A DNA stretch of 64,000 bases, taken from an uncultured Bacteroidales bacterium. GTDB taxonomy: Bacteria > Bacteroidota > Bacteroidia > Bacteroidales > UBA932. A model generated the notes under the pieces. It was not told the origin of the DNA. It did no database searches and was given only the letters and a program-made list of their open reading frames with translations. The stretch is taken from the NCBI GenBank assembly GCA_947305645.1, contig CAMZEC010000002.1, positions 1 to 64,000 on the forward strand, given 5' to 3'. Positions 1-64,000 of this stretch are shown piece after piece (position 1 is the stretch's first letter; the number at the start of each line of letters is the position of its first letter). The position numbers and the translations under genes are program-made.

Positions 1-1
1 C

Positions 2-904
2 GACTGCGCCGTCTACATGGTCAAGGTGAGCTACGAGCAGAAGCCCTTCCGCCGCAGCATCATGCAGGCCTTCGGAGCCACGGTAACTCCCTCTCCGTCA
101 ATGAGTACCCGTGCCGGCAAAGACATAATTACCCGCAACCCCAACGACCAGGGCTCCCTGGGATGCGCCATCTCCGAGGCTATCGAACTGGCAGTCAGCA
201 CTCCCAACTGCAAGTACGCCCTCGGTTCCGTGCTCAACCACGTGTGCCTGCATCAGACAGTCATCGGCCTCGAGGCGGAGAAGCAGATGGCCCTTGCCGG
301 CGAGTATCCCGACATTGTGATCGCTTGCTTCGGCGGCGGATCCAACTTCTGCGGCATTGCCCTTCCGTTCATGCGCCACAACATCCAGGACGGCAAAAAG
401 ACCCGCTTCATCGCGGCCGAGCCGTTCTCCTGTCCCAAGCTCACCCGCGGCAAGTTCGAGTACGACTTCGGCGACGAGTCGGGCATGACCCCGCTCCTCC
501 CCATGTACACATTGGGACACACCTTCAAGCCCGCTGCCATCCATGCAGGCGGTCTCCGCTACCACGGCGCCGGTGTGATCCTTTCCCAGCTTATGAAGGA
601 CGGCTATATGGAAGCGGTTGATATCGAGCAGCTTGATTCCTTCAAGGCCGGCGTTCTATTCGCCCGCACCGAGGGAATAATCCCCGCTCCCGAGAGCTGC
701 CACGCCATAGCCGCCACCATTACCGAGGCCCTCAAGTGCAAGGAGACCGGCGAGCAGAAGACCATACTCTTCAACCTTTCCGGCCACGGCTTCGTAGACA
801 TGAGCGCCTACGACCAGTACTTCTCCGGCGAGATGCAGAACTATCACGTGTCCGAGGAAGATCTGGCAAGGTTCATCAAGAGCGCTGATGAATTGAATAA
901 GTAA
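2..904 (+). CDS. trpB: Tryptophan synthase beta chain (TrpB, TrpB2-like), 5' truncated by window edge
   Basis: Frame open from base 2 (DCAVYMVKVSYEQKPFRRSIMQAFGA); FGGGSNFCG PLP phosphate loop; HAGGLRYHG. Confidence 0.9.
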   Translation, partial: DCAVYMVKVSYEQKPFRRSIMQAFGATVTPSPSMSTRAGKDIITRNPNDQGSLGCAISEAIELAVSTPNCKYALGSVLNHVCLHQTVIGLEAEKQMALAGEYPDIVIACFGGGSNFCGIALPFMRHNIQDGKKTRFIAAEPFSCPKLTRGKFEYDFGDESGMTPLLPMYTLGHTFKPAAIHAGGLRYHGAGVILSQLMKDGYMEAVDIEQLDSFKAGVLFARTEGIIPAPESCHAIAATITEALKCKETGEQKTILFNLSGHGFVDMSAYDQYFSGEMQNYHVSEEDLARFIKSADELNK

Positions 905-924
905 TTTTATTATATTTGTGTCCT

Positions 925-2193
925 ATGCGCACCGTAAAGGACACAATTACACTGGAAGATGCCAGGAGGCTTACGGGCCCCCTGGCTTTCAGTTTGATGC
1001 TCAAGCCAGCGGGATCGCTGTGCAATCTTGATTGCGCATACTGCTATTACCTGGATAAGTCTGAGATCTATGGCGGCAGGGAGCCAAGGATGAGCCTGGA
1101 GGACCTGGATCGTTACGTGCGCTGCTATATCGCAGCCTGCGAAACCGACGAGGTGACCTTCAACTGGCACGGGGGCGAGCCCCTGATACTGGGCCTGGAT
1201 TTCTACCGCAAGGCTGTTGAGTTCCAGAAGAAATACGCCGACGGCAAAAAGATAAGCAATACTCTGCAGACCAACGCCACGCTGGTGAATGAGGAGTGGG
1301 CGCGTTTCTTTGCAGAACAGGGTTTCCTGCTCGGGGTGTCCGTAGACGGTCCGCCTGAGGTCCACGACCGCTATAGAAAGGACCGCGGGGGAGTGCCTAC
1401 CCTGGAGAGGGTGCTTCGTGGCGTTAGCCATTTGTATGCCGCAAAGGCGGAGTATAATATAATGGCTACGATAAACAGTGCGTCCGAGGGCAAGGGCCTG
1501 CAGGTATATCAGTATCTGAAGGGCCTGGGAAGCGCTTTCATACAGTTTTCTCCTGTGGTGGAGCATGTGGTGTGGCCGATGCGGGACGGCAAGCCGGACA
1601 AGCATGCCCGCCCGCATATAGTTGATCCGTCAGTGGAAAGAGCGACCCTGGCTCCCTGGTCCGTGAGCCCTGTGGGCTTCGGTCGTTTCCTCTGCGATAT
1701 CTTCGATTACTGGGTGAAGCACGATGTGGGGCGCGTCTTCGTAAACGCTTTCGACTGCACTCTCGCGAACTGGTGCGGAGTGCCCCCGGGGACCTGCAGC
1801 TATGCCGAGACCTGCGGCGGCAACGCCGTGGTGGAGCATAACGGAGATGTTTACTGCTGCGACCACTTCGTGTATCCCAAGTATCTGATAGGCAATATCT
1901 ACCGGGATTCGCTAAAGGACATGATGGGTTCTCCGGAGCAACTGCGTTTCGGGATCGACAAGCGTAATTCCCTGCCCCGCAAGTGCCTCAGATGCAAATG
2001 CTGGCCTCTGTGCCACGGCGGCTGCCCCAAGCACAGGTTCAACACCACCGACAGCGGACAGACAGGCCTGAATGCCCTCTGCGAAGGCTATTACATGTTC
2101 TTCAAACGAAGCGCCGGGGCCATGCTCCGGATGAAGAATCTCATCGCGGAAGGCAAGGCTCCGGCGCTTGTCATGTTTGACGGTCAGCCCTGA
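925..2193 (+). CDS. Anaerobic sulfatase-maturating enzyme-like radical SAM/SPASM protein
   Basis: CNLDCAYCYY radical SAM motif, C-terminal Cys-rich SPASM region; ATG at 925 follows TATATTTG at 911-918. Confidence 0.88.
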   Translation: MRTVKDTITLEDARRLTGPLAFSLMLKPAGSLCNLDCAYCYYLDKSEIYGGREPRMSLEDLDRYVRCYIAACETDEVTFNWHGGEPLILGLDFYRKAVEFQKKYADGKKISNTLQTNATLVNEEWARFFAEQGFLLGVSVDGPPEVHDRYRKDRGGVPTLERVLRGVSHLYAAKAEYNIMATINSASEGKGLQVYQYLKGLGSAFIQFSPVVEHVVWPMRDGKPDKHARPHIVDPSVERATLAPWSVSPVGFGRFLCDIFDYWVKHDVGRVFVNAFDCTLANWCGVPPGTCSYAETCGGNAVVEHNGDVYCCDHFVYPKYLIGNIYRDSLKDMMGSPEQLRFGIDKRNSLPRKCLRCKCWPLCHGGCPKHRFNTTDSGQTGLNALCEGYYMFFKRSAGAMLRMKNLIAEGKAPALVMFDGQP

Positions 2194-2199
2194 CGGACC

Positions 2200-5100
2200 T
2201 TACATCGAGAAGTTCTCCAACATGTTGAACTGCTCGAAGTCGGCTTCGGCGGACTTGTTGAATGAACCGCTTTCCATCCAGGGGCCGAGTTCTGAATAAA
2301 TCTTGTTGGAAATGAAACTCATGGCCTTCACGCCGGGGTGGCAGCCGGAGCTGCCGTTGAAGTCGTGCTTGGGCATGTAGGTCTGGTCGTTGAAACCGTT
2401 GACCTGCAGCAGGTCAATGCATTTTGCCCCGTAGTGTTCGGCAATCATGAGTATGCTCTGCTCCACGCCATCGGATAGGTAGTCACCGATGATGCAGACT
2501 ATCTTGACTCCGGGATACCTTTCGATCCAGAGCCTGAGCAGCTTGATGTAAGCGGTGCAGAACGTGGTGTCGTCCAGATTCTCGATCTCCTCACGGGTCG
2601 AAGCTGCATCGGCTGTGGCAAACATTGCCTCCATATCGGATTCAGAAGGGGCTGCTGCCGTCTTGCAGGTGGCGGAATTCGGGTACAGGCGGTTGTCGTT
2701 ATGTGCCCAGTCGTTGGTGCCGCCGTGAAGCAGTATCACGTCCGGATTGCCTATTCCTCCCTGGCGCAGATAGCGCTGGGTGTAACACTGGGTATACCAG
2801 TGCTGATCTTTCTTTGCCTCGTTGGTGCTGCGTGCCACTGCGGAACCGGAGTAGGACATATTGAGGTCCAGGCGGGCGTTCTTCATGTGGTCGTAAATCA
2901 CCTGGTACCAGTAGGTCTGGCTGACGTTGCGCACGCACTCGCAGTAGCTGTGGTCGGTAGTGGAGCAAGGGTAGTGGGAGGCGTAGGCAGCAGGGATATA
3001 ACCGTTGAACGTGGAGATGGAGTCTCCGCATACGCTTACCCGCTTGGTCTCGCTCTGACGAGGAGTGGGATCGGCTAATACGCTGGCCTGTACGGGGTAT
3101 CCGAATTCTCCGGCAATCCACGATTCGGCCTCGACCCCTGCCGCAGTGCACTTGGAAGCGTTGGCGTTAAGCAGCCCGAGAAGAGTCCCGTCCGTCATCT
3201 GCTTTACGCTCAGGCCGACTTCGCCGGTGGTAGAAGCAGGTGAGCCCAGTCCGGACTGTGTGTCAGCGTCACGGTAATTGTCTGCTCCGTACTTAAGCGC
3301 GGCATTGGTCTTGCCGTAGAAAGCGCCCCAATACAGGAAAACGCCGGAGTAAGAGTCTATGCTATTGTATGACACCAGTATTTCCGGCTTGGTTATGGAG
3401 GTATAGCAGTTGGAGAGGTTTGTCTTTGCGTCTCCGTTACTGAATCCCAGAAGGCCCGCCACGCCGCCAACGGTCTTGTAGACGGACGTGTCGGGGGTGA
3501 CACGTTTCTCGCGGGTGTACGTAGTCTTGATAAGTCCCGGACGTGCTACGTTGTTCTCGAATATGACGGTTCCGGTGGTATTCTGGTTCCATCCGCAAAG
3601 TCCGCCTGCCAGAGAATAGTAGTTGGAATTGATGCCGGTCGCATAGATGTCTCCGTCCAGATAAGCACAGTTGGTCACGGCAAGCGTGCCTGCAGCTTTC
3701 TGGCAGGTATAGCCCACGATTCCGCCCACATTGTACTGGCCCTGGACATTAGCATACACGGTGCAGCGGTCTACCACAGCCTTTCCTCCTGCGAAAGCCT
3801 GCATGTGTCCCACAATGCCGCCCACGTCGTACTGGGTACTGCTGATATAGGAGTGGCTGCCAACCACACAGTTCTTGATGATGCCGTTCTCGAACCATCC
3901 TGTAATACCGCCGGTATGGAACCCAAGGCAGCCTACGAAGCCCTCTGCTGTGCAGTTTTCAATCGATGAATTCCCGACGACGGCTCCGGTAAGAAGGCCG
4001 GCGCAATGGTAGTAGCAATAGATTTCGCAGCCTATCTTGGAGGAGCAGCCTTTTATTGTCGAGCCTTTGCAGCAGCCGCATATGCCTCCGGTACATTTAC
4101 CGAAGGAAGCCAGCACTCCGCTGTATTCGCAATTCTCGAAGGTACATCCTTCAGCAAGGCCCACGATGCCTCCGGTCACTCCGAAATTGTTGGCGTCGGT
4201 AGTAATGTTCCCGCGGTCGGACCATGTCACCTTCGAGGTGCACTGCAGTTTGCCGTCAAAGGAAATATTCTTGAACGTAGAGTTCTTGGCAGTTCCGGCG
4301 AGACTTCCGAGGAAATTGTCAGTACTGGTGAGATTGAAGCCGCTGATCGTCAGGTCTTCAAATGTGCAGTTCTCAACGGTGCTGAAGAGGCCGTATGCCC
4401 CAGCGCTTTTGGCATCTTTTACGAAGCCGCTGATACTGTGGCCGTTGCCGTAAAGCTTACCGCCCTTGAGGGCGGAAGGGGTCCAGCTTTCGTCTATTGC
4501 GATATCGGCTCCGAGGGTGACGCTGCTGCCGTCATTGGCGGCAACCCAGGCTTTCAGCTCGGCGAGGTTGAGAATCTGGTTGTTCCATTCTATGTCGCTG
4601 AGCTTAACGTTGCTGAGAAGGGCGTTCCTGGCTATCGCATTGGAGTTTGTGGTTACACGCATGCCGCTCAAACCGCCGGAGGTGAGGGCACTCACCTTGA
4701 AGCCTGCGGAAAGCGTGCAAGGAAAGACGGGAATGTAGTAGTCGCCCTGTGCCAGGGTGCCGTTTTCCGGCTTGACGGAAATGGTGGTCCTCGAAGCTGA
4801 GGTGCTCTGTATCACACCAGTCGCGGCATCTACCAGGACGGTACCGGAAATGGCCTCGCCGTTGCCAGCGGTAAGGACTACTTCCGTAACGTCATCCCTG
4901 TCAACACTGAGTTTGATGAGTCCGCAGACATTCTTGAACTGCAGCACCTGGCCGCGGGATGCGGAAGCCACACCAATCAGGGCGGAAGGGTCTATGCACT
5001 CACCTGACTTGAGAGTCTGTGCGGAGGGCAGTGTAAGGCTGACGTTACCGTTCTCGAATGAAACCGCCGCGGAATAGGGATAAACCGCAATCAGCGAGCT

Positions 5101-5388
5101 GGCTTCGGCGCTTATGGAGCCGGTGAATACGGCGCTCTTGCCGGAACAGCTCTGGACTGAGAAATCACGGATTCCGGAGCCGTCGAACACCGCCAGATGA
5201 TCCGTCTCCTGCCAAAGTACTTCAGGGAAACTGAGTGTGGCCTTGGAAACCGACTCCTGATTGGCTTCAAGCGTTACGGTCTCGAGCTGCTCTCCGGAGG
5301 GTTTGTCTTCCGGTCCGGGGAGTTCCTGGCATGCAGTTGCGGCCAGGATGGCCAGTGCTATATGGAATATGTACTTTTTCATAATCAT
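2200..5388 (-). CDS. Large lipoprotein with GLUG-like repeats and C-terminal SGNH/GDSL hydrolase domain
   Basis: Lipobox-like N-terminus (AILAATAC); repeated GGIVG/GGICG units; C-terminal GDSISTFNGY, GGTND and CHPG blocks. Confidence 0.8.
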   Translation of the reverse strand: MIMKKYIFHIALAILAATACQELPGPEDKPSGEQLETVTLEANQESVSKATLSFPEVLWQETDHLAVFDGSGIRDFSVQSCSGKSAVFTGSISAEASSLIAVYPYSAAVSFENGNVSLTLPSAQTLKSGECIDPSALIGVASASRGQVLQFKNVCGLIKLSVDRDDVTEVVLTAGNGEAISGTVLVDAATGVIQSTSASRTTISVKPENGTLAQGDYYIPVFPCTLSAGFKVSALTSGGLSGMRVTTNSNAIARNALLSNVKLSDIEWNNQILNLAELKAWVAANDGSSVTLGADIAIDESWTPSALKGGKLYGNGHSISGFVKDAKSAGAYGLFSTVENCTFEDLTISGFNLTSTDNFLGSLAGTAKNSTFKNISFDGKLQCTSKVTWSDRGNITTDANNFGVTGGIVGLAEGCTFENCEYSGVLASFGKCTGGICGCCKGSTIKGCSSKIGCEIYCYYHCAGLLTGAVVGNSSIENCTAEGFVGCLGFHTGGITGWFENGIIKNCVVGSHSYISSTQYDVGGIVGHMQAFAGGKAVVDRCTVYANVQGQYNVGGIVGYTCQKAAGTLAVTNCAYLDGDIYATGINSNYYSLAGGLCGWNQNTTGTVIFENNVARPGLIKTTYTREKRVTPDTSVYKTVGGVAGLLGFSNGDAKTNLSNCYTSITKPEILVSYNSIDSYSGVFLYWGAFYGKTNAALKYGADNYRDADTQSGLGSPASTTGEVGLSVKQMTDGTLLGLLNANASKCTAAGVEAESWIAGEFGYPVQASVLADPTPRQSETKRVSVCGDSISTFNGYIPAAYASHYPCSTTDHSYCECVRNVSQTYWYQVIYDHMKNARLDLNMSYSGSAVARSTNEAKKDQHWYTQCYTQRYLRQGGIGNPDVILLHGGTNDWAHNDNRLYPNSATCKTAAAPSESDMEAMFATADAASTREEIENLDDTTFCTAYIKLLRLWIERYPGVKIVCIIGDYLSDGVEQSILMIAEHYGAKCIDLLQVNGFNDQTYMPKHDFNGSSGCHPGVKAMSFISNKIYSELGPWMESGSFNKSAEADFEQFNMLENFSM

Positions 5389-8009
5389 TTGCTGACGAAG
5401 GTTGAACCTGAATGGGTACCGGTGCTGGAAGAACCCTGGACATAAGAGGAGAAGTTGTCGGCGTTAAGCGCAGTTCCGCAAACGGAACCTCCTGCTCCGC
5501 AGTTGGTCAGGGTGGCAGTGTTTACACCTGCGACGGAACCTGCGTTGGCAGGATTGCCGCAGGATACGGCTGCGTAGTTGTTGTCCCCGGTTGCTTTATA
5601 AGAGGCGACAGCTGCGTTTCCTATGATGCCGCCGGCCACGGGACCTGAATGGTCTGAAGAGTCGGATGATACGGCACCCTCGTTCACATTGCCGGAACTG
5701 GTGATACCGGCTCCGGTAATCACCTTACCTATGATACCTCCCGCATACATGCCCACCGAAGATGTATTGAGGGCAGAGATCTGGCCCTTGTTCACATTGT
5801 CCTTGATGTTGAGGGTAAGACATCCGTATCCTATGATGCCGCCGACGCAACCGCCGTTGTTGTGGACCGAACCGCTGGTAGGCTTGTAATCACCTCCGAG
5901 GTTCACATTGCCGCTGTTCTCGCAATTGCTGATGCTGTTGGCATTGCCTCCGGTAACCTTTTCCTGGAAGCCGCAAATGCCGCCAACGGCCAGCCAGCGA
6001 TTGTTCTCAACGTTGACGCTGCAGCTGATATCAGCCATGTTCTTGCATTCGGTGATGCTGCAGCTGCTGTTCAGTGTTCCGCAAACACCACCTACGCGTA
6101 CAGTCTGCTCGAAATATACGTTCACTGGCTTGTGGTTCTCGCACTGGCTCATGGATGCAGAAAGGTAAAGCGATGCGGCAACTCCGCCGAAGGAAGACCA
6201 GTTGCCGTATTTGCCGCCGCTGGCGACAGTGATGGAGCCTTCATTGACACAGCCGCTGACCTGGCCGTATGAAAGGTATGCAAACACGCCGCCCCCGTAG
6301 GTAGTGTTGTTGAAGGTCTTCCATTCGAAGTCGGCGTAGTTGGTGCAGTCCTTAAGTCCAAGGCTGTTCTTCTGGCCATTTCCAAATCCCAGTATTCCGC
6401 CCACATAGGTGTTGCTGCTGGAATAAGTGGAGTTGAGCACTATGTTGCCGTAGTTGTCGCAGTCCTTGATCAGTTTGGCGTTACTGGTGTTAGCGACTAT
6501 TCCTCCGATGGCGAATGTACCTGGATTGTTGTTGGTCAGGGTGCCGTAGTTGACACAGCCGTCGAATGTTGCAGCAACGTCGCACTGAGCCGCTATGCCG
6601 GCTATGGCACCGGGGGCTACACTGCTGTCGCTGCTGCTTACCACGCCGGTTTTAGGCGCATTGTTGGTGACGCTGCCGTAGTTGATGCAGTTCTTGATGG
6701 TACCGGTGCCGGCAATGTTTCCGCAGATACCGGCGATGCGCGTCTTGCTTGTGGCGCTCGACGCGGTCTCTATAGCCGCAAAGTTGGTAATGTTCTCAAG
6801 TTCCGCCGTGCCCATGGTCTTGGCAATCACGCCAACGTAGTACCAGGTGTAGTTGTTGGCAGAAGCCGCGTGTGTGAAATGGCTCACGCCGTCCCAGGTG
6901 CTGCCGTCTTTTGACCCTATCACGAGATTCTTTATGCAGGCCTTGCCTCCGTCCTTGGTGGTGCGTATGAAGCCCACGTATTCAGAGGTGGTAACTTCCA
7001 GATTGTAAATGCGGTGGCCCTGTCCGTCGAAGGTTCCCTGGAAGTCGGAACGGGGTTTCCATGTCTTGCCGCTCATGTCTATGTCGGCCCCCAGCTTGTA
7101 AACTTCGTCGGGGCTGAATACCGCGGTTTCGTTCCATGTCACCAGCTCGTCGGCTGTAGTGATGAGATTATCGAATTCTCCCAGGCCGACGGTTACCGTG
7201 CCAAGGTCCTTGCCTCCGTTGCGCGGGATACTCATGGCCTTGACGGTGGATTTCTCCAGTTTGCCTCCGCTGAGGTTGTTGAACGTCAGGGTGAATCCAT
7301 CTGGCAGGCTCACCGGAAGCACGGCGACGTAATAGTCGCCTGCTGCAAGGCATTTGCCTGTGGCCGCTTCCAGGGAGACGCTCGTCATGGGCTCGGAGAC
7401 GCTCACGAGGGCTCCGGTTTCGGCTTCGAAAACGGCCTTGCCTGCAAGGGCCTCGCTGCCGGCACCCTTGATGGTGACGGAGTGGATCTTGCCGTCAAAG
7501 TCGTTGCCGATGTTGAATTTGATCAGGCCGATGGCATTCTTTAAATTCACTTTGCCGCTGCCGTCCACCTTGCCTGTCGCTATGGTCGCTCCGGAGGCGT
7601 TGAGGGCGCCTGCCTGCACCGTCTGCTTTGCGGGGACGGTGGCAGTGAAAGCGCTACCGTCGAAGCTGCCGAAGGCGGAAGCAGGGAAGAGGGTCCACAG
7701 GGAAGTGGCGTCTTCGGCCACGGAGCCTTCAAATGTAGCCGAGGAACCCAGGTTCGTGCCGGACTTGATAGTGAATACACATTTTTGGCTGCCGTCCCAG
7801 ACCGCGATGGCGTCGGAATTCTGCCAGGTCACAGCAGGGAAGTTGCTCAGCGTGGTTCGTGTGCCGGAAAAACCGGCCTGTATTTCCATGGCGACTTTCC
7901 CTTTTTCGGGAGCGATGTCGCCCGACTCGGGGCCACCTTCTTTGCTGCACGACGGGAAGGTCGTGATTATCAGAAGGATAGCCAGAAAGGCTGAATAATA
8001 TTTTTTCAT
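5385..8009 (-). CDS. Large lipoprotein with GLUG-like repeats (paralog of downstream gene)
   Basis: MKKYYSAFLAILLIITTFPSCSKE signal; repeated GGI.G/C.N.G units; ATGA overlap with downstream gene; start trimmed from TTG at 8018 to ATG at 8009. Confidence 0.78.
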   Translation of the reverse strand: MKKYYSAFLAILLIITTFPSCSKEGGPESGDIAPEKGKVAMEIQAGFSGTRTTLSNFPAVTWQNSDAIAVWDGSQKCVFTIKSGTNLGSSATFEGSVAEDATSLWTLFPASAFGSFDGSAFTATVPAKQTVQAGALNASGATIATGKVDGSGKVNLKNAIGLIKFNIGNDFDGKIHSVTIKGAGSEALAGKAVFEAETGALVSVSEPMTSVSLEAATGKCLAAGDYYVAVLPVSLPDGFTLTFNNLSGGKLEKSTVKAMSIPRNGGKDLGTVTVGLGEFDNLITTADELVTWNETAVFSPDEVYKLGADIDMSGKTWKPRSDFQGTFDGQGHRIYNLEVTTSEYVGFIRTTKDGGKACIKNLVIGSKDGSTWDGVSHFTHAASANNYTWYYVGVIAKTMGTAELENITNFAAIETASSATSKTRIAGICGNIAGTGTIKNCINYGSVTNNAPKTGVVSSSDSSVAPGAIAGIAAQCDVAATFDGCVNYGTLTNNNPGTFAIGGIVANTSNAKLIKDCDNYGNIVLNSTYSSSNTYVGGILGFGNGQKNSLGLKDCTNYADFEWKTFNNTTYGGGVFAYLSYGQVSGCVNEGSITVASGGKYGNWSSFGGVAASLYLSASMSQCENHKPVNVYFEQTVRVGGVCGTLNSSCSITECKNMADISCSVNVENNRWLAVGGICGFQEKVTGGNANSISNCENSGNVNLGGDYKPTSGSVHNNGGCVGGIIGYGCLTLNIKDNVNKGQISALNTSSVGMYAGGIIGKVITGAGITSSGNVNEGAVSSDSSDHSGPVAGGIIGNAAVASYKATGDNNYAAVSCGNPANAGSVAGVNTATLTNCGAGGSVCGTALNADNFSSYVQGSSSTGTHSGSTFVSK

Positions 8010-8058
8010 AATTCTCAAAGGTAATCATTTAATTCAAAAAATGAAGTATCTTTGTTGT

Positions 8059-10263
8059 ATGGGTGAGTTGACGAACGATATCCAGTTCCTTCCCGGCGTT
8101 GGCCCCAAGCGTGCGGCCCTAATCAAGCGTGAACTCGGCGTCAATACGCTCGAGGAGCTCATCCGTTTCTATCCCTACCGCTACATAGACCGCAGCAGCA
8201 TCACCCCCATAGTATCAGTTACTCCAGACCTTGCGTACGTGCAGGTACAGGGGAGGGTGGTAAGCCGCAACCTCATCAACATGAAGCACCTGAGCATCAT
8301 AGTGGAAGATGGCACCGGGCGCATGGAAATGGTTTTTTTCAAGGGCGTCAAATGGAATTTCGACAGGCTCGCCCCCGGCAGCGTATGGCTGTTCTTCGGC
8401 AAGCCGCAGTTGTTCAACGGACGCATCAACATTGTGCATCCCGAGGTGGATGCGCCTCAGACGGACCCGGCGGCGAAGGGTACCCTCACCGGCGTTTACC
8501 CAAGCACGGAGAAGCTTAAGAACGGTGGCATCACCGGCAAGCTGATGTGCAAGATGGAACGGGCCGCGCTGGCCCTCTGTCTTCCGGAAGTGCAGGAGAG
8601 CCTGCCCGACTATATACTTAAGAAGTACGGCCTGCCGTCGCTCGTGTTGGCGCTTCAGAACATACATTTCCCCTCCGACATGAGCGCTCTCGCGGCTGCT
8701 ACCCGCCGGCTTAAGTTCGAAGAGCTCTTCTACCTGCAGCTCAGCCTGCTGAAGCAGAAGTACGTGCGCAGCAGGGCGGCGAACGGCCTGGTGATGCCCC
8801 ATGTGGGGCCGGCCTTCCACGCCTGCTACAACGCGCTCCCGTACTCCCTCACGGGGGCGCAGCAGCGGGTGATAAAAGAGATACGGGCAGATCTTTCCGG
8901 CGGCTCGCAGATGAACCGTCTGCTGCAGGGAGACGTGGGATCGGGCAAGACGATGGTGGCGGTGCTCAGCTGCCTTATCGCCATTGGAAACGGCTATCAG
9001 GCGTGCATTATGGCGCCTACGGAAGTGCTTGCGCAGCAGCACTTTGCCAACATTCAGAAGTACCTCGCGCCCACCGGCGTGCAGTGCGCCCTGCTTACCG
9101 GCAGCACCACCAGAAAGGAGCGCAAGCCGCTGATGGCGGGGCTCGCGGACGGCAGCATTCAGTTGGTCGTCGGCACCCACGCCCTCATAGAGGAGCCGGT
9201 GCGGTACCGGGCCCTCGGGCTTGCCGTTATTGACGAGCAGCACCGCTTCGGCGTGAGCCAGCGTGCCGCCCTCTGGTCGAAAGGCCCCTTGATGCGGTAC
9301 GACCAGCGGAGTGGTGCGTGGGCACCGGTGAGCGATAGCGAACGTCCGGCCATCCCCCCTGGGGGGGCGCCGGGGGGGAGAACCATCGAAGACCAAAACG
9401 TGCCACCCCACGTTTTGGTGATGACTGCAACACCGATTCCGAGGACGTTAGCTATGACGTTTTACGGGGATTTGGATTTGTCCGTAATCGACGAAATGCC
9501 TCCCGGCCGCAAGCCCGTGCAGACCATGCTCATAGGGCAGAACCGCTTGCCGGCGATGTACCGCTTCATGCGGGAGGAGATATCCAAGGGGCGGCAGGTT
9601 TTCGTGGTGTACCCCATGATCTTCATAAACGAGAAGATGGAGGACGTGAGCAACGTGGAGCAGGGCTACGAAGACATTGTGAAGGCGTTCCCGCTCGACG
9701 AAGGGTACAAGGTGGCCATAGTCCACGGGCAGCAGAGCAATGAACAGAAGCTCTTCAATATGAAGGCTTTCGTTGAGGGCAGGGCGCATATCCTTGTTTC
9801 CACAACGGTGATAGAAGTGGGCGTGGACGTGCCGAACGCCAGCGTGATGGTGATTCGGAGCGCCCAGCGTTTCGGCCTGAGCCAGCTGCACCAGCTGCGC
9901 GGCAGGGTAGGACGCGGTGCCGAGAAATCCTACTGCATACTTGTCAAGGACCCCAAGACCGGAAAAGACGCCCAGGAGCGCCTGGAGCTGATGTGCGCCA
10001 CGGAAGACGGCTTCGAGATTGCGGAGAAGGACATGAAGATGCGAGGCCCCGGCGACCTCGAAGGGACGCAGCAGAGCGGAATGCCCATAGAGCTTCATAT
10101 TGCTTCCCTGCTTCGCGACGGCGCCATGCTGGACGAGGCTCGTTCATGCGCCATGAAGGTGCTGGATGCCGACCCCGGATTGGACAGGCCTCAAAACTCC
10201 GTTTTGCTCAAGGAACTGAGAAAAGGCAAGTACGACATAAAAGACTACAGCAAAATATCCTGA
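8059..10263 (+). CDS. recG: ATP-dependent DNA helicase RecG with an about 38-aa in-frame insertion
   Basis: GVGPKRA wedge N-terminus; GDVGSGKT, DEQHRFG, TATPIPRT, QLRGRVGRG; start moved to MGELTND because the -7 element TATCTTTG (8047-8054) lies inside the longer ORF. Confidence 0.95.
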   Translation: MGELTNDIQFLPGVGPKRAALIKRELGVNTLEELIRFYPYRYIDRSSITPIVSVTPDLAYVQVQGRVVSRNLINMKHLSIIVEDGTGRMEMVFFKGVKWNFDRLAPGSVWLFFGKPQLFNGRINIVHPEVDAPQTDPAAKGTLTGVYPSTEKLKNGGITGKLMCKMERAALALCLPEVQESLPDYILKKYGLPSLVLALQNIHFPSDMSALAAATRRLKFEELFYLQLSLLKQKYVRSRAANGLVMPHVGPAFHACYNALPYSLTGAQQRVIKEIRADLSGGSQMNRLLQGDVGSGKTMVAVLSCLIAIGNGYQACIMAPTEVLAQQHFANIQKYLAPTGVQCALLTGSTTRKERKPLMAGLADGSIQLVVGTHALIEEPVRYRALGLAVIDEQHRFGVSQRAALWSKGPLMRYDQRSGAWAPVSDSERPAIPPGGAPGGRTIEDQNVPPHVLVMTATPIPRTLAMTFYGDLDLSVIDEMPPGRKPVQTMLIGQNRLPAMYRFMREEISKGRQVFVVYPMIFINEKMEDVSNVEQGYEDIVKAFPLDEGYKVAIVHGQQSNEQKLFNMKAFVEGRAHILVSTTVIEVGVDVPNASVMVIRSAQRFGLSQLHQLRGRVGRGAEKSYCILVKDPKTGKDAQERLELMCATEDGFEIAEKDMKMRGPGDLEGTQQSGMPIELHIASLLRDGAMLDEARSCAMKVLDADPGLDRPQNSVLLKELRKGKYDIKDYSKIS

Positions 10264-10300
10264 AAAATTACTATATTGCAGCAATTATTAAAGATTATAG

Positions 10301-10852
10301 ATGATGACAGCAATTATTGTTATTGCCATTGTGGCAGTCCTTGTACTCTGGATTATTTCTTCCCAGCGCAAACTCGTTAATGCAGAGGAGCTTACAAAGA
10401 ATGCAATGAGCCAGATCGGTGTGCAGCAGTCCAGCCGCTGGGATGCACTTTCCGCCCTGGTGGAGCTCCTGAAGTCTTATAACGAGCACGAATACAACAC
10501 CCTGAAGGATGTCATCGCCTCCCGTGCAGGCATCAACGCCAACAGTACTGCGGCGGAAGCCCAGGCCCAGGACGACGCCTTCAGTGCTGCGATGAAGCAG
10601 CTCAACGTGGTTGTGGAGCGCTATCCCGAGCTCAAGGCAGATGCCATGTACCAGAAGACCATGGATTCCGTGAACACCTATGAGAATCAGGTTCGTGTGG
10701 CCCGTATGACCTACAACGACACGGTAACCCGCTACAATCGTCTTACCCGTCAGATTCCCGACAGCATTGTGGCATCTCTCTTCCACTTCGCCGAGAAGCA
10801 GTATCTTCAGGAAGATGCAGCCAAGAAGGATATGCCTTCCCTCAAGATCTGA
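10301..10852 (+). CDS. LemA family protein
   Basis: N-terminal TM helix plus LemA-type coiled coil; adjacent to a DUF2207 gene as commonly seen. Confidence 0.88.
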   Translation: MMTAIIVIAIVAVLVLWIISSQRKLVNAEELTKNAMSQIGVQQSSRWDALSALVELLKSYNEHEYNTLKDVIASRAGINANSTAAEAQAQDDAFSAAMKQLNVVVERYPELKADAMYQKTMDSVNTYENQVRVARMTYNDTVTRYNRLTRQIPDSIVASLFHFAEKQYLQEDAAKKDMPSLKI

Positions 10853-10866
10853 TAGGGATTCCGGCT

Positions 10867-12588
10867 ATGAAAAGACTCTTTATATCATTAGTGGCGGCTC
10901 TGTCCGCCATTTCTGCTTTTGGGTACGAGCCTGAAATTCGCGATATCGGCATAAAAGTTTCGCTGGACACGCTCGGCACTGCGCATATCGTGGAGGTTTG
11001 GGACGTTGTCGTGGCCAGCGGTACCGAGTGGTATCTGGTGAGGGAGAATCTTGGCGATATCAGAATCTGCAATCTTGCCGTAACGGACGAGAGCGGAACC
11101 GTTTTCAAGAACGAGGGCTCCTGGGATGTAGACAGAAGCATCTCCCAGAAAGCGGGGAGGTGTGGCCTCCACAAAACCTCCGGAGGCTATGAGATTTGCT
11201 GGGGCGTAGGCAGTTACGGCCCCCATGTCTTTACCGTGAGCTACGATATGACCAATTCGGTCAAGACTCTGAACGACTATGACATGCTGCACATGCAGTT
11301 CGTTACGGACGAGCTGTCGTCGAAACCTCAGCACGTACGTCTTACCTTAAGCGCCCCCGTACCGCTGAGCGAAGAGAATTCCCGCATCTGGGGCTTCGGC
11401 TACGAGGGTACGACGCAGTGGGAAAACGGCAGCGTGGTGGCCGAATCGACGGAAAGCTTCAAATACAACTCGTCTCTTATATTGCTCCTGCGCCTGGATA
11501 AGGGCATCATCAATTCCCCCAGCGTTCAGGACAAAGACTTCGAACAGGTCATGAACCGTGCGATGGAAGGCGCCGACTTCGGAGACGAGGAGGATGCTGA
11601 ATGGTACGAGATGCTGCTGGGCTTTATCTTTACCATAGGTATGATCTGGGGATTCTTCATCTATCCTGTGAAGAGGTTCCTTATTGCAATAGGCATCGTA
11701 AAGGACAAGAACCGCAAGCGCATCAAGAAGATCTTCGGTGTAAAACGGATTCCCAAGCGTCTCGAGTGGAGCAGGACCCTGCCGTTCAATGCCGGAATTC
11801 AGGAAACTTACTATGTGGCATCGCATTTAACCGGTAATGACGACGGCAAGTTCTCCATCATTCCTGCAATGATCCTGCATCTTATGTACGAAGGCCTGAT
11901 AGTGCTCAAGAGGGATGTGAACGGCAAGAAGGAATTCCACTTCAACGATGTCGCTTCCAAGGAGAATCTCTCTCTCAGCGAGATAGAGCTGCTGGTCCTC
12001 CTCAAGACGGCCTCCGGCTCGGACAAGGTACTGCAGGAGAAGGAATTCAAACGCTGGTCGGAGACGAATTACAAGGAAGTCAAGAAATGGGTGAATACTA
12101 TGAGGGATGAGGTCCGTTTGAACCTGAGCGAGAACGGTTATCTGGACTCAGGCAGTCCCAACAGGTACGAGGAGCTTGTGTTCAGCGCCGAAGGCCAGAA
12201 AGAGGCCATGCAGTCCCTGCGCTTCCGCCAGTACCTGAAAGATTTTACCTTGCTTAACGAGCGGTATTCTCCGGAGGTGACCCTCTGGGGCAAGTACCTT
12301 ATGGTTGCGACCCTGTTCGGAATGGCGGACAAGGTGGCCAGGGATATGAAGAACATGGCGCCTAACGCGATGGTAGGTGTGCCTGATATGGCAGTCTCCG
12401 ATTTGTCAGACGTGCTCCTGTTCACCAACACGTTCCGCAATGCCACCCGTGGCGCGTATGCCCTCGCGACCATGCCTTCCGGAGGCGGTTACTCCGGCGG
12501 TCACTCGTCCGGCGGCTTCGGAGGTCACTCGTCGTTTGGCGGCGGTGGCGGCTTCTCCGGCGGCGGTCATGGCGGCGGCAGTAGATAG
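10867..12588 (+). CDS. DUF2207 family membrane protein with Gly-rich C-terminus
   Basis: N-terminal signal, extracellular domain, TM segment, C-terminal GGGYSGGHSSGGFGG tail. Confidence 0.8.
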   Translation: MKRLFISLVAALSAISAFGYEPEIRDIGIKVSLDTLGTAHIVEVWDVVVASGTEWYLVRENLGDIRICNLAVTDESGTVFKNEGSWDVDRSISQKAGRCGLHKTSGGYEICWGVGSYGPHVFTVSYDMTNSVKTLNDYDMLHMQFVTDELSSKPQHVRLTLSAPVPLSEENSRIWGFGYEGTTQWENGSVVAESTESFKYNSSLILLLRLDKGIINSPSVQDKDFEQVMNRAMEGADFGDEEDAEWYEMLLGFIFTIGMIWGFFIYPVKRFLIAIGIVKDKNRKRIKKIFGVKRIPKRLEWSRTLPFNAGIQETYYVASHLTGNDDGKFSIIPAMILHLMYEGLIVLKRDVNGKKEFHFNDVASKENLSLSEIELLVLLKTASGSDKVLQEKEFKRWSETNYKEVKKWVNTMRDEVRLNLSENGYLDSGSPNRYEELVFSAEGQKEAMQSLRFRQYLKDFTLLNERYSPEVTLWGKYLMVATLFGMADKVARDMKNMAPNAMVGVPDMAVSDLSDVLLFTNTFRNATRGAYALATMPSGGGYSGGHSSGGFGGHSSFGGGGGFSGGGHGGGSR

Positions 12589-12606
12589 TTTGATAATTAA
12601 TCCATT

Positions 12607-14790
12607 ATGAAGAAATACATATTCGGCCTCTGTGCCATTCTTGCAATTATGAGTTGTGCCAAGACGGAAGATTCCAAAGGGTATGTGGGTCCTTCCGACA
12701 TAACGATAGAAGACGGAGTCATGACTCCGGAGGCGCTGCTGTCCCTGGGGCGCCTGAGCGACCCTCAGATAAGCCCGGACGGCAAAACTGTCCTGTACGG
12801 CGTTTCGTGGAACGATATAGCCGGCAACCGCAGCTGCCGCAACCTGTGGCTCTGTGATGCCGACGGAAGCAACCACAGGCAGCTCAGCCGTTATGCAAAA
12901 AGCGTAAGCAACGCCCGTTGGTCCAGCGACGGCAAGAGCATCTTTTTCCTGCAGGGCGGGCAGCTCTGGAAGGCCCCTCTTAACGGCTCCAAACTCGGCA
13001 AGAAAGTGCAGCTGAGCGACGTGCCGGCTGGGATAAGCGAGTTCAAGCTGTCTCCAGACCAGAAGTCTGTAGTTTATCTGTCGACCATAAAGAATGCAAA
13101 GCTCCAGCAGCCGGCCGATACCGATCCGGCGCTCGACAAGGCGCAGGCGTATGCCACCGAAGACCTGATGTACCGTCACTGGGACCATTGGGTGACCGAG
13201 ATTCCACGCAGCTACGTGGCGGGCATGGACGGAAAGATTACGCCGGAAAGCTCTACCGACATCCTGGGCGACGAGCCTTTCGAACTGCCCACCGAGCCTT
13301 TCGGCGGGGCTGAGCAGTTGGACTGGAGCCCCGACGGTCGCTATATAGCTTATTCCTGCCGCAAACTTACCGGCAAGCAGTATGCCTTCAGCACCAATAC
13401 CGGCATCTATGTATATGATACCCGGACCGGAGAGACGCTTCCGGTGAAGACCGACGGCGGCTACGATACCGACCCCGTATGGAGCCCTGGAGGCGAGTGG
13501 CTGGCGTGGATTTCCATGCGGCGCGACGGTTATGAGGCCGATGCCCAGCGTATACTGATCTGTGACGTGCAGCAAAGTGCCGACGGTCTTCAGTTCGGCG
13601 CCCCCAGGCAGCTGGCGGCGGGTCTCGACCGCGATGCCTCCGGCCCTGCTTGGTTCGGCAACGAGCTGTATTTCAATGCCTTGATTGACGGAATACAGTC
13701 CATCTTCAAGGTAACGCCGACTAATGAGCTGACCCGACTCACGCCTGCAGGATGGAAGTGCGACATGTTCACTCCGTTCGCAATCGGAGGGGAAGGGGAG
13801 TCGCAACGTCTGCTAACCACCTTCTATTCATTGCACCGCCCGCTGGAGCTTGCCGTGGTGAATCCGGCCACGGCCGAGTATGCTCCCGCCAGCAATGTAA
13901 ACGGCTTTATTTTCGATCAGCTGGACGAGGTCTCCACGGAGAGCGTTTTCGTGCCTACGGTTGACGGCAAGCAGATGCAGTGCTGGGTGATGTATCCTCC
14001 CAGGTTCGACGAGTCCAAGGTATACCCCGCCATCGAAATCGTTCTGGGAGGCCCCCAGGGCTCGAATTCTCAGGACTGGAGCTACCGCTGGTGCTATCGC
14101 CTGATGGCGCAGCAGGGCTACATCGTTATTATGCCCAACCGCCGCGGTACCACAGCCTTCGGACAAGAGTGGAAGGAGCAGATCAGCGGCGACTACTGCG
14201 GCCTGAACATGCAGGACTACCTGAGTGCCGGCCGCTACATCAAGGAGCAGCCGTACGTGGGCAAGCTGGCCTGCGTGGGCGCTTCTTATGGCGGCTATTC
14301 CGCTTATATGCTGGAAGGTTTGCACGGTGACCTGTACGATTGCTTCATAGCACACGCCGGCATTTTCGACGAGGCGCAGCTGTGGTTTACCACCGAGGAG
14401 ATGTGGTTTGCCAACTGGGATAACGGAGGACTTACGGAGTACGCCTATACAGAAGGCCAGCAGGGGCCTGCCGGAGACGGCGTAACCTTCGGCGGCATGC
14501 AGCAGGCGGGCGCTCCGTACGCCTCTACGCCCAAGGCCCGCCGCCACTATGCCAACTCGCCGGTTACCATGGTTACCAAGTGGCACACGCCTATACTTTG
14601 CATTCACGGTATGATGGACTACCGTATCCCGTACGAGCAGGGGATGGCCGCTTTCAACGCTGCCCAGATGATGGGGGTACCCAGCAAGCTGGTTGTGTTC
14701 CCGGAGGAGAACCATTGGATCCTGCAGCCGCAGAACGCCCTTTTCTGGCACCGCACCTTCTTCGACTGGCTCGACCGCTGGATGGACTAA
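12607..14790 (+). CDS. S9 family serine peptidase (prolyl oligopeptidase/DPP-like)
   Basis: WD40-like propeller blocks (SPDGK); GASYGGYS nucleophile elbow; HGMMDYRIP and ENHWI. Confidence 0.92.
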   Translation: MKKYIFGLCAILAIMSCAKTEDSKGYVGPSDITIEDGVMTPEALLSLGRLSDPQISPDGKTVLYGVSWNDIAGNRSCRNLWLCDADGSNHRQLSRYAKSVSNARWSSDGKSIFFLQGGQLWKAPLNGSKLGKKVQLSDVPAGISEFKLSPDQKSVVYLSTIKNAKLQQPADTDPALDKAQAYATEDLMYRHWDHWVTEIPRSYVAGMDGKITPESSTDILGDEPFELPTEPFGGAEQLDWSPDGRYIAYSCRKLTGKQYAFSTNTGIYVYDTRTGETLPVKTDGGYDTDPVWSPGGEWLAWISMRRDGYEADAQRILICDVQQSADGLQFGAPRQLAAGLDRDASGPAWFGNELYFNALIDGIQSIFKVTPTNELTRLTPAGWKCDMFTPFAIGGEGESQRLLTTFYSLHRPLELAVVNPATAEYAPASNVNGFIFDQLDEVSTESVFVPTVDGKQMQCWVMYPPRFDESKVYPAIEIVLGGPQGSNSQDWSYRWCYRLMAQQGYIVIMPNRRGTTAFGQEWKEQISGDYCGLNMQDYLSAGRYIKEQPYVGKLACVGASYGGYSAYMLEGLHGDLYDCFIAHAGIFDEAQLWFTTEEMWFANWDNGGLTEYAYTEGQQGPAGDGVTFGGMQQAGAPYASTPKARRHYANSPVTMVTKWHTPILCIHGMMDYRIPYEQGMAAFNAAQMMGVPSKLVVFPEENHWILQPQNALFWHRTFFDWLDRWMD

Positions 14791-14793
14791 TAA

Positions 14794-14960
14794 ATAAGGT
14801 GGTATGGTTGAAAAACTACGGGCCTTCGGCCCTATCCCTCCCAGCATAGCTGGGCCCATCCCGTTTCTACGAAACGATGTCTCCCCCTATTGTCCCCCAG
14901 GGGACATCTGCCCTTCGGGGCAACCACGGGAGGCTACGGTTTTCAACCATACCACCTTAT
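14794..14960. repeat. Structured intergenic element with perfect 21-bp terminal inverted repeats and serial internal hairpins
   Basis: 14794-14814 ataaggtggtatggttgaaaa is the exact reverse complement of 14940-14960; internal hairpins 14820-14832, 14840-14854, 14862-14876, 14891-14906, 14909-14922. Confidence 0.9.
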
Positions 14961-14987
14961 CTCTGAACAGTAATCAGCGGTACGGTT

Positions 14988-15707
14988 ATGGAAAAGTGGC
15001 AGGAAAGAACTGAGATGCTGTTAGGCTCGGCGGCGCTGGAGCGGCTGGCGGCGGCTCGCGTGGCCGTTGTGGGACTCGGAGGCGTCGGAGCCATGGCGGC
15101 GGAGATGCTGGTTCGCGCCGGCGTGGGGCACGTGGTGCTGGTGGATGTCGACGTGGTGTCCGTCAGCAATATCAACCGTCAGCTGCCGGCCCTGCATTCG
15201 ACTGTCGGTCGCCCCAAGTGCGAGGTCATGCGGGAGCGGCTGGTGGATATAAATCCGTCGTTGGACGTTACGGTGCTGCCGGAGTATCTGAACGAAGAGA
15301 GCATCCCGTCGCTGCTTGGGCCGCTGGAGTTGGACGGCATAGTGGATGCCATCGATACGCTCAGCCCCAAGATTGCCCTGATCCAGTACTGCCTGTCCAA
15401 GGGGTTATTTCTTGTGAGCTCCATGGGCAGCGGTTCCAAGCTGGATGCCACCAAGGTGCGCGTAGACGACATTTCCCGCAGTTTCCAGTGTCCGCTGGCC
15501 CATATGCTTCGCAAGCGGCTTCACAAACTGGGGATTACCGAAGGCTTCCTTGCGGTGTTCTCTACGGAAAAGCCGGACAAGGCTTCCGTAGTGCTGGAAG
15601 AGAGCCGCAACAAGAAGTCACAGACCGGGACAGTTTCCTGGCTGCCGGCCGTTTTCGGGTGCGTGTGCGCGCAGGCCATGGTACGTCATCTTGCTGATGT
15701 TGAATAA
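14988..15707 (+). CDS. tcdA: tRNA threonylcarbamoyladenosine dehydratase (ThiF/TcdA family)
   Basis: GLGGVGAMAAEMLVRAGVGHVVLVDVDVVSVSNINRQ; DAIDTLSPK; MGSGSKLD. Confidence 0.9.
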   Translation: MEKWQERTEMLLGSAALERLAAARVAVVGLGGVGAMAAEMLVRAGVGHVVLVDVDVVSVSNINRQLPALHSTVGRPKCEVMRERLVDINPSLDVTVLPEYLNEESIPSLLGPLELDGIVDAIDTLSPKIALIQYCLSKGLFLVSSMGSGSKLDATKVRVDDISRSFQCPLAHMLRKRLHKLGITEGFLAVFSTEKPDKASVVLEESRNKKSQTGTVSWLPAVFGCVCAQAMVRHLADVE

Positions 15708-15727
15708 AATGCTTACCTTTGCAGACT

Positions 15728-16846
15728 ATGTTTGCTGTTGTCGAAGTTAAATCACGTGCGGACTTGATGCGTTTCATCAAGTTCCCGGACCAGTTGTATA
15801 AGTCTTGCAGGCAGTACGTTCCGGCGTTGCACTCAGATCAGGTTTATGCTCTGACCAAAGTGTCGTCGCTTTCTTACTGCAAACGCAAGATGTGGATGGT
15901 GCTTGACGGCCAGAAAGTGGTCGGACGTATATGTGCCATCATCAATCCCCGTTACAACGAGCGTTACGGTAAGAAACGTGTGCGCTTCGGCTGGTTCGAC
16001 TGCATCAAGGACATTGAGGTGGCCCGTCTGCTGATTGGTACCGCCGAGCAGTGGGCAAAGGAGCAGGGAATGACGGAGATTCATGGCCCGCTCTATTACA
16101 ACACCCTTGGAAAACAGGGCATGCTGGTAGAAGGATACGAAAATACACCTCCCTTCAACTGCCTGTATAATTACCCTTATTACAACGATTTGGTTCAGGA
16201 GCTCGGCTTCGAGAAGGAGTGCGACTGGCTGCAGTACAAGATGGTTGCCAACCATGGGGTGCCCGAGAAGGCAAGGCGTGTTGCGAAGATGGTCGAGGAA
16301 CGTTACAACCTTCACTTCGGCAGCATAGACGAGCTCAAGAAAGATCCGGAGATGGTGCGCAAGTTCTTCCACGTCTACAACGACAGTTTCTCGGAGACGG
16401 TGTACAATTTTATTCCGTTTACGGACGCCGAGATAGACGAAGAGGCCAGAACTTCCATGCGTTTCATTTCCGACAAGGCCAGCTGCGTTTTGTTCGACGA
16501 GCACAATGAAATAGTTGCTTTTGGCATTTCTTTCCCGAGCATTTCCGAGGCGCTGAAGAAGGCAAAGGGGCGTTTGTTCCCCTTTGGCTGGTGGTATCTC
16601 AGGAAGGCTTTGAAGGATTACGAGACTACGGACCTTATGATAAACGGCGCCGTGCCCGAGTGGCAGAACAAGGGCGTTTCCGCCGTGTATTATAAGGAGA
16701 TGGCCGACAAGGCGATCAAGATCGGCAACCGCTGGGCCATTTCCAATCCACAGATAGAGTCGAACAGTGCGGTGAACATTTGGAACAGCTATGAGCATGA
16801 GCCGTTCATGCGTCGCAGGTGCTACATTAAGAAGATAGGAGAGTGA
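15728..16846 (+). CDS. GNAT-like hypothetical protein
   Basis: Conserved hypothetical with GNAT-like features; TACCTTTG at 15714-15721 supports ATG at 15728. Confidence 0.65.
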   Translation: MFAVVEVKSRADLMRFIKFPDQLYKSCRQYVPALHSDQVYALTKVSSLSYCKRKMWMVLDGQKVVGRICAIINPRYNERYGKKRVRFGWFDCIKDIEVARLLIGTAEQWAKEQGMTEIHGPLYYNTLGKQGMLVEGYENTPPFNCLYNYPYYNDLVQELGFEKECDWLQYKMVANHGVPEKARRVAKMVEERYNLHFGSIDELKKDPEMVRKFFHVYNDSFSETVYNFIPFTDAEIDEEARTSMRFISDKASCVLFDEHNEIVAFGISFPSISEALKKAKGRLFPFGWWYLRKALKDYETTDLMINGAVPEWQNKGVSAVYYKEMADKAIKIGNRWAISNPQIESNSAVNIWNSYEHEPFMRRRCYIKKIGE

Positions 16847-16849
16847 TTT

Positions 16850-17938
16850 ATGGCAGAGAATACGCTGCTTGACAAAGTTCTTTCCCTCGAGGGAAAATTC
16901 CAGTCCATTCAGGACCAGCTGTCGGATCCGTCGGTGATGTCCGACATGAAGAAATATGTTCAGCTGAACAAGGATTACAAGGAACTTGAGCCTATTATCA
17001 AGGCCGGGCATGAGTATGAGAAGCTTCTTAGCGACCTTCAGTCGGCAAAGGACATTATGCTGAACGAGAAGGATGAGGAGCTGCGCGAGATGGCCCGTGA
17101 GGAGATTGCGGAGATTGAGCCCAAGATTCCCGACATGGAGCAGAATATCAAGCTTCTGCTGATTCCTGCAGATCCCGACGATTCCAAGAACGCCATCGTG
17201 GAAATCCGCGGCGGTGCCGGAGGCGACGAGGCTGCTATCTTTGCAGGAGACCTTTTCCGTATGTATCAGCATTTTGCCGAGTCCCGCGGCTGGAAGCTGG
17301 AGGTCACCGACCAGGCTCCCGGTACTTCCGGCGGCTTCAAGCAGATAGTCTTCAAGCTCAGCGGCAACGACGGGGTTTACGGAGTGATGAAATATGAGTC
17401 CGGGGTGCATCGCGTCCAACGTGTGCCCCAGACCGAGACCCAGGGCCGAATCCAGACTTCTGCGGCTTCGGTGGCCGTTTTCCCCGAGGCAGGGGAGTTT
17501 GACGTGGATCTTAGCTGGGACGATATCCGTCTGGATCTTTTCTGCTCATCCGGACCCGGCGGCCAGGGAGTCAATACTACCTACTCTGCAGTCCGTCTGA
17601 CCCATATTCCTTCGGGTCTGGTGGTCCAGTGCCAGGAGGAGCGCTCACAGCTTAAGAACAAGGACCGTGCGTTCGAGGAGCTCCGTACCCGTCTGTACAA
17701 TATGGAGCACCAGAAGTACCTCGACGGCATCGCCGCAAAACGCAAGACTATGGTCTCGACTGGCGACCGCAGCGCCAAGATCCGCACCTACAATTATCCG
17801 CAGGGCCGTGTCACCGACCATCGTATCAATTGGAGCATGTACAACCTGCCCGTCTTTATGGACGGCGACATTCAGGAGTGCATAGACCAGCTCCAAATCG
17901 CAGAAAACGCCGAACGCCTCAAGGAGGCCGGGGAATAA
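16850..17938 (+). CDS. prfA: Peptide chain release factor 1
   Basis: [39 protein letters not shown] (GGQ). Confidence 0.95.
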
Positions 17939-17955
17939 TTCTTCGCGAGAGGAGC

Positions 17956-18061
17956 CGAGACCGCACTTTCGGCCTCCTGCGACTTAAAATGCCGGCTCGA
18001 CGCCTTCCAGAAAGGGTCGAGTCGGCAGTATTCTTAATATACCAGCGAAAGTGCTGTCTCG
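17956..18061. repeat. Nested inverted repeat between convergent prfA and nucleoside phosphorylase genes
   Basis: Outer arms 17956-17971/18046-18061 (15/16 complementary); inner arms 17990-18001/18016-18027 (11/12). Confidence 0.85.
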
Positions 18062-18080
18062 TGCAGTCGCTGGAGCCAGG

Positions 18081-18965
18081 TTACAGCGTACTCATGCGGT
18101 CCACCGCCAATTCCACTAGCTTGCGGATTGCCGGCTTGTAGTCGGGGTTGGAGCTCTGGAGATAGCGGTTTGCTATGATGCAGCAGACGGTGGAGGCATT
18201 GTGGCCCAGATGTGCGGCAAGGCCGGCCAGAGGTGAGCTCTCCATCTCAAAGTTGGTGATGCGGTAATCTTCGCCGCCCTCGGAGAAGCGGAAGCTCTCG
18301 ATGTTCTCGAGCATGTCGGGCATAGCCAGAGGCACGCGGACCACACGGCCCTGGGGTCCGTAGAAACCGCCGGCAGAAATGGTTACACCCTTTACGGTCA
18401 CGTCCTTAAGCAGGTTGATAATCTTGGGGGATGCCTTGACGAAGTAAGGGGAAGGCAGCACGTCCAGCCAGTTCATATGCTTCTTGAACGCCTCTTCAAC
18501 TGCAGGGATAGTGACTTTCTCGCGGTTGGCGTACCAGTTCATGACGCCGTCGAAACCGACGCTGATATGTGCCAGCACATAGCTCCCCAGAGGGATGTCT
18601 GCATGAAGGGCGCCGGAGGTGCCGATACGGAGGATGTTCAGGGCCTTGTGCACGGGCTTCACCTCACGGGTCTTGAAGTCCACGTTGGCAAGGGCGTCGA
18701 GCTCGGTCATGACTATGTCGATGTTGTCGGGCCCGATGCCATGGGAAATGGCAGTAATACGCTTGCCGTTACGCTTGCCGGTGATGGATACGAATTCGCG
18801 GGACTCGTGGCGGAACTCGATGTCTGTGAGGTATTCGCCTATCATGTCCACGCGGGAAGGATCGCCGACCATTATGACATTGTCGGCCAGCTCTTCGGGC
18901 TTCAGGTGAATGTGGAATACGGAACCGTCGCCGTTGATGATTAGTTCGGATTCAGGGATACGCAT
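18081..18965 (-). CDS. Nucleoside phosphorylase (uridine phosphorylase-like)
   Basis: VGDPSRVDMIGEYL, HGIGPDNIDIV, RIGTSGALHADIPLGSYV; start placed at MRIPESEL. Confidence 0.88.
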   Translation of the reverse strand: MRIPESELIINGDGSVFHIHLKPEELADNVIMVGDPSRVDMIGEYLTDIEFRHESREFVSITGKRNGKRITAISHGIGPDNIDIVMTELDALANVDFKTREVKPVHKALNILRIGTSGALHADIPLGSYVLAHISVGFDGVMNWYANREKVTIPAVEEAFKKHMNWLDVLPSPYFVKASPKIINLLKDVTVKGVTISAGGFYGPQGRVVRVPLAMPDMLENIESFRFSEGGEDYRITNFEMESSPLAGLAAHLGHNASTVCCIIANRYLQSSNPDYKPAIRKLVELAVDRMSTL

Positions 18966-18978
18966 AATTATTGTGGTT

Positions 18979-19383
18979 TTAACGTTTGTTCCGTTTGCTT
19001 GAGCGGAGCCTGCTGGCACTGCGGACCATAAGCTCGTCGGCCCATATGCCCCTGGCGGCCATCACGTCGAGTATCACTGCGACTATGGGGAACAGCGCAG
19101 GAACGTGGAACAGGGGCTCGTTGCCGGTAATGATGAAATCCACCACCAGCCAGGCCTGCAAGGCCAGAGTCAGCAATGCGGCGAGAACGGTGGTACGCAC
19201 CTGGAACACCCTGATCTTGTAAGTAGTAAGTGCAAGGATGTGCAGCAGGGTGATAAGGATAAGCATGATGAGATATGGCCAGTATGACACGAAGCTTATG
19301 CCTTCCGCCTTGTCACAAAAAAACATGGAAAAGACAAGCGCCGTAGCCAATGCCAAATATAGTGTCTGTACTCTCTGCCACAT
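18979..19383 (-). CDS. DUF4293-like small membrane protein
   Basis: MWQRVQTLYLALATAL start, four predicted TM segments. Confidence 0.7.
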   Translation of the reverse strand: MWQRVQTLYLALATALVFSMFFCDKAEGISFVSYWPYLIMLILITLLHILALTTYKIRVFQVRTTVLAALLTLALQAWLVVDFIITGNEPLFHVPALFPIVAVILDVMAARGIWADELMVRSASRLRSSKRNKR

Positions 19384-19385
19384 AA

Positions 19386-20276
19386 TCAGAATCTTGAATT
19401 GAAACGGGTAAGCACTGCCTGCTCGTAAGTTTTAGATACGGGGATGCGAGGTGTAGCGTCGCTGTCCAGCTCCACTTCGTAGCCGTCCTTCTGGGAACTC
19501 AGCACGCTCACCTTGCGGATGTTGATGATGTATTTGCGATGGCAGCGAACAAGGTCGCTGTCGGCAAAACTGTCTTCTACGGTCTTCAGGCGGCAACGGA
19601 GCATATATTTCTTAAGCTCGCCGGATACGTCGGTGTACCATACCTGAATGTAATTGTCGTCCGATTCTATGAAGAAAAGGTTGTCGGGGCTGATGGAGAG
19701 CTTGAGTACGCCATTGTTGTCGAACAGGGTTATACGGCGCTCCTCGCTGGGTGTCAGGGGAGCGTCGCTGACCACTTCGTTGTAATTCATCAGGCGTATG
19801 GTGTTATCCTTCTCTTCAATCATAAAGTACTGTGCCATAAGGGCATACGGCACACCTAACGAAAGGCATGTGAAGACTACGGAGCTCAGGCACAGGCGCC
19901 ACAGATCAGTATCTTCCAGGTTTATGACTCCTAGCTTGTCTCCTTCTACCGTAAAGAAGAAATACAGAAGTGCGATTATCAGAATCTCCGCTATATTCCA
20001 GAGGTAATACCTGTAGACCGGGAAGTTGTCTGCATTGCGCTGAATATAGAGCAACACTTTGCTCATGACTATGATAGCCAGCGAAAACAGATAAAAAATT
20101 ACCGTGAATATGAATGCCTCTCCGCGTCCCAGCGCAAACCAGGCGTTATGTGAGATGGGAATGCAGACGAGCAGGAAGATCAGGGAGAAGAAGGCCGCAA
20201 ACATTACGGTCATTATCAACTGGTGTTTACCCAGAAGGAATCTCGGCAGCTGGTCTTTTAGCGCGCGCATAGGCAT
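19386..20276 (-). CDS. Membrane-anchored LytTR-domain transcriptional regulator
   Basis: N-terminal multi-TM region; C-terminal FFIESDDNYIQVWY...LVRCHRKYIINIRKV LytTR domain. Confidence 0.85.
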   Translation of the reverse strand: MPMRALKDQLPRFLLGKHQLIMTVMFAAFFSLIFLLVCIPISHNAWFALGRGEAFIFTVIFYLFSLAIIVMSKVLLYIQRNADNFPVYRYYLWNIAEILIIALLYFFFTVEGDKLGVINLEDTDLWRLCLSSVVFTCLSLGVPYALMAQYFMIEEKDNTIRLMNYNEVVSDAPLTPSEERRITLFDNNGVLKLSISPDNLFFIESDDNYIQVWYTDVSGELKKYMLRCRLKTVEDSFADSDLVRCHRKYIINIRKVSVLSSQKDGYEVELDSDATPRIPVSKTYEQAVLTRFNSRF

Positions 20277-20283
20277 ATCTCTG

Positions 20284-20311
20284 CAAATATAGGAAAAAGT
20301 TTGTATATTTG
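20284..20311. promoter_or_regulatory. Divergent -7 elements for the LytTR gene (-) and fabF (+)
   Basis: caaatata at 20284-20291 (TATATTTG on minus) and tatatttg at 20304-20311. Confidence 0.7.
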
Positions 20312-20331
20312 CGGCCTAATATATTATTGGA

Positions 20332-21582
20332 ATGAAAAGAGTAGCTGTTACCGGACTTGGCGTGATTTCCTGCGTCGGAAACGATGTAAAAACGTTTTGG
20401 GATAATCTCAAAAACGGAGTCTGCGGTCTGGACTATATAACCGAATTTCCCACCGAAGGGCTTCCCGTCAAAATAGCCGGAAAGGTCCGCAATTTCAATC
20501 CCGAGGATTACGGCATGGACAAACCGTTCATCCGCAAGCAGGACCCCTTCACCATCTTTGCGATGGCTGCAGCTTTCCAGGCTATGAAAGACAGCGGCCT
20601 GGTCACCGGCGAGAACATAGAAAACGAAAGGCTCGCCACGTACGTAAGCTCCGGAATCGGAGGCTTCGTGACAATCCAGCGCGAGATCGAAAAGATGGTC
20701 GAAGACCCTACCGGACAGTGGATTTCACCGCTCTTCGTACCTACAATGATTTCTGATATGGCAGGTGGGCAAATCGCCATCAAGTATGGTGCCCAGGGTT
20801 CCTGCATCGATATCGTAACCGCTTGTGCCACAGCGACCCACTCTCTTGGAGAGGCGTTCAGGGCCATTGCCCACGGGTACGCAGACGCCATTATTGCCGG
20901 CGGCACCGACCATTGCGCGATCCCCATCGGCGCCGCTGCATTCGGAAACGCCCGTGCCCTCACCCGCGCGGAGGATCCCAAACACGCCAGCCTTCCGTTC
21001 AACGCCGACCGCGGCGGCTTCGTCATGGCCGACGGTGCCGGAGTCCTCATCCTGGAAGAGTGGGAGCACGCCGTCGCCCGCGGAGCGCACATCTATGCCG
21101 AGATGGTCGGCTACGGCACCACTTGCGACGCTTATCACGCCACCGCACCCCGTCCGGACGGAAGCACCCAGTCCCGCTGCATACGCCAGGCCCTCGATCA
21201 GGCCGGATACTCTTCCGCCGACGACTGCGTCTACGTGAATGCCCACGGAACCGGCACCCAGCTGAACGACGTTGCCGAAACGGCTGCCTGCAAGCTGGCT
21301 TTCGGAGAAGATGCCTACAAGATCCACATCAGCAGCACCAAGTCTATGCACGGACACATGTTCGGAGCCACCGGCGCCGCAGAGGCCATAGCCACCGTGC
21401 TGGCGCTGCGGTACGGCTTAGTGCCTCCCACAATCAACCTGGACAACCCCGATCCCGAGTGCGACCTGGACTACACCCCCAACGTAGCCGTAAAGGCCCC
21501 GCTTACGCTTGGTCTGTCAAATTCCTTCGGCTTCGGCGGGCACAATGCGTGCATCGCCTTCCGCAAAGGCGAAAAGCGATAA
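20332..21582 (+). CDS. fabF: 3-oxoacyl-ACP synthase II
   Basis: VTGLGVISCVGND; TACATATHSLGEAF; NAHGTGT; SFGFGGHNA. Confidence 0.95.
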   Translation: MKRVAVTGLGVISCVGNDVKTFWDNLKNGVCGLDYITEFPTEGLPVKIAGKVRNFNPEDYGMDKPFIRKQDPFTIFAMAAAFQAMKDSGLVTGENIENERLATYVSSGIGGFVTIQREIEKMVEDPTGQWISPLFVPTMISDMAGGQIAIKYGAQGSCIDIVTACATATHSLGEAFRAIAHGYADAIIAGGTDHCAIPIGAAAFGNARALTRAEDPKHASLPFNADRGGFVMADGAGVLILEEWEHAVARGAHIYAEMVGYGTTCDAYHATAPRPDGSTQSRCIRQALDQAGYSSADDCVYVNAHGTGTQLNDVAETAACKLAFGEDAYKIHISSTKSMHGHMFGATGAAEAIATVLALRYGLVPPTINLDNPDPECDLDYTPNVAVKAPLTLGLSNSFGFGGHNACIAFRKGEKR

Positions 21583-21664
21583 CTAAAGGCGAGACCGCAG
21601 ATTCGTGGCCCTGGTATTCTTTTTTTTTCTAACTTTGCAGGCGTTAGTTGGTAGAGTTTATATT

Positions 21665-23248
21665 ATGAGAATACTTTCCAGAATCCTTCTGCCCGCCCTC
21701 ATTCTCTGCGGCGCGGTAACTTCCTGCCTTAAATACGACGACGCGGCCATACGCCACGAAATCTCCGAGCTGGACAAGCGTATTAAAGAGCTTGAAAATA
21801 TAGTCAGCACTTACAACGACAACATCCAGAGCGTACAGGCACTCGTTGACGGCGCAAAGGGCTATGTCTTTGTGAAAAAGGTCACGGAAACCGGCGACGG
21901 TTATATTATCACGTTCTCCGACGGCAGCGATGTGACCATCAAGAACGGCGCAGACGGTGCGGACGGCACAACTCCCGCTATTGGAGTGCGTCAGGATTCA
22001 GACGGCATCTGGTACTGGACTCTGAACGGCGAATGGCTGCTCGGCCCCGACCAGAACAAGATGCGCGTGACCGGAGAGAACGGCGCGGACGGCAAAGATT
22101 CAATTGCGCCCATGCTCAAGATAGAGGACGAATACTGGTATATGTCCGTCGACGGCGGCAAGACCTGGGAGAAGATGATAAAGGCTACCGGCGAAGACGG
22201 AGCTCCGGGAGCGAACGGCGGTCTGTTCGAGAAAGTTGAGGTGAATGACAGTTTCGTTTATTTCAAGCTTAAAGACGGCAACGAGTTCACCCTCGGACGC
22301 GGAGCCGGCGGCGTACAAGCAATCTCCGTGATTCCCGACTACGGAGACGGCACCGTCGACGGTAAGGCGGGAGAGTTCAAGATGCGCTTCGAGGTAGTGC
22401 CAGCAAGCGCCGCTGCCAGCCTCGGCGTGCTGCAGGATAAGTGCTTCAGCGTCACGGCTTTCCATGCTCAGACCAAGGCGTACATCGGCGGCCCCATTAA
22501 CCTCCCCATTATCGACAGGTATGTCTTCGACGGCATACTTTACCTTACTGTCAACGGCAGTGCCCTCGGGCAGGCGTTTACAAATCATAACGTGGGTGCT
22601 TCCGCATCACTTACTATAGACGACGGCGTCAATGCCATCACTACCGGCTATTTCCCGTTGTATGAGGACGGAGGCAGGAAGAATGGCCACGCCTACGTGG
22701 ACCTGGGCCTCAGCGTGCTCTGGGCGACCAGCAATATGGGCGCCACGCTGCCGCAGGCTTCCGGCGACTTCTACGCCTGGGGCGAGACCACACCCAAGGG
22801 CAGCTTCGTGTGGGAGAACTACAAGTGGGGCGACCCTCCTACCAAATACAAGGACGACGGACTCGAGCGCCTGGCGGAGAGCGACGACGCTGCCTTCATG
22901 TCCTGGGGACGTCCCTGGAGAATACCCACGAAGGCCGAGATGGACGAGCTGCTGAGCACCGAAAACTGCACATGGTCCTGGACTCCCAGGAACGGCGTGA
23001 ATGGCTATCTGGTGGTCAGCAAGAAGGCCGGCTATGAGGGAAATTCCATCTTCCTGCCTGCAGCCGGTACCAGCTGGAATTCTGAAGTTGTACAGGAGGC
23101 CGATTCCATGGGCTATTACTGGTCCGCAACTGCCAACCTCGGCGAGCCCCACGACGCCTTCATTATCCACATTGCCCAGAACTTCCCGCGTGTGGTCAGC
23201 AACAACCGTGGCGCCGGATGTTCGATACGCCCCGTTTGCGATAAATAG
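21665..23248 (+). CDS. Lipoprotein with DUF4988-like N-terminus, collagen-like Gly repeats and FISUMP-like C-terminus
   Basis: LILCGAVTSC lipobox; coiled-coil start; NGADGADGTT/GENGADGKD/GEDGAPGANG; WATSNMGA...FYAWGETTPKG. Confidence 0.75.
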   Translation: MRILSRILLPALILCGAVTSCLKYDDAAIRHEISELDKRIKELENIVSTYNDNIQSVQALVDGAKGYVFVKKVTETGDGYIITFSDGSDVTIKNGADGADGTTPAIGVRQDSDGIWYWTLNGEWLLGPDQNKMRVTGENGADGKDSIAPMLKIEDEYWYMSVDGGKTWEKMIKATGEDGAPGANGGLFEKVEVNDSFVYFKLKDGNEFTLGRGAGGVQAISVIPDYGDGTVDGKAGEFKMRFEVVPASAAASLGVLQDKCFSVTAFHAQTKAYIGGPINLPIIDRYVFDGILYLTVNGSALGQAFTNHNVGASASLTIDDGVNAITTGYFPLYEDGGRKNGHAYVDLGLSVLWATSNMGATLPQASGDFYAWGETTPKGSFVWENYKWGDPPTKYKDDGLERLAESDDAAFMSWGRPWRIPTKAEMDELLSTENCTWSWTPRNGVNGYLVVSKKAGYEGNSIFLPAAGTSWNSEVVQEADSMGYYWSATANLGEPHDAFIIHIAQNFPRVVSNNRGAGCSIRPVCDK

Positions 23249-23258
23249 GAACCGGCGG

Positions 23259-23843
23259 TCAGCTGGCTATCGGATTGTCGGTAGTGTAGCCCTCGCGGAG
23301 CCGTTTCTCTATTGCGGCGGCCATGAGCGCAGGGTCAGGGGCGGATCCTTCGCTCCCTGATGCTTCGCTTCCTCTCAGCATGACAGAGGGGGCCAGGCCG
23401 TACTGCGACCATGGTATGCCGGCGGCCTCTATGAGAAGGCGTAAGTCTATGCCGTTGTCGGCCAGCCAGTCGTGGCTGTAGCTGCCGGAAATGCGGCAGC
23501 AGGCCAGAAGAAAATGCAGGGGGCTTATCTCGTTCGCCTTGCAGCGTGCGGCCTCTATTGCAGCGTGCTGAAGCATCGACTGCGCGGACTCTCCGGGGAG
23601 CACGTTCTCGCGTTCCTCCCATGGCACGGATTCATTTGCGAATACTGCCTCGTCTATTTGCTCTTTAAAGAGCGCTAAATCAATGCCCAGGGCCTCCAGT
23701 GAGCGGCATGCGTCATTGTCTGAATGACGCAGAATTCCCAGCATTATATGGTCGGGACAGACGTTTCGCCAGCCGGTGCGAACTGCCTCGTCGCGGCTGA
23801 ATTCAAGTACCTTAAAAAAAACGTCCGAAAAGCTAAAATCCAT
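23259..23843 (-). CDS. Standalone Clp N-terminal (repeat) domain protein containing a repeat-derived in-frame segment
   Basis: DEAVRTGWRNVCPDHIMLGILR...AAIEAARCKANEISPLHFLLACC resembles the Clp-N double repeat; no AAA+ module. Confidence 0.8.
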   Translation of the reverse strand: MDFSFSDVFFKVLEFSRDEAVRTGWRNVCPDHIMLGILRHSDNDACRSLEALGIDLALFKEQIDEAVFANESVPWEERENVLPGESAQSMLQHAAIEAARCKANEISPLHFLLACCRISGSYSHDWLADNGIDLRLLIEAAGIPWSQYGLAPSVMLRGSEASGSEGSAPDPALMAAAIEKRLREGYTTDNPIAS

Positions 23844-23911
23844 GGCACAAAGATGCACAAAAATTCGCAAATAATTATTATATTTGTACGTTTATAAAGA
23901 TACCTGAATAA

Positions 23912-26431
23912 ATGGATAGTGAAGAAATCGTACATGGCTATATAGAGCCGGTAGAAATAGATCACGAAATGCGCACGGCGTACATCGACTACTCGATGTC
24001 CGTTATCGTATCACGAGCCCTTCCCGACGTCCGCGACGGTCTCAAGCCGGTGCAGCGCAGGGTGCTTTTCGGCATGGACGGCCTGGGCCTCAGCTTCAGC
24101 GGCCAGACAAAGAAATCCGCCCGTATCGTAGGTGAGGTCCTCGGTAAATATCACCCCCACGGAGACTCCAGCGTTTACGATGCAATGGCCCGTCTGGCGC
24201 AGCCCTGGAACCAGCGTTATCCGCTCGTGTTCGGACAGGGTAACTTCGGTTCCATGGACGGAGACCCCGTCGCGGCCATGCGATACACCGAGGCCAAGCT
24301 CGCCAAGATGACGGAAGACATTCTCGCCGACATCGACAAGGACACCGTGGACATGACGCTCAACTTCGACGACTCCCTCCAGGAGCCTACCGTGCTGCCC
24401 ACTAAACTCCCTTTGCTGATGCTCAACGGCTCCGCCGGTATAGCGGTCGGTATGGCTACCAACATGGCTCCCCACAACCTCGGCGAGGTGTGTGACGCCA
24501 TCTGCGCCTACATCGACAACCCCGACATTACCACGGAGGAACTGATGGAGCACGTAAAGGGTCCCGATTTCCCTACCGGAGGCATCATCATGGGCCGCCA
24601 GGGCATCGTGGATGCATACTCCACCGGCCGCGGCAGGGTGGTCGTACGCGCCCGCACCGAGATCGAGGTCGCGGACAACGGCCGTGAGACCATCGTGGTT
24701 ACGGAGATTCCGTACATGGTGAACAAGAAGGACATGATCGCCCACATAGGCGAGCTCGTCCGCGACAAGAAGATAGAGGGCATTGCCGACCTGCTGGAAC
24801 TCACCAGCCGCGAGGGCATACGCATCGAGATACCTCTCAAGATGGGCGCCAACTCCAACGTGGTGCTGAACACCCTGTTCAAGTACACCGCCCTTCAGTC
24901 CAGCTTCGCCATCAACAACGTGGCGCTGGTAAAGGGCCGTCCGCGCACCCTCACCCTCAAGGAGATGATTGCCAACTTCGTGGAATTCCGCCACGAGGTG
25001 GTAGTCCGTCGTACCAGGTTCGAACTGGACAAAGCCCAGAAGCGTGCCCATATCCTGGAAGGTCTGCTCAAGGCCATCGACGTTATCGACGAGATAGTTC
25101 ACATCATCCGTCACTCCAAGAGCGTGGACGACGCCAAGGCCGAGCTCATCGCCACCTTCGGATTTACAGACCTGCAGGCCGCTGCGATCGTTGAAATGCG
25201 TCTCCGCCAGCTGACCGGCCTTGAGAAAGACAGGCTGCAGGCCGAATACGACGACCTGGAGAAGTTCATCGCCCGCTGCCAGGAGATCCTCGCCAGCGAG
25301 AGCGAACAGCTTGCCATCGTAAAGGCTGAGTCCGCCGAAATGAAGGCGAAGTATGGCGACGAACGCCGTACGGAGATTACTCTCAGCGCCGACGAATTCA
25401 ACCCCGAGGACTTCTATCCCGACGAGGACGTGGTCATCACCATCTCCCACATGGGATATATCAAGCGTACCCCGCTCAGCGAGTTCAAGACCCAGAGCAG
25501 GGGAGGCGTGGGCAAGAAGGCCAGCGCCACCCGCGACGAGGACTTCATAGAGCACATCTTCGTTGCCAACATGCATTCCGTGATGCTCTTCTTCACCGAC
25601 AAGGGCGTACGCTACTGCAAGAAGGTTTACGAGCTGCCGGAGGGCACCCGCACGTCAAAGGGCCGTGCCGTCCAGAACCTGCTGTCCATCGACGCAGAGG
25701 ACAAGATCCGCACGTACCTGAACATCCCTCTGCCCAAGAACGCCGATACGGATGCCGAGCGATACGTGATCCTGGTGACCAAGCGCGGAGTGATCAAGAA
25801 GACCGACCTGGCCGACTACACCAACTCCCGCAGCTTCAACAAGGGCATCATTGCCATCAACATCCGTGAAGGAGACGAGCTGCTGGACGCCCTGCTTACC
25901 GACGGCAAGCATGAGATAATGATTGCCGCCCGCAAGGGCCGCTGCTGCCGCTTCGACGAGGAGGCGCTCCGCAGTCTCGGACGCAATTCATCCGGCGTAC
26001 GCGGTATCAATATCGACGATGACGATGAGGTTATAGGAGCTCTTTCCGCCAATCCCGGAGATTCCGATTACGCATCACGTACAGTGCTGGTAGTCAGCGA
26101 GAACGGTTATGGCAAGCGCACCTCTCCGGAGGAGTATCGCAAGACCGCCCGCGGTGCCAAGGGAGTACGTACCATCAACATCACGGAAAAGACTGGCCCG
26201 CTTGTTGCAATCAAGTCGGTAACAGAAGATAACGACCTGATGATAATCAACAAGTCCGGGCTTACCATCAGAATGTCCGTGACCGATATCAGAGTCGCCG
26301 GCCGTGCTACGCAAGGCGTAAGGCTGATCAACATACGCGAGGGAGACTCCATAGCGGCTGTCTGCCCGGTACCGAAGGAAGAAGAACAGGATATTGCTCC
26401 TGAAACTGAAGAAACGCTTGAAACTAATTAA
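23912..26431 (+). CDS. gyrA: DNA gyrase subunit A
   Basis: [53 protein letters not shown]-terminal beta-pinwheel blocks. Confidence 0.95.
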
Positions 26432-26444
26432 AATTGAATAGACA

Positions 26445-27761
26445 ATGAAAAAAGTATTGATGGTTTTGGCTCTTGCAGCCGCATTTACCGCAGCAAACGC
26501 TCAGGTAAAGAGTATCCCGGCAGCCCAGGCGGCTGTCCAGAAAGCCAAGGCAGATGTAGAGAATCCCAAAAAGGCAGAAAAATTTGCCACTTGGATCAAA
26601 TATGGCCAGACACTCGTGGATGCGTACGATGCACCTGCCGGAAGCGGATGGCTCGGTGCTAACAAGAACGAGGTCCAGCTTATCTCCAACAACGAGAAGC
26701 CTCTGTCTGTCGAGCAAGTCGTCATTGGCGGCCAGAACTATGAGAAGGAGGTTTATCCTACCAGGAATTACTATTACAACGAAGCTGGCCAGCTGGGAAT
26801 CATCGAGGTTACCAAGCCTATCGTAGAAGATGCTCTTGGCCAGGCTCTCGAGGCTTACAAGAAAGCCGCGGAGCTCGATGTAAAACATTCCAAGACGAAG
26901 GATATCACCGGCGCCCTGCTTTCCATATCCGGCAAGTTCAACGAGGATGCATACACTGCATATACCCTCGGAGACGTTGCAAAGGCTTCCAAGCTTTTCG
27001 AGAATGCAGCTGCAGCCCGCGAGGCTGAGCCTCTCAGCCAGCTGGATTCCAACTCCATCTACAACGCCGGCTTTACTGCATGGCTTGCAGGTGATATGGA
27101 TCGCGCAGAGAAGTTCTTCAAGCGTTCATACGACATCGGCTATTACGGAGATGGCGGTGAGACTTTCGCCAAGCTTGCAGATATCGCCGAGAAGGGTGGC
27201 CACCCTGAGAAGGGCAAGGATTACCTTGAGGAAGGTTTCCAGAAGTTCCCTCAGAGCCAGAGCATTCTGGTCGGCCTGATCAACTACTATCTCACCAACA
27301 ACGGCAGTACCGACCGTCTCTTCGAGCTCCTCAACGAAGCAAAGAAGAACGAGCCGAACAACCCTTCCCTCTACTACGTCGAGGGTAATATCTGCAACCA
27401 GTTGGGTAAGATAGACGAGGCAGTTGCAGCATATGACCAGTGCTCCAAGATTGATCCCAAGTATGCATTCGGTTTCATCGGAAAGGGTCAGATGTTCTAC
27501 AACCAGGCTATCAAGTTCTCCGAGGAGGCTCAGAATGAGATGGATGACGCTAAGTACATGGCTCTCGTAGAGAAGTTCGAGAATAGCCTCAAGTCTTGCA
27601 TCGAGCCTTTCGAGCAGGCATACAACCTCCTCCAGGACGAGCAGACCAAGGTGGCTGTAGCAGAATACCTCAAGAACGCATGCTTCCGCTTCCGTACGGC
27701 CGACGCCTCCTACCAGGAGAAGTACGACAAGTACGCAGCTGTTGTCGCCGGGGGCAAATAG
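26445..27761 (+). CDS. Secreted tetratricopeptide repeat protein
   Basis: Signal peptide MKKVLMVLALAAAFTAANAQ; TPR-like helices. Confidence 0.75.
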   Translation: MKKVLMVLALAAAFTAANAQVKSIPAAQAAVQKAKADVENPKKAEKFATWIKYGQTLVDAYDAPAGSGWLGANKNEVQLISNNEKPLSVEQVVIGGQNYEKEVYPTRNYYYNEAGQLGIIEVTKPIVEDALGQALEAYKKAAELDVKHSKTKDITGALLSISGKFNEDAYTAYTLGDVAKASKLFENAAAAREAEPLSQLDSNSIYNAGFTAWLAGDMDRAEKFFKRSYDIGYYGDGGETFAKLADIAEKGGHPEKGKDYLEEGFQKFPQSQSILVGLINYYLTNNGSTDRLFELLNEAKKNEPNNPSLYYVEGNICNQLGKIDEAVAAYDQCSKIDPKYAFGFIGKGQMFYNQAIKFSEEAQNEMDDAKYMALVEKFENSLKSCIEPFEQAYNLLQDEQTKVAVAEYLKNACFRFRTADASYQEKYDKYAAVVAGGK

Positions 27762-27780
27762 TTTAAACTCACAGCATAAG

Positions 27781-27813
27781 AAAGAGCCAGCCACAGCGGT
27801 TGGCTCTTTTCTT
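27781..27813 (+). terminator. Rho-independent terminator
   Basis: aaagagccagcc-acagc-ggttggctctttt stem followed by T-rich tract. Confidence 0.85.
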
Positions 27814-27843
27814 TAAATCAGATTTTGATTACCTTTGCAGGTT

Positions 27844-28368
27844 ATGAATAAAGTCTCTGCAATACTATCCCTTGCCGCTCTGCTGCTGGCGGTTTCTTCT
27901 TGCGACTTCTTCCGTTGCATCGCGGGCCGTCCGGGTTCTGCCGAACTGCAGCAGAAGCGTGAACGCATAGAAAAGATGGAAGTCCGCAGGGATTCAGTGG
28001 AGAGGGCCAGAATCGACTCCGTGATCATGGCAGAAAAAGCAGCAGCGGATTCCCTTTACGCAGTAGATACTTTGACCCGCCGGGGCTTGCTCCGCAAGGC
28101 TTCTGCCGTAAAGAGAATTTCTGCAAGTCAGCTCGCAAACCGTTATTACATAGTAGCCGGCGCCTTTTCCAAGCCGGCGAATGCCGACCGTCTGGCACAA
28201 CGTTATGCCGACGCCGGTGTGGAGTCTCTGGTATTCCGTTACACGAGCGGCCTCTGCGGCGTATTTGTTGCGCCAAGTGACCGCGTTGCAGAAGCTCTGG
28301 TTTCTTACCGGAAGGTTATGCAACTGCCGTTTGCGTCTCATCAGGCCTGGATACTTGTAAACGAGTAG
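27844..28368 (+). CDS. SPOR-domain lipoprotein
   Basis: LLLAVSSC lipobox; C-terminal YYIVAGAFSKPANADRLAQRY SPOR-like; TACCTTTG at 27830-27837 supports ATG at 27844. Confidence 0.78.
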   Translation: MNKVSAILSLAALLLAVSSCDFFRCIAGRPGSAELQQKRERIEKMEVRRDSVERARIDSVIMAEKAAADSLYAVDTLTRRGLLRKASAVKRISASQLANRYYIVAGAFSKPANADRLAQRYADAGVESLVFRYTSGLCGVFVAPSDRVAEALVSYRKVMQLPFASHQAWILVNE

Positions 28369-28371
28369 GAT

Positions 28372-29697
28372 ATGAGACGATTGTTGATTCTCCTGGCCAT
28401 CCTGCTGCCGCTCGGCGCCGGCGCCCAGTATAAAACGCCCGCTTATACTGATCTCTCCGAAAGCGAGATGGTACGGGCGATGAAGGAAGATGCCGGATAT
28501 CTGGCCTCTGCCGCCCTCGAGGGACGTGCTGCCGGTTCGGAGGGGGAACTCGATGCGGCGCGTTATATGTCCTCCCGCTTGAAAGAAGCAGGCGCTGATC
28601 TGCTGTACGGAGAAGACGGAGACTTATTCGGCCTGCATCAGGAAAGCGGGGACACGCTGCGTTCCAGGAATGTCGCAGCTTTCATTCCCGGTTACGACAG
28701 TAAACTCAGAAATAATTACATAGTTGTCTGCGCCCGTCTGGACAACATGGGAAGCTCTGTGGTAAACGTTAACGGCGAGCCGGTGCAAAAGATTTATTAC
28801 GGTGCGAACGGCAACGCTTCCGGCCTTGCCATGCTGCTTCAGCTTGCGGAGCGCCTGAAGACCAATCAGGTGTTGCTCAAGCGTTCAGTGATCCTGCTTG
28901 CGCCCGGTGCCTCCCTCAAAGACGGGGCCGGATCCTGGTATTTCCTTCACCGATCGTTCTCCGCTGCTGACAAGATAGACGCGATGGTGGAACTTAACAT
29001 GCTCGGTACAGGCTCCGCAGGGTTCTATGCCTATACAGGGTCCAATGCCGACATGAACCGTACTGTCACGTTCCTGTCCAATACTTTGCAGCCGGTGCAG
29101 CCCAAACTGGTTCCGGCAGAACCCTGTCCTTCAGATCACCGTATTTTTTATGATGCCAGGATTCCTTCGGTGATGTTTACTACCGGAATGTATCCTGAAT
29201 ACAACAGCGAAAGGGATACGCCATCCATTTTGGAATATGACTGGATGGAGAGGGAAGTGGAGTATCTGTACAATTTTATAGTTGCCCTTGCCGGGGGCGC
29301 AAAGCCTGAATTTGACCCTTCGGAAGCTGCTAAGGAACTCTATCTTGAGGGTAAGCGGGGTGTAATTGCTTATTACGATTGTGACGTAAAACCCACTTTC
29401 CTGGGCAGCAGTGACCCGGCGGAATTCCTGAAAAAATGGGTTTACGTATATCTGAAGTATCCTCAGGAAGCAGTGCGGCAGGGCATTCAGGGCCGTGTGC
29501 TGGTGGATTTCGTTATAGATGAAAAAGGTCATGTGACCGATGTACGTGCCGTCAAGAGCAGCCATCCGTTACTCGAGGAGGAGGCCTTGAGGGTTATCAA
29601 AGCGTCGCCGGATTGGAAGCCGGGCCGCGTCAGAGGTCAGAAAGTCAAGTCCGAGGTTTCGTTGAACGTTGAATTCCGTCTGGAAAAGAAGAAGTAA
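28372..29697 (+). CDS. M28 peptidase-like protein fused to TonB C-terminal domain; predicted catalytically inactive
   Basis: M28 fold landmarks with substituted metal ligands (CARLDNMG, GANGNASG, APGASLKDGAGS); C-terminal IQGRVLVDFVIDEKGHVTDVRAVKSSHPLLEEEALRVI TonB_C. Confidence 0.8.
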   Translation: MRRLLILLAILLPLGAGAQYKTPAYTDLSESEMVRAMKEDAGYLASAALEGRAAGSEGELDAARYMSSRLKEAGADLLYGEDGDLFGLHQESGDTLRSRNVAAFIPGYDSKLRNNYIVVCARLDNMGSSVVNVNGEPVQKIYYGANGNASGLAMLLQLAERLKTNQVLLKRSVILLAPGASLKDGAGSWYFLHRSFSAADKIDAMVELNMLGTGSAGFYAYTGSNADMNRTVTFLSNTLQPVQPKLVPAEPCPSDHRIFYDARIPSVMFTTGMYPEYNSERDTPSILEYDWMEREVEYLYNFIVALAGGAKPEFDPSEAAKELYLEGKRGVIAYYDCDVKPTFLGSSDPAEFLKKWVYVYLKYPQEAVRQGIQGRVLVDFVIDEKGHVTDVRAVKSSHPLLEEEALRVIKASPDWKPGRVRGQKVKSEVSLNVEFRLEKKK

Positions 29698-29700
29698 AAT

Positions 29701-32430
29701 ATGGAGTACGATTTCAAATCGATTGAGAGCAAATGGCAGGCCTACTGGGCTGCACACAAGACATTCAAGGCAGTAGAAGATGCATCCAAGCCCAAATACT
29801 ATGTGCTGGACATGTTTCCTTATCCTTCCGGCGCCGGCTTGCATGTGGGACACCCGCTCGGCTACATAGCCAGCGACATCTATTCCCGCTACAAGAGGCT
29901 CAAGGGCTTCAACGTGCTGCACCCTATGGGCTACGACGCTTTCGGTCTGCCTGCGGAGCAGTATGCTATACAGACCGGCCAGCATCCGGAAAAAACCACG
30001 TCGGAGAACATCGCCCGCTACCGTGGCCAGCTGGACCGCATCGGCTTCTCGTACGATTGGGACAGGGAGCTCCGTACCTGCGACCCTGCCTATTACAAGT
30101 GGACGCAGTGGGCTTTCCTGAAAATGTTCGATAGCTGGTACGACCCTGCAGCCGGCAAGGCACGCCCTGTTTCCGAGCTCGTCGCCCGCATCGAAAAGGA
30201 GGGGTACGAAGACGTGACGCCGGAGGTATGGGCGACCGCGTCTGATAAAGAGAAGTCCGATATCCTCATGCGTTATCGTATTGCATATCAGGGAGAGACG
30301 TCCGTCAACTGGTGCGAGGGCCTGGGGACCGTTCTGGCGAACGACGAGGTCAAGGACGGCCTTTCCGTGCGCGGCGGCTTCCCCGTGGAGCAGAAGAAAA
30401 TGACACAGTGGCAGCTGCGCGTGTCTGCTTATGCCGAGAGACTGCTGGAGTCGCTCGACCGCCTGGACTGGAGCGACTCGCTCAAAGAGATGCAGCGCAA
30501 CTGGATCGGCCGTTCGGACGGCACCGAGGTGGTCTTCGAGACCATCTGTGACGGCCGTCGCAAGCCGGTGACCATCTTCACCACTCGCGTGGACACCATT
30601 TTCGGCGTCACCTTCATGGTGCTGGCACCCGAGAGCGAACTGGTAGACGAGCTCGCTTCCGCCGATCGCAAGCAAGCGGTTGCCGAATATATAAAGGAGG
30701 TCAAGAAGAAGACCGAACGCGAGCGTATCGCCGAGACCAGGAGCGTTACGGGCGTGTTCGCGGGGTCCTACGGCATCAATCCGCTTACCGGGGAGCAGAT
30801 TCCTATTTGGATTTCCGAGTACGTGCTGGCGGGATACGGCACCGGCGCCATTATGGCAGTGCCTGCCCACGACAGCCGCGACTACGCGTTCGCACGCAAG
30901 TTCGAGCTGCCCATCGTGCCCATTATCGAGGGCTGCGACGTCAGCGAAGAGTCCTTCGACGCCAAGGAGGGCAAGATGTGCAACTCCGGATTCCTCAACG
31001 GAATGGACGTCAAGCAGGCAATAGAGGCTGCCAAGGATTACGTTGAAGAGAAAGGACTCGGCCGCCGCAAGACGAATTACCGTCTGCGCGACGCCATTTT
31101 CTCACGCCAGCGCTACTGGGGCGAGCCGTTCCCCATTTACTACAAGGACGGCATCCCGTGCCCCGTGTCCGAAGAAGACCTGCCGCTCACGCTCCCGGAG
31201 ATCAGCTCCTACAAGCCTACGGGAGAGGCTCCGCTCGCACGCGCGAAAGACTGGAAGTACAAGGGAGATCCTCTGGAAACGTCCACCATGCCCGGCTTTG
31301 CCGGATCGAGCGCCTACTATCTGCGCTATATGGATCCCCAGAATGACAACGCGCTCGTTTCGCGCGAGGCGGACGAATACTGGCGCTCCGTCGACCTTTA
31401 TGTCGGCGGCACCGAGCATGCCACGGGCCACCTTATCTACTCCCGTTTCTGGAACAAGTTCCTGTTCGACCTCGGCTATGTGTGTGAGGACGAGCCTTTC
31501 CGCAAGCTGGTGAACCAGGGAATGATTCAGGGCCGTTCCAACTTTGTTTACCGTATAGTGGGCACCAACACCTTTGTTTCCGAGGGCCTGCGCAAAGACT
31601 ACGAGACAACGGAGATTCATGTGGACGTGAACATAGTGTACAACGACAAGCTGGATCTGGATGCATTCCGTGCCTGGCGGCCTGAATTCGCTGATGCTGA
31701 ATTCATACTCGAAGACGGAGAGTACCGCTGCGGCTGGGCAATTGAGAAAATGAGCAAGTCTATGTACAACGTGGTGAATCCGGATCTTGTCTGCGACACT
31801 TACGGAGCCGACACCCTGAGGCTTTACGAGATGTTCCTCGGTCCTGTGGAGCAGAGCAAGCCGTGGGATACCAAGGGAATAGACGGTGTAAACCGCTTCC
31901 TGAAGAAATTCTGGCGCCTGTTCTACAACAAGAGCGAATGGCTGGTTTCTGACGAGAAAGCTACTCCTGAGGAACTCAAGGTTCTGCACAAGCTTATAGG
32001 CAAGGAGCAGGAAGATATAGAGAACTTCTCATACAATACCACCATCAGCGCATTCATGATTGCGGTAAATGATCTTACCGCACTGAAATGCAGCAAGAGA
32101 GAGGTACTCGAGCCGCTCGTGGTACTGCTTTGTCCTTTTGCCCCTCATATTACGGAAGAGCTCTGGGAGCGCCTCGGCCACGAGGGCTCGGTGGCTTATG
32201 CCTCCTTCCCCGAGTTTATCCCCGCCCTCGCCGCGGAAGATAACGTCACCTATCCGGTCCAGTTCAACGGCAAGATGCGCTTTACGGTAGATCTGCCCCG
32301 CAGCGCGTCGCCTGCAGAGGTCGAGGCGGCCGTCCGTGCCAATGATTCTACGTCTAAGTATGTGGGTGAGCAGCAGATTGTTAAGGTTATAGTTGTTCCA
32401 GGCAGGATTGTGAACATAGTAGTGAAATGA
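29701..32430 (+). CDS. leuS: Leucyl-tRNA synthetase
   Basis: [15 protein letters not shown] (HIGH); [13 protein letters not shown] (KMSKS). Confidence 0.96.
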
Positions 32431-33350
32431 AAAACAAAGTAGCAAGGCTTATCTGGGAGTATCTCGCCCTTACGGTGGCGTGCTTCATTTTCGCTTTTGC
32501 ATGGGAGAGCCTCATGATACCCAACGGTATGTCCGCCGGCGGTATGATGGGTCTTTGTACCGTTGTCCAGTATGCGACCGCCGGCCTGATTCCTGCCCAG
32601 TATTCCTATATTGCAATCAACGCGATATTGATTATCATTGCAGTATTTGCGATGGGTATAGGCTTCGGATTCAAGACAATTTACTGTATTGTCCTTTCTA
32701 CCGTCGCTATGGAGCTGCTGGCCGATTTTTCTGGTCTGCACAGCGTTCCCGGACAGTTCTTCTATGTGAAGGAGACTATACTTATTCCCGTACTTGCAGG
32801 AGCTGCTGAAGCGGTTGGAATAGGCATCGTGCTGCGTTACGGCGGCAGTACCGGAGGTACCGATATCATCGCTCTGATGATTAACAAGTATTGGCCCGTG
32901 GCCCTCAGTTCCGCCTTCCTCATTTCTGATCTGGTGGTTATCTCCCTGCTCCTGTTCCTTCCGGACAAGTCTTTTTCCGACGCTTGCTACGGTTTGGTTG
33001 AAGTGGTTACTTTTTCCCTGATTATCGATATGGTGGTAGGAGGAAAGAAGTCTTCCTACCAGCTGCTGGTGTTTTCCAACAAGCATAAGGAAATTGCTGA
33101 CTATATCACCGACGTCATGTCCCGCGGCGTGACCGTGTTGAATGCACAGGGCTGGTACACCAAGCAGCAGAAGGATGTTCTCCTTATCATCATCAATCAG
33201 AAAGAATTCCCTCAATTGTCGAAGGTAATCAAAGATATAGATCCCAGGGCGTTCATGTCCGTGTCGCCTACAAGTAACGTATATGGAGAAGGCTTTGACG
33301 AGATCAAGGCCGGAATAAGATCAAAAAAGAAGAAAGATGCCGCTCAGTAA
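32427..33350 (+). CDS. YitT family membrane protein
   Basis: Multi-[19 protein letters not shown]-terminal DUF2179-like domain; 4-nt overlap with leuS. Confidence 0.85.
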
Positions 33351-34302
33351 GAAATCCGCTTTTGTTTTTGTAAAGGAGTATGCCCTCATTACCCTGGGCA
33401 TCTTACTCTACGTGACCGGGTGGAACCTGTTCCTTATTCCCAATAACCTCGTTGGCGGGGGAGTATCCGGTGTGGCCGCAATCATTCAGTATGCAACCAA
33501 AGGCTTCATAAAGATTGGTACCACTTATTTTGTAGTTAATGCAGTTCTGCTGGTGATTGCCTTGTTCATCCTGGGCAAGGGATTCGGCGGCAAGACTGTA
33601 TTCGCTGTAATAATCGCCTCCGTCGGCCTGAATGCCATGCAGGGCCTCATCCCGGCGGAAATTACCCAGGCCCTCGCCATCGACAACGGAAAGCTTATGA
33701 GCACAATCATGGGCGGTATACTCGTAGGCGTCGGTATAGGAATGACAATGTCTCAGGGAGGCAGTACCGGGGGAACAGACATTATAGCGCTCATTGTCAA
33801 CAAGTACCGTAATGTATCTCCCGGCCGGATGATACTCTGGATGGATGTGGTTATTATCCTGTCGTCCATGCTGGTGCCTTCCTATTCCTCCGAGGGAGAT
33901 CTTCTGCCCTGGACTGAGAAAGTCACCACCGTGGTGTACGGTTTCATTCTGGTGGTGGTAAACAGCACCGTGCTGGACCTTTATCTTTCAGGTTCCCGTC
34001 AGTCCGTTCAGGTTTTCATCCTGTCACAGAAGTACCCGGAGATTGCCGATATGATTACCCGTGACCTTCACAGGGGCGTTACGGTGCTGGACGGAAAGGG
34101 CTGGTACACCAAGCATGACACAGAGGTCCTTATGGTGCTTACCAGGAAGTCGGATCTTAGTATGTTACTTCGTATGGTAAAGAGCGTGGATTCTAATGCA
34201 TTCCTCTCAGTCTCTTCTGTAACAGGCGTTTACGGTAAGGGATTCGACCAGATAAAAGAGAAGGTCAAAGGGGCAAAAGAAAAAGTTTCGAAAGAATCAT
34301 AA
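33337..34302 (+). CDS. YitT family membrane protein (tandem paralog)
   Basis: [23 protein letters not shown]; 14-nt overlap with upstream paralog. Confidence 0.85.
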   Translation: MPLSKKSAFVFVKEYALITLGILLYVTGWNLFLIPNNLVGGGVSGVAAIIQYATKGFIKIGTTYFVVNAVLLVIALFILGKGFGGKTVFAVIIASVGLNAMQGLIPAEITQALAIDNGKLMSTIMGGILVGVGIGMTMSQGGSTGGTDIIALIVNKYRNVSPGRMILWMDVVIILSSMLVPSYSSEGDLLPWTEKVTTVVYGFILVVVNSTVLDLYLSGSRQSVQVFILSQKYPEIADMITRDLHRGVTVLDGKGWYTKHDTEVLMVLTRKSDLSMLLRMVKSVDSNAFLSVSSVTGVYGKGFDQIKEKVKGAKEKVSKES

Positions 34303-34368
34303 ACCCTGAAAAAAACCTCTTTCAGGACCCCTTCGTTGTCGGAGTCGATATTTATTTTTGACTCCGTT

Positions 34369-35331
34369 ATGAAAATAAAAATCAGATCCCACAAACTTTT
34401 GCGGCTAAGTGCATTATTGCTTATGCCGCTGCTTTCATTGTATGATTTCTTATCGGCCGGGGCACTTGCCCCGGCGGTGCTGTGCCTGAATCTGTGGTGT
34501 TCTCTTCAGATTTTGATTCTCTATCCTTTGCCTCACGAGCCCGTGCATCCCTCAGTTACCGCGACTTTGGTTTCGATTTCCATGTGCGTATTATTTAAGT
34601 TGTTAGGGTTCCCGCCCTGGGCTTTCGTAATTGGAGGCACAACGCTGGCTTTCAGTTTCTCGCTCCACAGGGGCGTGTGCCGATTTGCCGATGTCCCGCC
34701 TTTGTTCATGGTTTCCACGGTATGGGCGGGAGTTCTGGATTATCTCAGTCTGTTGCATATGACTTTTTTCATAGTAACCGGCGTCTGGCTGTGCGTCCTG
34801 GTATCGTGGCGGGCTATGGCGTGGTCTCTGCTTTTCACGCTGGCCGTTTTCTTCGGCATGCAATATTATCGCATCTACACTCGCCGCACCTTGTTTCTGG
34901 GGAGAAGGAAGGAGGCTCTTATCCGTCAGGGGCAGAAGGGGTCAGGCTACAAATTGCCAATCCAATATGTAGATTCCGACAGCCGTTCGGCCGTCCTATT
35001 CAATGACGTTGTAAAGATAATGGAAGTAAAGAAGCCTTATTTGCAGGAAGACTTCAACCTTGACGACCTATCCCGTATGACCAGGACAAACCGTCTGTAC
35101 CTTTCCAAGGCCATAAATTTCCACTCGGGACGCAACTTTAACCAGCTGGTTAATTATTACAGGGTAAAATATGCCATGGAACTCATAAAGAAGGATTCCG
35201 GGTTGAAAATGGGAGAAGTGGCGGTCATGTGCGGCTTCCATACCACCGTATCGTTCAATATGGCCTTCAAACTCAACGAGCATACCACGCCCAGCGAGTA
35301 TGCCCGTAGCTTGAGAACTATAAGCAGATGA
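34369..35331 (+). CDS. Membrane-anchored AraC-family HTH regulator
   Basis: N-terminal TM helices; C-terminal NLDDLSRMTRTNRLYLSKAINFHSGRNFNQLVNYYRVKYAMELI...GFHTTVSFNMAFK; TATTTTTG at 34353-34360 supports ATG at 34369. Confidence 0.8.
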   Translation: MKIKIRSHKLLRLSALLLMPLLSLYDFLSAGALAPAVLCLNLWCSLQILILYPLPHEPVHPSVTATLVSISMCVLFKLLGFPPWAFVIGGTTLAFSFSLHRGVCRFADVPPLFMVSTVWAGVLDYLSLLHMTFFIVTGVWLCVLVSWRAMAWSLLFTLAVFFGMQYYRIYTRRTLFLGRRKEALIRQGQKGSGYKLPIQYVDSDSRSAVLFNDVVKIMEVKKPYLQEDFNLDDLSRMTRTNRLYLSKAINFHSGRNFNQLVNYYRVKYAMELIKKDSGLKMGEVAVMCGFHTTVSFNMAFKLNEHTTPSEYARSLRTISR

Positions 35332-36182
35332 AATTCTTTTTATTGTCAACAGATCATCTTCAAACTAAACTATGGTTTGGAGATGATGCAGATTATGCTG
35401 TAGCTATGAACTATGTGGCAATTACGGCATACAGATATAGCGTGAATGTAGTTGCCTTCATCTTAATGTCAAACCACGTTCACTTCATTTTGGAATGCGA
35501 AAAAGAAACAGCTGCCGACTTTGTTTCTTTCTTTAAGGAGATGTACGGGCTGTATCGTCGAAAACGCTACGGTGACACTCAATATTTGCGTGGACTCTTG
35601 GTGGATATTCAAAATGTACCACTGGAAAATGAATCGATGGAACGAGCAATAGCATATGTTCAGTCAAATAGCGTAGCTGCGCGTCTTTGTACACATCCGT
35701 CAGGGTATCCATGGGGTACCGGGAATGTATTCTTTGATTCGACCTTTTATGAAGTACATCCGGTAGGATCGCTTTCCGCAAGAAAAAGAGCAAGTATCAT
35801 GCACAGTAAGCTTCCGGTTAATCCCGGCTGGTCTTTGGGGCCTGGCGGTTTCATTTTGCCTAAGTGCTATGTTACCACTAGTTTTGTAGAAGGGTTGTTC
35901 AGAACGCCTTCCAGATATCAGTACTTTTTGGATAACTCTTCTAAAGTACGAAAGACTCGAGAGCAAGTGAGCCCGTCCTTTTCAGATCAATTGGTGTTAA
36001 CGGCGTCGCTTAACTTATGCCATTCATTGTTTCGAGCAAATAGTATTGATGATCTTTCTCCTTCTCAAACGGCTGAATTGGTAAAACAACTAAAGCGAAG
36101 ATTCTCTTCTGACGCTGCGCAAATAAGCAGGACTACCGGTGTGGCATATTCAGAAGCCCTTCGGATTCTTGAAAGCATATAA
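35328..36182 (+). mobile_element. REP-associated tyrosine transposase-like (RAYT, Y1/HUH family) CDS
   Basis: AFILMSNHVHFILE (HUH as HVH) and AIAYVQSNSVAARLCTHPSGYPWGTG matching the Y1_Tnp pattern YI..NPv.a.lv..p.dYpwSS; ATGA overlap with AraC gene. Confidence 0.82.
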
Positions 36183-36183
36183 T

Positions 36184-36270
36184 GATTGCGCCTACTCTCC
36201 TTTTTCTTTCAGGGGGTAGGCGCAATATCGCTTGTTTTTGATTCTACCCTCAATCCAAATAGGGAGGGTA
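36184..36270. repeat. REP/BIME-like element copy A (hairpin 1 plus hairpin 2)
   Basis: Hairpin 1 attgcgcctac/gtaggcgcaat (36185-36195/36216-36226); hairpin 2 taccctc/gagggta (36245-36251/36264-36270); 36184-36232 identical to 39222-39270. Confidence 0.88.
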
Positions 36271-36284
36271 AGGGCGTTTGAGGA

Positions 36285-36980
36285 CTAAAGCGGCCAGGAC
36301 GCAGGCGGTGGAGCTATCACGTGTAAATCATCGTGTTTTACCGGATGCTCCAGGTGAATCTCGTGGGCGTGCAGGCAAATACTGCCGTCCGGGTTGGATC
36401 GTGGAGCGCCGTACTTAAGGTCGCCTTTTATGGGACAGCCGATGTGCCCGAGCTGGCAGCGTATCTGGTGGTGGCGTCCTGTCAGCAGTTCCACCTCTAC
36501 CAGCTGGTACCGCTCCGTGCTTTTAAGCCACTTATAGTTCAGTTTGGCCAGTTTGGCGCCCGGGCGCTCTGTGGTAATATAGGATTTGTTCTTGGGCTCG
36601 TTCTTGATGAGCCAGTCTTCCAGGTGCCCCTCTGCGGGCTCAGGTTTGCTGCAGCAAAGGGCCCAATAGGTCTTGTGCGCTCCGCCTTCCTTAAAGATAA
36701 CGCCCAGGCGGCCCAGAGCCTTACTGGTCTTTGCCAGCACACAAATGCCGCTGACGGGACGGTCCAGTCGGTGAGGTATGCCCAGGAATACCTGACCCGG
36801 TTTGTCGTCGCGCTGGGCGATGAAAGCCTTGTAGGCTTCTGCCAGACACTCGTCTCCGGTTTTGTCACCCTGTGTGATCTCTCCGGGCAACTTGTTGACA
36901 ATCAGCAAGTGATTGTCCTCATAAAGGATACGGTTTTGCAGATTATGGTACTCCGCTTCTGTCAGCTTTCTGTAAATCAT
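36285..36980 (-). CDS. RluA-family pseudouridine synthase
   Basis: YEDNHLLIVNKLPGEITQG; GIPHRLDRPVSGICVLAKT; TGRHHQIRCQLGHIGCPIKGD. Confidence 0.92.
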   Translation of the reverse strand: MIYRKLTEAEYHNLQNRILYEDNHLLIVNKLPGEITQGDKTGDECLAEAYKAFIAQRDDKPGQVFLGIPHRLDRPVSGICVLAKTSKALGRLGVIFKEGGAHKTYWALCCSKPEPAEGHLEDWLIKNEPKNKSYITTERPGAKLAKLNYKWLKSTERYQLVEVELLTGRHHQIRCQLGHIGCPIKGDLKYGAPRSNPDGSICLHAHEIHLEHPVKHDDLHVIAPPPASWPL

Positions 36981-37006
36981 AATAATGCAAATATACTACT
37001 TTTATT

Positions 37007-37125
37007 AATTCCGGCGCCTGTACTTGGGCGGAGAGCAATCCGGCTACGTCCATTCTCGCGGCTTCGCCGCTGCGGCTGAGTAACGCCGGACCGCTCTCTG
37101 CCACAAATTAATCGGCGCCGGAATT
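37007..37125. repeat. Long hairpin element in the divergent region upstream of dnaK
   Basis: aattccggcgcc (37007-37018) / ggcgccggaatt (37114-37125) perfect 12 bp; inner arms 37028-37045/37085-37102 (15/18). Confidence 0.85.
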
Positions 37126-37126
37126 C

Positions 37127-37139
37127 TGACAATTTGTCA
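37127..37139. promoter_or_regulatory. Palindrome TGACAA-T-TTGTCA upstream of dnaK, candidate operator
   Basis: Perfect 6-bp arms with 1-nt centre, about 93 nt before the dnaK start. Confidence 0.4.
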
Positions 37140-37231
37140 CAAAACGGACAATGGCAAAAGATTTGATGATTGAAGATGTGGACCGCAAGAGGTCCGGAAC
37201 AATTGAAGTAAAACAAAAAAGAATTATAGAT

Positions 37232-39169
37232 ATGGGAAAAATTATCGGAATCGATCTCGGCACCACCAATTCGTGCGTAGCCGTTATGGAAGGCAACCAG
37301 CCTACTGTTATCATCAATGACGAAGGCGCCCGCACCACGCCGTCCGTCGTTGCATTCACAGACAATGGCGAGCGTAAGGTCGGATCTCCTGCAAAGCGTC
37401 AGGCGATCACCAACCCTGGCAACACCATTTTCTCCATCAAGCGTTTCATGGGTGAAACCTACGACCAGGTGAGCAAGGAAGTCGCACGCGTTCCTTATAA
37501 AGTTAACCGTGGCGACAACAACACTCCCCGTGTAGATATCAACGGTCGTCTTTACAGTCCTCAGGAAATCTCCGCAATCATTCTCCAGAAGATGAAGAAG
37601 ACCGCAGAAGATTATCTCCGTCAACCTGTCACCGAGGCGGTTATCACCGTCCCCGCTTACTTCTCCGACAGCCAGCGTCAGGCCACCAAGGAGGCAGGCA
37701 AGATCGCCGGTCTGGATGTGAAACGTATCATCAACGAGCCTACCGCAGCCGCTCTTGCCTACGGTCTGGACAAGAAGAACAAGAACATGAAGGTCGCCGT
37801 CTATGACCTTGGCGGCGGTACTTTCGATATCTCCATCCTGGAACTCGGCGACGGCGTTTTTGAGGTCCGTTCCACCAACGGTGACACCCACCTCGGCGGC
37901 GACGACTTCGACCAGGCAGTAATCGACTGGCTTGCCGGCGAGTTCGCATCCGAGAACGGCGGCATGGACCTGAAGAAAGATCCTATGGCCCTCCAGCGTC
38001 TTAAGGAAGCTGCCGAGAAGGCGAAGATCGAACTTTCCAACGCCACCAGCGCAGAGATCAACCTGCCGTACATCACCGCAGTCGACGGCATGCCCAAGCA
38101 CCTGGTGAAGACCCTTACCCGTGCCAAGTTCGAGGCCCTTTGCGACGACCTCTTCCGCCGCAGCATCGAGCCTTGCCGCAAGGCCCTCGAGGATGCCAAA
38201 CTGAGCGCATCCCAGATAGACGAAGTCCTGCTCGTGGGCGGTTCTACCCGTATCCCCAAGGTGCAGGAGATGGTGAAGGAATTCTTCGGCAAGGAGCCCA
38301 ACAAGAGCGTCAACCCCGACGAGGTCGTGGCTATCGGCGCTGCTATCCAGGGCGGTGTTCTCACCGGCGACGTGAAGGACGTACTGCTGCTCGACGTTAC
38401 ACCTCTGAGCCTCGGTATCGAGACCCTCGGCGGAGTGATGACCAAGCTCATCGAGTCCAACACCACCATCCCCGCCAAGAAGAGCCAGGTATTCAGCACT
38501 GCGGCCGACAACCAGCCGAGCGTTGAAATCCGCGTGCTCCAAGGCGAGCGCCCCATGGCAAAGGACAACAAGCAGATCGGAGTGTTCCATCTGGACGGCA
38601 TAGCCCCCGCACCCCGCGGCATACCTCAGATCGAAGTAAGCTTCGACATCGACGCCAACGGCATCCTGAGCGTCTCCGCGAAGGATAAGGCTACCGGCAA
38701 GGAGCAGAGTATCCGTATCGAGGCTTCAAGCGGCCTGAGCGACGCCGAAATCCAGCGCATGCGCGATGAAGCCAAGGCCAACGAAGAAGCAGACAAGGCC
38801 GAGAAGGAGCGTGTAGACAAGATCAACAATGCCGACGCCATGGTGTTCCAGACAGAGAAGAACCTCAAGGAATATGGCGACAAGATTCCTTCCGACAAGA
38901 AGAACGCCATCGAGAACGCGTGTGCAGAGCTTAAGAAGGCTGTCGAGGCCAAGGACCTCAGTGCCATCGAGCGTTACAACTCCGAACTGGAAGCCGCATG
39001 GCACGCTGCATCCGAGGATATGGCCAAGGCCGCACAGGGCGGTGCCCAGGGTCCTCAGGACGGAGCCGGATTCAACCCCGGAAACGGCGGCTTCGGCGGC
39101 CAGCAGGGCGGTCCCCAGTCCGGACCCGGTCCGGACTACGGCAACAACAATCAGCCGGATGAGCAATAA
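37232..39169 (+). CDS. dnaK: Chaperone DnaK (Hsp70)
   Basis: [33 protein letters not shown]; start trimmed from the ORF-track start at 37151. Confidence 0.96.
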
Positions 39170-39173
39170 AACC

Positions 39174-39270
39174 GATTCTACCCTCCCAATTTGGATTGAG
39201 GGTAGAATCAAAAAATAGCAAGATTGCGCCTACTCTCCTTTTTCTTTCAGGGGGTAGGCGCAATATCGCT
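39174..39270. repeat. REP/BIME-like element copy B (hairpin 2 plus hairpin 1)
   Basis: Hairpin 2 gattctaccctc/gagggtagaatc (39174-39185/39198-39209, perfect 12 bp); hairpin 1 39223-39233/39254-39264; 49 bp identical to copy A. Confidence 0.88.
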
Positions 39271-39455
39271 CAGGCTCTTCATCATCTTTTCGGCCGCCGC
39301 CTTCACCTTTTCTGTGGCTTTCCTGTTGCGGAGATAGTAATTCACTTTTCCATCGGGTCTATGGATTCGTCGTATACTTTGACTTTTCCTGTGCCTTAAC
39401 GGCAACAAAAAGAGATGTGAACAAGGCGGCAATGGCTAATATCTTTCTTATATTA
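39245..39455 (-). pseudogene. Frameshifted remnant of a small secreted protein
   Basis: Signal-peptide-like (I)RKILAIAALFTSLFVAVKAQEK, then KVKVYDESIDPMEK* in a second frame, then DGKVNYYLRNRKATEKVKAAAEKMMKSLSDIAPTP* in a third; no ATG start. Confidence 0.5.
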
Positions 39456-39461
39456 AAATAG

Positions 39462-40019
39462 TTACATGAGCCACTCGCTCATGTCTTCGCCTGCGGCGAT
39501 GCCATCCCTGATAAGTGTGGAAGAAATGTCTACGAAAGGGGAGTCGAGTATCTCTATCTTTGCCTGCGGCAACTGTTCGAGTATGTCTTCCCTAATCATT
39601 TCAGGATCATATCCTTTGCGGGGATAGACCACGACTCCGTATTCTGTCAATATGCGCGCGGCGTCGCGCCAGTTCATGAAGTTCTGCAGGTTGTCCGCCC
39701 CTATCACCAGGGTGAAACTGTTCTCCGGCTCCCGTATGCGCAGCGCGTCCAGGGTGCGGATTGTATAATGAGGCGGCTCCATGTCCAGCTCGATATTGTC
39801 CACCCACACGTGGAGCTCCGGATGCCGGCGTGCCGCTTCAATGGCGTCACGGTAACGCTTTTCGGCTGAAAGGGCTTTCTCCGGGTCCTTGAAAGGATTC
39901 TGGGGCGATATTACAAGGTACACCCAGTCGAAGCCGCTGTCGTTCGTCAGGTATTCCATGATGGCCTGATGACCGATGTGCAGGGGGTCGAAGGAACCGG
40001 AGTAAACAGCTATGCGCAT
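39462..40019 (-). CDS. nadD: Nicotinate-nucleotide adenylyltransferase
   Basis: AVYSGSFDPLHIGHQAI; DISSTLIRDGI. Confidence 0.93.
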   Translation of the reverse strand: MRIAVYSGSFDPLHIGHQAIMEYLTNDSGFDWVYLVISPQNPFKDPEKALSAEKRYRDAIEAARRHPELHVWVDNIELDMEPPHYTIRTLDALRIREPENSFTLVIGADNLQNFMNWRDAARILTEYGVVVYPRKGYDPEMIREDILEQLPQAKIEILDSPFVDISSTLIRDGIAAGEDMSEWLM

Positions 40020-40579
40020 AAGAATTCGTCTACCATTGCTTCCGCTTTGGCAAAAGTGTCTTCCAGTTTGTCGTTCACGAGCTCGCGGTCAAAGCGGCCG
40101 GCGGCGAAGTCAAGCTCGGACTGAGCCTTCTCCAGACGCTCGCGTATTGCTTCTTCGGTATCAGTGGCACGTCCGCGCAGGCGTTTCTCCAATACCTCCA
40201 GAGACGGGGGAACTATAAGCACGGAGAGAGCGGTGTCTCCGAAATACTTCTTAAGGCTCACGCCTCCCTTTACATCTACGTCGAATACAATCACGTGGCC
40301 TTTGGCCCAGATGCGCTCCACTTCCGATTTGAGGGTGCCGTAAAAACGGTCGTGATACACTTCTTCGTATTCCACGAATGCATCTTCGGATATCAATTTG
40401 CGGAAACGCTCTGCATTTATGAAATAGTATTCTACACCGTCTTGTTCGGAGCCCCTGGGGGAGCGTGACGTGGCACTGATGGAAAATTCGAACTCCGGGT
40501 GAAGGCTCAGGAGATGTCCTACCACCGTACTTTTTCCAGCTCCGGAGGGCGCCGAGAAGATTATTACTTTACCGTTCAT
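40010..40579 (-). CDS. gmk: Guanylate kinase
   Basis: IIFSAPSGAGKSTVVGHLL; FSISATSRSPRGSEQDGVEYYF; 10-nt overlap with nadD. Confidence 0.95.
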   Translation of the reverse strand: MNGKVIIFSAPSGAGKSTVVGHLLSLHPEFEFSISATSRSPRGSEQDGVEYYFINAERFRKLISEDAFVEYEEVYHDRFYGTLKSEVERIWAKGHVIVFDVDVKGGVSLKKYFGDTALSVLIVPPSLEVLEKRLRGRATDTEEAIRERLEKAQSELDFAAGRFDRELVNDKLEDTFAKAEAMVDEFLCA

Positions 40580-40680
40580 AATTAATTATGATTTCGCGAT
40601 AAAGATACTAATTCTTTCGAAAAGAATTGCTATATTTGCGTGATTTACAAGAACGTTAGTTTACACTGTTATATCAAATT

Positions 40681-41685
40681 ATGAAAGTATCCTTTAAAGA
40701 TCTTGGTCTGGTGAACACCCGCGAGATGTTCGCAAAGGCCGTCAAGGGCGGTTACGCCATCCCTGCATTCAATTTCAACAACATGGAGCAGCTCCAGGCT
40801 ATCATCCAGGCTGCTACCGAGACCAAGTCTCCGGTTATTCTCCAAGTGAGCAAGGGCGCGCGCAACTATGCAAACCAGACCCTTCTCCGTTATATGGCAC
40901 AGGGTGCTGTAGAGTATGCCAAGGAGCTTGGTTGGAAAAAGCCTCAGATTGTTCTTCACCTCGATCATGGCGACAGCTATGAGGTTTGCAAGAGCTGCGT
41001 TGATTTCGGCTTCTCTTCCGTTATGATCGACGGATCCGCTCTCCCTTACGACGAGAACGTGAAGCTCACCCGCAAAGTCGTCAACTACGCACACAAGTTC
41101 GATGTGACCGTCGAGGCTGAGCTCGGCGTGCTCGCAGGTGTTGAGGACGAGGTTTCCGCCGAGGTCTCCCATTACACAAAGCCCGAGGAGGTAATCGACT
41201 TCGTCAAGAAGACCAAGTGCGACTCCCTCGCAATCTCCATCGGTACCAGCCACGGTGCATACAAATTCAAACCCGAGCAGTGCACCCGTGACCCCAAGAC
41301 CGGCCGTCTGGTACCTCCGCCCCTCGCATTCGACGTGCTGAAGGCTATCGAGAAGAAACTCCCCGGTTTCCCCATCGTTCTCCACGGATCCAGTTCCGTT
41401 CCTCAGGAGTATGTCGATATCATCAATGCAAACGGCGGCAAGCTCCCCGATGCAGTAGGTATCCCCGAGGAGCAGCTCCGCAAGGCTGCCAAGAGCGCTG
41501 TCTGCAAGATCAACATCGACTCCGACAGCCGTCTTGCAATGACTGCTGCTATCCGCAAGCACTTCAACGAGTTCCCCGGACATTTCGATCCCCGTCAGTA
41601 CCTCAAGCCCGCCCGTGAGGAGATGAAGAAGATGTACATCGAGAAGATCGTCAACGTCCTCGGTTCCAACGGCAAAGCCAGGTAG
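40681..41685 (+). CDS. fba: Class II fructose-bisphosphate aldolase
   Basis: YAIPAFNFNNMEQLQAII; LHLDHGDSYEVCKSC; GTSHGAYKF; HGSSSVPQEYVD. Confidence 0.93.
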   Translation: MKVSFKDLGLVNTREMFAKAVKGGYAIPAFNFNNMEQLQAIIQAATETKSPVILQVSKGARNYANQTLLRYMAQGAVEYAKELGWKKPQIVLHLDHGDSYEVCKSCVDFGFSSVMIDGSALPYDENVKLTRKVVNYAHKFDVTVEAELGVLAGVEDEVSAEVSHYTKPEEVIDFVKKTKCDSLAISIGTSHGAYKFKPEQCTRDPKTGRLVPPPLAFDVLKAIEKKLPGFPIVLHGSSSVPQEYVDIINANGGKLPDAVGIPEEQLRKAAKSAVCKINIDSDSRLAMTAAIRKHFNEFPGHFDPRQYLKPAREEMKKMYIEKIVNVLGSNGKAR

Positions 41686-41707
41686 GATTAAAAATCGCAA
41701 AAAATAA

Positions 41708-41738
41708 GGGCCCGAAACATTTCGGGCTCTTTTTTTTA
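41708..41738 (+). terminator. Rho-independent terminator after fba
   Basis: gcccgaa-acat-ttcgggc stem-loop followed by a 9-nt T run. Confidence 0.9.
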
Positions 41739-41820
41739 TAAAAAAAACATTACCTTTGCACGTTTCCACGATAGTTCAACCCCTTCCGACAAGTGCGCCG
41801 GGAACAAACAGGAAGGCAAG

Positions 41821-42774
41821 ATGATCAGAATTTTCTACCGCTCCGGGGCTGAGATATGTCTCGCCCAAGCAGAAAAACAACTGACTGCCATCGGCAAGGA
41901 CAACGTACTCTGGATAGACCTCATCTCCCCGAGCGGTGAGGAAAAAAGAGCCGTAGAGGCATTCCTGGACACGGAAATCCAAAGCCGCGCGCAAGCTGAG
42001 GAAATCGAGAGCTCTTCCCGTTTCTGGGAGGACGACAAGGCCATTTACGCGAACACCAACTTCTTGTCTCCTGCTGACGACGAGATGTTGATGGATCCTG
42101 TATCCTTCATCCTTGCGGATCGATCCATTACTACTCTTCGAGAAATTCCCCTGCGTTCCTTTGATACCCTGCAGCGCAAGATTCAGGCTCTTCCGGACCA
42201 GTTCCCCGACGGCTTTACCGTATTCGTGGAGATAATGGACAAGCGTGTCGACCTTGACGCCGATATCGTGGAGCTTATCTCCAAAGACGTTTCCCAGTTC
42301 AGCAAGCGCATCAACCAGCAGGAAGACATTAACGAAGAATTCCTCCTGGATATCAACCAGTTGCAGGAGAATGCAATGTTCGTGCGCGAAAACGTTGTGG
42401 ATAAACAGAGGCTCATTTCGAATATCATCAAGAGCAAGCGCTGTCCCAAGAACTCCGACATCCGCGAGGACCTGTCGGTCATTCTTCAAGATATAGCTTC
42501 CCTTATCAACCATACCAATTTTGCTTTCGAGAGGCTGGAGTATCTGCAGGATACCGTGGTGGGCCTTATCAACCTGGAGCAGAACAGCATAATGAAGATT
42601 TTCACCTTCGTGTCCCTGCTCCTAATGCCTGCCACCCTGGTCGCCAGCTTCTACGGCATGAACGTTACCCTGCCGCTTGCCGACAAGTGGTGGGCCTGGC
42701 TCGCCATCGCTCTCCTGATGGTCTTCCTCATCGTTGGAATCTGGATGATATTCAAGCACAAGAAAATGTTATGA
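41821..42774 (+). CDS. corA: CorA family magnesium transporter
   Basis: C-terminal YGMNVTLP motif and two TM helices. Confidence 0.88.
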   Translation: MIRIFYRSGAEICLAQAEKQLTAIGKDNVLWIDLISPSGEEKRAVEAFLDTEIQSRAQAEEIESSSRFWEDDKAIYANTNFLSPADDEMLMDPVSFILADRSITTLREIPLRSFDTLQRKIQALPDQFPDGFTVFVEIMDKRVDLDADIVELISKDVSQFSKRINQQEDINEEFLLDINQLQENAMFVRENVVDKQRLISNIIKSKRCPKNSDIREDLSVILQDIASLINHTNFAFERLEYLQDTVVGLINLEQNSIMKIFTFVSLLLMPATLVASFYGMNVTLPLADKWWAWLAIALLMVFLIVGIWMIFKHKKML

Positions 42775-43889
42775 AAAGACTCGCCCCCATTCTGGCGCTC
42801 GTGGTGTTTGCCGCTTGCGCCAAGCCTGTTCAGCTCCTGCCGGCATCAGCTTTCGACACGGAAATCGACGGAAAAACCGTGTCGCTTTATACTATCGAAG
42901 GCGGCGGCCTGACTGCCCAGATTACGAATTACGGCGCCCGCGTGGTGTCGCTGTGGGTGCCCGACAGGGACGGCTGCCTGCGGGACGTGGTAATCGGTTA
43001 CGGCAACATCGATGCTTACGTGAACAATCCCGGCGAGCGTTTCCTGGGCTCGAGCCCCGGGCCGGTGGCTAACCGTATCGGGGGCGCTTCGTTTGAACTC
43101 GACGGCGTGACATATACACTCGATAAGAACGACGGGGAGAATACCCTTCATGGCGGTTTCGTGGGAATCGACAACCTGGTGTGGGACGTAGTGGAGCAGG
43201 GGAAGAATAGCATCAAGATGCAGGTGGTCCATCCCGACGGCCTCGGTGGCTTCCCCGGCAACAAGACCATAAGTGCCAGGTTTACACTTACATCCAATTC
43301 TTCACTGAAAGTAGAGTTTGAGGCAACGACCGATGCTCCTACGCCCATGAACCTTGCCCACCACTCGTTCTTCAACCTGAAGGGCAGCGGCGACGGCGAC
43401 ATCCTCGGGCACATGCTTCTTATCAAGGGACATGCTATTACGCCCGTTAACGAGCAGTTGATTCCGGGAGACGAGGTGGTGGCGCTTGACGGGACGGCTT
43501 TCGATTTCCGGGAGCCGCATCCGATAGGGGAGCGAATCGGTGCGGACGACTTACAGATTCATAACGGGCACGGGTATGATCATAATTGGGTGCTGGATGT
43601 TGACGGAAACGGTTCTGTCACGGTGAACGCCACGGTCTTTGATCCGGTGTCCGGCACATTCATGGAAGTTTTGTCGGATCAGCCCGGCCTTCAGTTCTAC
43701 AGCGGCAATTTCTTCGGCGACGGCAAAACCGTCGATAAATACGGGCATGCGATTGTGTACCGCGGCGCCCTTGCCCTCGAAACGCAGAAATTCCCCGACA
43801 GCGTGCATCATCCGCAGTTTCCGAACACCATTCTCCGCCCCGGCGAAACCTACCGCCACACCTGCGCTTACCGCTTCAGCAGCAAGTAG
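42771..43889 (+). CDS. galM: Aldose 1-epimerase (lipoprotein)
   Basis: Lipobox ALVVFAAC; VSLWVPDRDG, HHSFFNLKGSG, GYDHNWVLD; ATGA overlap with corA. Confidence 0.92.
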   Translation: MKRLAPILALVVFAACAKPVQLLPASAFDTEIDGKTVSLYTIEGGGLTAQITNYGARVVSLWVPDRDGCLRDVVIGYGNIDAYVNNPGERFLGSSPGPVANRIGGASFELDGVTYTLDKNDGENTLHGGFVGIDNLVWDVVEQGKNSIKMQVVHPDGLGGFPGNKTISARFTLTSNSSLKVEFEATTDAPTPMNLAHHSFFNLKGSGDGDILGHMLLIKGHAITPVNEQLIPGDEVVALDGTAFDFREPHPIGERIGADDLQIHNGHGYDHNWVLDVDGNGSVTVNATVFDPVSGTFMEVLSDQPGLQFYSGNFFGDGKTVDKYGHAIVYRGALALETQKFPDSVHHPQFPNTILRPGETYRHTCAYRFSSK

Positions 43890-44181
43890 CCACGCTACTT
43901 GCTGCTCACTACTATCCCTCTGCACCCCCAGGGGACAAGGGGAAGGTTCCCCATGCGCTGCTCCTTCGTCGCAGCGATCCCCTCTGTCGGCGCAAGCGCC
44001 TCCGGACCATCTCTTCGAACCAGCTGCGCAGCGAAGCGGGCCAGGGGGACTGTTGCGGCAACCCGTGGCCGCCCGTGGCCACGTGAACGGGAGGGGCCCA
44101 CAAGCGTAGCGCAGTGGGAGGGATGAGCGAAGCGAAGGATCTGCCGCGGCAGTCCCCCTGCGAGCGCAAGCTGCGCAGCTA
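43878..44181. repeat. Structured repeat region between convergent galM and mntP
   Basis: 43878-43889 agcagcaagtag / 43895-43906 ctacttgctgct perfect hairpin over galM stop; 44043-44052 agggggactg / 44150-44159 cagtccccct; agctgcgcagc at 44022-44032 and 44170-44180. Confidence 0.8.
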
Positions 44182-44727
44182 GAAGAGGAGGGAGACGCCT
44201 ATCGCGATAAGCACTAGGCCGCCGATGATTTCGGCGATGCGGCCGACATGTTTACCGATGAAGCGGCCGCCGCAAATGCCGAGGACGGCAGAGAGGGCGG
44301 TGACGGCGAAGACTGCAATCAGGAGCGGCAGGAAGCCGTTCCAGCTGGTGTCTTCCATGGATTGAGCTACACCAACGGCGAGGGCGTCGATGCTGGTGGC
44401 TATGCCTCCGAGCACTATGTTCCGCATGCTGTCCAGCTTTCGTACCTCCTCCTTTCCCCGGATGCCCTCCCATAGCAAAGCCCCGCCAACGTAGAGCAAC
44501 AGAAGGAAGCCGATAATGTGCGACACCTTGATGACGTATGATGCCAGCAGGCTGCCGAATGCCCAGCCGGCTAGCAGAAGTCCCGTCTGAATGACGGCAA
44601 ACACTGCGGCAACCTTGGCGACGGAACTCCAACGTAAGTCTTTAAGCGTCACGCTCGAACAAAGGGTGACGGCAAAGCAGTCGGCGCAAAGAGAAACGGC
44701 CACCAGAATGGCCTCGAGGATTCCCAT
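44179..44727 (-). CDS. mntP: Putative manganese efflux pump MntP
   Basis: SLCADCFAVTLCSS; GGIATSIDALAVGVA; six TM helices. Confidence 0.85.
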   Translation of the reverse strand: MGILEAILVAVSLCADCFAVTLCSSVTLKDLRWSSVAKVAAVFAVIQTGLLLAGWAFGSLLASYVIKVSHIIGFLLLLYVGGALLWEGIRGKEEVRKLDSMRNIVLGGIATSIDALAVGVAQSMEDTSWNGFLPLLIAVFAVTALSAVLGICGGRFIGKHVGRIAEIIGGLVLIAIGVSLLF

Positions 44728-44731
44728 GATA

Positions 44732-45343
44732 CTACGGTTTGAAAAGCTGTCGGTTAACTATCGATCGGCCCAGGGTAAGCGCATCGGCGTACTCGAGCTC
44801 GTCTCCGAACCCGAGACCGCGTGCAAGCGTCGTGACCTTGCAGCCGCGGCCCTCTATCTGACGGTAGATGTAAAATGCAGTAGTCTCTCCCTCTACGTCG
44901 CCTGAAAGGGCAAGTACCACCTCGGTGCCGGGGCCAACCCTGTCGACCAGCTGCCGTATGGTAAGGTCTGACGGTCCCACTCCGTTGATGGGGGAGATTA
45001 TGCCTCCGAGAACATGGTACACCCCGTGATACTGGCCGGTAGCCTCTATGCTCATGACGTCCCGCACGCTCTCCACCACGCATATGGTATCATGGTCGCG
45101 GCGAGCGTCGGCACATATGCCGCACTGGTCACCGTCGGCAACCATCATGCAGGTTTTGCAGTAATGTACGCCCTCCGCCAGATTGTCAACGGCGGATGCG
45201 AACCGGTGGATCTTCTCCGGCGGCTGCTTCAGCAAGTGGAGGGCCAGACGCAGGGCGCTGCGGCTTCCGACTCCCGGCAGGGAACTGATGGCCTCTACCG
45301 CGTCGCGGAGGGCCGAAGAGGGATAGTTGTCGGCAGGGATCAT
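44732..45343 (-). CDS. recR: Recombination protein RecR
   Basis: LPGVGSRSALRLA; YCKTCMMVADGDQCGIC zinc finger; ICVVESVRDVMSIEATGQYHGVYHVLGG Toprim. Confidence 0.95.
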   Translation of the reverse strand: MIPADNYPSSALRDAVEAISSLPGVGSRSALRLALHLLKQPPEKIHRFASAVDNLAEGVHYCKTCMMVADGDQCGICADARRDHDTICVVESVRDVMSIEATGQYHGVYHVLGGIISPINGVGPSDLTIRQLVDRVGPGTEVVLALSGDVEGETTAFYIYRQIEGRGCKVTTLARGLGFGDELEYADALTLGRSIVNRQLFKP

Positions 45344-45972
45344 TCAACTACGACTCCGTTCTTCTTCCAGTTCATGAAGCCGATGACGCAAGTAACTATG
45401 TACAGGGAGTACATAATGGCCATCAGCCACTTATCCTGGGTGGCATATACGGAAACTATGAGAGTATTGGCAATAATCCAGTAGAAATACTGTTCGGCGT
45501 GGGAATGGGACAGCAGCCAGGCGGCAACGATACTGAAAACAAGGGATGCCGCATCCAGCACCGGCATTGGATCGCTGGTCCTGCTCAAAACAAACGACAG
45601 CACGGGAGTAAGCACGGCAATGGTACAGAAAGTCATCAACAGCCGTTGCTTGTTAAGGTGGACCACATGTATCTTGCCGCCGCTTTCCTTATCCAGCTTG
45701 CGCCAGCGTATGATTCCTATGATGGCGATGACGATAAGGTACCCGTTCAGTGCGACCTGCGCCCACAGTGGAGCCCACTCGCCGTCGCTCAGATTGGTAA
45801 CAGCGACAGTCAAGGCAGCCAGCGAGGTGATAATGCTGAAATACCACATCCACTTGTGCTGGAAAATCTGAAGGGTCATGTATGTGATACCGCACACCAG
45901 CGGGATAATCTGGAGCCATCCGTGGTTGTCTGCGAACCATTGGAGAACCGGGGAGATAAGTATTGTATCCAT
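45340..45972 (-). CDS. pnuC: Nicotinamide mononucleotide transporter family protein (PnuC-like)
   Basis: Multi-TM with W-rich PnuC signature (HAEQYFYWIIANTLIVSVYATQDKWLMAIMYSLYIVTCVIGFMNW). Confidence 0.85.
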   Translation of the reverse strand: MDTILISPVLQWFADNHGWLQIIPLVCGITYMTLQIFQHKWMWYFSIITSLAALTVAVTNLSDGEWAPLWAQVALNGYLIVIAIIGIIRWRKLDKESGGKIHVVHLNKQRLLMTFCTIAVLTPVLSFVLSRTSDPMPVLDAASLVFSIVAAWLLSHSHAEQYFYWIIANTLIVSVYATQDKWLMAIMYSLYIVTCVIGFMNWKKNGVVVE

Positions 45973-46105
45973 GTCTACAAAAATAGCAATAATATTTTTC
46001 TTATTATCAATTATTTTATCTAAATTTGCGCGCTTTGTTGGGATGCAAATCCCACAGGCACAATACATAATGTTTAATTACTAGTTTTTCAAATGTTTAG
46101 TTAAA

Positions 46106-47908
46106 ATGGAAAATGAAGAAAAAGTAACCAAGGCTGCTCAGATGCTGAATGCGTCCGTCGCTCCCGAAGAATTCGATTGGGAAGCGTTTGAAAGCGGCAA
46201 AGATGTCTACGGAGCTTCCGAGAAGGAAGAAATCGAGGCTGCGTACGACAAGACTCTCGCGCGTATCGACGCCAACGAGACCAAGGAAGGCGAAGTTACC
46301 GCTATCAACAAGCGTGAGGTCGTCGTTTCCGTCGGTGGCAAGAGCGAGGGTGTCATCATGGCAACTGAGTTCCGCTACAATCCTGACCTCAAGGTCGGTG
46401 ACAAGGTGGAGGTTCTCGTGGAGTCCCCTGAGGACAAGAAGGGACAGATCGTCCTTTCCCACAAGAAGGCACGTGCACTCAAGTCTTGGGACAGAGTCAA
46501 TGAAGCGTTCGAGAATGACGAGGTCGTAAAGGGTTTCGTAAAGACCCGCACAAAGGGCGGTATGATCGTCGACGTATTCGGTATCGAGGCTTTCCTGCCC
46601 GGTTCCCAGATTGACATCAAGCCTATCCGTGACTACGATCAGTTTGTAAACCAGACCATTGACTTCAAGATTGTCAAGATAAACAACGAGTACCGTAACG
46701 TAGTCGTTTCCCACAAGGCACTGCTCGAGGCTGAGCAGGAGGCAAAGAGGGCCGAACTCATCGGCAAACTCGAGAAAGGACAGGTCCTCGAGGGCGTGGT
46801 CAAGAACATCACCAACTACGGCGTGTTCGTGGACCTCGGCGGCGTTGACGGTCTCATTCACATTACCGACCTTTCCTGGGGCCGTGTCAACCACCCCGAG
46901 GAGATCGTCTCTCTGGACGAGAAGATAAAGGTCGTCGTACTCGACTTCAACGAGCAGCAGAAGCGCATCGCTCTCGGTCTCAAGCAGCTTACTCCTCATC
47001 CTTGGGACAACCTCGATCCTAACCTCAAGGTTGGCGACAAGGTAAAGGGTAAGGTTATCCTCCTCGCAGACTACGGCGCATTCATCGAGATCGAGCCCGG
47101 CGTGGAAGGTCTCGTACACGTAAGCGAAATGAGCTGGAGCCCCCGTCTCCACAGCGCCCAGGAGTTCCTGAAGCAGGGCGAGGAAGTTGAGGCCCAGGTT
47201 CTCAGCATCGACCGCGAGGCCCGCAAGATCTCTCTCGGTCTCAAGCAGCTCACCGTCAATCCTTGGGAGAACATCCGCGAGAAGTATCCCGTTGGCAGCA
47301 AGCACACCGCAACTGTCCGCAACGTCACCAACTTCGGTGTATTCGCCGAACTTGAGGACGGCGTAGAGGGGCTCGTTCACATCAGCGACCTCAGCTGGAA
47401 CAAGATCAAGCATCCTTCAGAGGTTGTTAATGCCGGCGACACCATCGAGGTTCAGATTCTCGACTTCGACGAGGCCAACCACAAGCTCAGCCTTGGCCAC
47501 AAGCAGCTCACCACCAACCCTTGGGATGAGATCGAGGCCAAGTTCCCTGTTGGCAGCACCGTAGAGGGAACCGTAGCATCCGTTACCGACAAGGGCGCAA
47601 TGATCACCCTGGACGGTGATGTCGAAGGCTTTGCATTCAACCGCGAGATCGTCAAGGAAGACGGGAAGCCCGCTGTTGCAGGTGAGAAGCTCCCCTTCAA
47701 GGTTGTCGAGCTCCGTCGCAGCACCCGCCGTATCATCCTCAGCCACCTGCGTACTTACCAGGAGGTTAAGGAGAAGGCCGCCGCTACCGAGGCAGAGACC
47801 ACCAAGAAGGCTGTCAAGAAGGTCAACTCCAATGTTGAGAAGGCCACCCTCGGCGACATCGACGCCCTGGCAGCTCTCAAGGAGAAACTCGAGAAGTCTT
47901 CCAAGTAA
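46106..47908 (+). CDS. rpsA: 30S ribosomal protein S1
   Basis: Multiple S1 repeats (GVFVDLGGVDGLIHITDLSWGRVNHPEE). Confidence 0.95.
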   Translation: MENEEKVTKAAQMLNASVAPEEFDWEAFESGKDVYGASEKEEIEAAYDKTLARIDANETKEGEVTAINKREVVVSVGGKSEGVIMATEFRYNPDLKVGDKVEVLVESPEDKKGQIVLSHKKARALKSWDRVNEAFENDEVVKGFVKTRTKGGMIVDVFGIEAFLPGSQIDIKPIRDYDQFVNQTIDFKIVKINNEYRNVVVSHKALLEAEQEAKRAELIGKLEKGQVLEGVVKNITNYGVFVDLGGVDGLIHITDLSWGRVNHPEEIVSLDEKIKVVVLDFNEQQKRIALGLKQLTPHPWDNLDPNLKVGDKVKGKVILLADYGAFIEIEPGVEGLVHVSEMSWSPRLHSAQEFLKQGEEVEAQVLSIDREARKISLGLKQLTVNPWENIREKYPVGSKHTATVRNVTNFGVFAELEDGVEGLVHISDLSWNKIKHPSEVVNAGDTIEVQILDFDEANHKLSLGHKQLTTNPWDEIEAKFPVGSTVEGTVASVTDKGAMITLDGDVEGFAFNREIVKEDGKPAVAGEKLPFKVVELRRSTRRIILSHLRTYQEVKEKAAATEAETTKKAVKKVNSNVEKATLGDIDALAALKEKLEKSSK

Positions 47909-48711
47909 TGCTCTTTAGCGTCACGACAATGGGCACGGCTTCGGCCATGCCCATTTCCGACAGAAATCCAAGCGCCCAAATGCTCACTGCGAATGGGCGC
48001 TTGTTTCTTATTGACTGTGGGGAAGGCACGCAGAAGCAGATGCGCAAGTGCCACTTCTCCTTCGTGAAGCTTGAAGCCATTTTCATCTCCCATATTCATG
48101 GGGATCATCTTTTCGGCCTTTTCGGCCTCCTGAACTCCATGGCTATGTACGGCCGCACGGCCCCGCTGGACATCTACGGCCCGCAGGCGCTCGGCGGCGT
48201 TCTCAATTTCTATAAGAGCTTCTTCGGTTCGGAAGACCAGTACGAGATTCGCTTTCATCCGCTTCAGTCCCGGGGACTCGAACTGATACATACGTCCAAG
48301 CATCTGATCGTAAGCGCGTTTCCGCTGAAGCACAAGATAGACTGCTACGGTTTCCGTTTCGACGAGACCGTGACCGAACGCCACAGGCAGGAGAATCCCG
48401 CCTACGTGGCAAAATCGTACGCTTATTGCTCTGACACTATGCCTTTCGACGAATTGCCGGAGTATGTCAAAGGAGTAAGCTGCCTTTACCATGAGGCTAC
48501 GTACATGAACGATATGGCCGACAAAGCCGTTGCCCGTTTCCATTCTACGGCGGCACAGGCGGCGGAATGTGCCTTGAAGGCCGGAGCGGGGAAACTGATA
48601 ATAGGTCATTATTCTTCCCGTATCGAAGATATAGGCGCGCTTCTTGCAGAGTGCAGGGAAGTATTTCCGAATGCTGAAGCGGCATCCGATTGCGATGTTT
48701 TCGAATTTTAG
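47908..48711 (+). CDS. rnz: Ribonuclease Z
   Basis: FISHIHGDHLFGLFGLL metallo-beta-lactamase motif; IGHYSSRIED. Confidence 0.9.
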   Translation: MLFSVTTMGTASAMPISDRNPSAQMLTANGRLFLIDCGEGTQKQMRKCHFSFVKLEAIFISHIHGDHLFGLFGLLNSMAMYGRTAPLDIYGPQALGGVLNFYKSFFGSEDQYEIRFHPLQSRGLELIHTSKHLIVSAFPLKHKIDCYGFRFDETVTERHRQENPAYVAKSYAYCSDTMPFDELPEYVKGVSCLYHEATYMNDMADKAVARFHSTAAQAAECALKAGAGKLIIGHYSSRIEDIGALLAECREVFPNAEAASDCDVFEF

Positions 48712-48724
48712 TATCTTCGCACTT

Positions 48725-49654
48725 GTGAAAAAGTATTTGTTTATTATACTCGCAGCTCTGTTGGGCATTTCGGCGACAGACCCCACATACGAAAAGTATG
48801 TAGAGAAGTATGCTCCCATAGCCAAGACCGAAATGAAACGCACCGGCGTACCGGCCTCCATTACACTAGCGCAGGGGCTGGTGGAGTCTGCCGCCGGACA
48901 GTCGACCCTTGCCGTCAAGGCTAATAATCATTTCGGTATAAAGTGCCATGCCGACTGGAGGGGAAAGAGGATGTACAGGGATGACGACCAGGCGAACGAA
49001 TGTTTCCGGGTGTACTCTAATCCGGAGGCGTCGTTCCGCGACCACTCGGACTTCCTGCGCTACAGAGACCGCTACAAAGGCCTTTTCGAACTGGATCCCA
49101 CCAACTACAAAGCCTGGGCGAAAGGACTCAAGAGCGCCGGCTATGCTACAGACCCTCACTATGCCGACAAGCTTATTAAAGTGATCGAAGACTACAGGCT
49201 GTACCGCTTCGACCAGGACACCGTAGTTCCCGAGACTCCTCAGGAGGTAGAGCGTCCCGTTGAGGTTAAGCCGATTAAAGTGCAGGAGGAGTACAGGTTC
49301 TCCCTTTCCCGTACCGTCTACGAAATCAACGGTGTGCCTTGCATATATGCAGTCGAGGGGGACGATTATGCCTCCATCGCTGCTGCCAACGGACTCTTCC
49401 TCAGGGAGTTGCTCACTTTCAACGATCTCAAGGCGTCCGAGCCTCTCAAAGCCGGAGACGTGGTCTACCTGAAAGCCAAGAAGAACAAAGGCGCACGCGG
49501 ATCAGAGAAATATATAATAGGTGAAGAGCCTGAGACTCTCAGGGGAATTGCCCAGCGTTTCGGCGTAAAACTGTCGGCCATCAAGCGCATGAACAGGTTG
49601 TCTGCCGATTACAAACCGGCAGAAGGTGACACCATAGTCCTGCGCCGCCGATGA
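48725..49654 (+). CDS. Glucosaminidase-domain protein with C-terminal LysM-like repeats
   Basis: ASITLAQGLVESAAGQSTLAVKANNHFGIKC; LysM-like YASIAAANGLFLRELLTFN and TLRGIAQRFGVKLSAIKRMN; GTG start at 48725. Confidence 0.85.
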   Translation: MKKYLFIILAALLGISATDPTYEKYVEKYAPIAKTEMKRTGVPASITLAQGLVESAAGQSTLAVKANNHFGIKCHADWRGKRMYRDDDQANECFRVYSNPEASFRDHSDFLRYRDRYKGLFELDPTNYKAWAKGLKSAGYATDPHYADKLIKVIEDYRLYRFDQDTVVPETPQEVERPVEVKPIKVQEEYRFSLSRTVYEINGVPCIYAVEGDDYASIAAANGLFLRELLTFNDLKASEPLKAGDVVYLKAKKNKGARGSEKYIIGEEPETLRGIAQRFGVKLSAIKRMNRLSADYKPAEGDTIVLRRR

Positions 49655-50664
49655 AGACCGTAGCCAAGCTTCTTGTCGTCCTCCTGGTAGTCGTGGGGCT
49701 GCTTGTCGCCTACAACTGGCTGAGGGATAACAAGCTGCCAAACTTTTACGGCAGTGCCGAGCTCTTCGTGAACGAGGGCGACGGGCCGGAGGAGGTGATA
49801 GAAAGCCTCAAGGGCCAGCTGACAGTCCTCAGTGAGAAACGTCTGCGCAAGGTGTTCGCGCAGAAAGAAGTGGCTTCTTACATCAAGCCGGGCCACTACA
49901 TGGTAGGTTCTTCCAGCACCAGCGTATATGTGGCGCGGATGCTCAACAACGGCTGGCAGACGCCGGTACGCCTTACGCTTGCCGGATCTCTCAGGACAAG
50001 GGAAGAAATTGCCCGCAAGATCTCCCGCCAGCTGCAGATCGACTCTGTTGCCGTCATCAGGGCGATGGATGATGAGAAGCTGCTGGCACCCTACGGGGTA
50101 ACGCCGGAGAACGTGTTCGCCGCTTTCTTCCCCGCAAGCTACGACCTCTACTGGACGGCATCCTTTACAGATGTACTCGACCGCTGCAAAAAGGCCTCTG
50201 ATGCATACTGGACCGATGATAACCTGGTCAAGGCGGCCAGGGTGGGCCTTTCCCGCAAGGAGGCGGTGGTGCTGGCATCCATAGTGAAAGGGGAGTCCAA
50301 CTACAAGCCTGAGTTGCCCAAGATTGCCGGCGTGTATATCAACCGCCTGAACAGGGGCATGCTGCTCCAGGCCGACCCTACTGTGGCCTATTGCTATGAT
50401 TACGCTCTCAGGCGTATTCTTTTCCGTCATCTGGAATTCGATTCACCTTATAATACATATAAGTATCCCGGTTTGCCTCCCGGTCCGATATGCGTTCCCG
50501 ATAAGGAATATCTGGATGCAGTGCTTAATCCGGATTTCGGAGGTGGCAACTTGTTTTTCTGCGCCAGCAAGAATCTGGACGGAACGCATGTGTTTGCCAA
50601 GACTGCCGAGGCCCACGGCCGTAACGCCAAGGCTTTTCAATCGGCATTGAAAAATAGAACATAA
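49651..50664 (+). CDS. mltG: Endolytic transglycosylase MltG
   Basis: VLASIVKGESNYKPELPKIAGVYINRLNRGMLLQADPTVAY; YNTYKYPGLPPGPIC. Confidence 0.93.
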   Translation: MKTVAKLLVVLLVVVGLLVAYNWLRDNKLPNFYGSAELFVNEGDGPEEVIESLKGQLTVLSEKRLRKVFAQKEVASYIKPGHYMVGSSSTSVYVARMLNNGWQTPVRLTLAGSLRTREEIARKISRQLQIDSVAVIRAMDDEKLLAPYGVTPENVFAAFFPASYDLYWTASFTDVLDRCKKASDAYWTDDNLVKAARVGLSRKEAVVLASIVKGESNYKPELPKIAGVYINRLNRGMLLQADPTVAYCYDYALRRILFRHLEFDSPYNTYKYPGLPPGPICVPDKEYLDAVLNPDFGGGNLFFCASKNLDGTHVFAKTAEAHGRNAKAFQSALKNRT

Positions 50665-50720
50665 TTATTGTATTTCAATAAAAATATATTATATTTGCAA
50701 AAACCTCAACGAAAAACAAT

Positions 50721-53537
50721 ATGAAGAAAGTTTTGATTTTCTTTGCTGCAGCATTTGCAGCAGTAGTGGCAAGCGCACAGACTCCGCTTCCCAACGACCC
50801 GGCCGTAAAGGTGGGCAAGCTTGATAATGGCATGACCTACTACATCCGGCATAACGACAAACCTGCTCAGCGTGCCGAGTTCTATCTCGCCACCCATGTG
50901 GGTGCCATCCAGGAAACCCCCGACCAGGATGGTCTGGCCCATTTCCTGGAGCATATGTGCTTCAACGGCCTTAAGAATCTCCCCGGCAAGCAGATGCTTG
51001 AATATCTGCAGAGCATTGGTGCAGAGTTCGGCCGCAACATCAACGCCTCCACCGGCGTCGAGGTTACCCAGTACATGCTCAACAATATGCCCGTTACGCG
51101 TGAGGGTATAGTTGATACCTGCCTCCTGGTGATGCACGATTATTCCCATTTCGTGCTTAACGAGCAGAAGGAAATCGACGACGAGAGGGGAGTTATCCTC
51201 GAGGAGCGCCGCACCCGCCGCAACGCCCAGTGGCGTATTTATGAGCAGGACAAACAGTACATGTATAAAGGCTCAAAGTATGCTGACTGCTCTCTCATCG
51301 GCAGCCAGGAGAACCTGGAGACCTTCAAGCGCGAAAGCCTCGTGAATTTCTACGAGACTTGGTATCGTCCCGACAATCAGGCTCTTATTGTGGTCGGCGA
51401 TATCGATGTCGATAAGATTGAGGCCAAGATCAAGGCTTTGTTTGCCGACATTCCTGCACCGGTCGATCCCAAGGCCAAGGATGTTATCAAGATTCCCGAT
51501 AACAAGGAACCTATTATTGGTATCGCTACCGATCCCGAGCTGCCCAGTTGCGAAATCGAAATTCTCTGGAAGAGCGAACCTCTGCCTGTACAGTACAACA
51601 ATACCGACGTCGCTGTCCTGACCGATCTTGTAAAGGGTGTCATTTCATCTGTAATGAACGAGCGTCTGCAGGATATTGCATCCAAGCCCGGTGCTCCTTT
51701 CCTCGGAGCGTACCTCGGCGATACACAGCTGGCGGAGACCTGCGACGTGATTTTCGGTGACGTTTCTTTCAAAGAGGGTGACGCTATCACCGCCATGGAG
51801 GCTTTCTATACCGAGATCGAGAAGATGAAGCGTCATGGTTTCACAGACAGTGAGTTGCAGCGCGCCAAGGATGAGATTGTCAGCAGTTATGAAAAGGCTG
51901 CAGAAGGTGCTGATACCCGCAAGAATGCCGAATTCGTGCGCCCTCTCATGCAGAATTTCTTCTACAACAAGCCTTACATGGAGCCTTCTGTTGCAGCCCA
52001 GCTCGTAAAGCAGCTTATGCAGATGGTTCCCAACCAGGTTTACAACCAGACAGCAGCCCAGGTCATCACCGACGAGAATATGGTGGTTATCTACAATGGC
52101 CCTCAGAAGGAAGGTCTTGTGAATCCGACCGAAGCTCAGCTTCTCGAGATTATCAACAAGGTCAAGGCTTCCGAGATCGCTGCTAATGCAGAGGAAGTGA
52201 TTGCCAGTGAATTTGTTGACCCCGCAACGCTTAAGGGCAGCAAGGTAAAGAAGAGCTGCGAAATAGTGAAGGGTTTCACAGAGTGGACTCTTGCCAACGG
52301 TGTAAAGGTTGCATTCCTGCCCACCGAGTACAAGAAGGACCAGGTGCTTATCCGCCTTGTCAAGGACGGCGGTACCTCCCTTATTCCTACCGAGGATCTT
52401 GCATCTTTCGAGGATAACGTCTGGAGCCTCTTCATGAGCAACAGCGGCGTGTCAAAGTATCCTAATACCACCGTTTCCAAGATGTTGGCCGGAAAGCAGC
52501 TGAGGGTGACGCCTTACTTCGAGAGTATGACCCACGGTATTTCCGGTAACTGCCAGCCAAAGGATTTGGAAACTACACTGCAGCTCTTCTACCTGTATTT
52601 CACCGACATGCGTTTCGATCCCGACGAGTACAACGTGGGCAAGCAGCAGATCGAGGCAGTTCTTCCCAACATCCTCAAGACCCCTAACTTCAAGTTCCAG
52701 CAGGAGATGCAGAAGACCGTCTCCGGAGGCAACCCCCGTACCGTAATCCTCGACGAGGAAGTTCTTGCCAAGGCTGACGTGAAGGTTGTGGAGCGCAACT
52801 ACCGCAAGCTCTTCAAGGATGCAGCAGGGACTGTAGTCTATATTGTTGGCAACGTCGATCCCGAGACCTTGAAACCGCTGGTGGAGAAGTACTTCGGATC
52901 ACTGCCCAAGGGCAAGAAGGCACTCAAGTGGGTAGATGACGGACAGCGCATCCCTGCCGGCCGCGTGCTTAACGAGTTCAAGGTCGACATGCAGACTCCC
53001 AAGTCTACAGTATTCCAGTTCTATTCCACCTACGGTATGAAATACAGTGTGGCCGAGAAGGTAAATCTTGCCGCTGCCGAGTATATTCTCGATATGATCT
53101 ATACCGAGACTCTCCGTGAGGAAGAAGGCGGGACCTACGGTGCTTCCGCCGGTATCTCCATCAACAAATATCCTGTAGACCGTGCTCTCGTTCGGGTGTA
53201 CTTTGATACCAATCCCAGCTCGGCTGACAAGCTGCGTGAGCTTGCTACCGCAGGCCTTAACAAGATTGCGACCGAAGGACCTACCGCAGAGCAGATGACA
53301 CGTACGGTCGAGAACTTCAAGAAGAATGTTCCCGAGAAGCGTATCCAGAACAGCTACTGGATGGATGTGGTAAATTACTGGTATCGCTTCGGCAATATCG
53401 ATTACGATGCCGAGTATGAGGCGGCGGTGAACGCTCTCACTGCAGAGGGCATCCGCGACGCTGTGGCAAAGATCATGAACTCCGGCAACTTCGGAGAGGT
53501 AGTGATGAGCCCGGACAAAGCGGCCGAGCGAGAATAA
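50721..53537 (+). CDS. M16 family zinc peptidase (insulinase-like)
   Basis: HFLEHMCFNG (HXXEH); two M16 domains. Confidence 0.93.
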   Translation: MKKVLIFFAAAFAAVVASAQTPLPNDPAVKVGKLDNGMTYYIRHNDKPAQRAEFYLATHVGAIQETPDQDGLAHFLEHMCFNGLKNLPGKQMLEYLQSIGAEFGRNINASTGVEVTQYMLNNMPVTREGIVDTCLLVMHDYSHFVLNEQKEIDDERGVILEERRTRRNAQWRIYEQDKQYMYKGSKYADCSLIGSQENLETFKRESLVNFYETWYRPDNQALIVVGDIDVDKIEAKIKALFADIPAPVDPKAKDVIKIPDNKEPIIGIATDPELPSCEIEILWKSEPLPVQYNNTDVAVLTDLVKGVISSVMNERLQDIASKPGAPFLGAYLGDTQLAETCDVIFGDVSFKEGDAITAMEAFYTEIEKMKRHGFTDSELQRAKDEIVSSYEKAAEGADTRKNAEFVRPLMQNFFYNKPYMEPSVAAQLVKQLMQMVPNQVYNQTAAQVITDENMVVIYNGPQKEGLVNPTEAQLLEIINKVKASEIAANAEEVIASEFVDPATLKGSKVKKSCEIVKGFTEWTLANGVKVAFLPTEYKKDQVLIRLVKDGGTSLIPTEDLASFEDNVWSLFMSNSGVSKYPNTTVSKMLAGKQLRVTPYFESMTHGISGNCQPKDLETTLQLFYLYFTDMRFDPDEYNVGKQQIEAVLPNILKTPNFKFQQEMQKTVSGGNPRTVILDEEVLAKADVKVVERNYRKLFKDAAGTVVYIVGNVDPETLKPLVEKYFGSLPKGKKALKWVDDGQRIPAGRVLNEFKVDMQTPKSTVFQFYSTYGMKYSVAEKVNLAAAEYILDMIYTETLREEEGGTYGASAGISINKYPVDRALVRVYFDTNPSSADKLRELATAGLNKIATEGPTAEQMTRTVENFKKNVPEKRIQNSYWMDVVNYWYRFGNIDYDAEYEAAVNALTAEGIRDAVAKIMNSGNFGEVVMSPDKAAERE

Positions 53538-53539
53538 AG

Positions 53540-53563
53540 TGTCAGCCGGGGAGCCGGCTGACA
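53540..53563. terminator. Hairpin between convergent M16 and DUF1573 genes, probable bidirectional terminator
   Basis: tgtcagccgg-ggag-ccggctgaca perfect 10-bp stem. Confidence 0.65.
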
Positions 53564-53566
53564 TTA

Positions 53567-53962
53567 TCACTTTTTACGACCGCTGTAGGCAGTACCTTTA
53601 ACGTGGATTATTACGGGTCTCTCGAGAACTGAAAGATAGACAGTAAGGGCTTTATCGAAAGGATAAGGCCCTTCGTCGTTTGCATAGGTCACGTCAATTG
53701 TGCCGCTGGCACCGGGAGCGATGTCTTCTCGGGTCCACTTGGCGCTGGTGCAGCTGCAGCTGCTCGTTACCACGTAGATATTGAGGACATCCTTGCCAAT
53801 GTTGGTGACTTTGAAACTGCAATTCACGGCTCCGTCCTTGACGTTCACTTTTCCGAAGTCGTATGTCGTATTGTCGAAACGGACTACGCCGCCGAAGTCT
53901 TTCTGGGCTGCGGCTACCAGTGCTGAAAGCGAGAATGCAAGTATGAGTGCTATGCGTTTCAT
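53567..53962 (-). CDS. DUF1573 domain secreted protein
   Basis: FDNTTYDFGKVNVKDGAVNCSFKVTNIGKDVLNIYVVTSSCSCTSAKWTREDIAPGASGTIDVTY. Confidence 0.88.
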   Translation of the reverse strand: MKRIALILAFSLSALVAAAQKDFGGVVRFDNTTYDFGKVNVKDGAVNCSFKVTNIGKDVLNIYVVTSSCSCTSAKWTREDIAPGASGTIDVTYANDEGPYPFDKALTVYLSVLERPVIIHVKGTAYSGRKK

Positions 53963-54051
53963 GGCTGCAAATATATGCAAAAAATCAGTTTCGGTATTGA
54001 TTATTCAAATACAATACCGTAAATTTGCGTCCACTAACAAAACGAACTATT

Positions 54052-54225
54052 ATGGCATACAAAATTTCTGCAGATACCTGCGTTGCTTGTGGCACCTGCC
54101 AGGGTGAATGCCCTACCGGTGCAATTAAGGAAGGTGATGTTTACTCCATCGACCCTAACGTTTGCATCGATTGCGGCACTTGTGCCGATGCTTGCCCCAT
54201 GGGCGCAATTACCCCCGGTGAATAA
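54052..54225 (+). CDS. 2x[4Fe-4S] ferredoxin
   Basis: CVACGTCQGECPTGAI ... CIDCGTCADACPMGAI. Confidence 0.95.
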   Translation: MAYKISADTCVACGTCQGECPTGAIKEGDVYSIDPNVCIDCGTCADACPMGAITPGE

Positions 54226-54243
54226 CGATGCATTAACGATAAA

Positions 54244-54275
54244 AACGGCGACCTGTAGAGGCCGCCGTTTTTTTT
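54244..54275. terminator. Terminator between convergent ferredoxin and recA genes
   Basis: aacggcgacct-gtag-aggccgccgtt stem followed by a T run. Confidence 0.85.
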
Positions 54276-55302
54276 AGTCTTTTACCTGCGCCAGCGCATC
54301 CCTGACCAGCGCTTCTATCTCGTCGCACAGTTCCGGGTTGTCTTTCAGCAGCTGTTTAACTGCAGACAGACCCTGGGCGAGCTTCTCGCCGTTGTAACTG
54401 AACCAGGAGCCGCTCTTGTGGATGATGTCGAACTCGATTGCCAAATCTGCAATCTCGGCAACATGGCTTATGCCTTCGCCGTAGACGATGTCGAATTCGG
54501 CCTTCTTGAAAGGCGGGGCCATCTTGTTCTTCACGACCTTTACGCGGGTGCGGTTGCCGGTTGCCTCGTCACCGTCCTTGAGCTGGGTGGTACGGCGCAC
54601 GTCAATACGCACGGATGCGTAGAACTTGAGGGCGTTGCCACCGGTAGTGGTCTCGGGGTTGCCGAACATGATGCCTATCTTCTCGCGCAACTGGTTGATG
54701 AAGATGCAACAGGTGTTGGTTTTGGAGATGTTGGCGGTTAGTTTACGGAGGGCCTGGCTCATCAGGCGGGCCTGCAGGCCTACCTTGTTGTCTCCCATTT
54801 CCCCTTCGATTTCCGCCTTGGGGGTAAGAGCCGCTACGGAGTCGATTACTACAATGTCGATGGCTCCGGAACGGATGAGGTTGTCTGCAATCTCGAGGGC
54901 CTGTTCGCCGTTGTCCGGCTGACTTATGAGCAAGGTCTCCAGATTGACGCCGAGGGCCTGTGCGTAGCTGCGGTCGAATGCGTGCTCAGCATCGATCATC
55001 GCGGCTATTCCGCCCTGCTTCTGGGCTTCTGCGATAGCATGGATGGCAAGAGTCGTCTTGCCGCTCGATTCGGGTCCGTAAATTTCGATTATACGTCCCC
55101 GGGGGTAACCACCGATTCCAAGTGCGTGATCGAGCGCGACAGAGCCGCTCGGTATCACCTGGACATCCCATTGTGGCTGATCTCCCAGCTTCATAATCGT
55201 TCCTTTCCCGAAATCCTTCTCGATCTTGTCGATAGTGGCCTGCAATGCCTTGAGTTTCGCGGCATTGTTTTCAGGGGCTTGTGTTTCAATTTCTTTAGCC
55301 AT
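54274..55302 (-). CDS. recA: Recombinase RecA
   Basis: [39 protein letters not shown]. Confidence 0.97.
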
Positions 55303-55329
55303 AACGTGTGGTTTTAAAAGTTAGTCTTA

Positions 55330-55358
55330 CAAATATAAGAGAAAATTCGTTATTTTTG
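55330..55358. promoter_or_regulatory. Divergent -7 elements for recA (-) and rlmN (+)
   Basis: caaatata at 55330-55337 (TATATTTG on minus); tatttttg at 55351-55358. Confidence 0.7.
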
Positions 55359-55362
55359 TATT

Positions 55363-56454
55363 GTGAAAACAAAGTTGCTCGGAAAAAATCCGGACGAGCT
55401 TTCCGCCCTGGCCGCAGACTGCGGGCTGAGGCCTTTTGTGGGCCGTCAGCTTGCTGAATGGCTGTATGTGAAAAGGGCTTCGGACTGGGACCAGATGAGC
55501 AACATCTCCAAGGATTCCAAGGCCCGGCTTCGGGAAAAATACGAACTCGGTACATCCGCTCCCATAGGCTCCGCCCGTTCCAGCGACGGTACCGTCAAGT
55601 ATCTCTTCAACGTTGGGCCAATGAGAGATCCGGTGAGCGTAAGCGAACGTCCGGCCATCCCCCTTGAGGGGGCTCAGGGGGTGGGATTATCAGACAGATT
55701 CGTCGAATCTGTCCTGATTCCGGATGAGGACCGTAAGACCCTTTGCGTCAGTTCGCAGGCGGGCTGCCGTATGGGCTGCAGTTTCTGCATGACCGGACGC
55801 CAGGGGTGGCACGGCAACCTGGATGTTGCCGACATACTCAACCAGTTCATCAGCATCCCGGAATCATCCGGGCTCACCAACGCGGTTTTCATGGGCATGG
55901 GCGAGCCTCTGGACAATTACGACGCAGTCTCCCGGGCCATCGGCATCCTGACTGACGAAAAGGGTTTCGGCTGGAGTCCCAAACGCGTAACCCTTAGCAC
56001 CATCGGCGTGCTGCCTGTACTCAAGCGCTTCCTGGACGAGCACCGCTGCCATCTGGCAGTCAGCCTCCACAATCCCTTTCCGGAGGAGAGACTGGAGATG
56101 ATGCCGGTGCAGAAGGCGTGGCCACTGGATGATATAGTCGCCCTGTTGCGCCAGTACGATTTTTCCGGCCAGAGGCGGGTCAGCTTCGAATACACCATGT
56201 TCGCAGGATGGAACGACGACAAACGGCATGCGGATGCTCTCATACGCCTCCTGGGAGGCCTGGAGTGCAGGGTGAACCTCATCCGCTTCCACAAGATACC
56301 GGATTTCCCTTACGACTGTGCCCCTGCCGTAAGGATGGAGGAATTCAGGGACAGACTAAACAAGCACGGATTGGTATGTACGATAAGAGCTTCCAGAGGC
56401 GAGGACATTCTCGCAGCGTGCGGAATGCTTGCCGGACAGCGCTCGCAACAGTAG
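55363..56454 (+). CDS. rlmN: 23S rRNA/tRNA adenine-C2 methyltransferase RlmN with an about 25-aa in-frame insertion
   Basis: CRMGCSFC radical SAM motif; MGMGEPLDNYD; VSFEYTMFAGWND; GTG start 4 nt after the -7 element. Confidence 0.93.
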   Translation: MKTKLLGKNPDELSALAADCGLRPFVGRQLAEWLYVKRASDWDQMSNISKDSKARLREKYELGTSAPIGSARSSDGTVKYLFNVGPMRDPVSVSERPAIPLEGAQGVGLSDRFVESVLIPDEDRKTLCVSSQAGCRMGCSFCMTGRQGWHGNLDVADILNQFISIPESSGLTNAVFMGMGEPLDNYDAVSRAIGILTDEKGFGWSPKRVTLSTIGVLPVLKRFLDEHRCHLAVSLHNPFPEERLEMMPVQKAWPLDDIVALLRQYDFSGQRRVSFEYTMFAGWNDDKRHADALIRLLGGLECRVNLIRFHKIPDFPYDCAPAVRMEEFRDRLNKHGLVCTIRASRGEDILAACGMLAGQRSQQ

Positions 56455-58880
56455 CGGCCGCTTTCCTGGCTTTGCCTTCGCCCGCACAGAATTATGCTAA
56501 CGGACTGGCCGTAGAAAGCACGAGTCCGGAAGCGGATGCCGCCATTATCCTCAAGATGCGTGCCCATATGGACAAGATACATAAGGAGCAGCACAGGCCC
56601 ACGGTGGGCTTGGTACTCAGCGGCGGTGGCGCCAAAGGTGCGGCTCACGTAGGTGTACTGAAGTATCTTAAGGAGCAGGAGATTCCCGTCGATGCCATAT
56701 TTGGCACGAGTATCGGCGGTCTCGTCGGCGGCATTGCGTCACTCGGCTACGGTCCGGAGTTTATGGATTCGCTCTTCCGCACCCAGGACTGGTCTGTGAT
56801 GCTGACAGACAAGATCGACCGTTCCTATTATTCTTTCCAGCAGAAGCAGTACAAGGAAACATATATTCTTTCCGTTCCTTTCCATTATTCGGACAAGGAT
56901 TTCCAGACCCGGATAGACGAGCAGGTCCGTTATGGTGACCCTAATGAAAAGCGCGAGTTCGGCCGCAATTCCCTTATGACCTCACTGCCTTCCGGATACG
57001 TTTACGGGTTTAACGTCAACAACCTGCTGTCCAGCCTTTCTGTCGGTTATTCCGACAACATATCGTTCGACCAACTGCCTATTCCATTCTTCTGCGTGGC
57101 CGCAGATATGGTTACGGTAAAGGCCAAGAACTGGTCTTCCGGCTCGTTGAAGACCGCCATGCGCTCTACTATGAGCATACCGGGCATGTTCAAGCCGGTA
57201 AGGACGGAAGGCATGGTGCTGGTCGACGGTGGAGTGCGAAATAATTTCCCCGTGGACCTTGCCAAGTCTATGGGCTGCGATATAATCATTGGCGTGAGCC
57301 TCTCCGACAAGGCGCCGTCTTATTCGCAGGTAAACAACCTGCTGGATATAGTCAGCCAGTTCATTACCATGCTTGGCTATGAATCCATGTCCAAAAACAA
57401 AAGCGCTCCCGATGTCTTTATCAAGCCTAATCTGGATGGATACAACATGCTGAGCTTCAATCCGGTTGCTATAGACACAATGATTAACCGGGGTTATGAA
57501 TCCGCACTCGTCAAGTCCAGGGAGCTGGCAGAAGTGAAGAAGATGCTGAAGGGAGCTAAACCCTATCTTAACGGCCCCAGGGCTGTAGATATCGGCAAAA
57601 AGCCTGTTCAAATATATTCCATAGAATTCAAAGGCCTGACCAATTCCGAGTCCCGCTATCTGCACAGGGTCATCAAGATTAAGGCCGGCTCATATGTCGA
57701 TAAGGCCGTTATGGACGATGTGATGGCAAAGCTTGAAGCTACCGGCAGCTTCTCTACGGTAAGCTACAGCATACTGGGGCAGTCCGAGCCATACAAGCTA
57801 GTGTTCGACTGCGTGAAAGGTCCTCTGCATCAGCTGGGAATGGGCGTCCGCTTCGATACCGAAGAATGGGCCGGTTTCCTGTTCAATGTAGGATTCAACG
57901 CACATAAGCTCAATGGCCTGAAGTTCGACCTGAACGCAAAGATCGGGCGCACCCAGATGCTGGGGGGACGTGCTTCTCTTGACGTCAGCTGGCTGCCCAC
58001 TTTGAATTTCGACGCTAAGGTCATAAACGTGTCCGCCTCCGTTTATCCTGAATTGTCGGGCGCTACCGAAGAGGCCGGCTGGGGTGGACACTTTGAACGC
58101 CTGTACCTCTCCAACCTGAAGTGGAGAAGGGTGGATTTCAATCTGGGTGCCCAGTATCGTTATTACTCCCTCTCTGCAAAGAGTAAGTACGGGTATGATA
58201 TTTACAAGCAGAATCCAGATCTTACCAGAGGAGGATTCCTCGGGGTTTTCGGAAACGGTACATTTTATACCATGGATCGTTCGTACTATCCGTCCAAGGG
58301 TATTAAACTGACATTCGGGGCCGATTATGACTTTTTGAAGTACGGCGGCGGATCGTTCGACCCGATATTTACCAGCTATTTAAACTTCAACTCAGTGATT
58401 CCTTTCGGCGACGGATTTGCCTTACTTCCCGAGCTGCATGTCAGGGCCATGCTGGAGAACGATTTTACGCCAGCAGGCTATGATGCTGAAAACCCCAAGT
58501 TTTCGCTGTCGCACAAGAACTATGTCGGCGGCATGATTCCAAACCGCTATATAGACGGACAGATTCCTTTCATAGGCTTCGGCAACGTTTATCAGGCAGG
58601 TCCGCTGGTGGGAGTAGCCCAACTCGGTCTCAGGGGCAGGTTCGGTAATTTCTACGTCACGGCAACAGGAGGCTATTTCCAGGAGTACTATGAGTACGGT
58701 GATATTATCAACAAGGAGAATATATTGAAGTCGCTGATGCCCATGGCGTGGGGCGGCGGTCTCGAGTTTGCGTATGTTACGCCCCTCGGCCCTGTAAAAG
58801 TGCTTGGAGCATGGTCTCCGCGAACCAAAGTCTTCGCTCAGGACTTTGGCTTATATATATCACTGGGATTTGATTTTTGA
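56376..58880 (+). CDS. Patatin-like phospholipase fused to a BamA-like outer-membrane barrel
   Basis: LVLSGGGAKGAAHVGVLKYL, GTSIGG, DGGVRNNFPVD; C-terminal POTRA/barrel-like sequence; overlaps rlmN by 79 nt. Confidence 0.87.
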   Translation: MYDKSFQRRGHSRSVRNACRTALATVAAAFLALPSPAQNYANGLAVESTSPEADAAIILKMRAHMDKIHKEQHRPTVGLVLSGGGAKGAAHVGVLKYLKEQEIPVDAIFGTSIGGLVGGIASLGYGPEFMDSLFRTQDWSVMLTDKIDRSYYSFQQKQYKETYILSVPFHYSDKDFQTRIDEQVRYGDPNEKREFGRNSLMTSLPSGYVYGFNVNNLLSSLSVGYSDNISFDQLPIPFFCVAADMVTVKAKNWSSGSLKTAMRSTMSIPGMFKPVRTEGMVLVDGGVRNNFPVDLAKSMGCDIIIGVSLSDKAPSYSQVNNLLDIVSQFITMLGYESMSKNKSAPDVFIKPNLDGYNMLSFNPVAIDTMINRGYESALVKSRELAEVKKMLKGAKPYLNGPRAVDIGKKPVQIYSIEFKGLTNSESRYLHRVIKIKAGSYVDKAVMDDVMAKLEATGSFSTVSYSILGQSEPYKLVFDCVKGPLHQLGMGVRFDTEEWAGFLFNVGFNAHKLNGLKFDLNAKIGRTQMLGGRASLDVSWLPTLNFDAKVINVSASVYPELSGATEEAGWGGHFERLYLSNLKWRRVDFNLGAQYRYYSLSAKSKYGYDIYKQNPDLTRGGFLGVFGNGTFYTMDRSYYPSKGIKLTFGADYDFLKYGGGSFDPIFTSYLNFNSVIPFGDGFALLPELHVRAMLENDFTPAGYDAENPKFSLSHKNYVGGMIPNRYIDGQIPFIGFGNVYQAGPLVGVAQLGLRGRFGNFYVTATGGYFQEYYEYGDIINKENILKSLMPMAWGGGLEFAYVTPLGPVKVLGAWSPRTKVFAQDFGLYISLGFDF

Positions 58881-58881
58881 T

Positions 58882-59325
58882 ATGGACTCCGAACAGAAAA
58901 AAGTGCTTGACCGCCTGGAGGCGCAGTGCTCCAAAAGGGAGTATTGCGTCAGCGATGTGCGCCTTAAGGCTTTCAAGGCGCTGGACGGAGACAGCGCCAG
59001 GGCGGCGGAAGTGGTGGACAGTCTTGTAAAAGACAAGTTCGTGGATGATGCCCGCTACGCCGGTGCATTTGCCCGTGAGAAATCATCCCTGACCGGATGG
59101 GGAGCCGTAAAGATACGTTATGCATTGAGGGCCAAAGGAATCGCCCCTGAAACGATAGTTGCGGCCCTGGACGATATAGACGCCGGAAAGGCTGCCGACA
59201 AGTTGGAGAAGCTGATGGCCGCCAAGCGCAAGGGCCTGGAAGGCGACCCCCAGATTAAGTTGAAATTGATAAAGTACGCCCTCACGAGAGGCTACGAGTA
59301 CGACGAGATACAACGATACCTGTGA
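58882..59325 (+). CDS. recX: Regulatory protein RecX
   Basis: RecX-like [35 protein letters not shown]. Confidence 0.87.
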
Positions 59326-59780
59326 TGGAAGGACGCGAAACCATACACCTTTACACGGATGGCGCTGCCAGCGGCAATCCCGGCCCCGGAGGCTGGGGGG
59401 CCGTGTTGTGCTGCGGCAGCCTTCGCAAGGAGATGAGCGGCGGTTTTTCGCTTACCACGAACAACCGCATGGAACTGCTGGCCGTAATCAAAGGCCTTGA
59501 AGCCATACGCTGGCAGGGTGCCGAGGTGGAGGTATGGAGCGACTCGCAATACATAGTAAATACCATTACCCAGGGCTGGAAACGAAAGAAGAACGGGGAT
59601 CTCTGGGAACGTTACGATGTGCTTGCAAAGAACTTCTCGCTTAAGTTCCACTGGCTAAAGGGACATGCAGGTCATCCCGAAAATGAACGCTGCGACCGTC
59701 TTGCGGTCGAAGCCTATTCCAAGCCAGGCCTACCTCCCGATACCGGATACGAAGAATCAACAGAAAATAAACTTATATAA
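59325..59780 (+). CDS. rnhA: Ribonuclease HI
   Basis: [58 protein letters not shown]. Confidence 0.94.
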
Positions 59781-59781
59781 T

Positions 59782-60873
59782 ATGCAGAAAAGAAAACCCA
59801 TAGTTGGAATAACACAAGGAGACTCCAACGGAATAGGATACGAAGTTATAATCAAGGCGCTTTCCGATCCCAGGGTACTGGAGTTTTTCACTCCTGTCAT
59901 ATACGGATCTTCAAAGCTCTTCGGCTTTTATCGCAAGGGCATTCCCGAGATAGAGCAGATGGATACCAACGTGATTAACGCTGCCGGCGAGGCCAAGCCC
60001 AAGCGAATCAATATACTCAACTGTCTGCCGGACAACGTATTTGCCGAGCCTGGCCAGGCCACTCCTGAATCTGCCCGGGCTGCCATTACTTCCCTCGACA
60101 AGGCTGTTGAAGATATAAAGGCGGGCACCATAGACGTGCTGGTTACCGGCCCCATCAACAAGAAAGCCATGTCCGGCCAGGGCTTCGGGTTCCCCGGGCA
60201 TACCGAGTATCTGCAGCAGCAGTTCGGTGTTAAGGACGTTACTATGCTCATGACCAGTCACAGGCTGCGTCTCGGCGTAGTGACGGGCCATATCCCTCTG
60301 AAAGACGTAGTCCGTTCGATCAGTAAGGAGAAGATACTCAGCAAGCTCAGGCTTATGACACGCTCGCTCAAGGAGGACTTCTGCATTGATCAGCCACGTA
60401 TTGCCGTGCTGAGCCTTAACCCTCACAGCGGTGACGGCGGTCTGCTGGGCTCGGAGGAGCAAGATATTATCATTCCGGCAATTGAGCAGGCTACGGCAGA
60501 AGGCATACTGGCATTCGGACCTTATTCTCCGGACGGATTCTTCGGCCTGGGCCACTATGAGAAGTTCGACGCCACGCTCGCCATGTATCACGATCAGGGC
60601 CTGGCTCCTTTCAAGGCTCTGTCGTTCGAAGACGGGGTTAATTTCACAGCCGGTCTTCCTATAGTGAGAACGTCCCCCGATCACGGAACCGCATTCGAGC
60701 TTGCCGGACGCGACGAGGCTGACCCTCAGTCTATGCGTTCAGCAATTTTTACTGCCGTGGATATCTTCAACGCCCGTCTGGAGTATGCCGAGCTTCAAGA
60801 CGGTAAGATGGAAGAACGTCATTTGGAGGGAACTGAGCGCAGGGAGAGAAGCGGCAGGCCTCAGATAGCATAG
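59782..60873 (+). CDS. pdxA: 4-hydroxythreonine-4-phosphate dehydrogenase
   Basis: VGITQGDSNGIGYEVI; GHTEYLQQQFG; MYHDQGLAPFKALSFEDGVNFTAGLPIVRTSPDHGTAF. Confidence 0.95.
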   Translation: MQKRKPIVGITQGDSNGIGYEVIIKALSDPRVLEFFTPVIYGSSKLFGFYRKGIPEIEQMDTNVINAAGEAKPKRINILNCLPDNVFAEPGQATPESARAAITSLDKAVEDIKAGTIDVLVTGPINKKAMSGQGFGFPGHTEYLQQQFGVKDVTMLMTSHRLRLGVVTGHIPLKDVVRSISKEKILSKLRLMTRSLKEDFCIDQPRIAVLSLNPHSGDGGLLGSEEQDIIIPAIEQATAEGILAFGPYSPDGFFGLGHYEKFDATLAMYHDQGLAPFKALSFEDGVNFTAGLPIVRTSPDHGTAFELAGRDEADPQSMRSAIFTAVDIFNARLEYAELQDGKMEERHLEGTERRERSGRPQIA

Positions 60874-60875
60874 GA

Positions 60876-61529
60876 ATGCTGCGTAAACTGATTGCCGTTC
60901 TTGCTGCTTTGTGCTTGTGCCTGGTTGCGCAGGCGCAATTCGACGTGCGTGTCAGGAATTATATCCAGGACGACATGCGCAAAGACGCGCCCTTTTATGA
61001 TATTGGCAGTGTGACCCGCTTTGTTCCGTCCACTATGCATATGGGCCTCGGGTTCGTTGGAGTCCCTGCCAGGCACGCCCTTTTGGACAGAACTATCGAA
61101 GAAACCCTCTCATACACATTTCTAATAGCGACAGGCTATATCCTGAAGTTTACCGTTTCCCGTCCCCGTCCGGATGGGAGCGACAATACGTCTTTTCCAT
61201 CCGGGCATACTATGATTGCGTTTGTCGGCGCCGAGCTTACGCGTATGGATTACGGATGGGGCTGGGGTGCAGGATCGTATGCTTTTGCGGCGTTCACTGG
61301 TGCGGAACGCCTGTGGGGCGATAAGCACTGGCTTACCGACGTCCTTGCCGGAGCCGGAATCGGCATACTTGCCGCTCACGTCGGCGGCTGGCTTCTGGAG
61401 CCCGTAAAGGACTTGTTCGGCATTCCGACAATCGAATGGGACGGTTTCCGGAAAACGCAGCTGGCCATCGCTCCCGTGGTCGACCCCTTCAGCAACAGCT
61501 ACCTGGCCACTGTTTCCCTTACGTTCTGA
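60876..61529 (+). CDS. PAP2-family phosphatase
   Basis: KFTVSRPRP ... SFPSGHT ... ERLWGDKHWLTDVLAG triad. Confidence 0.9.
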   Translation: MLRKLIAVLAALCLCLVAQAQFDVRVRNYIQDDMRKDAPFYDIGSVTRFVPSTMHMGLGFVGVPARHALLDRTIEETLSYTFLIATGYILKFTVSRPRPDGSDNTSFPSGHTMIAFVGAELTRMDYGWGWGAGSYAFAAFTGAERLWGDKHWLTDVLAGAGIGILAAHVGGWLLEPVKDLFGIPTIEWDGFRKTQLAIAPVVDPFSNSYLATVSLTF

Positions 61530-61634
61530 GGTACTGCCTCCCGGAACTGTAGCCACCCTCGGCTCCATAAGAGGGTGGGGCCCTTTAGGGAGGGGTCGCG
61601 AAGCGACGTTCCGGGAGGCAGTAGCTCGAACGTC
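61521..61634. repeat. Structured element with perfect 16-bp inverted repeats between convergent PAP2 and M64 genes
   Basis: 61532-61547 tactgcctcccggaac / 61608-61623 gttccgggaggcagta; inner ccaccctc/gagggtgg and gtcgcgaagcgac. Confidence 0.87.
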
Positions 61635-62835
61635 AGTCGGTATAGAAACGGATGAGCCGCTCGAGGGCCCGCTGACAGACGGGGCAGAAGCCCTCTGCGC
61701 TGTTCGTCTTCATGCGGCAGTCCTCGCAGCCGCGCCAGACTCCCTTGCTCTTGTAGCCGCCGCCCTCGATGAGTCCTACTCCTTCGTTTCCGACCATATC
61801 TTCCCACTTGCAGCCGAAATCTACCCTGGTCGTGAGATTCTGCTCCCATGGCTCCGTGTCGGCAGGGTAGTAGTCGCCGTACTGGTCGTCGTAGAAGTAC
61901 TCGTCTGCCAGGCCGCCGAAGCTGTGGCCGAACTCATGAACCACCACCGGCTTGAACTTGGCGTGGTGCGCGGTCGTGAGAGTATAGGAGTTGTAGATGC
62001 CGCCACCTCCGTAATTGTCGGTGTTCGCCAGGATTATGATGAGCTCGTACGGAATGCCTGCGATTGCGTCATGCAGGTCCTTTACGTGCAGGGTGGTTAG
62101 GTATCGGTCTGTATAAAAGGTGTTGAAGTGCGAGTGCAGGGGAGTGTCTTTCCATATCTCCCGGCCGGGGATGCTGACCCCGCTCACGGGCGACACGAGG
62201 CCTGCAGCGCGGAAGTTGAAGCGGTCTTTCAGCTGCTTGAACGGCTCATGTGCGAGTATGGACTCCATGGCCGCCCTGGCGTCCCGGTAGAAGGTTTCCA
62301 TCTCTCCGAACGTATATCCCTCGGCCACGATGAGCACGTCGATGCATTTATCGAGGGGGCCGTTAATCATCAGGTCCCTGGAGGCCGTGCTGCACCAGGC
62401 GGGCCGTATGAGTATGTCTGAGGGGTCAACAGGGTGGGTGAAGGAGGCCGTCACTCTGGCGTGCGGGTCGAAGAGCTCCACCGTCACCGTTGCCTTGCTT
62501 TCCGGCATGGGGACGAGGAAGACATTCTCGAAGCTGCGGCTCATGCGAGTGGACTCTTCGGTGGTCTGCCACTCCTGGAACAGGGAACTGAATGACGTGC
62601 GGTAGAGCACCTTTCCGGTGGTGTCGCGTACGGTCACCTGGCCGTTGCCCTTCAGGGGCAGTTCGTCCATGCGGCTGCGGCGGCCGGCCCAGCTGTCCAG
62701 GCTGCGAAGCTCACTCAGGGCGATGCCGGCGTGCGTTGCGTCACCGTAAAAAATGTAATCCAGCCGCAGGGTCTTTTCCTGGGCGAAAAGGGTCGCTGAG
62801 AGCGACATGCAAATGAGTACAAATAATCTCTTCAT
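61633..62835 (-). CDS. M64 family metallopeptidase (IgA peptidase M64-like)
   Basis: HEFGHSFGGLADEYFYDD; signal peptide MKRLFVLICMSLSATLFAQ. Confidence 0.88.
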   Translation of the reverse strand: MKRLFVLICMSLSATLFAQEKTLRLDYIFYGDATHAGIALSELRSLDSWAGRRSRMDELPLKGNGQVTVRDTTGKVLYRTSFSSLFQEWQTTEESTRMSRSFENVFLVPMPESKATVTVELFDPHARVTASFTHPVDPSDILIRPAWCSTASRDLMINGPLDKCIDVLIVAEGYTFGEMETFYRDARAAMESILAHEPFKQLKDRFNFRAAGLVSPVSGVSIPGREIWKDTPLHSHFNTFYTDRYLTTLHVKDLHDAIAGIPYELIIILANTDNYGGGGIYNSYTLTTAHHAKFKPVVVHEFGHSFGGLADEYFYDDQYGDYYPADTEPWEQNLTTRVDFGCKWEDMVGNEGVGLIEGGGYKSKGVWRGCEDCRMKTNSAEGFCPVCQRALERLIRFYTD

Positions 62836-62891
62836 AAAGGCAAAAATACGATTTTTATCTTAAATTTGCAGCACGAAAACTTATAACCATC

Positions 62892-64000
62892 ATGCTACAT
62901 ATACGGACTCGCTCGGAACTGGTAAAATATTGCCTCGATAATAAAGTAGAGATACTTAATTTCCATTACTGCGGATGGGACGGACGTCTCAAAACCCTTA
63001 ACTTCGTAATCCGCGACGAGGAGCATCTTCTTAACATATTGGAAGCAGGCGAACGCGTTGACGGATCCAGCCTTTTCCCCTTCGTTGAGGCGGGTCGCAG
63101 CGACCTTTACGTCGTGCCCCGGTATCGTACCGCCTTCCGAAATCCGTTTGCCGATGTGCCTACTGTTGACCTGCTCTGCTCGTTCTTTAACAGGGACGGC
63201 GATCCTTTCGAGAGCTCTCCGGAGTACGTGCTGCATAAGGCGCACGAGGTATTCAAGGCGCAGACGGGCCTGGAGATGCAGACCATGTGCGAGCTGGAGT
63301 ACTATATTATTGCCGAAGATGACGGAATGTACCCCATTGCCGACCAGAAAGGCTATCACGAGAGCGCTCCGTTCAATAAGTTCGAGGATTTCCGTGTTGA
63401 GGCGGTCCGTTTGATTACCCAGGCGGGCGGAATGGTCAAGTATGCCCATAGCGAGGTGGGTAATTTCCGCATGGACGGCAAGATATACGAGCAGAACGAG
63501 ATCGAGTTCCTGCCGGTAGATATAGAGGAGGCGGCAGAGCAGCTTATCGTTGCAAAATGGATCATGCGCCAGCTGGCTTACGATTACGGGGTGACTATAT
63601 CCTTTGCTCCAAAGATTACTGCAGGCAAGGCCGGTTCCGGCATGCACGTGCACTGCAAGTTTACTAAGGGTGGCAAGAGCGTGATGGCGGAGGGCGGTGA
63701 TATTACCGATACTGTGCGCAAAGCTATCGCGGGATTTATGGATGCAGGTACTTCGCTTCCTGCCTTCGGTAATCCTAATCCTTTGTCTTTCATGCGTCTG
63801 GTGCCCAACCAGGAGGCTCCGACGTCTCTTTGCTGGTCTCACTCCAACCGCAGTGCACTGGTGCGTGTGCCGCTCGGGTGGACCAGTACCAAGGATATGT
63901 CTGCCATTTGTAACCCGCTTGAGAAGCCAGAGGAAAGGGATTTCTCGGACAAGGCGACTTTCGAGTGGAGGGCTTCCGACGCGACCTGCAACACCTATCT
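62892..64000 (+). CDS. glnA: Glutamine synthetase family protein, 3' truncated by window edge
   Basis: Open frame from ATG 62892 to window end: RVDGSSLFPFVEAGRSDLYVVP; TMCELEYYI; FAPKITAGKAGSGMHVHCKF; absent from the ORF track because no stop is in the window. Confidence 0.9.
   Translation, partial: MLHIRTRSELVKYCLDNKVEILNFHYCGWDGRLKTLNFVIRDEEHLLNILEAGERVDGSSLFPFVEAGRSDLYVVPRYRTAFRNPFADVPTVDLLCSFFNRDGDPFESSPEYVLHKAHEVFKAQTGLEMQTMCELEYYIIAEDDGMYPIADQKGYHESAPFNKFEDFRVEAVRLITQAGGMVKYAHSEVGNFRMDGKIYEQNEIEFLPVDIEEAAEQLIVAKWIMRQLAYDYGVTISFAPKITAGKAGSGMHVHCKFTKGGKSVMAEGGDITDTVRKAIAGFMDAGTSLPAFGNPNPLSFMRLVPNQEAPTSLCWSHSNRSALVRVPLGWTSTKDMSAICNPLEKPEERDFSDKATFEWRASDATCNTY

Follow-up and report, generated by a model that had tools for sequence, protein, structure and literature searches.

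An in-frame insert in recG as a probable copy of a small mobile palindromic element of Cryptobacteroides

The window analysed here, a stretch of 64,000 nucleotides from an uncultured Bacteroidales bacterium, contains a recG gene whose product has an additional segment between helicase motifs II and III. We therefore asked what this segment is, whether it belongs to RecG, and how it could have come to lie there in frame.

The RecG insert and its empty relatives

The recG open reading frame (8041-10263, + strand) is intact and open along its full length. It encodes an ATP-dependent DNA helicase of 740 residues with Pfam matches to RecG_wedge, DEAD, Helicase_C and RecG_dom3_C, and with a match to the T. 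maritima RecG structure 1gm5 at E=7e-143. Between motif II (DEQHRFG) and the motif III strand (TATPIPRT), 57 residues are found, versus 20-22 in most congeneric RecGs and almost none between the same two aligned blocks in 1gm5. In a preliminary description, made from the sequence alone, these blocks were said to lie normally only a few residues apart. Comparison with 110 other RecGs delimits the insert to 9289-9399 (+), where 37 codons replace 1-2 native residues for a net gain of 35 amino acids. The in-frame insert of the preliminary description is therefore real, but was started one codon early, at 9286: the Pro codon at 9286-9288 is native recG. In an AF2 model of moderate quality (26 sequences, mean pLDDT 70.6), which was used for this observation only, the inserted residues form a low-confidence loop.

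recG is under purifying selection (dN/dS about 0.06, with values of 0.05-0.12 among the compared species, whether or not they have the insert), and the insert is thus tolerated. No second copy of recG or rlmN, the other gene of the window discussed below, was seen in the same genome, where rlmN gave a single match. Within the insert itself, dN/dS is 0.4-0.64 and the substitution level (0.13-0.32) is much lower than the gene's synonymous level (1.1-1.6), indicating little protein constraint. That leaves a younger age, homogenisation or constraint as DNA as explanations. As a side observation, a single in-frame stop interrupts the N-terminal portion of the alignment in recG of two congeners (G006:C24 and G035:C56).

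Could the segment be an ancestral, functional RecG loop of the clade? Three close species (L019, L119 and L120) do have it. However, the loop is short in 88 of the 111 congeneric RecGs, among them that of L181, which is the sister of the window's species (97% SH-aLRT), and the same core is present at about 36 other gene sites. In the tree of 111 RecGs, the no-insert state needs 15 changes, at least 12 of which are forced by well supported branches. With empty relatives and forced gains or losses, an ancestral loop is barely credible and was rejected. The insert common to the window's genome, UBA1197 and L120, which all share the same non-repeat left flank LMRYDQ, is, when set against the empty L181, best read from the aligned sequences as one gain with one putative clean loss or replacement.

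Every source genome is a metagenome-assembled genome (MAG), and an assembly or binning artefact must also be considered. The same insert nonetheless recurs at the orthologous site in assemblies from independent studies (UBA1197, SRR12081303_bin.46 and the window's own genome), so that this explanation was also rejected, and can be given practically no credence. These assemblies are among the nearest named RecGs, which come from Bacteroidales MAGs, many of them from rumen (UBA1197, 89%; SRR12081303_bin.46, 88%; RGIG7799, 89%). The RecG of a genome placed in the same genus is almost identical to that of ‘Candidatus Cryptobacteroides avicola’ (L047/L155), and it is on this near-identity that we infer the genus of the window's DNA to be Cryptobacteroides.

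The same RecG loop is occupied in other ways elsewhere in the genus. It holds the element described below in reverse orientation in L128 and L148, an unrelated palindrome (GGAAACCGTGGCC...AAGTTTCC) in L125, L127, L132 and L144, and further inserts in L146, L153 and L168. Some of the unrelated palindromic families in this loop (L125, L127, L132 and L144; L146 and L153) have long outer arms that differ in sequence between genomes yet remain complementary.

A two-hairpin element within genes of one genus

The insert is not unique to recG. In the window's own genome (a 2.25 Mb MAG, 79% complete), four copies of the element were found. They lie in recG, rlmN, murE (antisense) and a gltD-like gene, each inside the gene and in frame; intergenic copies were sought through whole-genome pattern and BLAST searches only. 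Either of two findings would have refuted the preliminary description, namely that all close relatives carry the segment or that no other genomic copies exist, and both proved false. The rlmN copy lies in the window as well. The gene (55363-56454, +) has Pfam matches to RlmN_N and Radical_SAM, and the recG segment matches it over 52 bp at 88% identity (55630-55681, E=6e-14); the shared core had been recognised previously, but its length had been put at 43 bp. The whole copy, DPVSVSERPAIPLEGAQGVG, occupies 55630-55686 (+) in frame, where empty relatives read KYLF-KVGEQN-AVEAVMIP. At this gene in UBA1197 (L200, G061:C7:12903-13037), the element is present twice in tandem through an 81-bp duplication that is still in frame. 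In L307 (rlmN of G006), this loop of rlmN is occupied, again in frame, by another REP-like sequence, ATTTCTCCACTCGCTTCGCTCGGTCGAAATGACA.

The core of the element consists of 59 bp forming two hairpins. In recG, hairpin 1 (CCGG...CCGG) spans 9325-9349 (+), and hairpin 2, which pairs a C-tract with a G-tract and is near-invariant in the 75 copies read, spans 9354-9378 (+). An optional 5' hairpin, GGTGC-gtgg-GCACC, is present at 9313-9326 (+), as previously described, and recurs in many copies as GGTGCGTGGGCGCC. Hairpin 1 covaries. Across 36 distinct cores, 94.6% of the cells of the two hairpins are paired, compared with at most 53% in slid structures, and 39 cells have changed on both sides versus 9.2 in shuffles; in the outer stem, A-U and G-C stand in for C-G, while C-G and U-A stand in for G-C.

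To define the range of the element, the genus was searched with the pattern CCATCCCCCTTGAGGGGGNNCAGGGGGTG, allowing up to two mismatches. This yielded 69 copies, spread over 24 of the 400 genomes of the genus, while the reversed control pattern gave 0 matches. None was found in the other genomes of the order that were sampled (206 genera), nor, by exact match, in viral contigs. A search with the SERPAIP variant alone had suggested a species-specific repeat, a reading abandoned when the general C/G-tract pattern revealed a genus-wide family. In all, 75 copies were read; each is embedded in a long open frame, and together they occupy about 38 distinct gene sites. The host genes, in genomes that are all MAGs and named from recognisable motifs without a family search for each, include recG, rlmN, rlmI-like, MtaB-like, yggS, gltD-like, murE, purL, polA, dnaX, uvrA, uvrD, trpC, rsmG, rsmF-like, truA, gcvP and biotin carrier genes, among others. 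The confinement to one genus, the intragenic position of all copies found, the several palindromic families in the RecG loop and the 3' hairpin copied from the host (see below) all go beyond the preliminary description.

The element is strongly biased in orientation and frame. Sense copies outnumber antisense copies by 68 to 7, or by 33 to 5 when unique sites are counted (P=2e-6 against 1:1), and 67 of the 75 copies read ..PAIPLEGVQGVK.. in one sense frame (PAIPLEGVQGV). Since longest-ORF strand assignment is doubtful in GC-rich loci, strands were reassigned by a codon model and, for ten loci, by eye from protein motifs. The sense frame in use is open in 74 of 75 copies, but the three antisense frames are also commonly open (in 74, 61 and 38 copies), and thus openness alone does not explain the bias. 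Either the peptide is better tolerated or insertion is strand-biased; the two cannot be separated.

The sense bias, together with the abundance of hairpins, might instead suggest that the insert is removed or skipped at the RNA level, through self-splicing, excision by an RNase, or bypassing by the ribosome, for which T4 gene 60 and the mitochondrial byp elements are precedents. However, all copies keep the frame without stops in the host frame, which neither bypassing nor splicing would require, and antisense copies exist. Moreover, the hairpin-rich character noted in the preliminary description holds for the insert region as single-stranded DNA, which is more structured than shuffles (z -2.8), but not as RNA, the folding of which is no stronger than that of shuffles (z -0.88). 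A gathering search of the window against Rfam gave no match. On sequence data, the only kind available here, no evidence of RNA splicing or excision was found, and we regard removal at the RNA level as very improbable.

An inverted copy of host sequence at the 3' end

At the 3' end of the recG insert, an inserted arm (ACCAAAACGTG, 9392-9402, +; IR score 11) is an inverted copy of the adjacent native recG sequence (CACGTTTTGGT, 9409-9419, +; PHVLV codons), which is conserved in RecGs without the insert. The preliminary description had counted this second hairpin as part of the extra DNA; the hairpin exists, but half of it is native RecG sequence. The rlmN copy ends in the same manner, with an inverted repeat GACAGATTC-gtc-GAATCTGTC (55693-55713, +) whose right arm is native rlmN (E-S-V codons). 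Thus, in both genes where empty homologues were compared, recG (CACGTTTTGGT) and rlmN (GAATCTGTC), the distal arm is host sequence.

We then asked how general this arrangement is. An IR score of at least 8 was obtained on the 3' side in 46 of 75 copies (61%), compared with 1.5% of 754 control segments, and on the 5' side in 0 of 75. Counting one copy per unique site, the 3' inverted repeat is present in 22 of 38. Arms are 8-22 nt long with loops mostly of 3-6 nt, the longest being 22 nt in trpC (loop 3) and 21 nt in recG of L148 (loop 6), and they start 8-20 nt, mostly 11-14 nt, after the last G-tract. In all five antisense sites, the inverted copy is again at the 3' end of the element, indicating that it tracks the element and not the direction of the gene. 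Not all copies conform: in 24%, including those in purL, polA and one rlmN, the 3' IR score is below 7, and the fold-back step discussed below is thus either not universal or its product has decayed. The arms have ceased to match in one rlmN orthologue (L304), and at one rlmN site they range from perfect to absent, so that the hairpin is not strictly maintained.

The inverted copy points to fold-back template switching at the junction, as far as can be judged from the arms alone. By inspection and without statistics, the inserted arm seems native in its innermost 3-4 nt (GTG-CCACCC-CAC in recG, TTC-GTC-GAA in rlmN and GGGC-TAAAGG-GCCC in L148), as expected for a microhomology-primed fold-back; in recG, GTG at 9400-9402 is probably both native and the seed. 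At insertion, or when a polymerase stalls on the C/G hairpin, the 3' end of a host strand would fold back on this seed of 3-4 nt, copy 8-22 nt of flanking host DNA and then switch to the element, leaving a mirror copy. The inverted copy is most simply explained by such fold-back copying at the 3' junction, and it is undecided whether this accompanies insertion or follows it at a stalled fork.

The latter possibility deserves weight. Quasipalindrome-type template switching at a replication stall on the C/G hairpin, after insertion, would have the correct polarity; as a known mutational process, template switching both generates hairpins and preserves them (PMC8794818, PMC7202029), and arms at one rlmN site vary from perfect to absent, as noted above. 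On the other hand, the arm starts cluster 11-14 nt after the last G-tract and the arms reach 22 perfect nt, and a single event at the junction fits equally well. We consider an origin after insertion a plausible alternative, somewhat less likely than not.

Together, we conclude that the recG insert is probably one copy of a small palindromic element, mobile but non-autonomous, that belongs to Cryptobacteroides; tolerance and fold-back copying are the proposed account. Insertion into many genes with survival of the in-frame copies is well supported. Out-of-frame or disruptive insertions would be purged, leaving stop-free copies in tolerant loops, and the ribosome would translate through the insert, so that about 36 additional residues would form a flexible loop on the surface of RecG (translation is inferred). 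No host benefit need be assumed.

Mobilisation and known palindromic elements

No mobilising enzyme was identified, tests of RAYT, reverse transcriptase and target duplication being without support. RVT_1 reverse transcriptases, which would be expected to accompany a target-primed retroelement, occur in 6 of 15 element-bearing versus 8 of 15 element-free genomes, and none is present in the window's own genome. Flanking direct repeats are not in excess, although the 5' boundary is imprecise and sensitivity for a target-site duplication limited. A REP/RAYT-like system, in which one of the genome's HUH Y1 transposases would move the REP-like hairpin in trans, draws on five Y1_Tnp-like matches in the genome, one of them in the window (35328-36182), and on 1-6 in most congeners. 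REP/REPIN sequences with RAYT likewise are small hairpin repeats with covarying stems, with Y1 genes in the same genomes. But REPs are extragenic and flank their RAYT, whereas the element is intragenic; the Y1 transposase-like genes examined in the own genome are flanked by unrelated sequences and not by the element, and the Pfam match of the window's gene is below cut-off. Such a system is on balance doubtful; trans-mobilisation is not excluded. The Y1 (HUH) transposase-like gene at 35328-36182 has an SNHVHF motif, and at least two of the genome's Y1-like genes are flanked by imperfect hairpins of their own.

The likeness to Rickettsia palindromic elements (RPEs) drawn in the preliminary description is borne out: the element is interspersed (4 copies in its own genome, 75 in the genus), palindromic with covarying stems, in frame, and absent from close relatives. 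RPEs and the Wolbachia palindromic elements are likewise short palindromic repeats of several families, tolerated in frame in conserved genes (PMC2229807, PMC10969869); an RPE-bearing guanylate kinase is active (PMC2229807). According to a 2024 review, RPEs insert in frame within genes at unusually high frequency, and something comparable may occur in other prokaryotes (PMC10969869). However, RPEs are 105-150 bp long with terminal inverted repeats forming a long stem-loop, unlike the 59-bp core with two successive hairpins and a host-derived 3' hairpin; they also lie between genes and in RNA genes, whereas only intragenic copies were found here; and their hosts are intracellular Alphaproteobacteria, not a gut Bacteroidota genus. 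The Cryptobacteroides family thus behaves as RPEs do, but its membership among them is not shown, as length and terminal-repeat architecture differ and there are no sequence homology data. MITEs that form in-frame fusions (ERIC, the 107-bp Correia form) are also non-autonomous with open frames (PMC2229807), but no terminal inverted repeats were found here, nor, within the limited sensitivity noted above, a target-site duplication, and all copies are intragenic.

The host-derived inverted copy at the 3' end is a new finding, absent from the descriptions of palindromic elements with which we compared it. In template-switch (quasipalindrome) mutations and in the coding palindromes of Nematomorpha mitochondria, host DNA is similarly copied into perfect inverted repeats, also in coding DNA (PMC8794818, PMC6649704). 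No mobile element is involved in those cases, whereas the copy here is tied to the 3' end of one. This leaves room for an undescribed route of spread, in which the host 3' end would fold back on a microhomology seed, copy neighbouring DNA and switch to the element, such that a one-ended, orientation-fixed inverted target duplication replaces the direct target-site duplication and the element persists in a single reading frame and hardly anywhere but in coding DNA. We regard this as speculative and unlikely in its full form.

We found no report of such elements in Bacteroidota in the open-access literature that we searched, where absence is no proof. Most of what is known of palindromes that invade proteins comes from Rickettsia and Wolbachia, and their presence in a large gut Bacteroidota genus represents a recurrence in an unrelated phylum. 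With dozens of insertions made by nature, and with sister species in which the site is either empty or filled, the genus provides material on how proteins tolerate or recruit new segments, and the host-derived inverted copy offers a direct handle on the insertion mechanism of such elements.

Finally, a second REP-like family, TGTCATYCTGAGCGNAGCGAAGRATCT, was observed in the same genome in 22 copies, mostly in frame inside conserved genes (e.g. L104, L107, L108, L110, L113 and L114, on contigs C1, C4, C22, C26 and C30 of G000). Its host genes include wecB, xseA, thiL (twice), rfbB, rfbD (twice), dapF, argD and murE, among others, and the peptides read CHPERSEGS, ILSEAKDL, ILRFAQDD or RSFASLRM. 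In L111, L113, L104 and L108, tandem arrays of partial units of about 21 bp (e.g. TGTCATCCTGAGCGGTCTTCC) precede the copy; as 21 is a multiple of three, the host frame is kept.

Follow-up and report, generated by a model that had tools for sequence, protein, structure and literature searches.

Class 2 TnpA-Y1 proteins are defined by the motif Y---NP, and W[QE] is listed for those subclasses that bear REPs (Quentin et al. 2018, PMC6006769). An in vitro study dealt with three REPtrons, all of them with GTAG-bearing REPs (PMC8266576). Two questions, how REPs are recognised and spread by RAYTs and what makes hosts retain these, are touched by a group of proteins with one gene in the window, by which we mean the whole analyzed stretch of 64,000 nucleotides (contig CAMZEC010000002.1 from an uncultured, rumen-type Bacteroidales bacterium). 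The initial annotation, made from the letters alone, had proposed a RAYT/REP module in a Bacteroidota chromosome. This proposal is supported by the fold of the protein, by recurring hairpins and by hairpin doublets at related loci. We are confident that the module is a REPtron, i.e. a HUH/Y1 transposase that is not an insertion sequence (RAYT), present in one copy per type, together with its own cognate REP doublets. By analogy with described systems, the gene probably copies its hairpin repeats around the genome. The module apparently belongs to a RAYT branch that is not yet described; a literature search, with most subscription journals outside its reach, retrieved no description of the group.

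The RAYT-like gene (35328-36182, forward strand) codes for a protein of 284 aa with the catalytic residues H50-V-H52 and Y110 and a helical C-terminal domain (approximately residues 184-282), in which a Pfam search gave no HTH match. The open reading frame and its translation agree with the initial annotation, as do the motifs SNHVHFILE (residues 48-56), YVQSNSV (110-116) and PSGYPW (124-129). From H52 to Y110 there are 58 residues, without an insertion. A match to the Pfam profile Y1_Tnp, which had been suggested as a check, is present (residues 28-84) but weak, with 20.7 bits against a curated cut-off of 23. A distant paralogue on contig 7 of the same genome is over this cut-off with 24 bits. 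Two other paralogues, each with a doublet of its own, are on contigs 1 and 28. The genome has five deeper Y1-like paralogues (C7:47990, C6:28967, C59:9643, C39:18862 and C12:12137), which are ~20-27% identical to the window protein; the one on C12 (L078) has an altered HUH motif, and two deeper paralogues (L074 and L076) have flanking repeats of their own, which are different ones. The NCBIfam model REP_Tyr_transpos covers residues 4-129 of the window protein (E 2.1e-8), with 34 bits, which is below the 80-bit cut-off. Because proteins of this group score under the curated cut-offs, standard profiles tend to miss the REPtrons of rumen Bacteroidales. An AlphaFold2 model with 35 homologues as input is confident throughout (pLDDT 92.9, pTM 0.89). 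Its top fold match in the PDB is 4er8 (E. coli RAYT/TnpA_REP with a REP hairpin, E 4.4e-4), and TnpA from IS608 and ISDra2 rank close after it. H50, H52, Y110 and N114 are invariant among the 35 aligned homologues. The gene product is a Y1-HUH protein. It has the HUH motif and the single catalytic Tyr in a Y1 fold that characterize a RAYT in the broad sense, an identity that is clear by fold (4er8) and weak by profile.

Two nucleotides after the stop codon (TAA, 36180-36182) begins a hairpin (36185-36226, forward strand) with a perfect 11-bp stem (36185-36195/36216-36226), which is 100% complementary, as originally described. The second hairpin was also found as described (36245-36270, with the 7-bp stem TACCCTC/GAGGGTA). 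It belongs to an element (36240-36270, forward strand) that is inverted relative to the first and degenerate in its outer part, so that the 7-bp stem (36245-36251/36264-36270) is what remains. The first half resembles the reverse complement of the second (GCGCCTACTCTCC...GGGGGTAG compared to CGCCCTTACCCTCC...GAGGGTAG); thus, the unit is an inverted doublet, as in REPINs and BIMEs. The hairpins are REP-like, as had been claimed, but instead of being two separate REPs they make up a single inverted doublet, with one half each. The rest of the genome (a draft of 2.25 Mb in 94 contigs, ~79% complete) was searched with BLAST for both hairpins, and one further locus was retrieved (39174-39264), 3 kb away and directly after dnaK. 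There, half 2 (39174-39209, reverse strand) begins 4 nt past the dnaK stop codon and has a perfect 12-bp stem (GATTCTACCCTC/GAGGGTAGAATC). Half 1 (39223-39264, forward strand) lies within a 49-nt match with 100% identity to the RAYT-linked copy (39222-39270, E 2.6e-19), and a further match covers 55 nt at 91% (E 9e-16). Because these matches recur at 39179-39270, a chance origin of the hairpins is excluded. The orientation of the half 1 core relative to half 2 is flipped between the RAYT-linked and the dnaK copy. Both doublets are more stably folded than dinucleotide shuffles, the RAYT-linked one with a z of -4.4 and the dnaK copy with a z of -7.5. A search of Rfam gave no match at E up to 0.5. 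A search of the genome with short stem patterns gave matches with 2-3 mismatches about as frequently as the reversed-pattern control, so only BLAST copies were counted. The window RAYT has two REP loci only in the ~79% complete draft. The RAYT reading of the initial annotation stands, with the reservations that this low copy number is unlike that of the high-copy enterobacterial REPs and that the protein motifs fit no published TnpA-Y1 subclass.

The ATG of the RAYT gene overlaps the stop codon of an araC-type regulator gene (ATGA). This gene (34336-35331, forward strand; HTH_18, E 2.9e-13) is the conserved upstream neighbour that marks the insertion site, with synteny in relatives with and without the RAYT. 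Upstream of it are two adjoining YitT-family genes (32427-34302; YitT_membrane and DUF2179), the second of which is kept beside araC in several relatives. The gene for a RluA-type pseudouridine synthase (36285-36980, reverse strand) is convergent with the RAYT gene. The gene order araC(+)-rluA(-)-dnaK(+) recurs in the genus, and in most relatives araC and rluA adjoin directly, with no RAYT between them. A RAYT at this position is common to the window and to the related locus L080, where the gene has a doublet on each side. In the window the upstream doublet is gone, and because of this loss the RAYT gene now overlaps araC. At the site of the second doublet of the window, the genome of L080 carries an intact thioredoxin-like gene together with a hairpin that resembles a terminator. 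With a local deletion, this arrangement represents a natural empty site of the dnaK copy. The window contains a shortened, frame-broken thioredoxin-like remnant (~39270-39460, reverse strand), and the second doublet is at its broken 3' end. Relative to L264, a contig of the relative L080, the rluA-dnaK-trx block (36291-39460) is inverted, and ~15 kb around it are collinear at ~80% identity. One breakpoint of this inversion is at the REP after the RAYT. A REP-mediated inversion was considered but is not proposed, because the other breakpoint is beyond the thioredoxin-like remnant and the genome of the relative lacks further REP copies.

In the window, the gene overlaps the araC stop codon and no longer has an upstream REP; there is one other REP copy only, and hairpin 2 is degenerate. 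These features favour a domesticated or decaying RAYT, in which gene and repeats are old remnants, the protein has a host role (e.g. with the overlapping araC) and the REPs are no longer moved. That published RAYTs are considered domesticated (PMC8049555, PMC8266576) also counts for this reading. However, the open reading frame is intact with conserved catalytic residues, the dnaK copy preserves 100% identity over 49 nt in half 1, and at a distance of 4 kb from a paralogue of the same genome there is a copy of its REP with 99% identity. We consider domestication unlikely, although it keeps some weight. For the window copy, it is compatible with the REPtron explanation for the family as a whole.

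That the module is a REPtron, which is the reading we prefer, was examined at related RAYT loci, and equivalent hairpin doublets, as called for initially, are present on their flanks. Homologues occur in 87 of the 101 genomes of the window's genus, and 80 further homologous loci were taken from Bacteroidales MAGs, mostly ruminant. A strong hairpin (score at least 10) is found within 150 nt 3' of the stop codon for 61 of 112 homologous genes, compared to 3 of 111 control stretches. Hairpin doublets are present at 83 of 112 loci (some of the counted pairs being due to chance), with halves that resemble each other's reverse complement, so that two inverted REPs form one unit as in REPINs and BIMEs. 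In 35 of 98 non-redundant homologues, the gene lies between direct repeats with a length of 60 nt or more (median 94 nt, 90% identity). These repeats, which were picked blind to hairpins, have a median fold z of -4.7 (controls: -0.1). Doublets also flank homologues from a search across the host family (L268, L270). A minority of homologues (e.g. L051, L053 and L116) have flanking repeats without strong hairpins, which counts against the REPtron explanation. At the outer foot of the REP halves, GTGC and AGTG are commonest (GTGC in 38 of 98 halves); the foot of the window doublet deviates from this family consensus. GTAG and GTGG, which make up the GT[AG]G of canonical class 2, are not among the common 4-mers at the foot. 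GTCC/GGAC beside the loop is recurrent, as is a spacer of ~18 nt, often with TTTT and GGC/GCC. The stem sequences vary between RAYT types, too much for one common alignment.

For 15 RAYTs, the doublets served as queries against the genome of their own RAYT and against those of the other RAYTs. Beyond the flanking pair, their own genomes contain between none and ~10 dispersed copies; genome G011 has more, with tandem arrays. At L070 and on three contigs of G011 (C1, C19 and C44), a REP unit of ~52 nt forms head-to-tail arrays of up to ~ten copies, away from the RAYT. Foreign doublets are almost absent from other genomes, and the eight that were tested in the window's genome gave zero matches. 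Each RAYT has its own REP type and forms a cognate pair with it, and the palindromes beside the gene occur also elsewhere in the genome, as is typical for RAYTs. REP similarity tracks protein identity (Mantel test with 69 genes, Spearman rho 0.26, 0 of 1000 permutations). Among the pairs with proteins that are 70-85% identical, 75% have REPs of clear similarity, compared to at most 1.4% of the pairs below 60%. The REP nearest to that of the window is the one of L080, which also has the nearest protein (66% identity). Part of this co-divergence may reflect nothing more than the descent of whole loci from a common ancestor. Among nine dispersed copies with readable flanks, six are clear of ORFs according to a mechanical ORF list, and three (L176, L180 and L181) overlap ORFs of 82-242 codons, the reality of which is doubtful. 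Several of the six are wedged between genes that converge, with distances to the gene ends of 23/19, 22/4 and 24/4 nt. By hand count, 7 of 52 dispersed copies are at most 6 kb from their RAYT, where ~0.3 are expected if evenly spread. In an independent count, a further cognate copy lies at a distance of 0.4-3 kb for 17 of 72 genes, in part as an extension of a flanking array. On these modest numbers, local spreading of REP copies is likely.

RAYT paralogues within one genome are 45-62% identical in the sample and low in copy number. Because their identity does not exceed 62%, the gene does not multiply as an insertion sequence does. This makes it very unlikely that the module is an IS200/IS605-like element which transposes as a whole unit and has the flanking doublets as its two ends, even though many homologues have doublets on both gene sides, the catalytic core is the same and the gene is absent from the araC-rluA site in relatives. 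Repeats recur by themselves, without the gene, and are then up to 99% identical; each of the two ends is a direct copy of the other, and the sample contained no near-identical gene copies with ends at different sites of one genome. Also very unlikely is a role of the hairpins as ordinary intrinsic terminators or as stabilisers of mRNA 3' ends, with no relation to the activity of the gene: they do come after the stop codons of the RAYT gene and of dnaK, and the dnaK copy stands where the relative has its terminator-like hairpin, but no T-tract directly follows either stem, a terminator scan calls neither hairpin, equivalent doublets are also upstream of the gene, sequence-specific copies occur elsewhere and co-diverge with the RAYT, and control stretches lack doublets that are equally frequent and equally repeated. 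The doublets may act as terminators or 3' stabilisers secondarily.

For the mechanism of TnpA proteins, the structures of IS608 provide part of the basis. Together with IS608 biochemistry and with that of TnpA_REP (PMC8266576), they suggest how a REPtron with the features obtained by sequence comparison (fold, conserved catalytic residues, flanking doublets, dispersed copies, co-divergence and empty sites) would operate. The doublet would become single-stranded, e.g. on the lagging-strand template, and fold into two hairpins. The protein would recognise a hairpin and its foot, with (A)GTGC as the putative guide, and Y110 would nick the foot, with a metal held by H50 and H52. The single strand, excised or copied, would then be joined to a new site, in most cases an intergenic 3' end and in many cases no more than a few kb off. 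RAYT and REP diverge together, each lineage ending with a private repeat. The W/Q/E-H-R region, which reads GTAG in E. coli TnpA_REP, is not conserved in the window group; thus, the mode of recognition must differ.

With the profile of the family (E up to 1e-15), 198 genomes of the order yielded no match beyond the window's genus. Restriction to one genus was nevertheless rejected because a search across the host family (with E up to 1e-30 and with deeper paralogues counted) found the group in 50 of the 120 genomes, which represent 11 of the 26 genera. By profile, the group is restricted to a single family of the Bacteroidales, with no match outside this family in the 198 genomes. We tentatively propose, at slightly less than even odds, that this group is a separate TnpA-Y1/RAYT subclass of that family. 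It would read non-GTAG doublets, with an (A)GTGC-type foot and a GTCC/GGAC stem end by the loop, via a rewired recognition region and the C-terminal helical domain, and it would deposit copies preferentially within a few kb of its own gene, giving each host lineage private, co-evolving enzyme-repeat pairs. The group extends REPtrons to uncultured rumen Bacteroidales. It offers dozens of naturally diverged, clearly matched non-GTAG enzyme-repeat pairs, several per genome, and specificity determinants could be read from protein-repeat covariation and then tested by pair swaps.

In place of the class 2 motif Y---NP, the family has Y--MN[SCP]V, with P in 5 of 32 homologues and YVQSNSV in the window protein. 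Where W[QE] is expected upstream of the Tyr, the window protein has L87-R88 and no W. The window group shares with E. coli TnpA_REP/RAYT and its REPtrons (Bertels groups 2 and 3, Quentin subclasses 2.2 and 2.5) the HUH/Y1 core, cognate flanking palindromes, inverted REP pairs, one gene per type and the co-divergence of REP and RAYT. It differs from them by the missing GT[AG]G foot tag, by L87-R88 instead of W94/Q95, by a Y-motif without NP, by its length (~285 aa) with an extra helical C-terminal domain, and by the low REP copy number. With TnpA-Y1 subclass 2.6 (Bertels group 5; from Bacteroidetes, with atypical secondary structures; PMC6006769) it has in common the phylum and non-GTAG flanking palindromes with copies elsewhere in the genome, whereas the length of ~179 aa, WQ, YIH[QN]NP and the 21-aa insertion before beta 4 are all absent from it. 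The Bacteroidales RAYTs over the NCBIfam cut-off (NF047646-type) are mostly 185-200 aa long and subclass 2.6-like, and they align apart from the window group. Subclass 2.1/TIRYT also has long proteins with a C-terminal extension, but it keeps Y---NP, has an HTH C-terminal domain and no REPs, whereas the window group has REP doublets and mostly lacks Y---NP. TnpA from IS200/IS605 (subclass 1.1) shares the catalytic core, with a weak profile match and a fold match (2xma, 2vhg). It has 152 aa compared to ~285, and the window group has no Y---Q motif, is not a near-identical multicopy unit and has flanks that are direct copies of each other. The motifs of all published class 2 TnpA-Y1 subclasses are missing from the proteins of the window group; this looks like a new branch of a known enzyme-repeat partnership (RAYT/REP).

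Follow-up and report, generated by a model that had tools for sequence, protein, structure and literature searches.

The window, i.e. the whole 64,000-nucleotide stretch of Bacteroidales DNA analysed here, contains two in-frame copies of one short repeat, in rlmN and in recG, as the original prediction had proposed. The repeat is probably a dispersed element which is translated, selfish and tolerated by its hosts. Most copies adjoined at their 3′-end an inverted repeat of which the outer arm is host coding sequence, and this host-derived hairpin beside the element had escaped the original prediction. The features of the window, all on the forward strand, are the following.

55363-56454, +: rlmN coding sequence, host of the first insert, 364 codons including stop, with a putative GTG start
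55618-55689, +: in-frame rlmN insert of ca. 72 nt, left edge placed to within a few codons
55630-55654, +: stem-loop B of the element (CCGG...CCGG), the stem of which covaries among copies
55657-55684, +: conserved core ATCCCCCTTGAGGGGGCTCAGGGGGTGG, from pattern search and conservation profile
55689-55718, +: right-hand inverted repeat of rlmN, ATCAGACAGATTC / gtc / GAATCTGTCCTGAT, from inverted-repeat scan and ortholog comparison
8041-10263, +: recG coding sequence, host of the second copy, an ORF with Pfam RecG domains
9289-9396, +: in-frame recG insert of ca. 108 nt, edges approximate
9325-9381, +: element core in recG, 86% identical to 55630-55686 over 57 nt
9392-9419, +: right-hand inverted repeat of recG, ACCAAAACGTG / ccaccc / CACGTTTTGGT

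The rlmN product matched the Pfam families RlmN_N and Radical_SAM, and was aligned by phmmer to Escherichia coli RlmN (3rf9) with the alignment split around the insert, which in the rlmN frame reads PMRDPVSVSERPAIPLEGAQGVGLSD between KYLFNVG and RFVESV. The stretch from KYLF to RKT was 144 nt in the window vs. 72 nt in short orthologs of the same genus (genomes G283, G176 and G047; loci L208, L237 and L240), which sets the insert at 72 nt or 24 codons. Part of the tail of the predicted extra residues (ATCAGACAGATTC) is an arm of a hairpin with native sequence and lies outside the repeat core. The extension is not family-wide, as the core was present in 5 of the 33 RlmN sequences compared and was absent from PDB relatives, e.g. 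3rf9. In the predicted model of the window RlmN (mean pLDDT 80.4, 23 sequences), the insert connects the strands at 78-86 and 111-120, with pLDDT falling below 50 over residues 90-97; the insert is accordingly modelled as a disordered loop at a beta-hairpin turn.

Other features were seen in the rlmN and murE loops. Two tandem copies of the element with an 81-bp period, the frame still being kept, were found in rlmN of G303 (L034, 1400-1700). The RlmN loops of G199, G322 and G079 were unusually long (the stretch from KYLF to LCVSSQAGC reaching 115 residues), poorly conserved and without the core. Other short repeats were in frame in the same loops of murE in G000 (L061, 1449) and rlmN in G006 (L197, 1757), with the sequences GATCCTTCGCTCCGCTCAGGATGACA and TTTCTCCACTCGCTTCGCTCGGTCGAAATGAC.

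The window RecG was likewise aligned by phmmer to RecG 1gm5 and 9wm0 with a split at the insert, which is flanked by LWSKGP and (N)VPPHVLVMTATP and lies between the DEQH and MTATP motifs, a position occupied by a short connection in the solved structures of RecG. The segment measured 174 nt vs. 66 nt in short orthologs, hence the insert of 108 nt. Two further copies were identified in the genome of the window (2.25 Mb in 94 contigs, 78.7% complete), one in murE in reverse orientation (89%) and a truncated one in gltD. A match in dusB (L009, E-value 0.036) was rejected as a chance hit in native-looking sequence. Empty orthologous sites were found for rlmN, recG and rsmG, and the length differences were multiples of 3 nt. 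For RsmG, identified through its own motif and search, the difference was 72 nt (G322 or G079 vs. G199), and RsmG of G199 shared 95% identity with the G322 query across the part that aligned.

The 28-nt core pattern, allowing up to three mismatches, was found at ca. 76 places in 28 of the 400 genus genomes searched, with 1-8 copies each, when the reversed pattern gave no match in these 400 genomes or in the genome of the window. An exact 26-nt pattern returned 95 stretches from 85,488 GTDB species; the matches listed were all from Bacteroidales metagenome-assembled genomes (MAGs), mostly ruminant-derived, and one was named Candidatus Cryptobacteroides merdigallinarum. No match was obtained in ca. 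290 genomes representing 183 further genera of this order, only members of the genus being hit among 295 order genomes, and no copy was present in the viral contigs, plasmids and phages searched. The element has moved repeatedly within one genus of Bacteroidales, probably Candidatus Cryptobacteroides and largely of ruminant origin. That the repeats are due to chance or to assembly error has a negligible probability: the genomes are indeed MAGs of varying completeness, but the same sites recur across independently assembled genomes from several projects, the reversed control is empty, and the arms of the hairpin vary with the host sequence.

In a three-gene tree, of which several nodes were weakly supported, the insertions were scattered. 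Copies in recG were forward in G000/G303/G159, G322/G079 and G080, and reverse in G064 and G155, the same loop thus being occupied in either orientation depending on the genome. Copies in rsmG were found in G118, G283, G364, G322 and G079, and left junctions common to the rsmG copies suggest that some of them spread by descent or recombination and do not all represent independent insertions. The recG loop is a hotspot, since unrelated inserts were present in it in G057, G149, G199, G283, G096 and G301. A second repeat (AACTTCGCTTCGCTCATCCC ... ACGAGGCCAYGGGYGGCCACGG) was in frame in this recG loop of other species and also occurred elsewhere (L249, L250, L254 and L255 in recG, L251 reversed, and L038, L046, L080, L109 and L164). 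Furthermore, recG of G301 (L248, ca. 2782) had a third, different in-frame insert with the inverted pair GGCAAGCAGGTCCCCTCC and a perfect palindrome adjoining it.

In total, 101 non-redundant copies were collected; ca. 74 belong to the coding type and the other 27 to a related one. Nearly all coding-type copies were in an open frame without stops, in loops of ca. 27 unrelated enzyme families. Hosts named by Pfam matches included RecG, RlmN, MurE, a GltD-like oxidoreductase, MiaB-like and RlmI-like proteins, TrpC, RsmF, a SpoIID-domain protein, a biotin carrier, RNA pseudouridine synthases, DnaX, UvrA, MetRS, a TrmB-like protein, UvrD, CCA nucleotidyltransferase, a U32 peptidase, PolA, PurL and a chorismate-binding enzyme. 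One coding-type copy (L018) was apparently intergenic, upstream of ruvC. In forward orientation the core has a single stop-free frame, ATC CCC CTT GAG GGG GTG CAG GGG GTG AAG, and this is the frame used by the coding copies; the recurring peptide is PDRDSDYPAIPLEGVQGVKA and its variants, with SERPAIP or SDYPAIPLEG in many proteins. About nine tenths of the coding copies were forward (ca. 27 host families forward vs. 5 reverse in our reading), despite the larger number of open frames in the reverse direction. The same strand and frame, which had been predicted for the element, is thus a strong tendency but not a rule: copies in murE, recG, uvrA, rsmF and uvrD were reversed, use open reverse frames and encode other peptides (HPLHPLKGDGR, TPCTPSRGMAG). 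Judging from the reading frames, the element would be translated as an extra segment of the host enzymes. Separately, a peptide like GPLPLTxPRVARF recurred in unrelated proteins (L021, L088 and L155), which hints at another in-frame repeat.

The variety of hosts together with the occasional reversal indicates a DNA repeat, not a shared protein domain. The recurrence of SERPAIP or SDYPAIPLEG in many proteins is what a common module would give, but the unrelated peptides of the reverse copies, the intergenic relatives and a stem that covaries at DNA level leave this explanation with hardly any probability. The number of unrelated hosts, the kept frame, the empty orthologous sites and the presence of both orientations all accord with the dispersed element tolerating translation that had been foreseen. 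It is also very improbable that the element is left untranslated, i.e. spliced out or skipped by ribosomes in the manner of a mitochondrial byp or an intron. Hairpins within coding genes do resemble byps (PMC6649704), but of the three forward frames only one is stop-free, which is the one used by the coding copies, and the insert lengths are divisible by three. Keeping the frame would be unnecessary for an element that is removed, and intron, intein and bypass were rejected on this ground.

Conservation of the coding type extended from about -47 to +31 around ATCCCCC, a part of ca. 75-80 nt with three potential hairpins, and the total insert including the arms was 72-123 nt. The related type was mostly intergenic and also occupied the methionyl-tRNA synthetase linker (L036, L108, L119 and L132); intergenic copies adjoined terminators and had tRNA or tmRNA genes in their vicinity. 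By eye, direct duplications were discerned at two of these intergenic copies (L056 and L116). Stem B is maintained by compensatory changes across copies. Columns -26/-4 were CG in 51, AT in 7 and GC in 4 copies, and columns -25/-5 were GC in 50, CG in 10 and TA in 2, with 63 of 64 paired in both cases; pairing at both exceeded all 2000 shuffles, the P value being only indicative, as the copies are related sequences. Folding of single copies gave several hairpins with z scores of -2.1 to -6.7, the lowest from the host-derived hairpin, and an Rfam search at the element gave no match to a known structured RNA above the gathering score.

The 3′-end of the element (GGGGGTGAAGG) adjoins the inverted repeat, the outer arm of which encodes, for example, native HVLV in recG and native ESVLI in rlmN. 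When inverted repeats were scanned in the 75-nt window after the core, the median score was 10 vs. 5-5.5 in control windows (Mann-Whitney P = 3.6e-33). Scores were above the control 95th percentile in 83 of the 101 copies, when ca. 18 had no strong right-hand repeat. The structure is one-sided, 57 of 74 copies being above threshold on the right vs. 6 of 74 on the left; a symmetrical left-hand inverted repeat was tested and was absent, and a weak left palindrome seen by eye in rlmN failed across copies. In the reverse copies examined, the hairpin was at the same end of the element as in forward copies.

In recG of G155, native ACAACGTTCCCGGCTTTGGGC, which encodes the QRSRLWA also conserved in orthologs, has its exact inverted copy of 21 nt six nt further on, and this copy was found in no ortholog; G064 was similar. 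Most uninserted orthologs had no palindrome, with scores of 4-6 vs. 9-21 with the element. In rsmG of G199, however, a perfect palindrome, GGTGCCCAGGTCctgGACCTGGGCAC, was present without the element, and the hairpin there may predate insertion, or the element may have been lost. Similarly, recG of G204 and G258 (L259 and L262) carried a near-perfect coding palindrome, AAATTGTGGGCC/aaag/GGCCCGCAATTT, without the element, which points to palindrome growth independent of it. A hairpin that always pre-exists is contradicted or strained by recG of G155, and one that is always created at insertion by rsmG of G199. On these grounds we think that palindromes grow by template switching and that the element inserts at the same fragile sites.

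Some bacterial elements, among them group IIC introns and the insertion sequences that target REPs, are known to seek out hairpins. An ordinary transposase or recombinase of this kind, placing the element beside a palindrome or terminator already present in the host, would agree with rsmG of G199 and with the intergenic relatives at terminators and at tRNA and tmRNA 3′-ends. This explanation is unlikely, given the low palindrome scores of most uninserted orthologs, the 21 inverted nt of native codons in recG of G155, and a presence of the element that correlates with neither Y1 transposase nor reverse transcriptase. Matches to the Y1_Tnp profile were found in genomes with and without copies, and G118 (83% complete) had four copies and no such match; G199, G250, G322 and G080 carried copies without an RVT_1 match, which speaks against a derivative of a group II intron or another retroelement. 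Within the window, a weak Y1_Tnp (RAYT-like) match was found at 35409-35579 in a 290-aa frame, beside repeats at 36172-36270 and 39179-39270 (a direct one of 61 nt, 92%, and an inverted one of 55 nt, 91%), and these may possibly form a REP-type unit.

The likeliest insertion route of the selfish element would be template switching by fold-back, to which we assign a probability approaching even. A nascent or broken 3′-end would fold back at a native mini-hairpin, copy ca. 10-20 nt of itself, switch to the element as template and then resume, leaving behind the one-sided inverted copy. Surviving copies would be those that keep the frame in a tolerant surface loop, and the product would be a disordered peptide, e.g. 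APDRDSDYPAIPLEGVQGVKA, without required function. A wider reading is more doubtful, namely that a class of mobile repeats inserts by self-primed fold-back, with an inverted target signature at each insertion and in-frame landing in enzyme loops, several unrelated repeats sharing hotspots in the genus.

By analogy, the element resembles the coding repeats of Rickettsia in mode, being in frame and probably translated and selfish, with a host-derived hairpin at one end in addition. The Rickettsia palindromic elements (RPE) and Wolbachia coding palindromic repeats (Ogata et al.; reviewed in PMC10969869 and PMC3767692) are small palindromic repeats in unrelated core genes, in frame and translated with a recurring peptide. 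The present element likewise lies in frame in unrelated core genes, would be translated with a recurring peptide and has hairpins supported by covariation and folding, and neither group has a known mobilising enzyme. The differences are the phylum, here Bacteroidota, the core of ca. 75-80 nt vs. 100-150 in those repeats, the copy number of 1-8 per genome, and an inverted stretch of the host gene copied at one end of the element only. The GTDB matches listed being all from Bacteroidales, the likeness is probably one of kind and not of descent. A literature search, with most subscription journals outside its coverage, returned no RPE-like family in Bacteroidota.

REPs are extragenic sequences of 20-40 bp with a GTAG or CGTC tag (PMC3733652). 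REP/REPIN-RAYT systems share with the element the short hairpin repeats in bacterial genomes, whereas the element is longer, mostly intragenic and does not track Y1_Tnp. Inverted copies of coding sequence are likewise made and kept in quasipalindromes formed by template switching (PMC8794818, PMC8604942) and in the coding palindromes of Nematomorpha mitochondria (PMC6649704), but in those cases no dispersed repeat is brought in beside the palindrome. MITEs are comparable in being small, dispersed and non-autonomous and in their ability to fuse to ORFs, but here neither conserved terminal inverted repeats nor a consistent target duplication was seen, and a search covering Y1 and RVT_1 yielded no parent transposon.

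Coding palindromic repeats have hitherto been regarded as peculiar to Rickettsia and Wolbachia. A comparable, apparently unrelated family is now found in gut Bacteroidales, in recG, rlmN, polA, dnaX, uvrD and purL among others, and selfish repeats can thus lengthen essential-type enzymes repeatedly outside these two genera. The inverted copy of target sequence on one side only provides a testable signature of the way in which such repeats without an enzyme of their own insert.
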